A stretch of 52,209 nucleotides of DNA from Candidatus Woesearchaeota archaeon. Lineage in GTDB: Archaea; Nanobdellota; Nanobdellia; Woesearchaeales; UBA11576. Location of the stretch: NCBI GenBank assembly GCA_016929255.1, contig JAFGJH010000044.1, forward strand, positions 1 through 52,209, written 5' to 3'. Positions 1 through 52,209 of this stretch are shown one piece after another. Under the pieces are notes generated by a model, which saw only the letters and a list, made by a program, of their open reading frames with translations, was not told the origin of the DNA and did not search any database. The position numbers and the translations under genes are program-made. Position 1 is the first letter of the stretch. Each line of letters starts with the position of its first letter.

Positions 1-14
1 CAAACAGCGGATAC

Positions 15-77
15 TGCGCAAGCACAGTCGAATGCATAAGAGGATAGCAACCGAATGCGGATTAGCAGCGTGGCGCT
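15..77. repeat. Dispersed intergenic element, copy 1
   Basis: This 63-nt stretch lies just past the 3' end of topA. It begins with TGCGCAAGCA and ends with TAGCAGCGTGGCGCT. Both words recur at almost the same spacing (64 nt) at 16472-16535, again just past the 3' end of a minus-strand gene. The middle is weakly alike (GTCG, then GATAGCAACC here against GATTAGCAGCC there). The end can form a short AGCG-TGG-CGCT hairpin. It could be a shared terminator or a small mobile repeat. Confidence 0.5.
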
Positions 78-86
78 CTTCAGAAT

Positions 87-2312
87 TCACTTCTTCCCGT
101 TGCCGTTGCCTTCTATCTTCTCTGTGTGCCTGCACTTGGGGTATCCTGAGCATCCGTAGAAGCTTCCATATATAGATTTCCTGAGGACCATCGGCTTTCC
201 GCACTGCGGGCAGTTCTTCTCTATCTTGCCTGCCTCGAGCTTCTCTGCTTCCCTTCGGGCTTCTGTGTTCTCTATCTTCTTTGTCTCGCATTCAGGGTTG
301 ATGCAGACATCCTGCGGCCTCTGTCTCTTGCGTATTATCACAAGAGTAGGGTATCCGCATTTCTCGCAGACTTTCTTCGACGGCTTGAATAATGCATTGG
401 TGGGCAGCTTGAACGTGATGCTGCACTTGGGGTAGTTGTCGCACGCGATGAACCTGCCGAACTTGCCTTTCTTTATCACGAGGTTCCCTTCGCAGATGGG
501 GCACTTGCCTATCTCTGACATCTCGCGCTCGGTCTCTTTGGTCGCGTCGGACAGCTTCTCGCCTATCTTGTTCTCGTTCTCCTTGAACCGCGTGAGTGTC
601 TTGGTCAGCACGACCTTTGCCTCGCCGAGGACCTCTTCCTCTTTCTTTTTGTCTTCCCTTATCTGGTCCATCTCTATCTCGAAGTTCCTTGTCAGCTCCT
701 CGTCGAGTATGTCAGGGCAGTATTTCTCGAGGGTCTCCACTGTCTTTATGCCTAGGTTAGTGGCCTGCACCGCTTTTCCCGTGACGTATCCTCTCTGGAA
801 AAGGTTGTCGACTATGGTCGACCTGGTGGCTTTTGTCCCGAGCCCTTTCTTCTCGAGCTCCTTGATTATCGATGCTTGGGTGTATCTTTTGGGAGGCTGT
901 GTATCCTTGTCGTGCATCATCACTTCATTGATATTGACTTCCTCCCCCTGTTCCGCTTTTGGCAGTTCTTCCTCTTTCTGTGTGGCATACTTTCCGTAGA
1001 GCTCGTGCCATCCTTTCTCTTTTGTCCTTGTGCCTTTTGCGGTGAAGAGCTCCTGCCTGGCGTCTATCTCTATCTTGACTGTCTCCCTCACTGCTGCGTC
1101 TCCGAATGTCGCCAGGAACCGCCTGACTATGAGGTCATATACCCTTGCTTCCCTGCCTTTCACGGTCGGCAGTGCTCCTGTCGGGTAGATTGCCGGGTGC
1201 GCGGGGTCTGTCTTTGGCCCGTTGTTCGGCTTCAGCGGCCTCTTGCCGAGAAGGTATCCGCATTCCTTGCTGTATTCTTCCTGTCTGGATATATCTTTTA
1301 TTATCTTCTCATATCCTATCGCTGGCGGCAGCTGTTGGGAGCTTGTCCTCGGGTATGATATCGCTCCGTCGAGGTATAGGTTCTGCGCCAGCTGCAGGGT
1401 GTCGCTTGGGCTTATCCCGTGCGTCCTGTACGCCTCTGTCTGTAGCGTCGTGAGGTCGAAAGGTGAGGGCGGCGCCTGCCTGAACTCGCTTTTCGTGACT
1501 GTCTTGACCCTTCCTTTCTTCTCAGGCCTGACCTTTTCCAGCACTGCTGCCGCTTTCTCCCTGTTCCAGAAAGGGTTCTCGTTGTGCTGTGCGGTGAGCG
1601 CTCCTCCCTTGACCGCCCCTTGGAGCTCGAGCTCCCAGTATGGCTCCGGCTTGAATTCCTGTATTGACTTTTCCCTGTCGACGATGATCTTGAGCGCCGG
1701 GCCCTGGACCCTTCCTGAACTGAGTATTTTGTGCATGCCTGTGGCATGCTTTATGCTGAGCGTCAGTGCTCTGCTGAGGTTTATGCCGTACATCCAGTCG
1801 AGGAAGTGCCTTGTCTCTCCTGCAAGTGCCTGTCCCCAGTCCAGGTGCCTCATCTTGTCGTCATATGCCTTGACAAGGTCTGGCTTGGTGAGTGTCGAGA
1901 ACTTCATTCGGTTCGCGTCTTTCTGCTTGCAGGCGAACCTTGTGACATTGAGTCCTATGACCTCCCCTTCCACATCATAATCTGTTGCTATCGTGAATTC
2001 TTGCGCGTCTTTGCTGAGCTTCTTCAGGACTGAAAGGTATTTTTTGGTGAATGCTGATTCTTTTTTTGCCGTGCCTGACTCTTCCCATTCGATGTCAAAC
2101 ACGGGGTAAGTCCAGCCTTTCTTCTTCTCCTTTTCAGCGACTGTGTAGAGATGTCCTACTGCGCAGCCGACAACGATGTCCTTGCTCCCGTGCGTTATCA
2201 GGTAGTAAGGGACGCCTTTTTCGCTTTTCTTTATCGGTTTCCCTGTTGCGAGCGCCTGGGCGATCTTCAGCGCCGCATTCGGCTTCTCGGTGATTATGAG
2301 CTCATATGCCAT
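87..2312 (-). CDS. topA: DNA topoisomerase I (type IA), archaeal, with three C-terminal zinc ribbons
   Basis: It relaxes negatively supercoiled DNA by cutting one strand through a tyrosine link. The N-terminal TOPRIM domain starts ELIITEKPNAALKIAQAL. The catalytic tyrosine is Tyr320 in GAISYPRTSS, counted from the start chosen here. Three four-cysteine ribbons close the protein: CPIC with CDNYPKC, CEKCG with CINPEC, and CPQCG with CSGYPKC. The length of 741 residues fits the family. The open frame continues eight residues upstream to 2336, but that ATG sits inside a TATA-like TTTTTAAAT. The ATG at 2312 is 29 nt from that box and begins MAYELIITEK as relatives do, so I chose it. It is the only gene of its transcript in the window. 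Confidence 0.95.
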   Translation of the reverse strand: MAYELIITEKPNAALKIAQALATGKPIKKSEKGVPYYLITHGSKDIVVGCAVGHLYTVAEKEKKKGWTYPVFDIEWEESGTAKKESAFTKKYLSVLKKLSKDAQEFTIATDYDVEGEVIGLNVTRFACKQKDANRMKFSTLTKPDLVKAYDDKMRHLDWGQALAGETRHFLDWMYGINLSRALTLSIKHATGMHKILSSGRVQGPALKIIVDREKSIQEFKPEPYWELELQGAVKGGALTAQHNENPFWNREKAAAVLEKVRPEKKGRVKTVTKSEFRQAPPSPFDLTTLQTEAYRTHGISPSDTLQLAQNLYLDGAISYPRTSSQQLPPAIGYEKIIKDISRQEEYSKECGYLLGKRPLKPNNGPKTDPAHPAIYPTGALPTVKGREARVYDLIVRRFLATFGDAAVRETVKIEIDARQELFTAKGTRTKEKGWHELYGKYATQKEEELPKAEQGEEVNINEVMMHDKDTQPPKRYTQASIIKELEKKGLGTKATRSTIVDNLFQRGYVTGKAVQATNLGIKTVETLEKYCPDILDEELTRNFEIEMDQIREDKKKEEEVLGEAKVVLTKTLTRFKENENKIGEKLSDATKETEREMSEIGKCPICEGNLVIKKGKFGRFIACDNYPKCSITFKLPTNALFKPSKKVCEKCGYPTLVIIRKRQRPQDVCINPECETKKIENTEARREAEKLEAGKIEKNCPQCGKPMVLRKSIYGSFYGCSGYPKCRHTEKIEGNGNGKK

Positions 2313-2334
2313 CTGAGCGTGAAAATCCTGGTTC

Positions 2335-2345
2335 ATTTAAAAAGG
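2335..2345 (-). promoter_or_regulatory. TATA box of topA
   Basis: Read on the minus strand this is CTTTTTAAAT, centred about 29 nt before the chosen ATG at 2312. The message would start at or next to the initiation codon. This rules out the upstream in-frame ATG at 2336. Confidence 0.6.
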
Positions 2346-2605
2346 TTGTGGGTGGTTGGTGCTGCTGAATCAGATGTTGTGGTGCCGAAGACGCCTACCG
2401 AGCTGAAGGTGAAATAAGCGGAAAACACCGCAGTAGGGCGGAAAGGAGCAGTAAATGCTGCGGAGCGAGCGCGGCTTTGGCAGTTGTTTTGTAATGGGGG
2501 TTGATTCATTCTTGCGTCATGGTTCTGCTTTTATCGCTCTTCTTCGGTTGTTCCACTGCGGAATTAATATAAAAGTATTTAAATGGATTTCATTTCAGCA
2601 GGACT

Positions 2606-3016
2606 ATGGATCCGAACCTGATTACTCTTCTGAAGATAATGCTCTCTGTTGTTCTTGGGAGCATTATCGGCTATGAGCGTGAGCGTTTCGGCCATTATGC
2701 AGGCATAAGGACACACATCATTGTCTGCATGACAAGCACTTTTGTGCTTTGCGCTTTTATCACTGCTTTTGAGCCTGACTCTGCCGCGAGAGTCGCTGCC
2801 GCGATTATGACTGGTATAGGCTTCATTGGCGCAGGCACCATCCTCAGTCATGGCAGGGAGGTCAAGGGCTTGACTACTGCTGCGAGCGTGTGGGGCGTCG
2901 CAGGTCTGGGCCTGATTATTGCTATCGGGGCGTTCTGGGAGGCGGTGGTCGTTACGCTCGTGATGGTGATCATCCTGGAGATGCGCGTGTTTGCTCTTAA
3001 GGTGAAAAAGATATAG
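2606..3016 (+). CDS. MgtC/SapB-family membrane protein
   Basis: A 136-residue integral membrane protein. The family signature is clear: GYERERFGHYAGIRTH near residue 22, then GIGFIGAGTIL and KGLTTAASVWGVAGLG. About four to five hydrophobic segments are visible. It matches the conserved membrane domain of MgtC/SapB and lacks the soluble C-terminal domain of the longer bacterial proteins. MgtC proteins are linked to growth at low magnesium and to control of membrane ATPase; the role in archaea is not settled. TATA-like sequences (AATATAAAAG, then TATTTAAAT) at 2566-2585 lie 25-35 nt before the ATG. No partner gene is evident, and the next gene has its own promoter. Confidence 0.85.
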   Translation: MDPNLITLLKIMLSVVLGSIIGYERERFGHYAGIRTHIIVCMTSTFVLCAFITAFEPDSAARVAAAIMTGIGFIGAGTILSHGREVKGLTTAASVWGVAGLGLIIAIGAFWEAVVVTLVMVIILEMRVFALKVKKI

Positions 3017-3135
3017 CGTAATTTTGCTGGTTCTTTTGGATTTTTCGGGTTCTTCGGGTTCTTTGATGTTTTTTTTGAACGGTCACGGCACCCGCAGTCA
3101 CAACTAATAAAAACAACCCCTGCTTTTCATCCTTC

Positions 3136-4218
3136 ATGGACAGGGATGTGATAGGAAGGATTCTGGAGGAAGCAGGTGGACTTGACAGGCCTTGCGTTGC
3201 GGGTGTTGAAGGTGTTGCGGGTGCTGCAGGTTTGTTATGCTCTTATGAGATTGACTGCGCCCCATCAGGATTCTCAAAGGACAGGTTCCACAGCATTCCG
3301 GACATTGGTTCAGGTGACTGCCCGCGCGTGGTGTTCATCGACGGGGGCAATGCAGGGATATTCTCTTCGCCTGATTTCTGTGTGCACTTCATACGCATAT
3401 TCCACACTGAATACGAGGGGAACAGGCGCGTCTCCTGCTCTGCCGACGGGTTCTATGTGCTCTGCAGGGCAGAGGCAGGAGCCCTGAAAGATGGCGGCAG
3501 GATTGTTTTTTCGGCGAAGATGTTCCCTTCATGTGTGAAGTCATTGACTGATTCATTCTTCACTGAACGGTTCGAGTTTGATCCCCTGGATAAGTCGCTT
3601 CTCGAGAAGAATTCCCGCATGGCTATGTCCCGCGTCCCTGGCATGGTGCGTCGCATAGCAGAGCTTTCGACTGCCCTTCTTTTGGCGAGCAAGGCAGGCA
3701 GGGGCGATAACATCATCGTGGATGGGGATTTCTGCACGAGGACTGTATATGAGAAGAAGCTTGTTGATGCTCTCGCGCGTTTTGCGGGGAGGGGGGTGTC
3801 CATCGCAGGGCTTTCGAAGACATCTGACCTTATCACTTCAGGAGGGTGTTCTGTCACGAAGGTCCTTTCTGCAGCAGCGCCTGCTGGTGCGTGGTATTAT
3901 TCCCCTGCTGCAGTAAGAAAGGGCACGGCAGTTTCTTTCGCGAAGCTCCATCCTGAGTCTGATTACATCTTCAAGCTGGAGACTCTTGCGGCAACAATGC
4001 CTGAGGATGTGCTGAAGGTTCTTTCTGCCAACAGCACTGATGCGGTCTTCCTCGGCTACCCTTACGGATTGATCGAGGCAGACAGGTTCGCCCGCGTATC
4101 TGAACGCGAGAAGGGGATACTGAGGACGATGTTCATGGCAAAGGCAGGCAAAGGCTGGGAATCTCTGGCCGGCGCTGAGAAATCGCTGGATGCTCATTCT
4201 GTTCTTGACAACATATGA
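3136..4218 (+). CDS. NurA-domain protein (putative nuclease)
   Basis: NurA enzymes are manganese-dependent nucleases that work with the HerA helicase in archaeal DNA end resection. This 360-residue protein has features expected of the fold: VVFIDGGNAGIF around residue 69, IIVDGDF at 194-199, GLSKTS at 225-230, the C-terminal GYPYGLIEADRFARV at 307-321, and DAHSVLD near the end. The acidic residues at 69, 196 and 198 are candidate metal ligands. No herA is in the window, and the sequence is divergent, so nuclease activity is inferred. A TATA box (CTAATAAAAAC, about 3103-3113) is some 28 nt before the ATG, giving a leaderless message. Confidence 0.7.
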   Translation: MDRDVIGRILEEAGGLDRPCVAGVEGVAGAAGLLCSYEIDCAPSGFSKDRFHSIPDIGSGDCPRVVFIDGGNAGIFSSPDFCVHFIRIFHTEYEGNRRVSCSADGFYVLCRAEAGALKDGGRIVFSAKMFPSCVKSLTDSFFTERFEFDPLDKSLLEKNSRMAMSRVPGMVRRIAELSTALLLASKAGRGDNIIVDGDFCTRTVYEKKLVDALARFAGRGVSIAGLSKTSDLITSGGCSVTKVLSAAAPAGAWYYSPAAVRKGTAVSFAKLHPESDYIFKLETLAATMPEDVLKVLSANSTDAVFLGYPYGLIEADRFARVSEREKGILRTMFMAKAGKGWESLAGAEKSLDAHSVLDNI

Positions 4219-4231
4219 GCTTGGTAAATGT

Positions 4232-4348
4232 TTATACATAAGAAGTATTTATTATACATTAGAAGTATAAATTTTCACCAACACGTATTCTACAAAAGAA
4301 GTATAAAAAAAACATAGAAAGTAAAAAAGTCCACAAAAGGAGTAAAAA
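4232..4348 (+). promoter_or_regulatory. Array of four direct repeats upstream of the 4389 gene
   Basis: The core AGAAGTAT occurs at 4241, 4261 and 4297, and a weaker AGGAGTAA at 4338. The first two copies are part of a 17-bp repeat, TTATACAT-A/T-AGAAGTAT, starting at 4232 and 4252. Copies 2 and 3 both continue into AAA. Start-to-start spacings are 20, 36 and 41 bp. The array lies wholly upstream of the likely TATA box (4359-4368), a position more typical of activator sites than of a repressor. Confidence 0.6.
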
Positions 4349-4358
4349 TACCGCAATA

Positions 4359-4368
4359 TTTATAAAAA
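4359..4368 (+). promoter_or_regulatory. TATA box of the regulator/surface-protein operon
   Basis: The sequence TTTATAAAAA is centred about 26 nt before the ATG at 4389. It predicts a leaderless transcript that begins with the regulator and can continue into the 1762-residue surface protein. Confidence 0.6.
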
Positions 4369-4388
4369 GAATTCCCGCAAAGCATTGC

Positions 4389-4904
4389 ATGGAGAAAAAA
4401 AGGCGGCCGCCGCGCAGCACTGCAGAGTCACACGAGCTTCTGAAATCGATAATCCATTTCATGAGACAGAAGCAGCAGCTTTCGTTGCAGGAGCTCATCA
4501 GCATATACGCTGAGGTGATCCCTGAGGAGGCAGTCCCGGTCTCGATATTCTCGCATGATCTCAGCCCTTCTGAATCATTGTGCAGGTTCCTGAAAGAGAA
4601 CCGCAACCTCACTTTTCATGATATAGCTGCTCTGCTCAACCGCGATGACCGCAGCATATGGACATCATACACAAGAGCGGCCAAAAAGTCGAGGCAGCAG
4701 TTCACAACTTCTGATGATGACCTGATGATTCCTCTTTCAATTTTCCAGGACCGGTCGATGTCCATACTTGAGCATGTCGTTGACCACCTGAAGACTGAAC
4801 ATAAGCTTTCAAACTCAGGGATAGCCCGGCTCATCAGCAAGAACCCGAGCTCGATAGCCACTGTCGCGAACAGGGCCTCTGCAAAGAGGGGAGCAGGCAG
4901 ATGA
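4389..4904 (+). CDS. Putative DNA-binding protein with two tandem HTH-like repeats
   Basis: A 171-residue, basic, soluble protein. Residues 49-100 and 114-166 are copies of one unit: a PxSIF start, a long helix, then an IA-LL/LI step and a short helix (IAALLNRDDRSIWTSYTRA against IARLISKNPSSIATVANRA). The second half of each unit looks like a sigma-region-4 or HTH helix pair. I recall similar domains in DPANN genomes but know no assigned function. Its stop codon overlaps the start of the giant surface protein in ATGA, so the two are probably translationally coupled. The direct repeats upstream may be its own binding sites. The regulatory role is inferred. Confidence 0.7.
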   Translation: MEKKRRPPRSTAESHELLKSIIHFMRQKQQLSLQELISIYAEVIPEEAVPVSIFSHDLSPSESLCRFLKENRNLTFHDIAALLNRDDRSIWTSYTRAAKKSRQQFTTSDDDLMIPLSIFQDRSMSILEHVVDHLKTEHKLSNSGIARLISKNPSSIATVANRASAKRGAGR

Positions 4905-7900
4905 TGAGGATTGACGAAGCGATGAAGGGCCGTTCAATGGATTTCATTGTCCTCGTTGTAGTGATAGCTTTTGCGATGTTGTTAGCTTCGCAGATAGACA
5001 CTATAACAGGCATGGCATCTTCTATATCCGGCACGAATACTTCACTCGCCATATCCAGCAGTGCTGATTACGCGAACATCTCGCAGGGTGAGCCCGTTAC
5101 ATTCTATGCTAACTATACAAACCTTAGCGGCGTACCGATCAATAACCAGTCAGACAACGGCTCTTGTGTCATCAGGTTTGAGGACACTGCGCAGTCCTTC
5201 AGCATGTCTTTCAACCTTTCAGGAACCGATGTCTATGAGTACACGCGCACTTTCGCGGCGCCCGATACATACTCCTGGAATGTCACATGCGGCTCAGACC
5301 TCTACGAGACCCTTGTCACAGCAGACAGCTCGATGGTAGAAAAGACATACTGCGGCAGGTATGTCTCGGGAAGCATCACTCTGACATCAGACCTTGTCAT
5401 GTCCAACGGGAGCACTTCCTGCAGCCAGCACGGTCTGCTTATCAATTCAAGCGGCATAACAATCGACTGCGCAGGCCGCACGATACCTGGTGATCAGAAT
5501 GGATACGGCATCTACAGCGCAGGGTTCAACAATCTCACCCTGATCAACTGCACACTGACAGGATTCAGCAACGGCGTGCGTTTTGAGTCATCCACGAACA
5601 ACAGGGTCTACTACAACACATTCTTCTCCAACACTCTTCATGCTTGCTCTGACACAGCAGGAAGTCATTTCAACATCACGGTCGGAGGCAAAGCGGTCGG
5701 CAACTCCTGGGACAACGCCTGCGAACTGATGATATTCGATTCTGACTCTGATGGTTATGGTGATTTCGGCCAGCAGTATCCTTACAATGAGGCGAATGGG
5801 GGCAAGGTCTCTGCGAATGTCTCTGATTGGGGTCCGGTCTCCGACAATCTTGATTCTGATAACGACGGCTCCCCTGATTCTGAGGACTGCAACGACGCCG
5901 ACAGCACTATCTTCGCGCCCAGGAATGACATACTGGTCCTGCAGAACTCGACATTGTGCCCTGGCACGTACTATGTGGACGATTCTGTGCAGGAAGGTGT
6001 CATAAGGTTCGGAGGCAGCGGCCTTGAGCTCAACTGCGGCAATGCTGTGCTGGTCGGCGGCGGCCTCGGTTCAGGCATATACGACTCTTACGGCAACAAC
6101 ACGATAAAGGACTGCACAGTCAGGGAATATTATTATGGTGTGCATGCATACCGCGCGAACTTCACCAGCCTCAGGAACATAACTTCAGAGGGCAATGATT
6201 ACGCAGGCGTCGTCTTCTCCAATTCGAGCCATGGGAACATCACCGATGTCACGGCGGCAGGCAACGCAGACGTGGGATTATTCATTACAGAATACTCGAC
6301 GAACAACACACTTTCAGCAATCGTCGCGCATGACAACTACCTGGGTGCTTATTTCTATTACGCACATAATAACACGCTGGTTGATTCAAGCCTCTATGAA
6401 AATGATTGGCATGGCCTGTTCTTGGACAGGTCAGAATGTAATCGCATAGATGATTCGGACATCTACTGGAACCAGAAGGGTGTCTATCTCGCTTATTCCC
6501 ACATGAACAACCTGACTGGTGTATCTGTGTACGGGAATTCAGGCTCGGGGATAGTCTTGTGGTTCTCTGACGGCAACAGGATATTCAACACATCGTCATA
6601 CCTCAACAGCGGGTCCGGCATTGAGCTTTTGCTGGTCAGGCACAACCTGATAGAGAACACGACAGTGCTCGACGATGATGATTATTGCATCTGGCTCAAC
6701 CACTCGCTTGATACCAGGATATATAACACTACAGCGGCAGGGTGCGGGCAGGAGGGGCTGTGGATATATGATTCAAGGAATGACACCATCCTGGATAACA
6801 ACATATCATCTAACTCTTTTGGCGTGCGTATCTCGTCATCTTATGACACCGTGCTGGGGTGGAATGACATTATTGATAGCACATTCTCAGGGCTGCTTGT
6901 CGAGCCTTCGGCAGGCATAGTGTTTGGGAACAACACTGTCTCTGGCGGGGCGGTCGGAGTGAACATTTCCGGCAACTCATCGATGACATTGTTCAACAAC
7001 ACTGTCAGCGGAAGCTCTGGTGACGGCATACTGCTGTCGGGCTCCGATTCGGTGAACCTGACCGGCAACACCCTGATGTCCAACAGCGGTTTCGCGATAT
7101 TCGCGGTTAACACCACGCTAATCCCGTCTTATCCCTCCATCCTGTCGGGCAACACCATCTCGTCTGACAACACAGCAGGCATGCTCAGTTTCAACTGGTA
7201 CATCCAGGTGCACACTCTCAACAGGACAGGGGGCAATGCTTCCGGAGTGGATATCAACCTGACTTTCACAGGTGAAGCCTCTCCCCAGCAGGGCTCGGTG
7301 ACGCTAAACACATCATTGACGCCTTATATCACAGCCACGCAGTACATCGTCAACAATTCTGGAGACCGGATTGACAGGACATATAACATATCCGGCGTGA
7401 AGGGGGACTTTGCAGGTGAGAACATCACCAGCATCACAGAGAACAGGATAAGAGCGGAGAATGATGAGATATTCCTGACACTTGACATCGCTCTTCCGCC
7501 GCATGTCACACTAGTATCTCCCGCCACGAACACATCGACCACATCCCACTCGCTCAATTTCATCTGTAATGCTTCGCATGAAGGAGGTCTTGCGAACATA
7601 TCTCTTTATCATAACATCTCAGGAAACTGGACATTGGACGCTACGAATAATGCCACAGGCATATCCGACGAGACATCATTTGCATTGAGCGCTCCTGATG
7701 CCCACTTCGGCTGGAACTGTGAAGCCGCAAGCGATTATGACAGCTCCGGATTTGCGCCTCAGAACTTCACCCTTACAGTCTATACCCTTCCGCCGGCTGG
7801 CGGTGGTGGAGGTGGCGGTGGTGGTGAGACTCCCCCTTCAGAAGCTCCTTCAGAGCCTGCTCCTGCTTCGCCTCCGCCGGACACGCCTCCTGCAGCTCCT

Positions 7901-10189
7901 TCGCTTCCTCCTGCGGGACCCGCCCCTTCTCCTGAAGGGTTAGCTCCAGCACCTGCTCCTTCAGGACCTGTTCTTAAGACAGTCGCAGAGGCGGTGCAGA
8001 CAGAAACTTCAATAAGCTGTGATGAAGAGGTGAATATTGTTGAGGAGGATGTATCTCTCGAAGAGCTTCTGAAGCTCATCTCTGTGCCCGAAGGTTATGT
8101 GGTGGCTGTCAGGCCTTTCAAGGCGCAGTGTGTCGGAGGTGAGACTTTCACCATGAGTATTATGGTGCCTGACAACCTCGAGGATGTGCAGGCACTGAGG
8201 TGCGCCGGTGCAGCCTGCAGTGCGCGAAAGACAACATACACGACAAGGATCTGCCCGGGGCAGGAGGTTGAAGAGTTCCGCGAGGAGGACGTCTTCAACA
8301 TAAGCGCATTTGCGGTGAACATCACTGCTGTCAGCGGTAACCTGACAGAGGGGAACAACTCCATCCAGAGCGGGGATTACTCTGTTGATTTCAGCGGTGA
8401 CGTCGAGGCAGGGCTCTCCACGGTCACCGAGAACCAGCCTGAGCCTCTGAACAAGAATGTGAGGATTGTCGGAGTCCCTGTCATGGTGAACTTCAGGCAG
8501 AAGGACGCGTCCGCGTCTCAGGTCGTCAACTTGTCCATACCTTACGTCCTGAAGGCTGATGATGATGAGCTGAGTGTGGCGGTATACGCTAAGAGGATGG
8601 AGGGCGAGGAGGTCAGGTGGCTTTATGTCGGCGGCAGCGTAGACACCGTGAAGAAGATCGTGACAGCTGAGGTGAACCTTTCTGCTTATGCGGTGGATGG
8701 CAAAGTGACTTTTGCGCCGATAACCATGCTGTGCCATGAGTGCGGTGAGGCGGAATTCGCCAACCGTTTCACTCCAGTGCCTGATTCGAGGCAGGCCATA
8801 ATACTTCTCCACGGCCTGTGGGGTATGGGCAAGGTGTGGGAAGGTCTCATAAATGAGTTCAGGCTGACGAACCAGCCCTATCAGCTATGGACTTTCTCTT
8901 ATCTCGCGATAAAGCCCCTGAATGAGTCTGCAATGGACCTGGCAAATTATCTTGAGGCCAATCAGCACCGTTTTGACAAGGTCTACATCGTCGGTTATTC
9001 GCTGGGGGGTTTAGTGACCCAGACAGCTTTGAGGTATGCGTATGAGGAAAGGATGGATGACCCGTCGAAGTACTCTTTCATAGGGAAGGTGGGTAAGGTT
9101 ATACTTGTCGGGACTCCTAACGAGGGCACTCCTGTCGTGAAGTATCTTGACACATTCCTGTCAGAGTATATCAATTCTGAGGCGACTGATGTTGTGCCGA
9201 TGAACTCCATGATCAAGGAAATTCTTGGCAGGGGCCTGAATCTGGAGCCTGTTCCCAATGTGAGCTATTACGTGATTGCGGGGACCAAGCCGTATCCGTT
9301 CCTTGAGCGCCTGGGCCTTACTCGGCTGTTATTCGGCACTCAGCCGAATGATGGTCTGGTTAGTGTGGCATCTGCACAGAATGTGGGCGGTGAGTATCTT
9401 GATGAGGAGTGTGTCAATTTCTGGTCCCAGCCGGTTATCCACACTCTTTTGATAGATGACCGGCTTGTGCAGAAGATAATGGGCCAGATAATCGCAAGTG
9501 ATATATTCAAGGAACTGGCTGAAGAACAGGTTCATACGAACCTGTTCGGCTATTCAAACTACTTTGAGCTTGAGATAGATGACTGTGATCCGGATGATCT
9601 GTATGTTGTGATAGGAAAGGAGAAGGAGTCTTCAGAGGTTGAGCGCGCTGCTTATTGCGCGTGCGGTAATGGGGTCTGTGACGGCCTTGAGGACATATCT
9701 GCCTGTCCTGCTGACTGCCTTATCGTTGAGAAGCCTCTTGTGCAGAGGATTATAGAGAGGTCATTGTCGATCCTTGCCCTGCTGCTTGTCATTTTCATAA
9801 TGGGCGGCTTTGTCTTTGTGCTTTATGAGCATCGCAAGAAGAAGAGGCAGCCTCCTGAGCTTCCGCCGGGATTCAATATGGCCGAGTCAGAGGGGATTCC
9901 TCATGACATGATAAGCTATATGCGTGTGGAGATAGAAGGGCTTAAGAAAAGCCTGAATGATGTGAGAAAAAAGAGGAAGCTGATGCTTAAAGAGCATCCT
10001 GAGAAAGATTTGCTTGAGAGTGAGGAGGAGGCGCTTAAGAAGGCTGAGGAGATCATAAAGACAAGGCTGCAGAACATAAAGGCTCAGATGAAGCATGAGG
10101 AGGCTGCAGGTGGAAAGCGGCGGAAAGAGAATAACGGGGCCCGGAAAACAGTGCGCAAAAGGCTTGGATCAAGGCGCAAGAAGAAGTAA
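4901..10189 (+). CDS. Giant surface protein: beta-helix, Gly/Pro linker, alpha/beta hydrolase, membrane anchor
   Basis: A 1762-residue protein. A membrane segment at residues 13-32 acts as signal anchor. After an Ig-like stretch come parallel beta-helix repeats (about 180-250 and 365-760, many NNT/GNN turns as in NosD-type proteins), broken by an acidic DSDxDG calcium-loop segment (about 275-335). An Ig-like domain (about 865-960), nine glycines, a proline-rich linker (to about 1030) and beta-rich sequence follow. Residues 1294-1524 form an alpha/beta hydrolase: LLHGLWG oxyanion region, Ser1367 in GYSLGG, and likely Asp1484 (PNDGLV) and His1514 (VIHTLL). A cysteine motif CGNGVCDGLEDISACPADC precedes a second membrane segment (about 1624-1643) and a charged coiled-coil tail. 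Sequons are abundant. The substrate is unknown, perhaps a lipid or polymer ester. GAGGGGAG before the ATG is the ribosome site. Confidence 0.85.
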   Translation: MMRIDEAMKGRSMDFIVLVVVIAFAMLLASQIDTITGMASSISGTNTSLAISSSADYANISQGEPVTFYANYTNLSGVPINNQSDNGSCVIRFEDTAQSFSMSFNLSGTDVYEYTRTFAAPDTYSWNVTCGSDLYETLVTADSSMVEKTYCGRYVSGSITLTSDLVMSNGSTSCSQHGLLINSSGITIDCAGRTIPGDQNGYGIYSAGFNNLTLINCTLTGFSNGVRFESSTNNRVYYNTFFSNTLHACSDTAGSHFNITVGGKAVGNSWDNACELMIFDSDSDGYGDFGQQYPYNEANGGKVSANVSDWGPVSDNLDSDNDGSPDSEDCNDADSTIFAPRNDILVLQNSTLCPGTYYVDDSVQEGVIRFGGSGLELNCGNAVLVGGGLGSGIYDSYGNNTIKDCTVREYYYGVHAYRANFTSLRNITSEGNDYAGVVFSNSSHGNITDVTAAGNADVGLFITEYSTNNTLSAIVAHDNYLGAYFYYAHNNTLVDSSLYENDWHGLFLDRSECNRIDDSDIYWNQKGVYLAYSHMNNLTGVSVYGNSGSGIVLWFSDGNRIFNTSSYLNSGSGIELLLVRHNLIENTTVLDDDDYCIWLNHSLDTRIYNTTAAGCGQEGLWIYDSRNDTILDNNISSNSFGVRISSSYDTVLGWNDIIDSTFSGLLVEPSAGIVFGNNTVSGGAVGVNISGNSSMTLFNNTVSGSSGDGILLSGSDSVNLTGNTLMSNSGFAIFAVNTTLIPSYPSILSGNTISSDNTAGMLSFNWYIQVHTLNRTGGNASGVDINLTFTGEASPQQGSVTLNTSLTPYITATQYIVNNSGDRIDRTYNISGVKGDFAGENITSITENRIRAENDEIFLTLDIALPPHVTLVSPATNTSTTSHSLNFICNASHEGGLANISLYHNISGNWTLDATNNATGISDETSFALSAPDAHFGWNCEAASDYDSSGFAPQNFTLTVYTLPPAGGGGGGGGGETPPSEAPSEPAPASPPPDTPPAAPSLPPAGPAPSPEGLAPAPAPSGPVLKTVAEAVQTETSISCDEEVNIVEEDVSLEELLKLISVPEGYVVAVRPFKAQCVGGETFTMSIMVPDNLEDVQALRCAGAACSARKTTYTTRICPGQEVEEFREEDVFNISAFAVNITAVSGNLTEGNNSIQSGDYSVDFSGDVEAGLSTVTENQPEPLNKNVRIVGVPVMVNFRQKDASASQVVNLSIPYVLKADDDELSVAVYAKRMEGEEVRWLYVGGSVDTVKKIVTAEVNLSAYAVDGKVTFAPITMLCHECGEAEFANRFTPVPDSRQAIILLHGLWGMGKVWEGLINEFRLTNQPYQLWTFSYLAIKPLNESAMDLANYLEANQHRFDKVYIVGYSLGGLVTQTALRYAYEERMDDPSKYSFIGKVGKVILVGTPNEGTPVVKYLDTFLSEYINSEATDVVPMNSMIKEILGRGLNLEPVPNVSYYVIAGTKPYPFLERLGLTRLLFGTQPNDGLVSVASAQNVGGEYLDEECVNFWSQPVIHTLLIDDRLVQKIMGQIIASDIFKELAEEQVHTNLFGYSNYFELEIDDCDPDDLYVVIGKEKESSEVERAAYCACGNGVCDGLEDISACPADCLIVEKPLVQRIIERSLSILALLLVIFIMGGFVFVLYEHRKKKRQPPELPPGFNMAESEGIPHDMISYMRVEIEGLKKSLNDVRKKRKLMLKEHPEKDLLESEEEALKKAEEIIKTRLQNIKAQMKHEEAAGGKRRKENNGARKTVRKRLGSRRKKK

Positions 10190-10190
10190 G

Positions 10191-10231
10191 CTTTAAATAC
10201 TAAATGAATATGATGCGCATTAAAGGGGGTG
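10191..10231 (+). promoter_or_regulatory. TATA box and Shine-Dalgarno site that set the start of the 10237 gene
   Basis: CTTTAAATA at 10191-10199 and AAAGGGGGTG at 10222-10231 fit an ATG at 10237. The upstream in-frame ATG at 10204 would lie before the expected transcription start, so it is rejected. Confidence 0.6.
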
Positions 10232-10236
10232 TCAAG

Positions 10237-10557
10237 ATGTTTGGCAATATTAACAAGAGAGGAAAACTGTCGACATTGCTTTTCATAGGGGCGGTTATCC
10301 TGCCTTTGCTGGGCTTGCTTATCATGGATTATCAGCTGAAGCAGGCCAATGACATCACTGGTGCTTATCTTGTTTCGGGGCCTTCTGCTTATGCTTCTGA
10401 GAACCTTCTGGCTGGTGCGGTTGTGCTTGGGGTCATCGTGTCGGTCCTGGTTGGGCTGAGCGTTAACAGGATAAGGAAGGCGAGGGTCATATCGACCATG
10501 CCTCTGGCGAAGATCAATGATGAGATACAGAGTATTGATGAGCATCTGAAGAGATGA
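10237..10557 (+). CDS. Small two-span membrane protein
   Basis: A 106-residue protein that I do not recognise. It has two hydrophobic segments: LLFIGAVILPLLGLLIM near the N-terminus and LLAGAVVLGVIVSVLVGL in the middle. A charged C-terminal tail ends DEIQSIDEHLKR. The first loop (YQLKQANDITGAYLVSGPSAYA) is probably outside. Its own TATA box sits at the end of the surface-protein gene, and a strong GGGGGTG ribosome site supports this start. It lies 47 nt after the surface protein and 39 nt before another small membrane protein on the same strand, so the three may act together at the envelope. Confidence 0.7.
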   Translation: MFGNINKRGKLSTLLFIGAVILPLLGLLIMDYQLKQANDITGAYLVSGPSAYASENLLAGAVVLGVIVSVLVGLSVNRIRKARVISTMPLAKINDEIQSIDEHLKR

Positions 10558-10596
10558 TTCTTTTTGTTTGTCAGGTACATGAAGAGGTGAGTGTAT

Positions 10597-10935
10597 ATGC
10601 ATCATAAGGTGGGCCATTATGCTTTTGTGGGCGGTGTCCTCATCGCCATAATTGCAGGTCTTCTTCAGACCACAAGTATCTTTTTCGCTTTTAGCATACT
10701 GCTCCTGGGTGTTGTGGTAGGTTTCCTTAACATCTCTACGAAGGAAGTCATGCCTTTTCTGGTAGCTGCTGTCGCGTTGCTGGTGGCGGGTTCTGCTGAT
10801 TTCCAGATACTGAACATAATGTTCAACCCGCTGGGGACAGTACTTACTTCGCTGTTCTCTTTCATAAAGCTGTTCGTGGCCCCTGCTGCGTTGGTCGTCA
10901 GCCTGAAGGCGATAGTCAATCTTGCCAGGAACTGA
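10597..10935 (+). CDS. Small hydrophobic membrane protein
   Basis: A 112-residue protein of unknown function with about three to four membrane segments (FVGGVLIAIIAGLL, IFFAFSILLLGVVVGFL, FLVAAVALLVAG, and a C-terminal FSFIKLFVAPAALVVSL). GAGGTGA at 10584-10590 is 6 nt from this ATG. A GTG two codons earlier is too close to the ribosome site. It probably shares a transcript with the small membrane protein just upstream. No catalytic motif is visible. Confidence 0.7.
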   Translation: MHHKVGHYAFVGGVLIAIIAGLLQTTSIFFAFSILLLGVVVGFLNISTKEVMPFLVAAVALLVAGSADFQILNIMFNPLGTVLTSLFSFIKLFVAPAALVVSLKAIVNLARN

Positions 10936-10953
10936 TTCTTTCTTTTTTTGCAT

Positions 10954-11055
10954 CGCCGCCACTACCGCCTTGCGACGTCGTAGGTAGATACGCGGAGAGA
11001 AAACACTTGGTTAAATGAGCAGAAAGATATGCGGACGGAGCGCGTAGTGGCGGCG
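10954..11055. repeat. 12-bp perfect inverted repeat framing a GC-rich intergenic segment
   Basis: CGCCGCCACTAC at 10954-10965 is the exact inverse of GTAGTGGCGGCG at 11044-11055, with 78 nt between. The segment lies in the gap between two convergent genes. It could be a two-sided terminator stem or a small non-autonomous repeat. No coding sequence is evident in it. Confidence 0.5.
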
Positions 11056-11070
11056 CGGGCTTCGTTTTCG

Positions 11071-11310
11071 CTAATGCAGTCTTGGCATCTCTGCCTTCCA
11101 CCTGTACTTGTAGCCTGACCGGGTCTTCTTCATTTCTATGAAATTCCTTTTCACCAGCTCGTTGAATACCTGGTTGTGCATGCGTGAATGGTACTTCAGC
11201 TCCTTCTCACTGACCCGGCTGTCTTTCTTTACGCTGTACATGAAGAAATGCTGTATCTCGTGGGCAAGTTTGACCCGTTCCGCAGTGTCGGGGTCCTCTT
11301 TTTTTCTCAT
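11071..11310 (-). CDS. Small winged-helix-like protein downstream of nucS
   Basis: A 79-residue basic protein, start chosen at the ATG (MRKKEDPDTAERVKLAH), 16 nt after the nucS stop. The longer open frame reading back into nucS has low-complexity, arginine- and serine-rich sequence and is rejected. The pattern of helices followed by FIEMKKTRSGYKYRWKAE resembles the recognition helix and wing of a winged-helix domain. It is probably cotranscribed with nucS. Function is unknown; a DNA-binding accessory to the nuclease is only a guess. Confidence 0.55.
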   Translation of the reverse strand: MRKKEDPDTAERVKLAHEIQHFFMYSVKKDSRVSEKELKYHSRMHNQVFNELVKRNFIEMKKTRSGYKYRWKAEMPRLH

Positions 11311-11326
11311 CGGCCTTTCCTGCCTT

Positions 11327-12070
11327 TCATCTGCATTTCCTGAAGTGCTCCAGTGTCCTCTGATCCTTGTTGTATCTTTCCTTGTACTTGGGCGGCTCGA
11401 CAGCGACGAATGAGAAGCCCCAGTCTTTTGCCATCTGCTCTGCATTGCCGCTTATCTTGGGCGCGGCTATTATCCCGCGGACATTGGTCGTGCCTTTGAG
11501 CTTCTTTATCTTCTCCACGTACCTTCTCAGCTGCGTGACAGCTGCCAGGTCCGCGTTGTACCTCTTGCACTCCACGATGACGAGGTTGTTGTCCTTGTCA
11601 TATCCGAATACATCTATGAAGCCGTATTTGGTGTGCTCCTCCATGGAGAGCGGCTTGAAGTCCGGAGATATCAGCGAGGGGGTGTTGTATATCATCTCTG
11701 ACATGTCCTTCTCTGTGCCTATTATCTGTATCTTCTGCCCGTCCTTGAGCGGGTGCGAGTTGACGAAGTGCACCTTGCGCATGTTGATGTCCAGGTACTC
11801 TTTGAGCGTGAGGTTCTGCGACCTTATGTACAGCCTTCCGTCTTCTACTGCCACGCTGTGCTTTGCGTCAGGCTTCATGTAGTTTATCGGCGCATTGCCT
11901 TCCGGCTGGTGCACCAGCAGGGTGTTGTCTGACTTGATTATTATGAGCCTTTCGCCCATTGGCAGGAACGCCTCGGCCCTACCTGAGTACTCTACCTCGC
12001 ACTCGCAGCCTATGACTATTGTCTCGTTCCGCCTTATTGCGTCCCTTATGTGCACTGCAAAAGAATCCAT
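11327..12070 (-). CDS. nucS: Endonuclease NucS/EndoMS
   Basis: NucS (DUF91) cuts both strands at mismatched bases and also acts on branched DNA. It is the mismatch-repair nuclease of many archaea and actinobacteria, usually tied to the sliding clamp. This 247-residue protein has the two expected parts: an N-terminal beta-rich dimerisation and DNA-binding domain, and a C-terminal RecB-like nuclease with GFIDVFGYDKDNNLVIVECKR. The Asp, Glu and Lys of that motif are the catalytic set. The C-terminus (TLEHFRKCR) shows no obvious clamp-binding motif. A TATA box is at about 12101-12112, and GGGGGTT lies just before the ATG, so a short leader is likely. Confidence 0.93.
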   Translation of the reverse strand: MDSFAVHIRDAIRRNETIVIGCECEVEYSGRAEAFLPMGERLIIIKSDNTLLVHQPEGNAPINYMKPDAKHSVAVEDGRLYIRSQNLTLKEYLDINMRKVHFVNSHPLKDGQKIQIIGTEKDMSEMIYNTPSLISPDFKPLSMEEHTKYGFIDVFGYDKDNNLVIVECKRYNADLAAVTQLRRYVEKIKKLKGTTNVRGIIAAPKISGNAEQMAKDWGFSFVAVEPPKYKERYNKDQRTLEHFRKCR

Positions 12071-12228
12071 ACTAACCCCCTGATGGTGTTGAAGAAGCTG
12101 TCTTTTTATATTTTTTGCAGTTTCTTTTCATTTACCAGCCTTCCAGGCCCTGCCACACCCTATGGCTGCAGCACGCAGTCAGGATACGATGGAATCTTGG
12201 TTTTTGACATTGTTTTTTTCAGCGGGTT

Positions 12229-12240
12229 TGGCCGCGGCCA
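12229..12240. repeat. 12-bp perfect palindrome in the nucS upstream gap
   Basis: TGGCCGCGGCCA reads the same on both strands. It lies in the 271-bp gap between the nucS promoter and the 3' end of the HTH-CBS gene. Apart from the nucS TATA box I see nothing else in this gap. It may be part of a terminator for the HTH-CBS gene. Confidence 0.3.
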
Positions 12241-12341
12241 TATTCTGTTCAAAAGCCAACTGACCTCCTGCGGATTGACATCACACAAACCTGCTGTGAG
12301 AATTCATAATGATAAGTTCAGAATGATAGAATGTTGCAGAA

Positions 12342-12887
12342 TTAAACCATCCTGCTGATCATGTCTGTCTTGGTCACCACGCCGACCATCTCCCCTTTCT
12401 TCGCCACTATGAGTATCGGGTAATAACCTATCAGCGACTTCAGGACAGATATTTTTGTGTCTTCGCTTACTATAGGCGGAGGCTCGACCATCACATCCTT
12501 GACCTTGAGCAGGTGCACATCTCCTTGCCCTATTTTCTCTAGCAGCTCCTTCTCTGTCACCAGCCCGACTATGTTTTTGCCTTCAACAACAGGGACCTGT
12601 GATATCGCCTTCTTGTGCATGAGCTTCACCGTGTCTACCATCCTGTCGCCGGGCTTTGCTGTTATCATGCCTTTCTGCATGACTTCCTTTGCGCTGAGTT
12701 CGTGTTTCTTGCTGAACCTGTCGAGCGCCTCGAATATGCGCTGGACTTTTGAGTATGTGGGATCTATCTTCCCTGCTTCTATCTTTGCGATGAGCGATTG
12801 CGAGACCCCTGCCTCCCGTGCGAACTCTGTCTGTGTCATTCCAGTCTGCTTCCGTACCTGCTTGAGGTTATTTATCTCGTATGGCAT
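12342..12887 (-). CDS. XRE-type HTH regulator with two CBS domains
   Basis: A 181-residue putative transcription regulator that senses an adenosine ligand. An XRE helix-turn-helix fills residues 1-60 (VRKQTGMTQTEFAREAGVSQSLIAKIEAGKIDPTYSKVQRIFEAL). Two CBS motifs follow (VMQKGMITAKPGDRMVDTVKLM to VVEGKNIVGLVTEKELL, then VKDVMVEPPPIVSED to VVTKTDMISRMV). CBS pairs commonly bind AMP, ATP or SAM. The ATG at 12887 was chosen because a TATTTATAA box is centred 28 nt upstream; the longer frame begins with TTG inside the leader region. This architecture is common in archaea. Confidence 0.88.
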   Translation of the reverse strand: MPYEINNLKQVRKQTGMTQTEFAREAGVSQSLIAKIEAGKIDPTYSKVQRIFEALDRFSKKHELSAKEVMQKGMITAKPGDRMVDTVKLMHKKAISQVPVVEGKNIVGLVTEKELLEKIGQGDVHLLKVKDVMVEPPPIVSEDTKISVLKSLIGYYPILIVAKKGEMVGVVTKTDMISRMV

Positions 12888-12945
12888 CAAGAACAAGAAA
12901 ATATTTTCTGTTTATAAATATTCTGATAATAATAGGGGCCTCTTC

Positions 12946-13611
12946 TTACTCTGTTATCATCTCTATTCCTTTCTCCTGAAGTATCTGCTCTATCTCATCC
13001 CGGGTCATGAACTTGTTGTAGGTCTCCTTGTTTATGACAAGTGAAGGTGTCCCTTCCACATGGTATATCCTCTTGACAGTGTCCAGGGCGACGTTCTGTA
13101 TTGTGTAGTCAAAGGAATACACATAGACATCTCTGTAGTTCCTCCTTGCCCAGGTGAGTATGAATCCCTGTTCCTTGCATTTTGGGCAGTCCTGCTCGTT
13201 TGTGTAGAAGAAGAGAATCCTTGCGCTGGTCTGGTTGCATTCCTTGTTTGTCTTCTGCATGAACAGCCAGTGCCTGAGCTCAAGCAGGGAGTAGTATTCC
13301 TTGAGCTCCTTGACGTTTGTGTCATCCTCCCCGAGCCGGTTCTCCATGTAGTCGAGTTTGCTTGCCATTTCATAGAGCTCTTCCGCCAGCGGCGTGGAGT
13401 TTATGTAGGCGCAGGGATCCTCTGCTATGAGCTCGTACTGCAGCTCCATCGCTGTAGTGTCTGTCTTGAGGTCCTGCCCTATGGTGTCTATCTGCTTGAG
13501 CTTCTGCGATGAGAAGTAGTTCCCTATGAGTATCCCTGTGATGAATATGAGCGTGGTTATTGCGAAGACAGTCACGTATTTTCCCGGATTTATCTTCTGG
13601 CGATGGTTCAT
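12946..13611 (-). CDS. Membrane-anchored thioredoxin-fold protein with CPKC motif
   Basis: A 221-residue protein with a signal anchor at about residues 12-33, then a helical region of about 90 residues, then a thioredoxin-like domain. The redox pair is Cys142-Pro-Lys-Cys145 in FFYTNEQDCPKCKEQG. The later VEGTPSLVIN supplies the cis-proline expected of the fold. The active site should face outside, so disulfide formation or exchange in exported proteins is likely. Cysteine-rich surface proteins at 4901 and 32265 are possible clients. It starts 25 nt after the glycosyltransferase ends and is probably cotranscribed with it. Confidence 0.8.
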   Translation of the reverse strand: MNHRQKINPGKYVTVFAITTLIFITGILIGNYFSSQKLKQIDTIGQDLKTDTTAMELQYELIAEDPCAYINSTPLAEELYEMASKLDYMENRLGEDDTNVKELKEYYSLLELRHWLFMQKTNKECNQTSARILFFYTNEQDCPKCKEQGFILTWARRNYRDVYVYSFDYTIQNVALDTVKRIYHVEGTPSLVINKETYNKFMTRDEIEQILQEKGIEMITE

Positions 13612-13636
13612 CCTGTCCTGCCCGTGTTGCTGCGCA

Positions 13637-14902
13637 CTATGCGTACTTTATCTCTGCTTCCTTGCGCTTCCTTCCCCGCCACCCCACGTCCTTGTTGCGT
13701 ATCCTGGCGTGTATCGCGCTCGCCCACCAGTATGCGTACAGGGGAAGGTACAGGAACATGAAAAGCACATAGCAGAACGCTATGCTCTGCTTCTCCTTTG
13801 ACATCCTTTTCGCGAGGTATATCATCGCTATCCCTATGGCCAGTGCTGAAATGCCTATGATCATGAGAGGGCTCTGGTCTATGTAGAACATGTCCCATCT
13901 TATCTTGAGCATCCTCCAGATGTCGAAGTCTACCTGGTAGAGGTTCATGAAACGCTGGTAGTTCTTTTCTGCCAGGACATAGACTGAGTATGTGACCATG
14001 ACTATGGCGAGGAGCACTGAGAGGTATGCGCTGGGCAGCACGAACAGCCCGAGGTTGCCGTATTTCTTTGAGAACAGTAGGTGCTTGTACTTTTGGGTGT
14101 TCTCCATGAATCCCTTGTACCACCTGACTCTCTGCTTTTTGGTGGTGTCAAAGGTGGGCATCGCCACCGCATATACGTTTGCGTCGACCGCGTTCTCTAT
14201 CTCGTAGCCGAGGGACTGTATCCTGAGGGATATCTCGATGTCCTCCGTGCACGTGGAGGTGTCATACCCTCCGTACCTGTCGAAGAGCTCTTTCCTGAAT
14301 ATCGTGAATGGTCCGGGGGTGACGTGTATGCTTCCGAGGTATGCGAATACCTTCCTGAGGTACACCCCGAGGAGGAACTCTATGACCTGTATCTTCTGCC
14401 AGATCGTCTTCGGCTCTGTGCATTTCAGCGATGGGGTCACTGCCATCACGCTCTTCCTCTTGAAATAGCCGAGCATCTTGAGCAGCGCGTCCGGCTCGGC
14501 AAAAGAGTCTGCGTCAAGGCAGCCCACGAACTCTCCGTCCGCGTGCTTCAGGCCGAGGTTGAGGGCTGTCCCTTTCCCGCCGTTCTGCTTTGTGAGCACA
14601 AGAACTCCGTCTTTCTCAAATCCTCGCGCGATAGAGAGTGTCTTGTCGGTGCTCCCGTCATCTATGATTATGATCTGGAGCTTGTCTTTGGGGTAGTTCA
14701 GCCCGAGCAGTGACTTGATTGTCTTTGCCAGGCATTTCTCTTCATTGCATGCCGGGACCATGACAGTGACTGCTGGAAGATTTTTCGGCGGCTTTGGGTT
14801 CTTTATGCTGTTCCTGTTCTCGATTAGCGTGATAAGGAAGAATACTGCGGTGAATAGGCCGAAATATGATACTGTATATAATATTACATCCCAAAATTCC
14901 AT
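13637..14902 (-). CDS. Family 2 processive glycosyltransferase, membrane protein
   Basis: It transfers sugar from a nucleotide-sugar donor, with the catalytic domain in the cytosol and several membrane spans, as in cellulose, hyaluronan or poly-GlcNAc synthases. The 421-residue protein has one N-terminal span, then DDGSTD at 81-86, DAD at 130-132, TED at 219-221 and QRVRW at 257-261, followed by three or four C-terminal spans. All motifs of a processive GT-A enzyme are present. I chose the ATG at 14902, about 27 nt after a GATATATAAG box; the frame continues 28 residues upstream across the TATA box. The product could be an exopolysaccharide or a glycan for surface proteins. Confidence 0.88.
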   Translation of the reverse strand: MEFWDVILYTVSYFGLFTAVFFLITLIENRNSIKNPKPPKNLPAVTVMVPACNEEKCLAKTIKSLLGLNYPKDKLQIIIIDDGSTDKTLSIARGFEKDGVLVLTKQNGGKGTALNLGLKHADGEFVGCLDADSFAEPDALLKMLGYFKRKSVMAVTPSLKCTEPKTIWQKIQVIEFLLGVYLRKVFAYLGSIHVTPGPFTIFRKELFDRYGGYDTSTCTEDIEISLRIQSLGYEIENAVDANVYAVAMPTFDTTKKQRVRWYKGFMENTQKYKHLLFSKKYGNLGLFVLPSAYLSVLLAIVMVTYSVYVLAEKNYQRFMNLYQVDFDIWRMLKIRWDMFYIDQSPLMIIGISALAIGIAMIYLAKRMSKEKQSIAFCYVLFMFLYLPLYAYWWASAIHARIRNKDVGWRGRKRKEAEIKYA

Positions 14903-15054
14903 TGCTACCTGCTTTTTTTGCTTGCTTATATATCTAACCACCTGTTCGGGCAATCTATTTAATAACTTTTTCCATATTTCGGGCATGATTTTGTTGCTTT
15001 AGGGGGTCTTATCCCTGTTTATTTCGTGAGATGGCGTATTCAAGCCCGCGCATT

Positions 15055-15068
15055 ATTCTGATAAGAAT
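15055..15068. repeat. Short inverted repeat upstream of metK
   Basis: ATTCT-GATA-AGAAT, extendable by one pair, lies about 80 nt before the metK start and upstream of a TATA-like CTTATTAAAG at about 15084-15094. It could be an operator. It is too small to be a riboswitch. Confidence 0.3.
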
Positions 15069-15132
15069 ATTTTTGTCACGAACCTTATTAAAGGTGTAAT
15101 TTTGCCAGCCACCCATCTAAAATCAAAAATTT

Positions 15133-15139
15133 GAGGTGG
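15133..15139 (+). promoter_or_regulatory. Ribosome binding site of metK
   Basis: GAGGTGG six nucleotides before ATG 15146 is a near-perfect Shine-Dalgarno match. It rejects the in-frame TTG at 15131. A leader with a strong ribosome site is unlike the leaderless pattern of most neighbours. Confidence 0.65.
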
Positions 15140-15145
15140 TTTTTT

Positions 15146-16363
15146 ATGGTCCACAGGAAAGGACGTTATCTGTTCACATCAGAGTCCGTGTCTGAAGGGC
15201 ATCCTGACAAGGTATGCGACCAGATATCTGATGCGGTGCTTGACGCTTGTTTCAGGGAAGATCCTTTCTCAAGGGTCGCTTGCGAGACAGCTGTCAAGGA
15301 CAACAATGTTTTCATTCTGGGGGAGATAACCACAAAGGCGAAGCTTGATTTTGATTCTATCGCCAGGAATACCATCAGGAGGATAGGCTACACCCCTAAC
15401 TGCGGCTTTGACCCTGATAACTGTAGGGTTTCGGTCTTCGTGAGGGCGCAGTCTCCCGACATATCTCAGGGTGTCAGCGAGGGGGAAGGTCTTTTCAAGG
15501 AGCAGGGTGCGGGTGACCAAGGGCTTATGTTCGGCTACGCCACCAATGAGACTCCTGAGCTGATGCCTTTGCCTATAGTCCTTTCGCATAATCTCCTGCT
15601 CTCTCTGGCAAGCATCAGGAGGTCAGGCAAGATACCCTACCTCAGGCCTGATGCCAAGTCCCAGGTAACTGTTGAGTATGCGGATGGGAAGCCTTTGAGG
15701 GTAGACACAGTGGTGATATCGACGCAGCACAGACCAGGCATACCGCACTCTCGGATAAAGGATGACATGATAAAGCAGATTATCATTCCTACATGTGGCA
15801 GATGGGTCGATGATGAGACCAAGTATTATGTCAATCCGACAGGCTCTTTCGTGATAGGCGGACCTGTCGGCGATGCAGGGGTCACCGGCAGGAAGATAAT
15901 TGTGGACACCTATGGTGGGCACGGTTCCCATGGCGGCGGGGCATTCTCTGGCAAGGATCCTACCAAGGTCGACCGAAGCGCAGCTTACGCAGCGAGATAC
16001 ATCGCAAAGAACGTCGTCGCTGCCGGACTTGCTGACAAGTGTGAGGTGCAGCTCGCTTATGCGATAGGCGTTGCGCAGCCGGTATCTATATTGACGCACT
16101 GTTTCGGCACGAACAGGGTGCCTGAGGAGCGCATCGCAGAGCTCGTGGCAAAGCATTTCCCTGTCAAGCCTGCCGCGATACTGGATGAGCTGGACCTGCG
16201 CAGGCCGATATACGAGAAGACTGCTTCGTACGGCCACTTCGGCAGGGACGACCCTGACTTCACCTGGGAGCGAACAGACAAGTCAGATCTCCTCAGGAAA
16301 GAAGCAGGACTTCTTCACAAGGCAGTGCATCAGGGGATAGAAGTCCCTCTGGACGGTGAGTGA
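15146..16363 (+). CDS. metK: S-adenosylmethionine synthetase, bacterial type
   Basis: It makes S-adenosylmethionine from methionine and ATP. The 405-residue protein is the bacterial/eukaryotic type: [24 protein letters not shown] at the N-terminus, [16 protein letters not shown], then the glycine-rich [35 protein letters not shown]. Most archaea use a different, strongly diverged enzyme, so this gene probably came from bacteria, directly or in an ancestor. The length and motifs look complete. The product feeds the tRNA methyltransferase encoded at 38809 and other methylation. A strong ribosome site sets the start. Confidence 0.95.
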
Positions 16364-16471
16364 TCCCGGAATTTTTTTTTTCTTTTTCTTATGAGGCAGC
16401 GCCACTGCTTATTGCGTGCAGTCAGATAATACAAATGGATTGGCGGCTTCATCGTAATGTTCTTCGGTTAT

Positions 16472-16535
16472 TGCGCAAGCAAGGTCGTAAGAATCAGCGA
16501 TTAGCAGCCCACTTTGCCGATAGCAGCGTGGCGCT
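16472..16535. repeat. Dispersed intergenic element, copy 2
   Basis: This is the partner of the copy at 15-77. It has TGCGCAAGCA at the left and TAGCAGCGTGGCGCT at the right, 64 nt overall. Here the right end forms a perfect six-pair hairpin (GCAGCG-TGG-CGCTGC). It sits between the convergent ends of metK and the 16542 gene. The rest of this gap shows no coding sequence. Confidence 0.5.
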
Positions 16536-16541
16536 GCCAGC

Positions 16542-17144
16542 CTACTCCCCTTTCTTCGGGTGGAAAGGCTGTGCGGCGTATTCCGGCAGCCATGACTCTA
16601 GCTGGAAGTACTGTTTTGTGGCGCCGAGGAGCCTTGCGCCGTCCCGGACGAGCTCGTTCTCTACCTGCTCAATCCTGTCCTTGTATATCCTGTTGAGGTA
16701 GAAGTTCTGTATCCACCTGTTCTTGAGCACGAAGTTCTTCTCCCAATCACCTTTTGGGTCCAGCTCTATCTTCGCTGTTATGAACACTTCCACTTCCCCT
16801 TTGTTGGTGTCGACCTTTGTCCCGTCCACGACTATCTGCTCGTTCTTTAGGTTAAGGCCGTGGAAGTCGATGTCAAGGTAGAATTTGAAGAAGTCGTTTG
16901 CATATGGTTTGTCTACTCTCCACCACACCCATATCTGCCTTGCGCCGTTGCTGCTTATCCTTTCGAGATACATCTTCTCTATCCACTTGTCTCCCCTGTC
17001 TCCTGAGCTGTCTTCACAGTACCCTTCCTCTATCAGCCACTCGTGGAGCCGCTTGTAAAGGTATTCGAAGCTGAATATGTGCTTGAAGTTGAGGCTGAAC
17101 TGCCTCACGACCCACGGTTTTTTCAGTTCGTATGGTGGCGGCAT
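16542..17144 (-). CDS. Conserved-looking protein of unknown function
   Basis: A 200-residue soluble protein that I cannot assign. It is rich in tryptophan, tyrosine and lysine, has no membrane segment, and reads as mixed alpha/beta (FKHIFSFEYLYKRLHEWLIEEGY, then IWVWWRVDKPYANDFFKFYLDIDFHGL). The terminus is AAQPFHPKKGE. Normal composition, a TATA box (TTTATAAAAC) centred 29 nt before the ATG, and no plausible competing frame support a real gene. It stands alone between metK (convergent) and the thymidine kinase gene (46 nt upstream on the same strand), whose message may run into it. Confidence 0.75.
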   Translation of the reverse strand: MPPPYELKKPWVVRQFSLNFKHIFSFEYLYKRLHEWLIEEGYCEDSSGDRGDKWIEKMYLERISSNGARQIWVWWRVDKPYANDFFKFYLDIDFHGLNLKNEQIVVDGTKVDTNKGEVEVFITAKIELDPKGDWEKNFVLKNRWIQNFYLNRIYKDRIEQVENELVRDGARLLGATKQYFQLESWLPEYAAQPFHPKKGE

Positions 17145-17190
17145 ATTAATATCCTAAATAAACCGGTTTTATAAAGGTTTCGTCCTTTAT

Positions 17191-17925
17191 TCAGGACGGA
17201 TTAGAAATATTGTGCGTGACAAGCAGCACTTTATGTTTTCCGGGTACGCGATGATGCTCTTCGCATACAGGAATATAATGGCCTTTCTCGACTATTATGG
17301 TGTCTGCTTCGTATGGTGATGGGATTTGGTGTTCCACGTCATCGAATCTCTGTGATCTGGTGGCGTCATTGCCGCATGGAGCTCCGTCTTCAAGCGGGCA
17401 TGCGCACTTTGCGTAGTGTTGGTGTTTCTCTGTGGATATCGCCATTATGTCTGGGACTGTGACGTGCGACTCCCCTCTGAGAGGGAATGGCTCTCCCCTA
17501 AAGTCAAGATCAAGGCCTGCGCAGACGACCCTTACTCCGTTGTATGCTAAGTCGTCGACGACCTTTTTTATGCCTTCATCGAAGAGCTGGACTTCATCTA
17601 TTATCACGTTCAGCCGGAATCTGGCGATGACTATTCCCATTTCGCTTGCCCGGTCGTATGCCCGAGTCATGTGCGCTTCGACTTCGTGCCATAGTTCCGC
17701 AGAATTCTTCACAGGAGTGGCTGCGATGGCTATCTCTTCAAGGCTGCTGCTGCCTTCTCCTGCCATGAACCTTGAGACTATGTTCTTTGGGTCCGAGTTG
17801 TTTGCAGGAACATAGCATAGGCATCTTTCGCCCACAGAAACTGCTTTCCTGTAATCCTGTATTAGCGCCAGGGACTTCTCGCTGGCCATGCAGCCGTAGT
17901 GGAATACTATTGGTGCTTTCTTCAT
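17191..17925 (-). CDS. Thymidine kinase-like protein with altered P-loop
   Basis: Type II thymidine kinases phosphorylate thymidine with ATP in the salvage pathway. Family features over 244 residues are VIIDEVQLFDEG with the catalytic Glu, VVCAGLDLDFRGEPF, a zinc-binding loop (CACPLEDGAPCGNDATRSQR), and YIPVCEEHHRVPG at the end. The Walker A motif is unusual: residues 11-18 read GCMASEKS where GPMFSGKS/T is normal, so Glu16 replaces the key glycine. The codon is GAG, one base from GGG. This could abolish or change ATP binding, or be an assembly error. A TATA box is at about 17972-17980, with GGGGGCAGGG before the ATG. Transcription diverges from the GTPase gene at 18047. Confidence 0.82.
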   Translation of the reverse strand: MKKAPIVFHYGCMASEKSLALIQDYRKAVSVGERCLCYVPANNSDPKNIVSRFMAGEGSSSLEEIAIAATPVKNSAELWHEVEAHMTRAYDRASEMGIVIARFRLNVIIDEVQLFDEGIKKVVDDLAYNGVRVVCAGLDLDFRGEPFPLRGESHVTVPDIMAISTEKHQHYAKCACPLEDGAPCGNDATRSQRFDDVEHQIPSPYEADTIIVEKGHYIPVCEEHHRVPGKHKVLLVTHNISNPS

Positions 17926-18046
17926 ACCCTGCCCCCTGTTGATGGTCTGTTGAGACTTTTTCTGATTAACCTATATATTTTTTTTGATTTTGTTTTAAAC
18001 CAAAAAGAAAAGCATTTAAAAAGCAGGGGCGATTTCACTGGCTGTC

Positions 18047-19246
18047 ATGTTTGTGGGCATCGTGGGCAAGCCGAGCTGCGGCAAGAGCACTTTTTTCAAG
18101 GCAGCTACGCTTGCAGAGGTGGACATCGCGAATTACCCTTTCACCACCATCAAACCCAACCACGCAGTGGGTTTCGTCAGGGTTGATTGTGTTGACAGGG
18201 ATTTCGGGAAGCAGTGCAATCCGCGGGAGGGATTCTGCATCCACGGAAAGAGGTTTGTGCCTATCGACCTTATGGATGTCGCAGGCCTGGTCCCTGGAGC
18301 GCACCAGGGCCTTGGCATGGGCAACCAGTTTCTTGATGACCTGCGCCAGGCTGATGCATTGGTGCATGTCATCGACATATCTGGCAGCGTGAACGAGAAA
18401 GGCGAGCCTGTCCAGCCTCTGAGCTATGATCCTGCCAACGACGTGAAGTTCCTCGAGGAAGAGCTTGATATGTGGTATCTCAGCATAATGAAGAAGGGCT
18501 GGGAGCGCTTTGCGAGGATGGTGATGCAGGAGCGCGGAAACATCGCAAAGGCAATAGGCAAGCAGCTTTCCGGGCTTAAGGTCACTGAGGAGATGGCCGA
18601 AGAGGTCATACATAAACTCGGTTTTGACATCGCGAAGCCTGACAGGTGGTCTGAGGAAGAGCTGAAGCAGGTAGCTGTCGAGCTGAGGAAGCTGACAAAG
18701 CCCATGATAATAGCCGCGAACAAGGTGGATGTTCCCGGTGCTGAGAAGAACTATGAGCGGGTGAAGCGGATGTTCCCTGATTACCTGATCATACCCTGCT
18801 CTGCAGAGTCAGAGCTCGCATTGAGGGAGGCTGCCAAGCATAAGCTCATCGATTATGTTCCCGGAGACAGCTCATTCACTTTGATTGAGGGTGGCAGGCT
18901 CAATGATAAGCAGAAGGCTGCCCTTGATTTCATAAAGAGCAGCATACTCGACAAGTTCGGCTCGACAGGCGTACAGCCGGTGCTCGACCAGGCGGTATTC
19001 AGGCTGTTGGGGTATTTCGCTGTCTTTCCCGGAGGCGTGAACAAGCTTGAGGACCAGCACGGGAACGTGCTTCCTGACTGTTTCCTGATGCCCAAGGACA
19101 CCACTGCGCTTGACTTCGCATTCCGCATCCACACTGACATCGGCAGGGCATTCATCCGCGCCATCGATGTGAAGACTAAACGCACGGTCGGCAAGGAGCA
19201 TCCGCTGAAGCACAGGGATGTCGTCGAGATAGTCACCGGCAGGTGA
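18047..19246 (+). CDS. Obg/YchF-family GTPase with TGS domain
   Basis: A translation- or ribosome-associated P-loop NTPase of the archaeal YchF-related group. The 399-residue protein has G1 GKPSCGKST at 7-15, G2 region NYPFTTIKPN, G3 DVAGLVPGAHQG and G4 NKVD, which points to GTP. A helical insertion follows G3, and a C-terminal TGS domain ends the protein (DCFLMPKDTTALDFAFRIHTDIGRAFIRAIDVKTKRTVGKEHPLKHRDVVEIVTGR). G1 has Ser-Cys where Asn-Val is usual, which should be tolerated. A TATA box (CATTTAAAAAG, about 18014-18024) precedes the ATG by 28 nt. It ends 18 nt from the convergent gene at 19265. Confidence 0.92.
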   Translation: MFVGIVGKPSCGKSTFFKAATLAEVDIANYPFTTIKPNHAVGFVRVDCVDRDFGKQCNPREGFCIHGKRFVPIDLMDVAGLVPGAHQGLGMGNQFLDDLRQADALVHVIDISGSVNEKGEPVQPLSYDPANDVKFLEEELDMWYLSIMKKGWERFARMVMQERGNIAKAIGKQLSGLKVTEEMAEEVIHKLGFDIAKPDRWSEEELKQVAVELRKLTKPMIIAANKVDVPGAEKNYERVKRMFPDYLIIPCSAESELALREAAKHKLIDYVPGDSSFTLIEGGRLNDKQKAALDFIKSSILDKFGSTGVQPVLDQAVFRLLGYFAVFPGGVNKLEDQHGNVLPDCFLMPKDTTALDFAFRIHTDIGRAFIRAIDVKTKRTVGKEHPLKHRDVVEIVTGR

Positions 19247-19264
19247 CCGCCGTCATTCTTTCTG

Positions 19265-21481
19265 TTATCCCAGCCCTCCCCCTATTATGTTTCCCGCTAT
19301 CATGTTGAACAGCAGCATGACGCCGAGGGAAAGGATGCAGTACATTATCGTGCTCCTCTTCATGTTTATGCCTATCTCATATTCTTCTGCCAGTTTGTCG
19401 AAGCCGTTCTCTATTCCGTTCACGAGTATGGTCAGTATGTAGACTATCTGCACGACATAGAACCCTACGATGATCTGGAAGTAGAAAGTGGGCATGCCGT
19501 CGCCGAAGAGCTGTGTGAGACCGACCGCGCCTACAGCCCCCGCCTGTGATGCCGCGCTCTCGCTCTGGAGTGTCTTGAGCTGGTCTCCCAGCTTGACAAG
19601 TATGGTGGTGACCATGGAGGTTATGCCTATGACTATGCCTGATATCACAGGTGTCAGGAACTTTATCTGTGACTTCATGGATGATATCGTGTCTGCCATG
19701 AGGTCTTTGAGCCTCTCTTCGACGCTGTGCATCTCCTTGATGTACCTTGAGACGTTTATCAGCGCCTGTGCTGCGACCAGTGGGCCTTTCTTGGCGCTTT
19801 CTATCAGGACCTTCATCGAGGTCTCTATCAGGTCCGAAGGGTAATGGAGTATCGCTCCTCTTTGAGGGTCGAATATTGCCTGCTCGATGCTCATGCCGAG
19901 CTTTGTTATGTTCTGCGAGACCGAGGCGAAGAACTGCCCTGAGTATGTGTCAGGTATAGCGTTGGCCACCTTTGCGAATGCTATCTCTGCTGGGAAGCCG
20001 TCGCCGAGCCTGTTTCCGAGCTGGAAGAGCGCGGATGCGAACTCTCCCTCGAGCTTCTTTGTCTCGTCCCTTATCTTGAGCACGTTCTTTGTCCTGACAT
20101 TGTAGTATATACCTACGGAAAGGCCTACTGCGAGCGGCATGAATGAGCTCAGCAGCGCCGCGCCGAGCCCGAACGGACCTATCATTCCCAGCTCGGGTTT
20201 TGTTGATTCCCTGTATCCTATGAGGTAGAACTTGCCGTCATCGTTGACATATGTGTCTATCATTGCTATCTCGCCGCCGTTTGTTATGATTATGTCCCAG
20301 CCTGGCACGAGTATATGGATTATCAGCGGCAGGAATGCTATGAAGAGGCATATTATCGCGACTATGATGCTGACGTATATTGGGTTGATCTCGATGTCTG
20401 TCGCTCCGGCCTTTATCACGAAGTTCCTGTATTTTCTCAGTTCAGGGTTCTTTGATATGTCTATGTTGCCGTACCCTGTCGGCCTCTGCGAGAGTATCTG
20501 TTTTCCGAGGTAATAGACTGATGCGGGAAGTATTATGTTGTACAGTGTGGCGAGGTGGTACCATGCCACCCCTTCCATGAAGCTCACCACAAGCGGCAGG
20601 ATGACCAGCCCCAGTATGGGCAGGATTATCCCCAGCATGTGGAGCATGGTGATGGGTGACTTGAGGCTGTGCGCATAGTGGAGCATCTTCTCATATGTCT
20701 CCTGGAGTATCACGTCGAGCGACTTGTCGAGCATCGCCACCCTCGCGGTCTCGTCACCTTCTAGCAGGCTCCCTTCCACCAGGTGCATGGACTCTATGAA
20801 TTCCATGTTCCATTTTCTCCACGATTCAAGGTATGCGTCCAGGCTCTCTTTCACTGTGGAGTATTTCTCTGTCTCGAGATTCCATATTATCCTCTTGAAG
20901 TCCAGCGAGAGCGGGGGTGAGAGGTGCTCTGCTGCGAAGTCTATCGCCAGTTCCAGGTTGGAGGTGTGCCTCATGTACGTGACTATATAGAATATGGAGA
21001 GGACCATCTGGTTGGATGCCTTCATCCTCCAGCTGTTGGCCAGGAAGTGCGGCCAGTTGCCGAGCGGGAATATGAGTATCGCGCCTGATATGAGGAAGAA
21101 AGCTGGGAAAAAGATGCCTCCGCTGGTGAGGATGAATGACACCAGGACTCCGAGAACGATGTATGCCAGGGGGAACATCAGTGAGAATGTGTAGGTCCCT
21201 GTCGGTGTCGCGTTGAGATGGCAGACATCTATTGATTCCTGCAGGAGGGCTGCCTTCTTCTTGTCAGGGACCATCTTGAAGAGTTTCTCTGACTGGTTGC
21301 AGGCCTTTTCGTACCAGGACATGTGCTTGGGCAGGTACTCCTGCTTGAAATCAGAGTACTCCCTGGACCTGATCACGCCGATGCTCTGGAGTTCCTCGTC
21401 GCCGGGTGTCAGGTTTACCTCTAGCTGTGTCTTGTACTTGGCCAGCAGCTTCTCCATCTCTTCCTTTGTTATCTCTGGCAT
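19265..21481 (-). CDS. FlaJ/TadC-like type IV pilus or secretion membrane protein
   Basis: This is the polytopic platform of an archaeal type IV pilus, archaellum or Tad-like machine. The 738-residue protein has a soluble N-terminus of about 100 residues and two T2SF-type repeats: helices around FYIVTYMRHTSNLELAIDFAAEHLS and later FASALFQLGNRLGDGFPAEIAFAKVA. Each is followed by membrane spans (IILPILGLVILPLVVSF and FLTPVISGIVIGITSMVTTIL), with more spans at the C-terminus. No secretion ATPase or prepilin gene lies next to it in the window. The ribosome site AGAGGTAA is tandemly duplicated before the ATG. The assembly role is family knowledge; its partners must be elsewhere. Confidence 0.82.
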   Translation of the reverse strand: MPEITKEEMEKLLAKYKTQLEVNLTPGDEELQSIGVIRSREYSDFKQEYLPKHMSWYEKACNQSEKLFKMVPDKKKAALLQESIDVCHLNATPTGTYTFSLMFPLAYIVLGVLVSFILTSGGIFFPAFFLISGAILIFPLGNWPHFLANSWRMKASNQMVLSIFYIVTYMRHTSNLELAIDFAAEHLSPPLSLDFKRIIWNLETEKYSTVKESLDAYLESWRKWNMEFIESMHLVEGSLLEGDETARVAMLDKSLDVILQETYEKMLHYAHSLKSPITMLHMLGIILPILGLVILPLVVSFMEGVAWYHLATLYNIILPASVYYLGKQILSQRPTGYGNIDISKNPELRKYRNFVIKAGATDIEINPIYVSIIVAIICLFIAFLPLIIHILVPGWDIIITNGGEIAMIDTYVNDDGKFYLIGYRESTKPELGMIGPFGLGAALLSSFMPLAVGLSVGIYYNVRTKNVLKIRDETKKLEGEFASALFQLGNRLGDGFPAEIAFAKVANAIPDTYSGQFFASVSQNITKLGMSIEQAIFDPQRGAILHYPSDLIETSMKVLIESAKKGPLVAAQALINVSRYIKEMHSVEERLKDLMADTISSMKSQIKFLTPVISGIVIGITSMVTTILVKLGDQLKTLQSESAASQAGAVGAVGLTQLFGDGMPTFYFQIIVGFYVVQIVYILTILVNGIENGFDKLAEEYEIGINMKRSTIMYCILSLGVMLLFNMIAGNIIGGGLG

Positions 21482-21500
21482 TACCTCTTTTTACCTCTTT
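21482..21500 (-). promoter_or_regulatory. Tandemly duplicated ribosome binding site
   Basis: On the minus strand the unit AAAGAGGTAA occurs twice back to back before ATG 21481, so two AGAGGT sites lie 4 and 14 nt from the start codon. Only the nearer one is well placed. Confidence 0.5.
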
Positions 21501-21537
21501 TTTTTGAAAAATTTGGCAATTAAATGTTAGTTCGTGT

Positions 21538-22044
21538 TCATTCTCCCATCATGCTCCAGAACTTTTCAGCGCCGTGGAGTATTATGCAGTCCTTGTAGTA
21601 GTGCCTGTTCCGCAGCAGGTGCGTCCTGTTCATCACGCTCCTGTTCCTGAATGCTGAAAAGTCCACGCCGGCTATCCTTTCCGGCACTATGAGTATTATC
21701 TTGTTGTTCTTGATGAGCGCAGAGTGCACATTATCCTTGGCCTGCTCTATCTTCTCAAGTATCTTGGAGGAATGCGGGTTCTTGGCAGCCCACTCTGCTG
21801 CTTTGCGCGATTCTATTGTCGAGAGGTATGATAGCGCAAGCGGCTGCTTCAGGTCGAGCCTGCAGACAGAGACATTCCCTATTTTCTGTATCTTTATGGC
21901 TCCTTCCTTTGCGAGCGCGCCTACGGATGTGTGCGCGTGAGAATAAGCCACCCCCAATTTCTTTGCGATGTCTGAGACCGAGTACAGCTCAGCTGCGTCT
22001 TTAGACAGAAGTTCTATTATCCTGTACTTTAGAGTTACTGCCAT
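21538..22044 (-). CDS. Winged-helix protein with unknown C-terminal domain
   Basis: A 168-residue protein. Residues 1-65 form a winged helix of the MarR/ArsR kind (LKYRIIELLSKDAAELYSVSDIAKKLGVAYSHAHTSVGALAKEGAIKIQKIGNVSVCRLD). The rest (KIILIVPERIAGVDFSAFRN to YKDCIILHGAEKFWSMMGE) recalls nucleotidyltransferase-like tails seen on archaeal winged-helix proteins, but I see no catalytic motif. The ATG at 22044 is preferred to the in-frame TTG at 22053. It lies 56 nt upstream of the FlaJ-like gene on the same strand and may control it. A set of TATCTA sites lies about 100-190 nt upstream. Confidence 0.7.
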   Translation of the reverse strand: MAVTLKYRIIELLSKDAAELYSVSDIAKKLGVAYSHAHTSVGALAKEGAIKIQKIGNVSVCRLDLKQPLALSYLSTIESRKAAEWAAKNPHSSKILEKIEQAKDNVHSALIKNNKIILIVPERIAGVDFSAFRNRSVMNRTHLLRNRHYYKDCIILHGAEKFWSMMGE

Positions 22045-22078
22045 ACCGATCAATGTAATTAAATGATTGGGGGTGTAT

Positions 22079-22095
22079 GCGCCCTTGCCGGGCGC
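22079..22095. terminator. GC-rich hairpin upstream of the winged-helix gene
   Basis: GCGCCC-TTGCC-GGGCGC forms a six-pair stem with a five-base loop. It lies between the 3' end of the coiled-coil gene (22286) and the start of the winged-helix gene (22044). It may end the upstream message or mark the downstream promoter region. It is not followed by a long T run on either strand. Confidence 0.35.
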
Positions 22096-22150
22096 GTGGT
22101 ATGTAGGGGGTTAAACCGTTCAGGAGGTAAAGCCTGCTTGTTTAAATAGT

Positions 22151-22231
22151 TATCTATTCTAAAGATGTATTTATCTAAAAAATAATAATAAAAATCTTTA
22201 TTATTCTATATTTCTATCTAAATAATAGATA
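22151..22231. promoter_or_regulatory. Cluster of TATCTA sites with palindromes
   Basis: TATCTA starts at 22151, 22172 and 22215, and its inverse TAGATA at 22226. The spacings of 21 and 43 bp are close to two and four helical turns. The last pair makes a TATCTA-N5-TAGATA palindrome. A nine-pair AT hairpin (AATAATAAA/TTTATTATT, 22184-22205) lies between. The 241-bp gap around them holds no gene that I can see. Confidence 0.4.
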
Positions 22232-22285
22232 TATTTAATTTTTGTGGTTCTTGGCCAAGAGACTATATAGGTGAAGAAAAAAGGT

Positions 22286-23758
22286 TTATTGGCCCTTGAG
22301 CTCTTTTTCAAGCCTTTGCAGCCTGCTGTCCACATATCCCAACTGTCCTTTCTCGCTCAGGAAATGAAGCGCTGCATCGTTCTCCCTGACCTGCTTGGCC
22401 ACAGACTCGGCCGTTTTCTGAAGCTTTATGGAGATATCTTCAGGCACCTTGCCGTCTCTCTGGGGTATGCCTGTCACACAGAAGTATGCCAACGTGATGC
22501 CGCTGTCGTTCGTGATCGGCAATATTGAGTATTCGCCTGAAGAAGGGTCTCTTCCGCCATGTCTTTCATGCGGATTCCTTGAGATAGCTCTCCTTAGGAT
22601 TGCCATGGCGTGCGCATTATCTTTCGCAGAGATGTAGTCTGTCCTGTTTTCAGGGGCGATTTTTTCAAGGTAGGGTTTTGAGAGGATTATTACTGCATCC
22701 TCAAGTCCGTACTCTGTCTGTATGTTTCTCACCCTTGCAGCCAGTCCTTTTATATCCTGGTTTGCGGCTTGCTCCAGCCTGGCTGCGTATCCCTGCACAA
22801 GATTATAGAAACTCCTGAATCCTGATAGTGTCATCATAAGTTCTCCACGGCCTTTCTCAAGCGCTTTCTTCAGTTCTGCGATCTTGATTTCCCTCTCCCG
22901 GAGGTCTAGCTCTTTCCTCCTGACCGTTTCGTACGCCTGCGAGTTCTCAGTATTGAGCCTTCTTGCCTCTTCCAGCTGTGCTCTTATCTCTGCAGACCCG
23001 GCCATTATGCCTTTGATCTCATCTTCTTTCGCGTATAATGCACTTAACTTTTCGTCTGCCTCTTTTCCTGCCTTTTCTATCTTCTTGTAGATGTCTCCGC
23101 CCAGGACCTGGTCCTGCAGTATCCTCATTATCAGGTTGAATGCCCTGTCTTCAGGCATGCCGCTGTTGACGGCATCCCTGAAAAGTAAGCTTCTTCGTGC
23201 TGCGTCAGCAGTCGAGGAGTTTTTCTTGGCTTCCTGTGCGACTCTCTGATAGAAGTCTGCAGGGTCTCTTTGAGGAAGGGATATTGAAGGCATGCCGAGA
23301 AGGGTCTTTTGCTGTTCCTCTTCTTTTTCTCTGAGCTCGGCTATTGTCCTCTCAAGTCCTCCTATCTTCTCTTGTGCCATGCGCATCTGCTCCTGGTACA
23401 TCTCTGATGCAGCCTGGAGCGCCTCTTGGTGCTGGTCATCGTTCCTTCTTGCCTCTTCCCTGAGTCCTGCTATCACTCTGTCCCTTTCGTCCAGAGCTAC
23501 GCGCATGGCTGTAAGGTTCACGAATGGGTCGTCTATCCTTGCGCCGTGTTCGGCCTCGCTGCCAATGCCTGGAGAAGTGTGCGGCGAAAAGTCATCAGGG
23601 ACAGGAACATAGTCTGCTTGCGCAGGTTGCGCTTTTTCCTGTGATGTTCCGGTTTGCGGCTGGTGCTTTGGAGATACTGCTGGCATCTGCAGGGTTACCA
23701 CTTTGCCATCCCTTCGGAGACCCCTTTCAGGGTCTTTTTTAGAATCATCAGCTGTCAT
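22286..23758 (-). CDS. Coiled-coil protein with GAF-like C-terminal domain
   Basis: A 490-residue soluble protein that I do not recognise. Residues 1-80 are disordered and rich in Pro, Gln and Asp. Long charged coiled coils follow (about 85-155 and 235-320). Residues about 345-465 have the alternating pattern of a GAF domain (GLEDAVIILSKPYLEKI, then EYSILPITNDSGITLAYFCVTG, then helices ending TAESVAKQV). A last short coil ends LQRLEKELKGQ. It could be a cytosolic scaffold or sensor. A TATA box (AATATATAAACC) lies about 40-50 nt before the ATG, so a short leader is likely, with GGGGGAT as a possible ribosome site. Confidence 0.75.
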   Translation of the reverse strand: MTADDSKKDPERGLRRDGKVVTLQMPAVSPKHQPQTGTSQEKAQPAQADYVPVPDDFSPHTSPGIGSEAEHGARIDDPFVNLTAMRVALDERDRVIAGLREEARRNDDQHQEALQAASEMYQEQMRMAQEKIGGLERTIAELREKEEEQQKTLLGMPSISLPQRDPADFYQRVAQEAKKNSSTADAARRSLLFRDAVNSGMPEDRAFNLIMRILQDQVLGGDIYKKIEKAGKEADEKLSALYAKEDEIKGIMAGSAEIRAQLEEARRLNTENSQAYETVRRKELDLREREIKIAELKKALEKGRGELMMTLSGFRSFYNLVQGYAARLEQAANQDIKGLAARVRNIQTEYGLEDAVIILSKPYLEKIAPENRTDYISAKDNAHAMAILRRAISRNPHERHGGRDPSSGEYSILPITNDSGITLAYFCVTGIPQRDGKVPEDISIKLQKTAESVAKQVRENDAALHFLSEKGQLGYVDSRLQRLEKELKGQ

Positions 23759-23871
23759 TTATATAGCATCCCCCGCCCTGTTTAGGAGTAAGAAGTGGTT
23801 TATATATTTTGTGCTGTTTTGCCACTCAAAAATGGTTAATGATGGTCCGGAATTCAGCGTTTATAGGGGCT

Positions 23872-24201
23872 TTATGCTCTGTTAAGACATTTTTTCTTAT
23901 CAAAGTATGCCTTGACCTTTGGTATGATGTGCGGTGATGCTGCGGGCCCCAGTGCATAGTATATCTTCTCTGCCTCTGGTCCCCAGGAGTATGTTCCTTT
24001 CTCCTTCTTGATGTCCTTCACGACAAACTCATTGGTTGAGACCCCTTTCTTGAGATGGTAATACACCGAGCGCATCGTCACCAGGGGGAACACAGAGACA
24101 TAATGCTTGTAGATGTCATAGGCATATCCGTCCCCTAAGAAATACAGTATCTCCACGATGTTCTGCCTTATCATCGACTTGAGTGGACGTCCTCGTTTCA
24201 T
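23872..24201 (-). CDS. PadR-like winged-helix regulator
   Basis: A 109-residue basic protein starting MKRGRPLKSMIRQNIVEIL. The order of elements fits a PadR-like winged helix: IRQNIVEILYFLGDGYAYDIYKHY, then VTMRSVYYHLKKGVSTNEFVVKDI, then a short wing (KKEKGTYSWGPEAEKIYYALGP). I recall close relatives in DPANN archaea. The start at 24201 is supported by a CTTTTTAAGC box centred about 28 nt upstream. The open frame runs 93 residues further up, through a repeat-like intergenic segment, and that part is rejected. The target is unknown. Confidence 0.75.
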   Translation of the reverse strand: MKRGRPLKSMIRQNIVEILYFLGDGYAYDIYKHYVSVFPLVTMRSVYYHLKKGVSTNEFVVKDIKKEKGTYSWGPEAEKIYYALGPAASPHIIPKVKAYFDKKKCLNRA

Positions 24202-24259
24202 GAAAGCAGAAAAAGAAACAGGTTGCTTAAAAAGCTTTTCAAACCAGGCAAACCAGGGA

Positions 24260-24427
24260 GTTATTGAAAAGTTAGGCGTCACCACCGCCAATTTGCGGAG
24301 CGACTTTCGGTGAAATGATCCTTCGCGGAGGGGGATGTCCCTTACGGGGAGGTGCCGTATATCAGTAGATGAAGTGGGAGCGTAGCCTGGCGTGGTGATG
24401 CCCGAGCGAAGCGAGCTTTTCAATAAC
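24260..24427. repeat. 168-bp inverted-repeat element (MITE-like or structured RNA)
   Basis: The ends are a perfect 12-bp inverted repeat: GTTATTGAAAAG at 24260-24271 and CTTTTCAATAAC at 24416-24427. Just inside, GGCGTCACCACCGCC and GGCGTGGTGATGCC are nearly inverse as well. The interior is GC-rich, with smaller hairpins such as GCTCGCTTCGCTCGGGC read on the minus strand. It lies between the VWA gene and the PadR-like gene promoter. No transposase is inside. It could be a miniature transposable element or an RNA. Confidence 0.55.
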
Positions 24428-24440
24428 GCCCGAATCCTGT

Positions 24441-25379
24441 TCACGGCAGCGTCCTGAACCTTGTGTTCAGGAGTATCCACTCCCCCAACAGCAGCAGGAC
24501 CCCTACGACCAGGAATATGAGCCTGAGTGAGTAAGGTATGTTCTGTTCAGAAAGGGTTACGATCTCCTGGAATGCCGCTGCCATCTGTGCCTTGTCTCCT
24601 ACCTTGTAGAACCTTCCGCCCGTGTTGTCGGATATCCTTCTTAGTGTCGCCTCATCGATCGTGGAGAGCAGCTGGGTCAGCTCGAATGACCCTCCTTTCT
24701 CCGTCGCTATGCCTATCGTGTGCACGATGACGTGGTTCTTCGCCGCGTAGTTTATGCCCTCTTCTATGGGGCCTCCGGATGTGTGCTGCCCGTCTGTTAG
24801 CAGGACTACAGCCATTGACTTGTCGTATTCGGTGAGGAGGATGTTGACTGAGTTCATTATCGCAGAGGATATGTCCGTGCCTCCGGTGCTGCTTATCTTG
24901 AGGTTGTCGACAGCTTCATTGACTCTCCCCTTGTCGTTGCTGAGCGCTGTCTCCACCTTTGATACGCCCGAGAATGACACCACCCCTATCTTCACCTCCG
25001 CGTTCAGGGAGTCGGCGAAGCCTTTCGCGTTCTCTTTTGCGACCTCGAGCCGGTTGGGTGTGAAGTCGTTTGCCAGCATGCTGCTGGAGGCGTCGATAGT
25101 GACGACATAGTTGAAGTCAGAGCCGGGCCCTTTGGTCCAGACAGTCATTCCTGCCGCGGACAGTGTCAGGAAGAGCATGATGAGTATCCTCACTACAAGG
25201 AGTGTTATGTTCTTTGAGAGCACCACCGCCCCCGTGACCCTCTTCAATGCCTCGAAATTGGCGAACAGGATTGCCCTTCTCTGCGTGTACTTCATGAGGA
25301 AGAAGTGCAGGGCCGCCATTATGGGGATGGCGAATAGGAACCACAGGAACTGTATGTTGAGGAATGTTATGTCAGCCAC
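24441..25379 (-). CDS. BatA-like VWA-domain membrane protein
   Basis: A 312-residue protein with two N-terminal membrane spans (about 8-28 and 55-78), a von Willebrand A domain, and one C-terminal span (about 285-303). The metal site is complete at its start: Asp96-x-Ser98-x-Ser100 in TIDASSSM. SSTGGTDISSAI supplies the threonine, and VVLLTDGQHTSGG the second acidic loop. The VWA domain should lie in the loop between membrane anchors and bind a partner through a metal ion. Its start overlaps the DUF58 gene end by 8 nt, so it belongs to the MoxR-DUF58-VWA operon. No BatB or BatD follows. Confidence 0.9.
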   Translation of the reverse strand: MADITFLNIQFLWFLFAIPIMAALHFFLMKYTQRRAILFANFEALKRVTGAVVLSKNITLLVVRILIMLFLTLSAAGMTVWTKGPGSDFNYVVTIDASSSMLANDFTPNRLEVAKENAKGFADSLNAEVKIGVVSFSGVSKVETALSNDKGRVNEAVDNLKISSTGGTDISSAIMNSVNILLTEYDKSMAVVLLTDGQHTSGGPIEEGINYAAKNHVIVHTIGIATEKGGSFELTQLLSTIDEATLRRISDNTGGRFYKVGDKAQMAAAFQEIVTLSEQNIPYSLRLIFLVVGVLLLLGEWILLNTRFRTLP

Positions 25380-26268
25380 TTGCCCACCTCATCGCCCTCT
25401 GCTTGAAGAATGTGAATATTATCTTGCTGAACGGCTGGTTTGTCATGATGAACATGTATTCTACCTGCAGTTCCTTGAGGAGGTTGGAGAGCTGCTGGTC
25501 CTGATCGTGCGCCAGCCTTTCGTACGCCTCCTTCACTACCTTCGTGTCGATGAGCAGGCTTTCTCCTGTGAAAGGGTCCTGCACGAAGACCTGGCCGACT
25601 TCTGCGGGCATGGCCACATCACGCGGGTCTTTGACGACGAAGACTATCACTTCATGCTTGACTGCCATGAGCTTGAATTTCTCGTACCAGTTTCCCTTGA
25701 GTCCTATGAAGTCCGATATCAGTATTATTATTGAGGGTCTTGTCATCATCGCGTTGAAGTCGTGTAGCGCTTTCTCGAAATCCATCTGTCCCTCGTACAT
25801 CGCCGGGTTGGTGAGCGTCTTGAGCATTATGTAGAACTGCTTGTTGCCGATGTTCGGCTGTATCGACGTGACAATCTTGTCCGAGAATAGGGTCAGGCCT
25901 ACGGAGTCTCCCCCGCTGAGCAGAGAGTGTGCCATGGATGCGAACATCTCTATGACATATTCGTTCTTCAGGCTTTCTATGGATCCGAAGGACATGCTGC
26001 TGCTCACGTCTATAAGGAACATTATGTTGTTGTTCCTCTCCTCCACGAGCTCCTTGACCACGAGATACCTGGACCTCATCGAGGCTTTCCAGTCTATGTT
26101 CTTGGCGTCATCCTCTGCCGGGTTGTAGTTCCTGTAGCCGTGGAACTCCAGACCTCTTCCTTTCAGGACCGAGCGGAATTCGCCGCTGAGGAAGCCGGAG
26201 ATGCCTTTCTTTGAGACTATCTCAAGCTTCTTGATGAGCGGATTAACGTCGACTTTGAATTCCTTCAT
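25372..26268 (-). CDS. DUF58-domain protein with VWA-like fold
   Basis: A 298-residue soluble protein of the MoxR-associated DUF58 family. The family block is GRGLEFHGYRNYNPAEDDAKNIDWKASMRSRYLVVKELVEERN (residues 38-79). A VWA-like metal site follows as Asp87-Val-Ser89-Ser-Ser91-Met in FLIDVSSSMS, and ISDF is the later acidic motif. In bacteria and archaea these proteins work with MoxR ATPases in maturation of envelope or secreted complexes. It starts 16 nt after moxR ends and overlaps the next gene by 8 nt. Confidence 0.9.
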   Translation of the reverse strand: MKEFKVDVNPLIKKLEIVSKKGISGFLSGEFRSVLKGRGLEFHGYRNYNPAEDDAKNIDWKASMRSRYLVVKELVEERNNNIMFLIDVSSSMSFGSIESLKNEYVIEMFASMAHSLLSGGDSVGLTLFSDKIVTSIQPNIGNKQFYIMLKTLTNPAMYEGQMDFEKALHDFNAMMTRPSIIILISDFIGLKGNWYEKFKLMAVKHEVIVFVVKDPRDVAMPAEVGQVFVQDPFTGESLLIDTKVVKEAYERLAHDQDQQLSNLLKELQVEYMFIMTNQPFSKIIFTFFKQRAMRWASG

Positions 26269-26284
26269 TTTGGACCGTGGGGTT

Positions 26285-27325
26285 TTATGGCACAGGGATC
26301 TTCTGGAGAATTTCAGTGATTATCTGCTCCGTGGTCACGCTTTCTGCCTGCGCTTCGTATGAGAGGAGCAGCCTGTGCCTTAGCACGTCATAAGCGACTT
26401 CTTTCACGTCTTCAGGGATGACGAATGTCCTTCCGCGGAGTATGGCGTTCGACTTTGCGGCTATGAACAGGCCTATTGAGCCTCTTGGGGACGCTCCCCA
26501 CTCGATGTAGTGCGCCTGCTTCAGCTTGTATTTGTCAGGGTATCTTGTGGCGTCTATTATGGTGACGAGATATTTCTCTATCTTTGGGGATAGGTATGCC
26601 AGCTTTGTGGCATCCTGCATGGCGACAATCACGTCCGGGGAGAAAATCGGCTTGACGTCGAAATGCTCGAATTTGTGGATGGTCATGTTTTTGTTGAGTA
26701 TCTCTATCTCATCCTCTTTGGTTGGATATCCTACCATCAGCTTGAACAGGAATCGGTCGACCTGCGCTTCGGGCAGCGGATATGTTCCTACCTGCTCGAG
26801 CGGGTTCTGCGTCGCCATGACGAAGAAAGGCACCGGCAGCTGGAGGGTCTCATGCCCGATGGTGACCTGTTTCTCCTGCATGCACTCTAGGAGCGCTGAC
26901 TGTACCTTTGGCGGCGCCCTGTTTATCTCGTCTGCGAGGATGAAGTTCGCGAACACAGGGCCTTTTATGATGTAGAATCCTTTCTCTTTCTGGTATGATG
27001 TGAGTCCTGTTATGTCTGAAGGCAGCAGGTCCGGCGTGAACTGGATCCTTGCGAATGAGCAGCCCATGGTCTGCGAAACTGTCCTTACCATGAGCGTCTT
27101 GGCTATCCCCGGGACCCCCTCAAAGAGCAGGTGGCCGTTGGCGAATATGGCCCTGAACACGCTGTCGATGACGCTTTCCTGCCCTATGACTATCTTTCCT
27201 ATCTCCTCTTTGGCATCCTTGATCAGCTTATGGTATTCCTTGATCTTTCCTTCCAGGGCCTTTATCTCTTCTTTTGATATTCCAGTATCCCCTGTGTCCT
27301 GTTTACTGCTATTGAAAAGCGCCAT
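26285..27325 (-). CDS. MoxR-family AAA+ ATPase
   Basis: A 346-residue chaperone-like ATPase. Walker A is EGVPGIAKT (69-77), Walker [13 protein letters not shown] (129-140), sensor 1 [28 protein letters not shown], and the lid has [23 protein letters not shown]. It is a typical MoxR, which usually acts on a partner through a VWA protein, here the two genes downstream. A TATA-like TTTTTAAAC is centred 28 nt before the ATG, and GAGGTGA also lies between them, so both leaderless and leadered starts are possible. This promoter lies after the giant surface genes, so the trio may be expressed from it, from read-through, or both. Confidence 0.95.
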
Positions 27326-27405
27326 GTTGTGAAATCACCTCTTTTTGGTTTAAAAACTTATATTAGCACTCTTAAATGGTATATGTTTGATGTGTATCAT
27401 TGCTC

Positions 27406-27441
27406 ATTATTCATTCATTATTCATTTATTATTCATTCATT
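27406..27441. repeat. 11-bp minisatellite across the stop codon of the 27433 gene
   Basis: The unit ATTATTCATTY occurs about 3.3 times in tandem. On the minus strand the unit reads RAATGAATAAT. The third copy contains the TGA stop of the 1453-residue surface protein. Because 11 is not a multiple of three, successive copies place stop codons in different frames. Confidence 0.65.
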
Positions 27442-30400
27442 CTTCTTGGTCAGCTCTTTCCTCCTGGACTTTATGTGCGACCAGCCGATTATCAACGCTA
27501 TGGCGACGATGAGTGTTATCAGTGCGACTGTGCCGAGTATGAATAATGATTCGGTTGGCATGCCGTACACCTTGGTAGGCTCTTCGGCCTCCGGAGCGGC
27601 CTCTTTTGGTGCTATAAGGTATTTGCAGCTCTCGATGATCTGGTCAAGCATCTTGGCGGCTTCTTTCTCGTTCTTCTCCGCTATCATCTGTCTTGTCTTC
27701 TTGAGGAACTCGTTGAGCTCTAGGCATTCAGGGTTGGTGCTAAGCAGGTCCTCTGCGAAAGCGAGCTTTGTGTTGACCTGGGTGTCGTTGCCTTCTGCTT
27801 TGAGCAGAGAGTTGACGAATACCTTGACTTTCTCGTTGAACTCTGATTTCTTCTCTGTGCCGTCCTCTGCGACTGATATCGCGTCGGCTGTTGCTTCGAT
27901 GAGTATCTCATATGTTCCGTATGTCTTGAATGAGTCGATGAAAAGCGTCAGGAATTCCTTCTGGTTCGGCTGCATGATTGGGATGTATTCCTTTGAGAGC
28001 CTTATGTTCACGTTCTCGTTCGGCGATGTCGCCTTCAGGCGTATGTTCTCCATGGTGAAGTTGCTGTTGAACAGGTTTATCGGAACTTCCATCGAGTTGT
28101 TGACGTATGTTGTGACCATCTGGGGAGCTATGAGCCTGAAGGAGACGGGTGTCGTGACATATTTCGGCACTTCGTAAGGGACTGGCTGTGCCACTGCGCC
28201 TCCGCCCACAGGGATGATTATTACCTGCGGGATGGACTGCGCCTCTGTCACGTTGAGTGTTATGATGTTGCTGTAGGTGGTGTTGTAACCGTCGGACATG
28301 TGGAAGACGAGCTTTACAGAGCCTACGAATACATTATTGGTCACAACATGCACTTTGTGGGTCGAGTTTTCTATTGATATGTTGACTTCACTCACTGCTG
28401 TGCCGTTAGGGCTGCTGACGTTGAATGTTATGTTGTCATCGGTGTCCGGGTCGTAGAAGTACGTGTCGAGGTCTATCCAGCTCTGGTTGGTGTTCTGCTC
28501 CTGGCTCCTGTCCGCGATTGCGTACCCTAAGATTACCCTGTTTATGGATGGTGTCTGGTTGCTGTTGTTGGTTATCATGATGAACTTGTACTGTATGCAT
28601 CTGAGGTTTTCTGATGTTATGTTTGAGTCAGGTACCTTGTATGGGTCGCTGTAGTTGGAGGTTATCGTGGCTGGGCAGGTTGTCTGAGTCAGGCCGTCTG
28701 CTGTCCTGGTCTGGAATGAGATGTTGAAGGTGGTGTTTTCAGGGGGTGTCGTGTTGCCTGACCAGTTTATTGTGGTGAACTTGTGGTGGTAGTTTGTCTC
28801 GTAGGTGTCCAGTATTGAGGACTCGAACAGTCCGATTGGATAGTACGCTACGCCTGTGTTGTACAGTATGACCCCCTCCTCTTCAGGCAGGACTGTCAGG
28901 TTTGTCTTTGTCAGCCCTGCGTTGAAATGGGTGTGGTTGTACTGCCTTATCTGCCCGAACCAGCCGAGCCTGTTTATGTTTGAGACATTGACAGTCCAGT
29001 TTAGCATGGTGGATGTGTTTGTCATGTCAAGCACGAACACCGTTATGTTGCGCCACCCTGCTGACAGGAAGTCTGTCGTGTAGTTGTAGTATGACTGGTT
29101 GGCTCCTGTGATGTTGCTGCCGTCAAGTGCCCACTGGTAGTGGAGTGAGTCGCCGTAGTCTATGTCGATTGCGCTCACATTGAACATCATCGAGGAGTTC
29201 TCGGTCATGTTCTGGTAGTATGTGGTGTTAGGTGAGTGGTTTGTGATTATCGGTGCATCATTGACATTGAATACTTCCAGCCGTATCGTTGTGGTATTGA
29301 GCCTTCCGGTGGTGTCGTCAATAGTGAAATTGGCATAATAGATGCCCACCTGTGAATTGTTGGGTGTCAGGTTTGCCAGTGCCGTGTTTCCGTCGTGGCT
29401 TGTCAGGTTAATCAGCTCTATCCCTGATGTCACCGTGTCGTTTGAGGCGTTTGTGAAATTGACATATGATATGGAGAATGAAAGCGTCACTGACTCTTCG
29501 TCATATGCATCCATGTATATCAGCGTCAGGTTCCTCTCGTAGAGCGAGCTGTTCCACACGGTCATGTTTGTCGAGTGGTTGAGCAGCCATGATGAGTTCC
29601 ATGCTGTCGTGCTCATGTATCTGGACTCGTTGGTGTAATACTCGCTGAGCGGAGGCATCCAGTGAGGATAATCGTTGTACTCCCCGATTGTCAGGTTCAT
29701 CAGCGTCGAAACGTTGGATTCGCCGTCGCTCACTGTGATGTTTATTATGTGCTCTCCGGTCTGTCTTACGTTCGGCATGAAGCTTATCAGGCCGCTGCTG
29801 CTGATGTTGAACATTGTGGTGTTGCTGTAGTATATCAGCACGTCCTGGGGGTCAGGATCCGATGCATTGATCTGGTATTCGAACAGGTGGTCTTCGGTGG
29901 CGTTCTGGTCCGCAACCGGTTCGATTACGGGTGGCGTGTTGTATGTCACGTTGAACAGGACCAGGCTCCAGTTGTACCTGCCTGAAGAATCGTTTATCGT
30001 GATGTTCACCCAGTGCTCCCCGAAGTCAGAGTCGTCTGGGACGAATTCTATGGCTCCTGTCTTGTTGTATGCCCCTCCGTCCGGTGCCGTGGTTATGTCG
30101 AACAATGTTGTGTTGTCTCCGAAAAGGTCGAGATTCCCGTCCTCATCAGCCGCCGTGATGTTCATCGAGAAGGTGAGGTTGATTTTCATCCTCTGGTTGG
30201 GTATAGGATAGGGCTGGAGCTGGGGATGATGTTCGACATTGATTACTGTTATGTTGAATGTATCCTGGTCTGTTGCGCCTTTGCTGTCATTCACCTTGAC
30301 AGTCACCACCCAAGGGCTGCCTATGACATCCGACTGGTCAGGAATGAAGCTTATGAATGCTGTTGCTCCGAGAGGTGAGGTGTTGGTTGTTGTTATGTTG

Positions 30401-31794
30401 AGCTTGTCATTCGGAGGCGATGAGGTCAGGCTGAAGTTGAGCAGGTCGAGCAGGTCGACGTCAGTTGCGTTGAATTCGATGTATGTGTAGTTGCCTTCTG
30501 TCGTGAATATGTCTGGCAGGGGCTTTCCGCCGAGCACCGGAGCGGTGTTGTTTATGATGCTCAGGTTGAAGACCATCGAGGTGTTGCTTGTCCCGTCGCT
30601 GACGTTGATCTCTATGGGGTAGTTCCCTATCTCTGATGTCAGGAATATTTTGCTGATGAATCCTGTCGAGGGGTTTATGTCGAACAGGCTTGTATTGTCA
30701 TAGTACGTCAGGGGTTCGAAATCAGGGTCGTAGGCATCAATCTGCAGCTGGTAGAGCGTGTCGGTGTATGCGGTCTGGTTGGCGACCTGCGTGACTATGG
30801 GCGGGTCGTTGACTCCTGTCACGTTTATAGTCACGTTGTTGCTGTAGGTGGTGTTGTACCCGTCGAAGCAGCTGAACTGCACCACATTGATGCCGAAAAA
30901 GTCAGGATCAGGTATGAGACTGACATTGTTCGGCTCTGTCTCGTTGATGATTATGGTTATGTTTTCTCCGACTATGAATGTTGCGTTGTACTGCATGGGA
31001 TAGTCATCAAGGTCAAGGTCGTGGAAATAGTCGCTAAGGTTGAATACGCTCTCGTTTATGGTGTCTTCGACCATCGTGATGTTCTGTATGGTGTCATTGT
31101 TGATCGGTGCCCTGTTCTCGTTCGTGACATTCACTGTCCAGTTGATGAATGTCCACGTGCTGGTATTGTCGCTCACATTGACTGTGATGTTGTGGATCCC
31201 TGCAGAGAAATAGTCAGGGGTGTAGTTTGCGATGTTGTCTGTGTAGTTGAGGAGGGTGTCGTTCAGCGCTCCGTCTATGAGCCAGCTGTATGTGAGATAG
31301 TCCCCGAATATGAGATCAGGATCGTCTGCCGTGATGTTGAGTTCCATCCCGTACCCTTCCTTGACAGTCAGATTGGTCAGGTTCTCAGGATGGTGTGATG
31401 TTATGTTCGGCGGGTCGTTTATGTTTATTATTGCCCAGGTCATTACGTGCGGCGTGCCATTGCCCGTGTCTGTCTCCTTCACTATGACCCAAGTGCCGGC
31501 ATAGACTCCAACCTCATCGTTTGTGGGGGTGAAATTTACTATTCCTGTTATGGGGTCTATTTTGCTTGACATGTACGGCGGCTCATCTATGGAAAAGCGG
31601 AAAGGGTCGCTTTCATCATCTGTCGCATTGAAGTCATAGAAGCATGTTGAGTTCTGGTAGCAGGTTATTGATGATGGGGGGGTCGGCGTGAAATACGGCG
31701 CGGTTCCTGCCGCTAGGACAAATATGGCAGATGCCAGCAGGGCTATGAGCATCAGGAATGTTGCCCTTCTCTTATTCATGCTTTTTCCGCTCAT
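27433..31794 (-). CDS. Giant surface protein of cadherin/Ig-like repeats, C-terminal anchor
   Basis: A 1453-residue protein. An N-terminal hydrophobic signal (about 12-30) is followed by roughly 1200 residues of beta-sandwich repeats. Typical units read NTTLFDI...GxIxFxPxxxxxGxxxINITVSDG, as in cadherin-like or putative Ig domains of archaeal surface proteins, and contain very many N-x-S/T sites. Near the C-terminus an Ig-like module, a helical segment (LAFAEDLLSTNPECLELNEFLKKTRQMIAEK) and one membrane span (about 1412-1437) precede a short basic tail. It probably builds or decorates the cell envelope or binds other cells. It starts 1 nt after the upstream 144-residue gene ends, so translation is likely coupled. 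MoxR follows after 107 nt. Confidence 0.85.
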   Translation of the reverse strand: MSGKSMNKRRATFLMLIALLASAIFVLAAGTAPYFTPTPPSSITCYQNSTCFYDFNATDDESDPFRFSIDEPPYMSSKIDPITGIVNFTPTNDEVGVYAGTWVIVKETDTGNGTPHVMTWAIININDPPNITSHHPENLTNLTVKEGYGMELNITADDPDLIFGDYLTYSWLIDGALNDTLLNYTDNIANYTPDYFSAGIHNITVNVSDNTSTWTFINWTVNVTNENRAPINNDTIQNITMVEDTINESVFNLSDYFHDLDLDDYPMQYNATFIVGENITIIINETEPNNVSLIPDPDFFGINVVQFSCFDGYNTTYSNNVTINVTGVNDPPIVTQVANQTAYTDTLYQLQIDAYDPDFEPLTYYDNTSLFDINPSTGFISKIFLTSEIGNYPIEINVSDGTSNTSMVFNLSIINNTAPVLGGKPLPDIFTTEGNYTYIEFNATDVDLLDLLNFSLTSSPPNDKLNITTTNTSPLGATAFISFIPDQSDVIGSPWVVTVKVNDSKGATDQDTFNITVINVEHHPQLQPYPIPNQRMKINLTFSMNITAADEDGNLDLFGDNTTLFDITTAPDGGAYNKTGAIEFVPDDSDFGEHWVNITINDSSGRYNWSLVLFNVTYNTPPVIEPVADQNATEDHLFEYQINASDPDPQDVLIYYSNTTMFNISSSGLISFMPNVRQTGEHIINITVSDGESNVSTLMNLTIGEYNDYPHWMPPLSEYYTNESRYMSTTAWNSSWLLNHSTNMTVWNSSLYERNLTLIYMDAYDEESVTLSFSISYVNFTNASNDTVTSGIELINLTSHDGNTALANLTPNNSQVGIYYANFTIDDTTGRLNTTTIRLEVFNVNDAPIITNHSPNTTYYQNMTENSSMMFNVSAIDIDYGDSLHYQWALDGSNITGANQSYYNYTTDFLSAGWRNITVFVLDMTNTSTMLNWTVNVSNINRLGWFGQIRQYNHTHFNAGLTKTNLTVLPEEEGVILYNTGVAYYPIGLFESSILDTYETNYHHKFTTINWSGNTTPPENTTFNISFQTRTADGLTQTTCPATITSNYSDPYKVPDSNITSENLRCIQYKFIMITNNSNQTPSINRVILGYAIADRSQEQNTNQSWIDLDTYFYDPDTDDNITFNVSSPNGTAVSEVNISIENSTHKVHVVTNNVFVGSVKLVFHMSDGYNTTYSNIITLNVTEAQSIPQVIIIPVGGGAVAQPVPYEVPKYVTTPVSFRLIAPQMVTTYVNNSMEVPINLFNSNFTMENIRLKATSPNENVNIRLSKEYIPIMQPNQKEFLTLFIDSFKTYGTYEILIEATADAISVAEDGTEKKSEFNEKVKVFVNSLLKAEGNDTQVNTKLAFAEDLLSTNPECLELNEFLKKTRQMIAEKNEKEAAKMLDQIIESCKYLIAPKEAAPEAEEPTKVYGMPTESLFILGTVALITLIVAIALIIGWSHIKSRRKELTKKNE

Positions 31795-31795
31795 T

Positions 31796-32230
31796 TCAGT
31801 CCTCTACAGATATGACTACATTCTGGTAATAGTGATGGCCTTGTTCATCTTTTATTATGATCCACACATTGTGTTTTCCGGCCTGTTCTTCTGTCGGCGT
31901 GAATTCTATCATCCCTTCCCGTGATATCTCGAACAGGGTGGTGTCATCGCTGAACACCACATCTTTTTTGTTGGGCTGCACCTGAAGCCTGACTTTCTGT
32001 CCTGTCCTCGCTATGAAGTTGGGGATGGTCTCGAAATGTAGGCTCTGGTCAGGGCTTGAGCCCGTCACTGTCGCGTCAGATTCGAACGTCTCCAGCGAGT
32101 GCAGTCCTGTTATCTGTGCCTTGTTCAGGATAAGCACTGTTATCATCGCTATAGCTACAGCGAACAGCAGGAACATTATGGCTGCGTTCCTGTTTCCTTT
32201 CGCCTGGCTTATGTCTTCTTTGTTTATCAT
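31796..32230 (-). CDS. Membrane-anchored protein with one cadherin/Ig-like domain
   Basis: A 144-residue protein. Residues 14-36 are a membrane span (AAIMFLLFAVAIAMITVLIL) after a short charged cytosolic start. The outer part is a single beta domain with DDTTLFEISREGMIEFTPTEEQAGKHNVWIIIKDEQG. That line matches the repeat of the giant protein encoded directly after it (for example SNTTMFNISSSGLISFMPNVRQTGEHIINITVSDG). It is thus a one-repeat version, placed between two giants in one operon. It could act as an anchor, a chaperone or a cap for the repeats. Confidence 0.8.
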   Translation of the reverse strand: MINKEDISQAKGNRNAAIMFLLFAVAIAMITVLILNKAQITGLHSLETFESDATVTGSSPDQSLHFETIPNFIARTGQKVRLQVQPNKKDVVFSDDTTLFEISREGMIEFTPTEEQAGKHNVWIIIKDEQGHHYYQNVVISVED

Positions 32231-32264
32231 GTTTTTCGTGTGCGCCTGAAGCGTATACTGTGCA

Positions 32265-35200
32265 TTATTTCCTCATCTTCTTCATGGTCTCGCTTATTCC
32301 CAGCTTGTCTGCCCCTGACAGGGTCTCGCTGATCTTCTCTATGTCCCTCTCAGATATGCTGATCTTTGTCTTCTTCTTTGTCTCAATCTCATTGACCAGC
32401 CTCTCGGTGATGACCCTCACCTGGCCTATGAGTGTCCTTATTTCTTCCTTATCCACTGATTCGCCCCCGTATTTTATCTGGGACAGCTCCTCGAACAGTA
32501 TCTCGACGGCCTTTTTCAGAACTGTGGGCACCTTGTGCTTGTCAAGCTCCTTGACGAGCTCGTCGTTCGTGAAGGCGTATCTTATGAGGAATACGCGTTT
32601 GAACAGTATCCTCACCAGCTTGTCAACCTCATTGGCCAGGTGTTCTTCATCTTTTGAGGGTATCTGCTCCTCAATGCTTGTCAGATGGACATTTGCCCAC
32701 TGCAGGATTGGGAGCTCTCTTTCCACCAGTTTTTTCTTTTCAAACATTCTTACCAACCTCATATAGTAGTTCAGCAATTTGGCTTTTAGTCTTATAAACT
32801 TTTTCTTGAATACTCCGAAAAGGAGCGCCAACAGGAGCAGCAGCAGCAGCAGCAGCGATGACACTATCAGCAGCAGGAGGTTCCAGTTGAATGCTTTGGC
32901 TTCTATGTGGACCTTGCATGACGGGCACGGCCCTCCGCAGTCTATGTTCACCTCTCCCTGGTTCCTGATGCCGTCATTGCAGGTTGCGCACGGTCCGCAC
33001 GGCCCTCCGCAGTCCACGTTTTCCTCGCCCTGGTTCATGATGTTGTCTTCGCACGTCGGGCAGACGGGGCAGAATGGCCCTCCGCAGTCGGACCTGTCCT
33101 TGGTGTCTGCGGACATAATCTGTGATACCTTCTCTTCCTGCTGGTTCAGTATGCTGTCAGTGCAGCTTGGGCACGGCGGGCACGGCCCTCCGCAGTCTAT
33201 TCCGGTCTCTCCCTGGTTCCGTATCTTGTCCTTGCAGGTGGGGATGTATATGCACTCCCTTGTCGTGTTGGGCATCTTGTTTGTGCTTCCGCATTCGTTC
33301 CTGTCCCTGCATGTCCTGAACTGATAGCCCGAGGGGAGGCATGGCCCCCAGTCTGTGCATATCCAGTCTTCCTCGCATATCTCTATCTTGGTAAGGTTTG
33401 CTCCTCCTCCGCCTCCCCCTCCGGCAGGTATGGGGGGTATCTGGGGCAAGGGTGTGAACAGGACTTCCAGCATGATTATGTTTGAGGGGGTGGATGTGAA
33501 GTAATCATTGGCATAGAATGTGATATACGCGAAGCCGTAGAATGTCTGGTCAGGTGCGAAAGTGACGAGATTCGTTCGGTCTATCGAGACATTTATCCTT
33601 GGGTTGTCTATGACCCAGGTGTATGTGATCGGGTCATTGTCAGGGTCTATGAAGTAGTCGTCCAGGTCTATGACTGACAGTTTTGTGCCTCTCGGCCAGG
33701 TCTGGTTGGGTATGTCTGAAAGGAGCGCCGGCGGCCTGTTGGATATGAGCATCTCCTCGCATGCGTCCCTGCACCTGTATTTGCTTGACGCGTTGTCATA
33801 ATAGTAGTGGCAGAAGTGGAAGTCTTCCATCGTGCTCGTTCCGCTCATTGATGAGTTGTCCTGCACAGTGACATCGAAATAGTATACTGCAGACGGGAAC
33901 ACTGAGCTGTTGGAGGCGTTCGTGAGGTTCATGAGTGGTGAGAGGTCGACCTGTCCTGTGCAGTGCGCTTCGTCCGAGACCACGCTCAGGTTGACGTACT
34001 GTGTGGAGACTATGTGCGTGCTGTTCCTTATGTTGACCACACATCCTGTATCGTTGTCGTCGAAGCCGCTTCCTCCTTCGAAGTTCACGCCTATGTTGAG
34101 CTTTTCGGTGTCATTGAAGAAGTTCTTGTCAGGGTAATTCTCTGCAGGGTGCGGGTTGTAGAACCCTCCCGACTGCGTAGGAATGGTCGCGGCAGTGAAT
34201 GTGAATTCTCTCCAGAATAGGTCGCTTGGGTTCATCGCCCCGTCATAGGCGATGGCGCTTATGTTGTATGTGCCGGATGTAAGGTTTGCTGAATGGCTGC
34301 AGGTGCTCGAGTTCACCACGAAAACGCCTGACAGGTTCATTGTGCAGAATGCTATCCCTGAGTTGTAAGTTCCGTTGTCGGTGGCGTTTACTGTGAACTG
34401 GACTTTCACTTCGTCAGGGCCGGTCATCACATTGCCGATAGCAATGGTTATGTTATCTATTGTGGGGGGTTCGTTCTCCGCAATGTATGTGGTTGTCGTC
34501 GTTGTGCTGTACACCCCTGGGATTGATGTGGAGATGAACAGGGTGTATGTGCCTGGGATTGTGCTGCTGTCAGTAGTCGATGTCAGGTTGAGGTTGAGGT
34601 TTCCGCTGAATCCGTCATCGTTCTGTGCCTTCAGGCCGTGTGTGTCATTGACTTTCACGAAGTTGGTGGTGGTTCCGGTCATGAATGATGTTGTGTTATC
34701 GAGCAGGGGGGATATGTTCCGGAGGCTGTGTTCTATGTTGCCCAGCTTGAGTACGACCGAGTCTGTGTTGAGAGAATTTCGGGTGTAGCAAGCTGTGAAG
34801 TTGTCTCCGGCATGGACGTACCTGATGCGTCCGACCTGTATTGCGCCCACATATCCTATCGGGTAGCAGGGATTGTTGTATGAGCCGAGTACGCAGATCA
34901 TGGTTCCTGCGCAGTCAGGGTCAGCGCAGTCAGCAGGCCCGTCGTTGTCATTGTCGATGGAGTCGTGGCATTGTCCTGGCCCGAGTTCGTCGGTGGTGTA
35001 AATGGCTGTTGCGCAGTCTGGGTCATTCGCATCTGTAAGCCAGTCATAGTCATTGTCTATCCCGTCTGTGCAGTTGTTCTCTGTGAGTCCGCAGAGCCCT
35101 ATTCCTGGGCCTGGAAGCCCTGAGCAGTTTATGTCTGCGCAGTCAATCGGGCCGTCATAGTCGTTGTCATCGCCGTCCCTGCACGCATCTATCGATATGT

Positions 35201-38200
35201 TCTCAATCTCTGCGCAAGGCCTGCACAGGCCAGTCATGTTGAAGTCCGCTCCGCTGAGCCCTTTGCAGCTTGTTGGGTCTTCGCAGTCTGTGTATCCGTC
35301 CCGGTCGTTGTCAAATTTGTCATCGCAGATGGTCTCATTCCTGTATTCGCACAGTGCGCCCGTAGCCTCGTCGCCGATTTTGTATATGCAGTCTAGGTCC
35401 TGGCAGTCCCAGCCTCCATATACGGGCAGTCCCATCCACAGGTATTCTCCGTTCATGCTGTCCGAGTCAAGGTCATTGTCCAGCTCGTCTGAGCAGTTGA
35501 GTTCTGTCATGGGGCAGGTCAGCAGCACGTCATGCCACCTGTCGCAGTCACGTTCATAGCTGCTCCTGTATGCGTTTCCGGTGCAGTCATAGTGATGGTC
35601 TGCATCATTGTCGAAGTAGTCGTTGCATGTGATCTCTGTGCAGTACTGGCAGATTGCTCCTAATAAGGTGTTTCCGACCTGTCCGTTGCAGTCTATGTCA
35701 AGGCAGTCTGTCAGGCTTATCGTCCCCGCGAAGGTTCCGTTTGTCTGCCTTGTCTGGTATGATGCTGAGACGCTTGAATTGCACCTGGTGCCCCAGTCAA
35801 AGTCGTTGTTTATCGAGTCTGCGCAGCTTGTCGCGTTGAAGTTTTCGACCGCGTAGCATGGTCCTGTGGTCCCGTTCTTCTGGAAGCAGTCATTGTCCTG
35901 ACAGTCTGTGTATCCGTCCCAGTCGTTGTCATAGCCGTCGTCGCAGGTGATCTCGTGGGGGTACTCGCACCTTTGGCTTGCGTTTGCGGGGTTGTATGTC
36001 AGGTTGCATGAGATGTCGAAGCAGTCGTATTGGTCGTTGAGGTCGTTGTCCTCTCTGTCGAAGCAGTATGTGGCGTTGTCGCTCTCGTTGGCTATCGCGT
36101 CGCTTGTCACCTCGAAGAATACCATGTTCTGGAATGCTGAGCTGCCTCCTATGCTCTTTCCGGCCGCAAGGTATGGGTGCGGTCCAAGATGCGATCCTGC
36201 TGACAGCGTGATGTTTATGCGCTCGTTCAGCTCCCCTGTGAACCTGTCTGGGAGGCCTGGCCCGAATGTCGTGCCGGTCACCGACTTGCAGTTGGCACCT
36301 GCTGCGCATCCTCCAAGCTCTTTTCTGGGCAGCTGTTCTATGCTTGATGTGCTGTCTCTTACGTCAAAGCTGTCGTTGAGGTAGTTTATGGATACCCTGA
36401 CTGATAGGTTGTTTATCGACGCCTTGTTGAACTTGGCCCTGAGCGTCTGACCCGGCCTGACCTTATTGAGGTACCTGACGTTGACCCCGACGCTGGAGTC
36501 GCATATGCCGTCGTCGTTGTTGTCGCTGTCTCCGAGACACACGCGGCATACATTGTTGAAGCACGGGTCGCCGAGGAAGGCTGAGTTTATTCCGACAGAC
36601 CTTCTTATCGTGTAGTATATTCCTGCGCAGTCGGTGTCGTTGATGTCGGTCTTGCCGTCCAGGTCATTGTCGATCGTGTCGAAGCAGCTCACTTCCACGG
36701 TGAAAGCGTCCACGTTGTCGGTGACATGGTTTAGGTCCGACTCCCAGTCGCACGCGACTTCGTCGAAATAATAGCCCTGTTTGAAGCTCCAGCAGTCGAA
36801 TGCGTCGTCTATGTCAGAGCGAAGCCAGGTGTTGTGCAGGTACATGAATATGGTGCCGTTCATGGTCTCGTGTCCTGTGGAGTTGGACGCTTCTATGGTT
36901 ATGTTGTATTGTGCGTCTGGTTTTGTGTTGGTATGGCTTATGTTGTAGCTTATGTTGTAGTCGAGGCCGTCGTTGATGACCGTGACGTTTGCGGGATCGA
37001 AGTTGGAGTCTATCTGCGAGAAGTCCACGCTGATGTTGAGGTCTGGCTCTTCCAGGTGCAGGTACATCTCGACAGTGTCTCCGTCTGCGTAGTATACGCG
37101 GTCCCTCTGGGTGTAGGTGATGTATATGCTGTTGTTCTTGACTGCTTCCTGTCCTTGCGCGCTGCAGTTTACCGTGACCACGTGGGCGCCCGAATAGTAG
37201 TCGTGGTGCTGTATCTCTGGGTAGTGCCCCATGTTGGTGGGCAGGTATGACCAGTTCTGCTCCGGCAGGGTGTGCGAGTGGTTTATCCCTCCGGTGATGT
37301 CCATCATGGTGAATGTCAGCGGGTCATAGTCTGTCTTGATATGGCAGGTGGCGCTTATCGGGATGTCCTGGATGGAGCCGTGCATGAAAGTGGTCACATT
37401 TATTGTCGGAGAGTTGTCGAATGTCTTGTTGCCTTCCAGGTCGAACCCAAGGAATGTGAAGTTCAGGAATGTGAAGTCCAGTGTGAGGTTGCCTCCTTCG
37501 GCTACTGTGAACGTGTCGTTTCCCGCCACTCTGACGTAGAAGGAGTAATCGCCGGAATCGTAGCTGAAGTTGTAGCACTGGTAGCCGCAGGGCACTCCGT
37601 TCCTCAGGACGACCGGTTCCGCGAACTGGGTGATGTTGAAGAAGGTGAGCAGGTAATTTATGTCATAGAAGCAGGCATATGTCAGAGGCGAGACTGAGAT
37701 TGTGATGTTGTTGTATGATATGTTGAACATGCTGTCAAGGTCTGCCGAATCGAAGTTCCTGTGGGTGAACACTATTCTGCCCGCGTCAGGCACCACTATG
37801 TGCGCTTCCGGCATCAGCACCCAGGAGGTATAGTTTGAGAAGTTTGTAGAGAACTCGTTCTTGAACTCATTCCATATTGGCTCTACATCCACATTGTTGA
37901 TTGTGAATGACACTGATCCCTTAACGACGCTGGTGTTGCAGATCCCCACTGATCTGGCGATTATCCTGTAGTTGCAGTTCCCGTCAGGTATCGTGGTCGT
38001 GTCGATTGTCGCGTTGAAATAGGAGTCATTCTCTGCATCATAGTCTGTTCCGAACCATTGCTCCACTATCCCGAAATAATAGTAATAGAAATCGACGAAG
38101 TTGACGCTAGACCCCCACAGTGAAGTGTTGTATGTTCCGTTGATGATTTCTGGCGAGCCGGGGCTTGGTTCTGTTATGTTAGGCAGTACGCCTATACATA

Positions 38201-38354
38201 TCATTGTGGTTCCTGCCGCCGAACCGGCCTTCCCTGTGATGACATCCTTTGAGGCCACCATGAACGTGTATGAGTTCACGGCTATAAGCAGTATGGCTAG
38301 CACGAACAGCGCATTGTTGCTGATCCTCATCTTCTTGATGTCGTTCTGGTTCAT
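32265..38354 (-). CDS. Giant cysteine-rich surface protein with cytosolic helical domain
   Basis: A 2029-residue protein, the first gene of the cluster. A signal anchor (about 10-34) is followed by beta-rich domains and then about ten acidic repeats of the form CxDxxDNDxDGxxDCxDxDC, which probably bind calcium and form disulfides. More Ig-like domains follow. A glycine-rich hinge leads to four cysteine modules (CxDxIxNQGExxxDCGGPCxxC, the second with an insertion), a membrane span of nearly pure leucine, and a cytosolic tail of about 180 residues rich in helices (to ETMKKMRK). The tail could meet the MoxR/DUF58 machinery. ATG 38354 was chosen; the frame extends 13 codons to a TTG. Many N-glycosylation sites are present. 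Confidence 0.85.
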   Translation of the reverse strand: MNQNDIKKMRISNNALFVLAILLIAVNSYTFMVASKDVITGKAGSAAGTTMICIGVLPNITEPSPGSPEIINGTYNTSLWGSSVNFVDFYYYYFGIVEQWFGTDYDAENDSYFNATIDTTTIPDGNCNYRIIARSVGICNTSVVKGSVSFTINNVDVEPIWNEFKNEFSTNFSNYTSWVLMPEAHIVVPDAGRIVFTHRNFDSADLDSMFNISYNNITISVSPLTYACFYDINYLLTFFNITQFAEPVVLRNGVPCGYQCYNFSYDSGDYSFYVRVAGNDTFTVAEGGNLTLDFTFLNFTFLGFDLEGNKTFDNSPTINVTTFMHGSIQDIPISATCHIKTDYDPLTFTMMDITGGINHSHTLPEQNWSYLPTNMGHYPEIQHHDYYSGAHVVTVNCSAQGQEAVKNNSIYITYTQRDRVYYADGDTVEMYLHLEEPDLNISVDFSQIDSNFDPANVTVINDGLDYNISYNISHTNTKPDAQYNITIEASNSTGHETMNGTIFMYLHNTWLRSDIDDAFDCWSFKQGYYFDEVACDWESDLNHVTDNVDAFTVEVSCFDTIDNDLDGKTDINDTDCAGIYYTIRRSVGINSAFLGDPCFNNVCRVCLGDSDNNDDGICDSSVGVNVRYLNKVRPGQTLRAKFNKASINNLSVRVSINYLNDSFDVRDSTSSIEQLPRKELGGCAAGANCKSVTGTTFGPGLPDRFTGELNERINITLSAGSHLGPHPYLAAGKSIGGSSAFQNMVFFEVTSDAIANESDNATYCFDREDNDLNDQYDCFDISCNLTYNPANASQRCEYPHEITCDDGYDNDWDGYTDCQDNDCFQKNGTTGPCYAVENFNATSCADSINNDFDWGTRCNSSVSASYQTRQTNGTFAGTISLTDCLDIDCNGQVGNTLLGAICQYCTEITCNDYFDNDADHHYDCTGNAYRSSYERDCDRWHDVLLTCPMTELNCSDELDNDLDSDSMNGEYLWMGLPVYGGWDCQDLDCIYKIGDEATGALCEYRNETICDDKFDNDRDGYTDCEDPTSCKGLSGADFNMTGLCRPCAEIENISIDACRDGDDNDYDGPIDCADINCSGLPGPGIGLCGLTENNCTDGIDNDYDWLTDANDPDCATAIYTTDELGPGQCHDSIDNDNDGPADCADPDCAGTMICVLGSYNNPCYPIGYVGAIQVGRIRYVHAGDNFTACYTRNSLNTDSVVLKLGNIEHSLRNISPLLDNTTSFMTGTTTNFVKVNDTHGLKAQNDDGFSGNLNLNLTSTTDSSTIPGTYTLFISTSIPGVYSTTTTTTYIAENEPPTIDNITIAIGNVMTGPDEVKVQFTVNATDNGTYNSGIAFCTMNLSGVFVVNSSTCSHSANLTSGTYNISAIAYDGAMNPSDLFWREFTFTAATIPTQSGGFYNPHPAENYPDKNFFNDTEKLNIGVNFEGGSGFDDNDTGCVVNIRNSTHIVSTQYVNLSVVSDEAHCTGQVDLSPLMNLTNASNSSVFPSAVYYFDVTVQDNSSMSGTSTMEDFHFCHYYYDNASSKYRCRDACEEMLISNRPPALLSDIPNQTWPRGTKLSVIDLDDYFIDPDNDPITYTWVIDNPRINVSIDRTNLVTFAPDQTFYGFAYITFYANDYFTSTPSNIIMLEVLFTPLPQIPPIPAGGGGGGGANLTKIEICEEDWICTDWGPCLPSGYQFRTCRDRNECGSTNKMPNTTRECIYIPTCKDKIRNQGETGIDCGGPCPPCPSCTDSILNQQEEKVSQIMSADTKDRSDCGGPFCPVCPTCEDNIMNQGEENVDCGGPCGPCATCNDGIRNQGEVNIDCGGPCPSCKVHIEAKAFNWNLLLLIVSSLLLLLLLLLALLFGVFKKKFIRLKAKLLNYYMRLVRMFEKKKLVERELPILQWANVHLTSIEEQIPSKDEEHLANEVDKLVRILFKRVFLIRYAFTNDELVKELDKHKVPTVLKKAVEILFEELSQIKYGGESVDKEEIRTLIGQVRVITERLVNEIETKKKTKISISERDIEKISETLSGADKLGISETMKKMRK

Positions 38355-38423
38355 TTTCTTTTTTTTGCTCGTTTGACTATCCTTTCCTGGCAAGTTCCTC
38401 TGGCGCGGAGGCTATTCTGCTGT

Positions 38424-38606
38424 CTAGCGCTTCTTCTGTCTCTCCAGTCCTATGTTCGGCAGCTCATCCTTGTAGCGGATGACCGTGTGGCGGATACCTT
38501 CCCTGACCACTTCAGCCTGGTTGTTGAAGTAACCCGCGTCTATCAGAACTTGCATCTGATCCTTCAGTTTCTTGCTTACCCTGATGTGCAAAAGCAAATC
38601 ATCCAT
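38424..38606 (-). CDS. Ribbon-helix-helix repressor-like protein
   Basis: A 60-residue protein with the CopG/RHH pattern: a beta strand (DLLLHIRVSKKL), helix 1 (KKLKDQMQVLIDAGYF), a turn with NNQAEVVREGI for helix 2, and a basic tail. Such dimers bind DNA through the paired strands. The start codon overlaps a perfect ATATATCA-N3-TGATATAT palindrome. A TATA box (ATTTATAAATAG) is centred about 29 nt upstream, so the protein would sit on its own transcription start. It is the first gene upstream of the giant surface cluster, on the same strand and 69 nt away, and may regulate that cluster too. Confidence 0.8.
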   Translation of the reverse strand: MDDLLLHIRVSKKLKDQMQVLIDAGYFNNQAEVVREGIRHTVIRYKDELPNIGLERQKKR

Positions 38607-38623
38607 ATATCAGAATGATATAT
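38605..38623. promoter_or_regulatory. Palindromic operator over the start of the RHH gene
   Basis: ATATATCA-GAA-TGATATAT has a perfect 8-bp inverted repeat with a 3-bp spacer. It overlaps the start codon of the RHH gene and the expected transcription start. It is a good candidate for a self-repression site. Confidence 0.55.
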
Positions 38624-38690
38624 AAACGCTATTTATAAATGTTTCTGTAATTTTTACTATTTTTAAGTATTTGGGGCGCTTTATCAACCA

Positions 38691-38739
38691 TTAATAAAAA
38701 TTTTTATTAACTTTTGTTAGTATACAATCAATATACAAT
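38691..38739. promoter_or_regulatory. 20-bp palindrome and 11-bp phased direct repeats upstream of the methyltransferase gene
   Basis: Positions 38691-38710 form a perfect AT-only palindrome (TTAATAAAAA and its inverse). TATACAAT then occurs at 38721 and 38732, one helical turn apart. TATCAACC also occurs at 38682 and 38743. The region is the divergent promoter space between the RHH gene and the tRNA methyltransferase gene. Confidence 0.4.
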
Positions 38740-38808
38740 ATGTATCAACCTAATATACGCGTTTTTTTGAGACAAAGTTATTTAAAACCCCCTTCATTCA
38801 GCTTATGC

Positions 38809-39780
38809 ATGAAATGCATATTCCTGCTCTCAGGGGAGAACCTCGACATCGCAAGGGAGGAGGTCCTGGCCCTCGCAGGCACAGAGGACCACTGGATGTT
38901 CGAGAATGTCCTCATCCTTGATGCTGATTTCAGGTTTGAGAGGCTCGCCATGGCCCGCAAGGTGTACCAGTACCTTTTCGAGTGCGACTACAGGGACCTT
39001 AAGAATGAGATGGAGCGGTTTGACTGGAAGAAGGTCTACGAGCGCAATTTCTCCATGCGCATAATCAACCTCGGCCATGTGAAGCTGCACGAGAAGGAGG
39101 CTGAGTTCGCCAAGTATGTCTGGCAGAAGGTGAAGGAGCCGCGTGTGGACCTTGAGCACGCCCGCACGAAGATAGAGATCATAGTCACAGAGGAGAAGGT
39201 GTTTGTCGGCAAGGTGCTGAAGGAGATACACCATGAGTTCCACAAGCGCAGGCCCAGTGTCAGGCCTGAGCAGCACCCTACCACGATAGACCCGAAGCTT
39301 GCCCGCGCCTGCGTCAACCTCACAGGCATACCTGTCGGAAAGATCCTTGTCGACCCGTTCTGCGGCAGCGGGGGCATACTCATCGAGGCGGGCCTGATGC
39401 GGTTCAACACTGTCGGCTATGACATCAGCGACAGGATGCTCCTGAAGTGCGAAAGGAACCTCGACTTCTACAAGATAAAGCGCTTCCGCCTTGAGAAGAG
39501 GGATGCCACCCACCTCTCTGGCCTGGTTGATTATGTAGTGACTGACCTGCCTTACGGCAAGAGCTCTAAGGTCACTGATGAATTGCCTAAGCTGTATGCT
39601 GATTTCCTCAAGACCCTCTGGAAGATACTGCGCTACAAGGCTGTCCTCATATTTCCCAGCACAGCGGACCACAGGAAGCTCCTGAACCAGACTGAGTTCA
39701 TCGTTGAGCACGAGTTCAACGTCTATGTCCACAAGAGCCTCAGCAGGAACATCGTACTTCTAAGCAAGCCTGAAAAGTAA
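38809..39780 (+). CDS. tRNA (guanine-10-N2)-methyltransferase, THUMP type
   Basis: It methylates N2 of guanine 10 in tRNA using SAM. The 323-residue protein has an N-terminal ferredoxin-like and THUMP region (to about 150), then a Rossmann methyltransferase domain: LVDPFCGSGGILIEAGLM for SAM binding, GYDISDRM for the adenosine loop, and TDLPYGKSS as the catalytic NPPY-type motif, where DPPYG is more usual. The ATG at 38809 is about 25 nt after a TTATTTAAAAC box; the frame runs upstream 23 codons through the promoter. tRNA-Thr, 184 nt downstream, carries G10, a possible substrate. Confidence 0.88.
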   Translation: MKCIFLLSGENLDIAREEVLALAGTEDHWMFENVLILDADFRFERLAMARKVYQYLFECDYRDLKNEMERFDWKKVYERNFSMRIINLGHVKLHEKEAEFAKYVWQKVKEPRVDLEHARTKIEIIVTEEKVFVGKVLKEIHHEFHKRRPSVRPEQHPTTIDPKLARACVNLTGIPVGKILVDPFCGSGGILIEAGLMRFNTVGYDISDRMLLKCERNLDFYKIKRFRLEKRDATHLSGLVDYVVTDLPYGKSSKVTDELPKLYADFLKTLWKILRYKAVLIFPSTADHRKLLNQTEFIVEHEFNVYVHKSLSRNIVLLSKPEK

Positions 39781-39964
39781 GTCCCTCCTTCCGGCCCCGC
39801 AACCCACCCTGCGCCGTCAGGAGAATGCAGACCACGAAGTTAGCTGCTGCAGAATGTCTGACTGTGGTTTTTCGCCGCAGGCGTTGTTTTATATTATTCT
39901 TTTATGAGAAATCCCTAACCACAATCTTTTTAAACCGACCAGAACTCCCATTGCCTGCTGTTAT

Positions 39965-40077
39965 GCCCCCGTAGCATAGTAGCTATTGCATCTGACTTGT
40001 ATCAGTCTGTGCGTGGCATAGGCCCGTATTGCTGCGAAGCGATCAGAAGGTCGCGAGTGCAACTCTCGCCGGGGGCT
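39965..40077 (+). tRNA. tRNA-Thr (TGT) with a 40-nt intron after the anticodon
   Basis: The acceptor stem is GCCCCCG (39965-39971) with CGGGGGC (40070-40076) and discriminator T. The anticodon stem is TCTGA (39991-39995) with TCAGA (40043-40047), and the loop reads C-T-TGT-A, so the anticodon is TGT. The intron runs about 40002-40041, at the usual archaeal 37/38 site; ATCAG is repeated at both borders, so the exact cut is ambiguous. The T stem is GCGAG/CTCGC. The loops are odd: the T loop is TGCAACT and the D loop AGTAGCTA, so positions 19 and 55 differ from consensus. A TATA-like CTTTTTAAACC lies about 30-40 nt upstream. Confidence 0.82.
40002..40041 (+). other. Intron of tRNA-Thr
   Basis: These 40 nt interrupt the anticodon loop between positions 37 and 38. 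Removing them restores a normal seven-base loop and a five-pair stem. I could not prove a bulge-helix-bulge structure by eye. Confidence 0.65.
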
Positions 40078-40081
40078 TTAA

Positions 40082-40774
40082 TCATATCCTATATTTCTTG
40101 TTTATCTCTCTTTGCAGCTCGAAGATGTTTTCAACCGCACTTGCAAAATGTTCGAGCGCATCATTTGACTTTCTCAAGGGGTTTATCCAGTCTGCACGGA
40201 ACTTGAGCCCTATCTCGTGTTTGCTTTCATGTTCGACAGGGACATAATGCATGCTGATGGAGAAGGAGGTAGGACCCGAAGCAGTGCCCCAGTCTATGCT
40301 GTCCAGCTCTGTGAGGTTTTTGACAGCGGATTCCAGGAGATCTTTTGCTTTGCGTACTTCAGCGATGACTTTTTCATCTGCTGGCAGGAGTCCGGCTGCG
40401 GTTGTGTCAGTTTTATGGCTCAGAAGCCAGGCCTTCACTTCATTTGCTACCATCTCGATTGCAGGAAGGTGGATCTTTGCGCTGATGGCAAGTTGCAGGG
40501 ATTCTTTGATCAGTCTTTTGAACCTCCTGTATCTGAATCCGCCTTTGATGCTGAAGGATTCTCCGAATATGTCTGTCTTGTATGGCTTGGCCAGTTTTAT
40601 TGCGCGTCTTGAATACTTCAATGCAGAACTGGTGTCAGTGAGGAGGAGTTTCTCCTCTTTTTTTGCTGCCTTCAGTAGTCCGACAAGCGTACCCTTAGGC
40701 TCATCTGTGCTTATTTCGAGCAGACCGCTCGTATGGGTGACTGTTTTCAAAGATCCCATCTTGTGACTTTTCAT
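40082..40774 (-). CDS. Unknown helical protein
   Basis: A 230-residue protein that I do not recognise. It has no membrane segment and is mostly helical and lysine-rich (LLKAAKKEEKLLLTDTSSALKYSRRAIKLAKPY; RRFKRLIKESLQLAISAKIHLPAIEMVANEVKAWLL), with a beta segment SFSISMHYVPVEHESKHEIGLKF and a final helix. The start overlaps the stop of the small membrane protein upstream in ATGA, with GGTGA just before it, so the pair is translationally coupled. The frame upstream of this ATG is the other gene in another frame and is not used. The helical bundle could be a structural or RNA-associated protein; I cannot say more. Confidence 0.65.
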   Translation of the reverse strand: MKSHKMGSLKTVTHTSGLLEISTDEPKGTLVGLLKAAKKEEKLLLTDTSSALKYSRRAIKLAKPYKTDIFGESFSIKGGFRYRRFKRLIKESLQLAISAKIHLPAIEMVANEVKAWLLSHKTDTTAAGLLPADEKVIAEVRKAKDLLESAVKNLTELDSIDWGTASGPTSFSISMHYVPVEHESKHEIGLKFRADWINPLRKSNDALEHFASAVENIFELQREINKKYRI

Positions 40775-40935
40775 ACCTTCACCAGCTTGTATGCCACCGC
40801 CCCAAGCACACAAAGCCCTATTCCTGCGTAAAGAAGGGGTTTCTGGTTCCAGAAATATCCGACTATGGCCATACATGCGCCAAGTGTGAAGAGGCCTCCT
40901 CCGATGACACCCATGCCCTGCGCTCTTTTGTCCAT
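40771..40935 (-). CDS. Small two-span membrane protein
   Basis: A 54-residue protein starting MDKRAQGMGV, with two hydrophobic segments (IGGGLFTLGACMAIVGYFW and LLYAGIGLCVLGAVAYKLV). A TATA-like AGTTTTTATTC is centred about 27 nt before the ATG, giving a leaderless message. The longer open frame overlaps the neighbouring gene and promoter and is rejected. It is coupled by ATGA to the helical protein that follows, so that protein may act at the membrane. Confidence 0.6.
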   Translation of the reverse strand: MDKRAQGMGVIGGGLFTLGACMAIVGYFWNQKPLLYAGIGLCVLGAVAYKLVKV

Positions 40936-40972
40936 GCTGTGAGAAATAGTGCTGCTGAATAAAAACTTATCG

Positions 40973-42139
40973 TTATATTCCTTCTTTCCGGACAATATTC
41001 TGCCATTCTTCTTCATCTATGGGCTCTGCGCGGTCGAACAGCGTTGGATGCTCTTCGACGAGCTTCTCAAGCTCTATCTCCAAGTTCTTGGGGTATTCCC
41101 TTTTTACTGCTCTCATCTTTCTGAAAAGATCAGAGTCGCACGCCAGCAGCCTGCGCAGCATCTCTTCGTTGTCCACGTCGAAGGTCGGCATCGCCACGTC
41201 GCATATGTTCATGCTTCCGTAGCACTTGTTGCCTGTGATATGGTATGCCGCGAGCTCGTATTCATCCTGGCTCATGTTCTCGGCAGCCCATTCCTTGCCC
41301 CTGTCGTGCGCTTTCCTGAACTTCCTGTAGAGCACGGCCCCGAGGAGGAACCCCCACAGCACGGTGGGTTTCTTGGTCGCGTGGCCGAGAGTGTATTCCT
41401 TGAATATCTCATATATCTTCCTCCAGTTCCTCTTGTTCTTCTCGCCTTTCTTGGTGAGCAGGTGCCTGTTGTCATAGACCGCTTGTGCCAGGTTCCAGAC
41501 TTCGTCAGGTATCCTGAGCGGCTTTCCCATCACCATGTTGTTTGCCCTTATCGCAGTGCCTGCGAAAGGGAATAGCGCTGTCTTCAGCTCAGGAGAGCAG
41601 AGTATCTCCCCCGCCACGTTCTCGAGATCTGTCAGCTCTGCCTCTCTTGAGAATCCCACAACATAGTCTGCGCTCTGGTCTGATGTCTCTATGAACCTGC
41701 TGATGTCCGCTCCTGTCATGAAGGGGCTGTCGCCGTAGAGCCCGACTGTCCGGAGGTCATGTGCCCCCGCGTTCCTCCTTAGGTACGCCTGTGTGGGTGT
41801 TTTATCGTACTCGAATGTTTCGAATCCTGCGTCAGGGAGTATGTGGTATGATATGGCTGACCTGAGGTTTGATATTATGCTCCCTTCGTCTGGTATGACT
41901 ATCAGCCTTTCATCATCTGTCGGCCCGCTCTTTGCGAGCGCGTGGTGCATCCTCGCCAGGTCTGTCACGACATAGACCCTTCTTAGCTCAGGGCAGTCGA
42001 GCGCTGCTTCTATCACATATTCTACTATCGTCTTTCCGCATATCTTTATGAACGGTTTATAGTCCTCAAGATCGCCTAGTTTGAGCTTGGAGGTGCCTTT
42101 GGTGCCTGCGAGAATTATTGCATCTATGTCCCTTTCCAT
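40973..42139 (-). CDS. Nucleotidyltransferase-like protein (GT-A/MobA-type fold)
   Basis: A 388-residue protein whose N-terminus resembles sugar-nucleotide or MobA-type transferases: IDAIILAGTKGTSKLKLGD in place of the usual LAGGxGTR loop, then KPFIKICGKTIVEYVIEAAL, VYVVTD, and LYGDSPFMTGADISRFI for the metal-binding Asp. The middle and C-terminal parts (KKGEKNKRNWRKIYEIFKEYTLGHATKK; NMSQDEYELAAYHITG) are helical and unassigned. It may charge a sugar or alditol phosphate for envelope glycans, but the substrate is unknown. The start at 42139 is preferred because a TATA-like element (GATTAAAATATG) lies in the longer frame; GGGGTGGAG is a possible ribosome site. Confidence 0.7.
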   Translation of the reverse strand: MERDIDAIILAGTKGTSKLKLGDLEDYKPFIKICGKTIVEYVIEAALDCPELRRVYVVTDLARMHHALAKSGPTDDERLIVIPDEGSIISNLRSAISYHILPDAGFETFEYDKTPTQAYLRRNAGAHDLRTVGLYGDSPFMTGADISRFIETSDQSADYVVGFSREAELTDLENVAGEILCSPELKTALFPFAGTAIRANNMVMGKPLRIPDEVWNLAQAVYDNRHLLTKKGEKNKRNWRKIYEIFKEYTLGHATKKPTVLWGFLLGAVLYRKFRKAHDRGKEWAAENMSQDEYELAAYHITGNKCYGSMNICDVAMPTFDVDNEEMLRRLLACDSDLFRKMRAVKREYPKNLEIELEKLVEEHPTLFDRAEPIDEEEWQNIVRKEGI

Positions 42140-42253
42140 GCCTGACCATCTCTCCACCCCTTTCCAGCAATTGTTGTGGTGGCGGCATATTTTAATCTTT
42201 CTGAACATTTGGCATTAAGTTTAAATATGAGCCCGGAATCATCCTGTTCTGTC

Positions 42254-42706
42254 ATGAAAGAGCTTTATGAGGGTTTGAAGGCCAGGTACAGGATTCCTGC
42301 CTTTGATGTCATGGACAGGGAGTTTGAGATATCTACTATAGAGGATGATGAATTCCTTCTCAGGGAGATAAGGCGCAAGATAGAGGATAAGTTGGAGTCT
42401 GCTGTCAAGATGTTCAATGAGCTTCTTCATCCGGAGTCTGGCTTCGCGAGCTACAGGGAGGCGAATGTGTTCAGTGATGCTGACCGCGAGGCGATAATAC
42501 TGCTCTACAAGAGGCTTATGTACTTCAACAGGCTCGCCACAGAGCTTTCTTTTGATGATTCTGATGAGCTGAACGCGAGGTTCATCAATGATTTCATGAA
42601 GGAATGGCCTGAGCTCAAGAGGTCCATCCTTTCTTTTGTGAGGAGGATGAAGGAGTCCTGGCAGAAGGACATTCCGAAAAAAGAGGTTGTGGGGTATTTA
42701 GGATGA
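42254..42706 (+). CDS. Unknown helical protein upstream of adk
   Basis: A 150-residue acidic, helical, soluble protein that I do not recognise (MKELYEGLKARYRIPAFDVMDREFEISTI to MKESWQKDIPKKEVVGYLG). The start is set by GTTTAAATA at 42219-42227, about 31 nt upstream; earlier in-frame ATGs lie in or before the TATA box. Its stop overlaps the adk start in ATGA, so the two are coupled in translation. The link to adk suggests a role near nucleotide or RNA metabolism, but there is no direct evidence. Confidence 0.7.
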   Translation: MKELYEGLKARYRIPAFDVMDREFEISTIEDDEFLLREIRRKIEDKLESAVKMFNELLHPESGFASYREANVFSDADREAIILLYKRLMYFNRLATELSFDDSDELNARFINDFMKEWPELKRSILSFVRRMKESWQKDIPKKEVVGYLG

Positions 42707-43338
42707 AGAACATAATACTTATCGGAGCGCAGGGCGCAGGCAAGGGGACTTATGCTTCTCTTCTGAAGGTGGACTTGGACATTCCGCACATCTCCACTGG
42801 CGACATGTTCAGGGAGGCCATCAAGAACCAGACCCCTGTAGGGCTCGAGGCCAAGAAGTTTATCGATGCAGGGAATCTCGTGCCTGATGAAGTGACGATA
42901 AAGCTTGTCGATGAGAGGCTGAAGAAGCCTGACTGCAAGAAAGGGTATATGCTTGACGGTTTCCCAAGGACTCTTCCCCAGGCGCAGGCTCTGGACAGGA
43001 TAACCAAGATAAATCATGTCATAGTTCTTGACGTTCGTGAGGATGTTGTGCTCCAGCGTCTCGGCGGCAGGATACAGTGCAGGAAGTGCGCAGCCATCTT
43101 CCACCTGACTAACCTTCCTCCGAAGAAGAAAGGCATCTGTGACAAGTGCGGCGGTGAGCTGTACACGAGGGAGGATGACAAGCCCGAGGCCATCAGGAAG
43201 CGCCTTGCGACTTTTCATGAGCAGTCCGGCCCGCTCATAGCTTTCTACGAGAATAAGGGTGTTGTCCATCATGCTGACGCGAACAGCCCTGTGCCGAGGG
43301 AAGTGGCTGATGAGATATTGAAGCTGCTCAAGGCTTGA
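42703..43338 (+). CDS. adk: Adenylate kinase with zinc-type lid
   Basis: It interconverts AMP plus ATP and two ADP. The 211-residue protein has the P-loop GAQGAGKGT at 7-15, the AMP site STGDMFREAI, DGFPRTLPQAQALD, and the lid with four cysteines (CRKCAAIFHL then CDKCGGELY), which should bind zinc. The C-terminal helices are complete. This long-lid type is common in bacteria and in some archaea; the short archaeal trimeric type is different. It is coupled by ATGA to the upstream unknown gene. A hairpin 12 nt past the stop probably ends the message. Confidence 0.95.
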   Translation: MKNIILIGAQGAGKGTYASLLKVDLDIPHISTGDMFREAIKNQTPVGLEAKKFIDAGNLVPDEVTIKLVDERLKKPDCKKGYMLDGFPRTLPQAQALDRITKINHVIVLDVREDVVLQRLGGRIQCRKCAAIFHLTNLPPKKKGICDKCGGELYTREDDKPEAIRKRLATFHEQSGPLIAFYENKGVVHHADANSPVPREVADEILKLLKA

Positions 43339-43349
43339 TTCTTTTTAAA

Positions 43350-43367
43350 GCTCAAATCGTTTTGAGC
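43350..43367 (+). terminator. Hairpin after adk
   Basis: GCTCAAA-TCGT-TTTGAGC forms a seven-pair stem 12 nt past the adk stop, and T-rich sequence follows. It lies just upstream of the TATA box of the next gene. Confidence 0.5.
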
Positions 43368-43403
43368 AACATTTTTTATATTTCCGTTTTCTCCCGGCAT
43401 AGC

Positions 43404-44117
43404 ATGGAGATTGACCATCCGATACAGCAGAGCATAGTATTGAAGCTTATCCATAAGCCTGAGATGTCTTTCTCGGAGCTTCTGGGTGATGAGAAGGAGT
43501 CTAATAAGTTTGCTTATCATCTGGGGGTGCTTGAGACAAAGGAGATAATACAGAAGGAGAACGGATACTATTCCCTTTCTGCGCTTGGCAAGAGGCTCTC
43601 TTCTTTTATTGAGGGAGATACCGGCCAGAAGGCTGCGTTCCCTACGTTCGCCCATGTGCTCATAGTGCAGGACTGCAACAAAATCCTCGCTCAGAAGAGG
43701 CTGAAGGAGCCGTTCTATGGTTACTGGGGCCTGATGTCAGGCAAGATAAACTTTGGTTTCAATGTCGAGGAGTGTGCACGAAGAGATATCGAGGAGGAGT
43801 GCGGCCTGAAGGCTAACAAGTCTGAGCTTATCGGCATAAACCAGGCAAAGACTTATGAGGATGGCAAGCTGCTCCACCATCACATCATGTTCTACGTCAG
43901 ACTGGGTGGGCTGGAAGGTACTCTGAAGTCCAAGACCCACAAGGGTGAGAATGCCTGGATGACCATCGATGAGTTCAAGAAGAAGGAGCGCTTCCCTGAC
44001 CCTTGGTTCGACGCTGTCATGAACGCGAAGGGCTTTGTCAGCATCGAGACAGAGCGCATCATGAAGGACGGGAAGTTTGTGGACTGCAGGATGGGCACGA
44101 TGAAGACATTGCCTTAG
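43404..44117 (+). CDS. Winged-helix plus Nudix-domain protein
   Basis: A 237-residue protein. Residues 1-70 form a winged helix (QQSIVLKLIHKPEMSFSELLGDEKESNKFAYHLGVLETKEIIQKENGYYSLSALGKRL), and about 80-215 a Nudix hydrolase fold. The Nudix box is degenerate: it starts GKINFGF and ends RDIEEECGL, so the Glu at box position 7 is Phe and RE is RD, but the two metal-binding Glu residues are kept. Fusion of a winged helix to Nudix suggests a regulator that senses a nucleotide or sugar nucleotide. The start is set by a TTTTTATATTT box centred 26 nt upstream. Its end overlaps the convergent truD by 4 nt. Confidence 0.85.
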   Translation: MEIDHPIQQSIVLKLIHKPEMSFSELLGDEKESNKFAYHLGVLETKEIIQKENGYYSLSALGKRLSSFIEGDTGQKAAFPTFAHVLIVQDCNKILAQKRLKEPFYGYWGLMSGKINFGFNVEECARRDIEEECGLKANKSELIGINQAKTYEDGKLLHHHIMFYVRLGGLEGTLKSKTHKGENAWMTIDEFKKKERFPDPWFDAVMNAKGFVSIETERIMKDGKFVDCRMGTMKTLP

Positions 44118-45103
44118 GCCATCATCCTTTTCACAGCCATTGTCGCATAGCAGCCTTTAGGCAGGAAGAATTTCACTAAGAATTCTTTTTCTCCTTTCTT
44201 TTCAATCTTCATCTCCTTGACCTCTGCGACCATATCCCGCATCCCGCCTTCTGAACTGAGCTCAGGCATCTGTCTTATCACGAAGTCCCTTTCTGTTATC
44301 TCTTCTTTTTTCATGATATCCCTGATTATCCGCATCACTTCCTGCTCTCCCTGTTCAGTTCCGAAACCCACTATCTGGACCTTCATCCGCGGAACCGAGA
44401 CCTTTGGAAAACACAGCTCTCCAAGGCTGTAAGGCACTTTTAAGACATCATACTTACATTGTAAGTATTGACTTACTGCTGTGTTCCAGAGCCAGCTCTG
44501 GTATGCGTGGACATGCATGATCCTTATCTTCAGGGGAAGGGTCTTCATCGCCCCTACAAAGTCTGTCGGGCTCTCTTCAAGATGCGACCTGACTGACTCC
44601 GCATCTATTGCTGCGCATGCTTTCTTGAGCTCTCCTTTCACGATGGATCTCCCCACCTCTACATTTGTCTGCGAGAATCTTTGCTCATCGAAGTAGTTGA
44701 TGAACTGAGCTATGGAAGCAGGCTCCTTGTCGCACTCCCGTATCATTATCTCGAAGCGGTTGCCGTCGAGCTCGCCGAGGCTTATGGGGTTCTTTCCTCT
44801 TCCAATATGCTCCAGTGAGATGTCCTCCGTGTTGAATCTCTCGAACCTTCCCGCGCCGATCCTGCTCGCAGGGTCATTTATTGATATCGCCTGCCTTGTC
44901 ACGGCCTGCTTGTCCTTGTTGCCTGCGAAGCCGATGTCCTTGAGCCTGCACTTGAGGAACCTGCTTATGCTCTCCAGTGCCTTGACAGTTGTGTATCCTC
45001 TTTTTCTCAGCCAGAAATAGGCATACTGCTCTGAATCCTCCAGCTCAAGCTGTATCTGCTCTTCCACCACAAATTCTTCTGGCTTTTCCTTTATCTTGTA
45101 CAT
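44114..45103 (-). CDS. truD: tRNA pseudouridine synthase TruD
   Basis: It makes pseudouridine 13 in tRNA. The 329-residue protein has the TruD signature GFAGNKDKQAVTRQ (Asp as catalytic residue), later NYFDEQRFS where NYFGxQRFG is usual, and FEIMIRE before it. The TRUD insertion domain is short compared with bacterial enzymes. A TATA element at 45126-45138, centred 28 nt from the ATG, gives a leaderless message and is shared with the divergent tRNA-Arg gene, an apt pairing of a tRNA and a tRNA-modifying enzyme. Confidence 0.93.
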   Translation of the reverse strand: MYKIKEKPEEFVVEEQIQLELEDSEQYAYFWLRKRGYTTVKALESISRFLKCRLKDIGFAGNKDKQAVTRQAISINDPASRIGAGRFERFNTEDISLEHIGRGKNPISLGELDGNRFEIMIRECDKEPASIAQFINYFDEQRFSQTNVEVGRSIVKGELKKACAAIDAESVRSHLEESPTDFVGAMKTLPLKIRIMHVHAYQSWLWNTAVSQYLQCKYDVLKVPYSLGELCFPKVSVPRMKVQIVGFGTEQGEQEVMRIIRDIMKKEEITERDFVIRQMPELSSEGGMRDMVAEVKEMKIEKKGEKEFLVKFFLPKGCYATMAVKRMMA

Positions 45104-45125
45104 GACATTTTTTTGCGCTCGAAAG

Positions 45126-45138
45126 CCTTATAAATATT
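45126..45138. promoter_or_regulatory. One TATA element serving both truD and tRNA-Arg
   Basis: CCTTATAAATATT reads as a good TATA box on both strands. The truD ATG (45103) is about 28 nt to the left and the tRNA 5' end (45159) about 26 nt to the right. No other TATA-like sequence lies in the 55-bp gap. Confidence 0.6.
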
Positions 45139-45158
45139 TGCAGTTTCACAGGCCATAT

Positions 45159-45269
45159 GCGGCTGTAGCGCAGCCTGGATACATCAAGTCCTTGCTGGAT
45201 TCGCTGTAGGGCAAATAGCGCGACTGCCTCCTAAGCAGTAGGTCGGGGGTTCGAATCCCCTCAGCCGCG
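45159..45269 (+). tRNA. tRNA-Arg (CCT) with an intron in the D loop
   Basis: The acceptor is GCGGCTG (45159-45165) with CAGCCGC (45262-45268) and discriminator G. The anticodon arm is ACTGC-CTCCTAA-GCAGT, anticodon CCT. The T arm is canonical (GGGGG-TTCGAAT-CCCCT). The D stem is GCGC (45168-45171) with GCGC (45218-45221), and the D loop AGCCTGGATA is interrupted by about 36 nt at its end. Removing these gives a textbook tRNA with G18-G19. Intron position 21/22 is not the canonical 37/38 site. Confidence 0.9.
45182..45217 (+). other. Non-canonical intron in the D loop of tRNA-Arg
   Basis: These 36 nt lie between GGATA and GCGC of the D arm. ATA is repeated at both borders, so the cut may shift by up to 3 nt. 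Inside, GTCCT can pair with AGGGC near the far end, as expected for part of a bulge-helix-bulge structure. Confidence 0.7.
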
Positions 45270-45272
45270 TTG

Positions 45273-46376
45273 ATGAAATTGGCTCATTTTTCCGCAGCAT
45301 TGCGCATGTTCAGGCGGGCCCGTAATGTGGGAAAGAAAGGCATAAGAAAGTATTCAGGTTCTCCTGAAAGCGTCGCAAAACAGATCATAGACTCCTGCTG
45401 GAACAAAGAAAAAAAGTATTTTCAGGTTAGTTCAGGTCACTTCAGCGAGTTCTACTGCAGGGATTTCGGCATGTGTGCCGAAGCTTTGGTGAAGCTCGGG
45501 TACAGGAAGAAAGTGATACATACTCTTGACTATGCGCTGTCCTGTTTCAGGAAGCACGGCCGAATCACCACATCTGTCTCTCCGCGCGGCGCGTGTTTTG
45601 ATTTTCCTTGCTACGGCGCTGATTCCCTTCCGTTCATAATCCATGCGATACGCGTCTCAGGGGCAAACAAAATCCTCATGAAGTACCGCGGATTCCTGGA
45701 GAGCGAGATAATGTTCTATGATGGTGAGGTCGTAGACAGGAAGACCTGCCTTGTCCGTCTCGACCGGAATTTTTCGTCGATGAAGGATCAGGCCAGGAGG
45801 TCCTCATCCTGCTATTCCAACTGCATGCTGTTCATGCTTGCAGAGGATCTGGCCTCGGTGGGATTCTGCTGCCCGTTCAACGCGTCCGCTACAAGGAAGT
45901 CCCTGCTCGCGAATTTCTGGAACGGGAATTACTTCCATGACGATGCGGAATTCAGCAAGGTGGTGACTGGCGATGCCAACACATTCCCTTTCTGGTGCGG
46001 TGTGACTGACCAGAAGCAGGTCTTTGACCGCTGCATGGCTTCGATGGAGCGTGCCGGCCTGACAGACCCTTTTCCCCTCAAATACACTTCAAAGAGGGGG
46101 AGGATCAGCAGGATGCATTTCTCTGACATGTTCTCAGGCGGTTATGAGCGCGACACTGTCTGGATGCACCTGGGACTCTGCTTCCTTGATGTCGTGAAGA
46201 GGTATGACAGGAAGCGCTTCCGCGCTTATGTCAGGCAGTACGGGGGTCTTATCAGGAGGCACAGGAACTTTCTCGAGGTCTATGACCGGCGGGGAGAGCC
46301 TTTTCACAACGCGTTCTATTACAGCGACGAGTCCATGCTCTGGGTCAGCAAGTGGCTTTTCCTTAAGAAGTCTTAG
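45273..46376 (+). CDS. Six-hairpin glycosidase-like protein
   Basis: A 367-residue protein resembling the (alpha/alpha)6 barrel of glycogen-debranching or glucoamylase-like enzymes. Supporting stretches are FYCRDFGMCAEALVKLGYRKKVIHTLDYALSCFRKHGRITTSVSPRG, SSSCYSNCMLFMLAEDLASVGF, and ANFWNGNYFHDDAEFSKVVTGDANTFPFWCGV. Acidic candidates occur in FYCRDFG and in FHDDAEF, but I cannot name the catalytic pair. It begins only 3 nt after tRNA-Arg, with no TATA box or ribosome site between, so it may be read from the tRNA promoter; a later ATG at 45306 is an alternative start. The substrate is unknown. Confidence 0.65.
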   Translation: MKLAHFSAALRMFRRARNVGKKGIRKYSGSPESVAKQIIDSCWNKEKKYFQVSSGHFSEFYCRDFGMCAEALVKLGYRKKVIHTLDYALSCFRKHGRITTSVSPRGACFDFPCYGADSLPFIIHAIRVSGANKILMKYRGFLESEIMFYDGEVVDRKTCLVRLDRNFSSMKDQARRSSSCYSNCMLFMLAEDLASVGFCCPFNASATRKSLLANFWNGNYFHDDAEFSKVVTGDANTFPFWCGVTDQKQVFDRCMASMERAGLTDPFPLKYTSKRGRISRMHFSDMFSGGYERDTVWMHLGLCFLDVVKRYDRKRFRAYVRQYGGLIRRHRNFLEVYDRRGEPFHNAFYYSDESMLWVSKWLFLKKS

Positions 46377-46400
46377 CGCAATCCTTCGTTCCTGGTCCGC

Positions 46401-48251
46401 CTATTTGAGCTTGTTCAGCATCTCGATTATCTTCTTGCCTTCTGCCCGGCCCTTGAGCGTGCCCATCGCTTTGCCGACGAGGGCGTTGAACTCTATGCCT
46501 TTGCTCTCCCTGAGAATGTCCTTTATTTCCTCCTCGAGCTCCTTCTCTGTCAGGGGGGAGTATCTGGTGTAGTCAACTTTCTCCCCTCTGCATGTCTTGA
46601 GCAGTATATCCTCTACGCTGTCTTTTGTCAGCTTGCCTGCGTCGAGCAGGGAGAATATCCTCTCGAAGTCTGTGTCTTTCAGCACTGAGACCGCAGCATT
46701 GTACTTCCTCTTGATGTTTTTCGGGAGGGATATCATGGTCTCTGCTATGAACGCGGGCTTCACGTTCGGGAACTGTTCCACGAACCTCTCGAACGCCTCA
46801 TTCTTGCCTGACCTGGAGATGTCTCTTGCAAGGTCCTCTGCGAGGCCTATCCCCTTGAACCTTTCCTTCTTCTCTGTCAGCAGCTCAGGTATCTCTATGC
46901 CTGAGACATCAGGTCTTATCGGCGGGATGTCTGTCTCGGGATACATCCTCGCCGCTCCGGGCATAGGCCTCATGTATGTGGTCGTCCCGTCAGGGTTGGC
47001 TCTCCTCACCTCTCCGGGGACGCCGTACATGCACATCTTTGCCCTATCAATCACGTGTTTCATTGCAGCTTTGGCAGTCTCCTCTTTTGCGACTATCATC
47101 ACGAACGCGTCGCCTTCCTCCGTGTTGAGGGTATTCTTCAGCTCTTTTATCTCGTCTTTGCTGAACCTGTACCTGTCAAGGTCCTCGTCGGAATGTATTA
47201 TCCCGCCGATGCCTGTCTTGGCTTTTGCGTAGTCTGACAGCTCGGTTCCCAGCCTCTTCCCGGGCTGTGTCTCTTTTCCGAGGAGTCCTGAGAATCCTGG
47301 GAGCGTGAATGCCAGCGCTTCCGCGCCTCCTGCTATGGCTTTGTTCACGAATCCGCATTCAGTCTTTTTGAATATGCTGGTGACCTCTTTTGATCCTGTC
47401 TTGTCAGGCAGCGGAGCCCTCTTGTGCAGCTCTTTCATGATTTCGAGAAGCGCGAGCTGCCGCCTTGCCTCGTAATCTGCGAGAGTAGGCAGCATCTTGA
47501 GGTCCTGCGCGCCTTTTATCTCTATCCTTGCGCCTCCGGTGACAGATATGTTGACGTCCTGCCTTATCGTGCCGAGGCCGCGGGCGACCTTTCCTGTGGA
47601 CCTGAGTATCATGCCTATCTTCTCAGCCGTGGCCTTGCACATTTCCGGTGATGTTATGTCTGGGTCTGTGCCTATCTCTATGAGCGGGATGCCGAGCCTG
47701 TCGAGCCTGTAGACTACGAACCTTCTGCCGTCCTTGTCGGTGCCTTTGCCTATGTCTTTTGCTGCGTCTTCCTCTATTGATATGGTTGGGATGCTTATTC
47801 TCTTGCCGTCGACATCCATCCAGCCTTTCACTGCGACGAGCGATGTCCTTTGGAATCCGCTCGTGTTCGAGCCGTTCACAACGGTTTTCCTCATGACCTG
47901 GACTTCGTCGACGATGTTTGCGTTGAGCATCTTGCAGACCTGCAGCACCGTGCGCAGCGCCTCCTCATTCATGGGGTGCGGCGGCTCCTCGTCCAGCTCC
48001 ACGAGGCATGTTGTGTCAGAATAAGCCTCATATATGAAGTAGCTTCCCTTCTCCATCTCATGGCGTGCCGCGATGTCTACCTCTCCGGTCTCTCCTGCGA
48101 CAGCCCTCAGTTGCCTCCTGACTGTTATGTCTGGCTTGTCGTCCCTGAGCCTGGAGGGGCAGCTGCAGAAAAGCTTGTGTGTGTCGAGCATCTGGTGTAT
48201 CTCGATGCCGCACCTGAGCCCTATCTTCTTGTAGTCTAGCTTCTCTGCCAT
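46401..48251 (-). CDS. gatE: Glu-tRNA(Gln) amidotransferase subunit E
   Basis: With GatD it converts Glu-tRNA(Gln) to Gln-tRNA(Gln), the archaeal route to charged tRNA-Gln. The 616-residue protein starts KIGLRCGIEIHQMLDTHKLFCSCPSR, as GatB/GatE do, and has an inserted AspRS-like domain in the middle (KRLGTELSDYAKAKTGIGGIIHSDEDLDRYRFS). The C-terminus is a helical YqeY-like tail (LREKE-type helices, EFNALVGKAMGTLKGRAEGKKIIEML). The start overlaps the DUF504 gene by 16 nt. GatD lies just upstream, so both subunits are made from one message. Confidence 0.95.
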   Translation of the reverse strand: MAEKLDYKKIGLRCGIEIHQMLDTHKLFCSCPSRLRDDKPDITVRRQLRAVAGETGEVDIAARHEMEKGSYFIYEAYSDTTCLVELDEEPPHPMNEEALRTVLQVCKMLNANIVDEVQVMRKTVVNGSNTSGFQRTSLVAVKGWMDVDGKRISIPTISIEEDAAKDIGKGTDKDGRRFVVYRLDRLGIPLIEIGTDPDITSPEMCKATAEKIGMILRSTGKVARGLGTIRQDVNISVTGGARIEIKGAQDLKMLPTLADYEARRQLALLEIMKELHKRAPLPDKTGSKEVTSIFKKTECGFVNKAIAGGAEALAFTLPGFSGLLGKETQPGKRLGTELSDYAKAKTGIGGIIHSDEDLDRYRFSKDEIKELKNTLNTEEGDAFVMIVAKEETAKAAMKHVIDRAKMCMYGVPGEVRRANPDGTTTYMRPMPGAARMYPETDIPPIRPDVSGIEIPELLTEKKERFKGIGLAEDLARDISRSGKNEAFERFVEQFPNVKPAFIAETMISLPKNIKRKYNAAVSVLKDTDFERIFSLLDAGKLTKDSVEDILLKTCRGEKVDYTRYSPLTEKELEEEIKDILRESKGIEFNALVGKAMGTLKGRAEGKKIIEMLNKLK

Positions 48252-48478
48252 GTTGTCTTTCCTTTTTTTGTGACTTTCCTTACCCTGTGGAGGGGTATGT
48301 TTGTCTCCACCCCCTCCCTGTCGATCACCATGAAACCTTCCTCGACTCGCTTTATGTTCTTATACCTTATCTCGATGAGCTTTCGGGTCACGCGGTCGAG
48401 GTAAAACAGCGAATAGTCGGCAGGCTCCTCTCTTTTGTCCCACCTTATCTTGTTTATCAGCTCTTCGATGGTTATCAT
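48236..48478 (-). CDS. DUF504 (UPF0248) protein
   Basis: An 80-residue basic protein of the DUF504 family: ITIEELINKIRWDKREEPADYSLFYLDRVTRKLIEIRYKNIKRVE, then the characteristic IPLHRVRKVTKKGKTTW. Members are common in archaea, sometimes fused to RNA phosphoesterase or ligase-like domains, so an RNA link is likely, but no reaction is known to me. It sits between gatD (19 nt) and gatE (16-nt overlap), so the three are made together. Confidence 0.85.
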   Translation of the reverse strand: MITIEELINKIRWDKREEPADYSLFYLDRVTRKLIEIRYKNIKRVEEGFMVIDREGVETNIPLHRVRKVTKKGKTTWQRS

Positions 48479-48497
48479 TATCTTCTGTTCTTTCGCT

Positions 48498-49790
48498 CTA
48501 CTCTTTCAGGAAATCTGTCTCGCTTATCATTGGATTTATCTCGCCGCGGAGGTTCTGTCCTATCAGTTTCTTTGCTTCGGAAGCAGGGTAGTTTCCCAGA
48601 AGCCACGCGAGCTTCATGAGCGCTGTCTCTGCGAGCATGTCCTCTCCGCTGAGCGCTCCGAGCTGCTGCAGGTCCCTTCCTTTGTCATAGACATTCATCT
48701 GGACCCTGCCGAATATGGTGCTGGTAGTCATGACCACGACGCATCCCGAGTCGACGACCTCTTTTATGGCAGGGTATATCTTCTTGTGTATCTCGCACCA
48801 TTCGTTCGGCACCTGCCCCGGCGTGTGGCCCAGGCCAGTGCCTTCTATCACGAGCCCTTTGTATCCTTTGAAGAATGAGAACTGCTCAGGGAACATGTTC
48901 ACGTGGACTTTCAGCAGCCCGACCTTCTCCTCGAACTTCGGTTTCGCGAGCATTTTTCCGCCTTTTTTCGCGTGTTCTGCCTTCTTGAACTGTATCTTGC
49001 GTGTCTTGTAGTCCACGAACGCTATCGGCGAGTCGTTAACGGGCTTGAATGCGTCCCTCCTGCTGCTGTGCATCTTCTTGGTCTTGCACGCGGGAAGTAT
49101 TGCGCACCTGTCGTCGCCGGTATTTTCATGCATGCAGAGCGCGACCCCTGCGAAGTCAGTCTTCGCGATGAACTCTGCTGCGCAGACCAGGTTCATTGCT
49201 GCGTCGCTGCTTCCCCTGTCGCTGCTGCGTTGGGCCCCGACAAGTATGACTGGTATCGGGCACACCTCGAGCGCGAACGCCAGCCCTGCCGAGGCGACCG
49301 CCAGATTGTCTGTTCCCATCCCGATGATTATGCCTTCGGCTCCTTTCTTCGCCTCTTCGGCGACAGCCTCTGCGAGGACTGATATGTGCTTGAACCTCAG
49401 GTCGTCTGACCACATGTTGGATATAAGCCTCGAGTCGAAGTTTGCTATGTCCCCCAGCTCGGGGAAGAGGCCCAGGAGGTCCTCTGGCCTGAATGAGCTG
49501 TATACTGCGCCTGTCCTGTAGTCCACCTTAGACGCTATGGTCCCGCCCGTGTGGAGTATGGCTATCTTCGGGAGGCCTTTCTTGGTCTCTGCCTTCCTGC
49601 TGTACTTTATCTCGATGTCCTTGCCTTTGCCAATCATCTCTATGCTCTTTATCCTCTTGTTCTCTATTCCTATGTTGTAGCCGTTGTCGAGCTTTATGAC
49701 TGTGACATCTTTCTTCCTGTCTATCAGAATTCCTTTGCGCTCTTCCTTGTCGCACACTACCTTTACCTTATCACCTGCTTTTGCATCCAT
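48498..49790 (-). CDS. gatD: Glu-tRNA(Gln) amidotransferase subunit D
   Basis: The asparaginase-like subunit that frees ammonia from glutamine or asparagine for GatE. The 430-residue protein has an N-terminal small beta domain (AGDKVKVVCDKEERKGILIDR), then ILHTGGTIASKVDYRTGAV with the first catalytic threonine, IIIGMGTDNLA with the second threonine and Asp, and EGTGLGHTPGQVP. The length fits the family. ATG 49790 is used; the frame runs three codons further to a TTG. It follows the lipoprotein gene by 21 nt in the CDC48-lipoprotein-gatD-DUF504-gatE series. Confidence 0.95.
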   Translation of the reverse strand: MDAKAGDKVKVVCDKEERKGILIDRKKDVTVIKLDNGYNIGIENKRIKSIEMIGKGKDIEIKYSRKAETKKGLPKIAILHTGGTIASKVDYRTGAVYSSFRPEDLLGLFPELGDIANFDSRLISNMWSDDLRFKHISVLAEAVAEEAKKGAEGIIIGMGTDNLAVASAGLAFALEVCPIPVILVGAQRSSDRGSSDAAMNLVCAAEFIAKTDFAGVALCMHENTGDDRCAILPACKTKKMHSSRRDAFKPVNDSPIAFVDYKTRKIQFKKAEHAKKGGKMLAKPKFEEKVGLLKVHVNMFPEQFSFFKGYKGLVIEGTGLGHTPGQVPNEWCEIHKKIYPAIKEVVDSGCVVVMTTSTIFGRVQMNVYDKGRDLQQLGALSGEDMLAETALMKLAWLLGNYPASEAKKLIGQNLRGEINPMISETDFLKE

Positions 49791-49811
49791 TGTTACCAAC
49801 TCGCGATCTTT

Positions 49812-50264
49812 TCACTCGACGATGATGCTTATCTGGGCGAATCCGTAGGCGTTGTTGAGGTGGTCCTTCACCTTTATCTCTTTCTGCCCTTCCATCGCAC
49901 GCACCTTGAACTTGATTATCTTGTATTCTCCTGCGCCTATCTCATGCACCCTCTCCTCAAAGTCGCATCCTCCGCAGGGTATGATCATGAACTCCTCGTC
50001 ATAGTCTTTGACATTGTTGATTATCATCCAGTTCTTTTTTATCTCCCCTGGCGCCATTCGCACATAGTCATCGTACACCTCGACGAGCTTTCCGCCTTCT
50101 ATCTCCTTCACAAGCACCTCTTCAGGGGTCTTGTCTGTCGCCTCCTGCGTCGTTTGCGCAGCCCCTTTCTGGCTCACTATCGTGCGCTGTTGGCTTGCGC
50201 AGCCGAGAAGAATCAGTGATATGAGAATGAGCATGGCGATGGTCGCGGTTGTTTTTTTGTCCAT
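49812..50264 (-). CDS. Putative lipoprotein
   Basis: A 150-residue exported protein. A signal segment (TTATIAMLILISLILLG) ends in a lipobox-like LLGC at about residues 19-22, so it may be lipid-anchored. A Thr/Gln/Glu linker follows, then a beta-rich domain (MAPGEIKKNWMIINN, then IIPCGGCDFEERVHEIGAGEYKIIKFKVRA) that looks like an Ig-like fold with a CGGC pair. Function is unknown. It lies 6 nt after the CDC48 gene and 21 nt before gatD, so it shares their transcript, though the products act in different places. Confidence 0.75.
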   Translation of the reverse strand: MDKKTTATIAMLILISLILLGCASQQRTIVSQKGAAQTTQEATDKTPEEVLVKEIEGGKLVEVYDDYVRMAPGEIKKNWMIINNVKDYDEEFMIIPCGGCDFEERVHEIGAGEYKIIKFKVRAMEGQKEIKVKDHLNNAYGFAQISIIVE

Positions 50265-50270
50265 GTTTCT

Positions 50271-52209
50271 TCACATGAAATAGCTGGGCTTGGCTTCCTT
50301 CATCTCCTTCGCCCTTGCCTTCGTGAACATATCCTTCAGCGTCTTGTAAGAGTCCTCTATCTCCTTGGTTATAGATGGCCTCACTTTGTCCAGCGCCTCT
50401 TCGAAGTCCTTCTTGCTGACGTGCTCTGACTTCATGTCTTTTCTCAGCGCGATTATCGCAGCTTCCCTGCAGAGGCTGGCTATATCAGCCCCTGCATATC
50501 CTTCTGTCTTCTTTGCCAGCTCCTTTATGTTGACATCCTTTGTGAGAGGCATGTTTTTGGTGTGTATCTCAAACACTTTCTCCCTTGTCTTCTCGTCGGG
50601 CGCCCCCACCATTATTATCCTGTCGAACCTTCCCGGCCTGAGGAGTGCCGTGTCGAGTATGTCGGGCCTGTTTGTCGCTCCTATGACCACCACGTTGTGC
50701 AGCTCCTCGAGACCATCTATCTCTGTGAGCAGCTGGTTGACCACCCTTTCTGAGACCCTGTTGTCCCCGCTCGCTCCCCTTCTAGGCGCGAGAGAGTCTA
50801 TCTCGTCGAAGAAGACTATTGACGGCGATGTCTGTCTGGCCTTCTCGAATATCTTCCTTACTGCCTTCTCGGACTCTCCCACCCACTTGGACAGCAGTTC
50901 CGGGCCTTTTATGAGTATGAAGTTTGCCTCTGACTCGTTGGCGACCGCTTTTGCGAGGAGTGTCTTTCCTGTGCCCGGCGGTCCATACAGGAGTATGCCT
51001 TTCGGCGGCGTGACTCCCATCCTCGTGAATACCTCTGCGTTCTTGAGGGGCCATTCGACCGCTTCCCTGAGCTCCTGCTTGACGTTGTCAAGACCGCCTA
51101 CATGGTCCCACTTGACGTTGGGGACCTCCACCAGCACCTCTCTCATCGCGCTTGGCCTGACTACTTTGAGCGCGTCCCAGAAGTCTTTCTGTGATATCCT
51201 GAGCTTCTCGAGAGTCTCTTTGGGTATTGCCTCGTCCTTCTCGAGCTGAAGCTCCGGCAGCACTTTCCTCAGCACGATTATTGCAGCCTCTTTAGCGAGT
51301 GAGGAAAGGTCCGCGCCGACGAACCCGTGGGTTACGTTGGCTATCTCCTTCAGGTCCACGTCTTCTGCGAGCGGCATGTTCCTCGTGTGGATCTTTAGCA
51401 CGTCCAGCCTGCCTTTCTTGTCAGGCACTCCTATCTCTATCTCCCTGTCGAACCTTCCGGGCCGTCTCAGCGCAGGGTCGAGCAGGTGCGGCACGTTCGA
51501 TGCGGCTATGACGACGACCCTTCCCCTTGACTGTAGGCCGTCCATGAGCGCGAGGAGCTGCGCGACCACTCTTCTCTCTACCTCGCCCTTTGTCTCTTCC
51601 CTCTTTGTGGCTATCGCGTCTATCTCGTCGATGAATATGATGCTCGGGGCGCTCTTCTCGGCCTCTTCGAACTTCTTCCTCAGGTTTTCTTCGCTCTGGC
51701 CGTAGTATTTTGACATGATCTCTGGCCCGTTTATCACGTAGAAGTTTGAGTTTGTCTCGTTGGCGACCGCTTTTGCGAGGAGTGTCTTTCCTGTGCCCGG
51801 CGGCCCGTGCAGCAGGACGCCTTTCGGTGCTTCTATGCCGAGCCTCTCGAATATCTCAGGGTGCTTGAGCGGCAGCTCTACCATCTCCCTGACCTTCTTT
51901 ATCTCGTCCCTGAGCCCGCCGATGTCCTCGTAAGTGACCTCGAGCGCCTTCTCCTCTTCCTTGAGCTCGACCGCCTCAGGGTTGAACACCACGTCTGTGG
52001 TGTTGGATATCAGGACCGCGCCTTTGGGCAGGGTGTCCGCCACTACGAACTTGATGTCTCCCAGGCCGAATCCCATCATGCTCTCGTCAAGTATCGAGAA
52101 TATGTCTTCGAATGGGCTCTCGCTCATCGTGCTTCTTCTGCGCTTGGTTCCGCCGAGTGAGACGAGGTCTCCCTTGACTACTGCCCTTCCGAGCAGTCCC
52201 TGCTGGAAA
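50271..52209 (-). CDS. CDC48/VCP-type AAA+ ATPase, N-terminus cut by window end
   Basis: A double-ring unfoldase that pulls apart protein complexes. Two AAA domains are complete, each with [17 protein letters not shown], a Walker B ([11 protein letters not shown] and [11 protein letters not shown]), and an arginine-finger region ([13 protein letters not shown] and [13 protein letters not shown]). The frame stays open to the last base of the window; the upstream codons read [19 protein letters not shown], the end of the CDC48 N-domain. The ATG at 52127 is therefore internal and the gene is partial here. The C-terminus ends AKPSYFM, without the HbYX motif seen in proteasome-binding relatives. 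It is first in the series leading to gatD and gatE. Confidence 0.95.

Follow-up and report, generated by a model that had tools for sequence, protein, structure and literature searches.

Does the segment at 45159-45269 on the forward strand of the window (the whole 52,209-nt stretch of woesearchaeal DNA analysed here) encode a tRNA-Arg(CCU) interrupted in its D loop, and, if so, where would its precursor be cut and by what kind of enzyme? A complete tRNA-Arg(CCU) is obtained here only after 36 nt are taken out of the D loop. The product is then a textbook tRNA, as the preliminary description of this DNA had maintained: the acceptor forms 7/7 pairs, the D stem is GCGC:GCGC, the D loop is AGCCTGGATA, the anticodon loop CTCCTAA and the T loop TTCGAAT, which completes the cloverleaf. 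ARAGORN reports tRNA-Arg(cct) in the exon-joined sequence; it finds no tRNA in the unspliced gene, with its intron option on or off, and none in the whole window. The gene is divergent from an ORF which we take to be truD, and whose closest named match is in the Nanoarchaeota MAG JAHJSS010000056 (79%), followed by matches at 33-43% in Nanoarchaeia and Woesearchaeota, among others. The TATA-like box TTATAAATA, also present at the corresponding locus of a sister genome (L059), is a putative promoter element. The features of the locus are collected in Table 1.

Table 1. Features of the tRNA-Arg(CCU) locus, in window coordinates. BHB, bulge-helix-bulge.
Feature	Position	Strand	Basis
truD (tRNA pseudouridine synthase D), presumed	44114..45103	-	ORF and homologs; divergent neighbour used as synteny anchor
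TATA-like box TTATAAATA, putative promoter element	45128..45136	+	Sequence; about 30 nt upstream of tRNA-Arg(CCU)
5' exon of tRNA-Arg(CCU), positions 1-19	45159..45178	+	Acceptor and D-stem pairing; intronless orthologs
BHB central helix, exon strand GCCT (15-17a)	45173..45176	+	Pairs with 45209-45212
5' bulge GG^A, favoured cut after 45178	45177..45179	+	GG^A in 14/22 interrupted orthologs
36-nt D-loop intron, favoured frame	45179..45214	+	BHB cut sites, covariation, spliced cloverleaf
Intron-side helix, 5' strand TACA	45180..45183	+	Pairs with TGTA at 45205-45208; MFE fold
BHB central helix, intron strand GGGC	45209..45212	+	Ortholog covariation
3' bulge AA^A, favoured cut after 45214	45213..45215	+	AA^A in 15/22 interrupted orthologs
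3' exon of tRNA-Arg(CCU), positions 20-73	45215..45269	+	Anticodon CCT at 45230-45232

The preliminary description had left room for a better tRNA model without an intron. Our own parser, which combines the cloverleaf with BHB introns, scored the locus at 64.1 when the intron was allowed and at 38.0 in the best parse without one; the maximum among dinucleotide-shuffled starts over the loci of this genome was 49.4 (400 of 739 scored). The Rfam tRNA model does match the unspliced DNA at 45203-45265 only, with 40 bits, and this is what can be said for a tRNA that begins near 45195-45203 and has no intron, the 3' part of the presumed intron supplying its acceptor and D strand. The match is partial because that part of the intron substitutes for the missing 5' half. 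Besides its lower score, such a tRNA would have a D loop without GG, and would ignore both the perfect 7-bp acceptor partner at 45159 and the retention of the upstream 5' exon in orthologs; we regard it as extremely unlikely. The resemblance between intron and 5' exon on which it would depend (10/11 bases) is not a family trait, reaching p < 0.05 in only two of 22 introns. The same matching bases in this genome had suggested that the intron arose when part of the tRNA 5' half was duplicated, an idea rejected for that reason.

It is very probable, in our judgement, that the 36 nt form a BHB intron, inserted after G19 of tRNA-Arg(CCU) within the D loop, and that EndA cuts it out before a ligase joins the exons. 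ATA is present at both ends of the intron, so that the frames from 45179-45214 to 45182-45217 yield an identical mature tRNA. The last of these, with a junction at 21/22, was the one originally proposed; its D-loop location and its mature product stand, but the cuts best supported by pairing and covariation, GG^A and AA^A, place the intron three bases to the left, at 19/20 inside the D loop rather than where loop and stem meet. In the precursor, the exon sequence GCCT would pair with GGGC near the 3' end of the intron and thereby present the two bulges. EndA, a single short subunit that is presumably homotetrameric, would cut both, and a ligase, normally RtcB in archaea, would join the exons into an ordinary tRNA.

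The BHB motif of this intron has a canonical 5' bulge, 4/4 central pairs and four intron-side pairs. Its exon-side helix is weak, consisting of a single A14-U pair next to the 3' bulge, before A21, with 1 x 5 bases unpaired at this point in the MFE structure. Compared with the strict form (hBHBh'), in which helices flank the two 3-nt bulges on either side, the motif is regular towards the intron but, with one exon-side pair, incomplete towards the exon. An unconstrained MFE fold of the precursor forms the BHB hairpin within the cloverleaf at -45.7 kcal/mol, a prediction to be read with an ensemble frequency of 0.12, a centroid that pairs the D region otherwise and a z of only -2.0. The view that an intron at this position demands an endonuclease of relaxed specificity is not borne out: the cut-site motif is largely canonical, the exon-side helix being its one weak part, and the D-loop position alone therefore requires no relaxed enzyme. 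The sole EndA subunit found, moreover, is loopless, as described below.

Comparison with relatives provided an assessment of the motif that does not presuppose it. Regions upstream of truD were collected from 147 relatives, giving 148 loci with the window, and the orthologous tRNA-Arg(CCT) was recognised from its exon sequence, its paired D stem and an acceptor without mismatches, the BHB playing no part in the choice. The D loop was contiguous at 27 loci and interrupted at this junction at 22, the latter class having a 3' exon that starts with ATA; the 99 unmatched loci have truD elsewhere, introns at other positions or sequences beyond the pattern. Within the order, then, tRNA-Arg(CCU) beside truD is found both with and without a D-loop intron, and several relatives have D-arm introns at other sites (e.g. 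L060, L082, L183 and L205). The tRNA-Arg(CCT) of the congener G003 (L060) has its D-arm introns after mature nucleotides 22 and 29, and such shifted introns point to a fast turnover of intron sites.

Among the 22 interrupted orthologs, the central helix is paired at 87 of 88 positions; the one that fails to pair is in L086. When partners were shuffled among orthologs, a mean of 80.5 positions were paired and none of 20,000 shuffles reached 87; these shuffles ignore kinship, and, since related species are non-independent, the count is not to be read as a probability. Watson-Crick pairs numbered 63, compared with 51.8 after shuffling, and sliding the partner by one to three positions left 12 to 47 paired. 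Combinations seen include GCCT:GGGC, GCCT:AGGC, GTCT:GGAC and GTAT:GTAT. In the intron-side helix, 66 of 84 positions were paired against 42.4 in shuffles of the same kind, a value again reached by 0/20,000. These alignments plainly point to compensatory changes on both sides of the central helix across the 22 orthologs.

Such changes, and the perfect cloverleaf of the exons, are difficult to reconcile with retention of the 36 nt as an enlarged D loop or with the gene being a decaying pseudogene. A second, intact tRNA-Arg(CCT) elsewhere would free this copy to decay; the loci examined, which represent part of the genome, contained none. Identical cut sites also occur in other tRNAs, the same D-loop BHB design (GCCT GG^A ... 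GGGC AA) being present in tRNA-Arg(TCT) and tRNA-Lys(TTT) of this genome, and we consider retention or decay very unlikely. The chance that the intron is self-splicing or mobile (group I) is practically negligible. Introns of that type do occur in archaea, including in the rRNA of Woesearchaeota (PMC6125680), but 36 nt is far below the size of a catalytic core, the covariation is explained by a BHB, and no Rfam intron family matched at cut-off in the window.

The intron of tRNA-Arg(CCU), which is real, belongs to a heavily interrupted set of tRNAs. From this genome (1.21 Mb, 60 contigs, 93% complete), in which 10 tRNAs lie above the Rfam cut-off, our parser reconstructed 18 distinct tRNAs, all but one of them (17/18) interrupted, with 26 introns in total: 12 in the anticodon arm, eight in the T arm and six in the D arm, so that 14 lie outside the anticodon arm. 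Two further introns proposed by the parser after the T arm were discarded as spurious. All three sites are occupied in tRNA-Arg(TCT), which carries introns in the D, anticodon and T loops. The central helix is 4/4 in 22 of the 26 introns; a 4/4 central helix together with at least two intron-side pairs is present in 6/6 D-arm, 5/12 anticodon-arm and 3/8 T-arm introns, and roughly one in two of the genome's remaining introns has no regular intron-side helix and might call for a relaxed enzyme. The parser demands at least 3/4 central pairs, which biases this genome-wide census towards the BHB, a bias of which the ortholog comparison is free. Because loci were seeded by Rfam hits and a T-arm pattern (30 of 38 pattern hits became loci), tRNA genes with an odd T arm are under-sampled. 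The earlier suggestion that such introns are a trait of this lineage is upheld both by the frequency of interruption at this junction among the truD loci (22/148) and by the D-arm introns found in 6/18 of the reconstructed tRNAs.

Standard tools miss interrupted tRNAs, as is evident from the absence of ARAGORN predictions in the window and the 10 Rfam tRNAs in the genome. Recognisable tRNAs ranged from 9 to 43 per genome among 39 (this genome and 38 relatives), and G019, a relative complete in a single contig, has 14. In consequence, tRNA counts, and completeness estimates that depend on them, can fall short of the true values in this order.

D-loop BHB introns are themselves a known kind. Non-canonical archaeal tRNA introns, D-arm BHB introns like the one here among them, are known from Thermoproteales, other Crenarchaeota, Thaumarchaeota and Nanoarchaeum; PMC4090602 lists the positions 20/21, 22/23, 53/54 and 59/60, besides others. 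PMC8450103 gives an intron density of 0.21 per tRNA gene overall and 0.84 in Thermoproteales. An intron-rich tRNA set is also shared with the Asgard Atabeyarchaeia and Freyarchaeia, which belong to a different phylum and in which 92-95% of tRNA genes are interrupted, often at non-canonical positions and many by multiple introns; that figure, from PMC11291895, is a whole-genome census, whereas ours concerns 18 reconstructed tRNAs of one MAG. In the nanoarchaeon Nst1, 2/41 tRNAs are interrupted and no beta subunit was found (PMC3655853). Our literature search, with subscription journals mostly beyond its reach, turned up no publication that deals with EndA or tRNA introns in Woesearchaeota. What is noteworthy in this genome is the combination of an intron-rich tRNA set, interrupted at three tRNA sites, with a one-gene, loopless EndA.

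The genome has one EndA locus, a 202-aa ORF with one match each to PF01974 and PF02778. A missing beta subunit was considered and rejected, both EndA domain searches of the genome converging on this locus and neither yielding a second subunit gene. There is one domain match per genome in 39/39 genomes (this one and relatives), and across the order at least one match in 217/241, with two in six of those listed. The enzyme is of the short single-subunit kind, a class of about 170-230 aa with N and C domains, alpha4 type by gene content. In sequence, NEQ205 of Nanoarchaeum equitans (3iey) is closest among solved structures (E 5.9e-36); in that species EndA has an added structural beta subunit, NEQ261, whereas no second gene was found here. 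In fold, the predicted monomer (mean pLDDT 80.7, with the tail of residues 1-25 below 50) best matches the Methanocaldococcus jannaschii alpha4 enzyme 1a79 (Foldseek TM 0.88 on target), and it presumably assembles as a homotetramer. The last codons of endA are repeated downstream of the gene in this locus (L001).

We read 55 EndAs of the order (L001, L088-L116 and L244-L268), extending an earlier alignment of 27. The Tyr-His-Lys catalytic triad is intact in all of them, and all lack the broad-specificity loop (the Crenarchaea-specific CSL or the ARMAN-specific ASL, a lysine-containing insertion of 11-18 residues close to the active site). The segment that would bear the CSL is 10-12 residues long in 55/55; its counterpart has 21 residues in Sulfolobus tokodaii and 10 in M. 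jannaschii. The EndA described here and that of M. jannaschii have in common one short subunit, the catalytic triad and an equal loop length (11 and 10 residues, respectively). PMC4033280 describes the latter as restricted to canonical BHB motifs. Here, in contrast, introns at other positions are numerous in the genome, and some of them have no regular intron-side helix. Crenarchaea have an (alpha beta)2 EndA with a CSL; this order, of the different lineage Nanoarchaeia, has one loopless subunit.

A search of this MAG, which is 93% complete, did not recover RtcB. Of 241 genomes in the order, 223 have the gene, the sister G001 among them, and it is missing in 18, G003 and the present genome included. 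A loss of the tRNA ligase was considered and set aside on the strength of these occurrences: as RtcB is widespread in the order, an assembly gap is likelier.

Repeated sequences were also observed around the tRNA genes. Partial copies of the 5' half of tRNA-Arg lie upstream of the gene in the relatives L061, L063 and L086, and L006 and L049/L059 each have a short repeat of the tRNA 3' end downstream of the gene. An AT-rich hairpin of similar sequence, GCTCAAAATC-AGA/AAA-GATTTTGGCA, lies within the tRNA-Val intron of L012 and, outside any intron, downstream of tRNA-Arg in L049; it is possibly a dispersed repeat.

According to PMC4033280, PMC6379350 and PMC12397907, alpha4 and alpha2 EndAs cut only canonical BHBs, and loops or subunits accompanied intron diversity. 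It is conceivable, though we hold it doubtful, that across this large DPANN order a heavily interrupted tRNA set, with D- and T-loop introns and incomplete BHBs, is processed by a single loopless EndA, perhaps by means of a variable, lysine-rich N-terminal tail. If true, a loopless EndA with a broad range would break the rule that ties range to a second subunit and a specificity loop. The tRNA-Arg(CCU) locus is a natural setting in which to ask whether such an enzyme is constrained by the position of the intron or by the shape of the BHB. Across the 55 loci the N-terminal tail measures between 9 and 86 residues, and in some it is rich in lysine and glutamate. Longer EndAs show a weak tendency to occur with fewer recognisable tRNAs (Spearman -0.46, p 0.016, 27 of 39 genomes, uncorrected for kinship), a correlation that we treat as a lead only.
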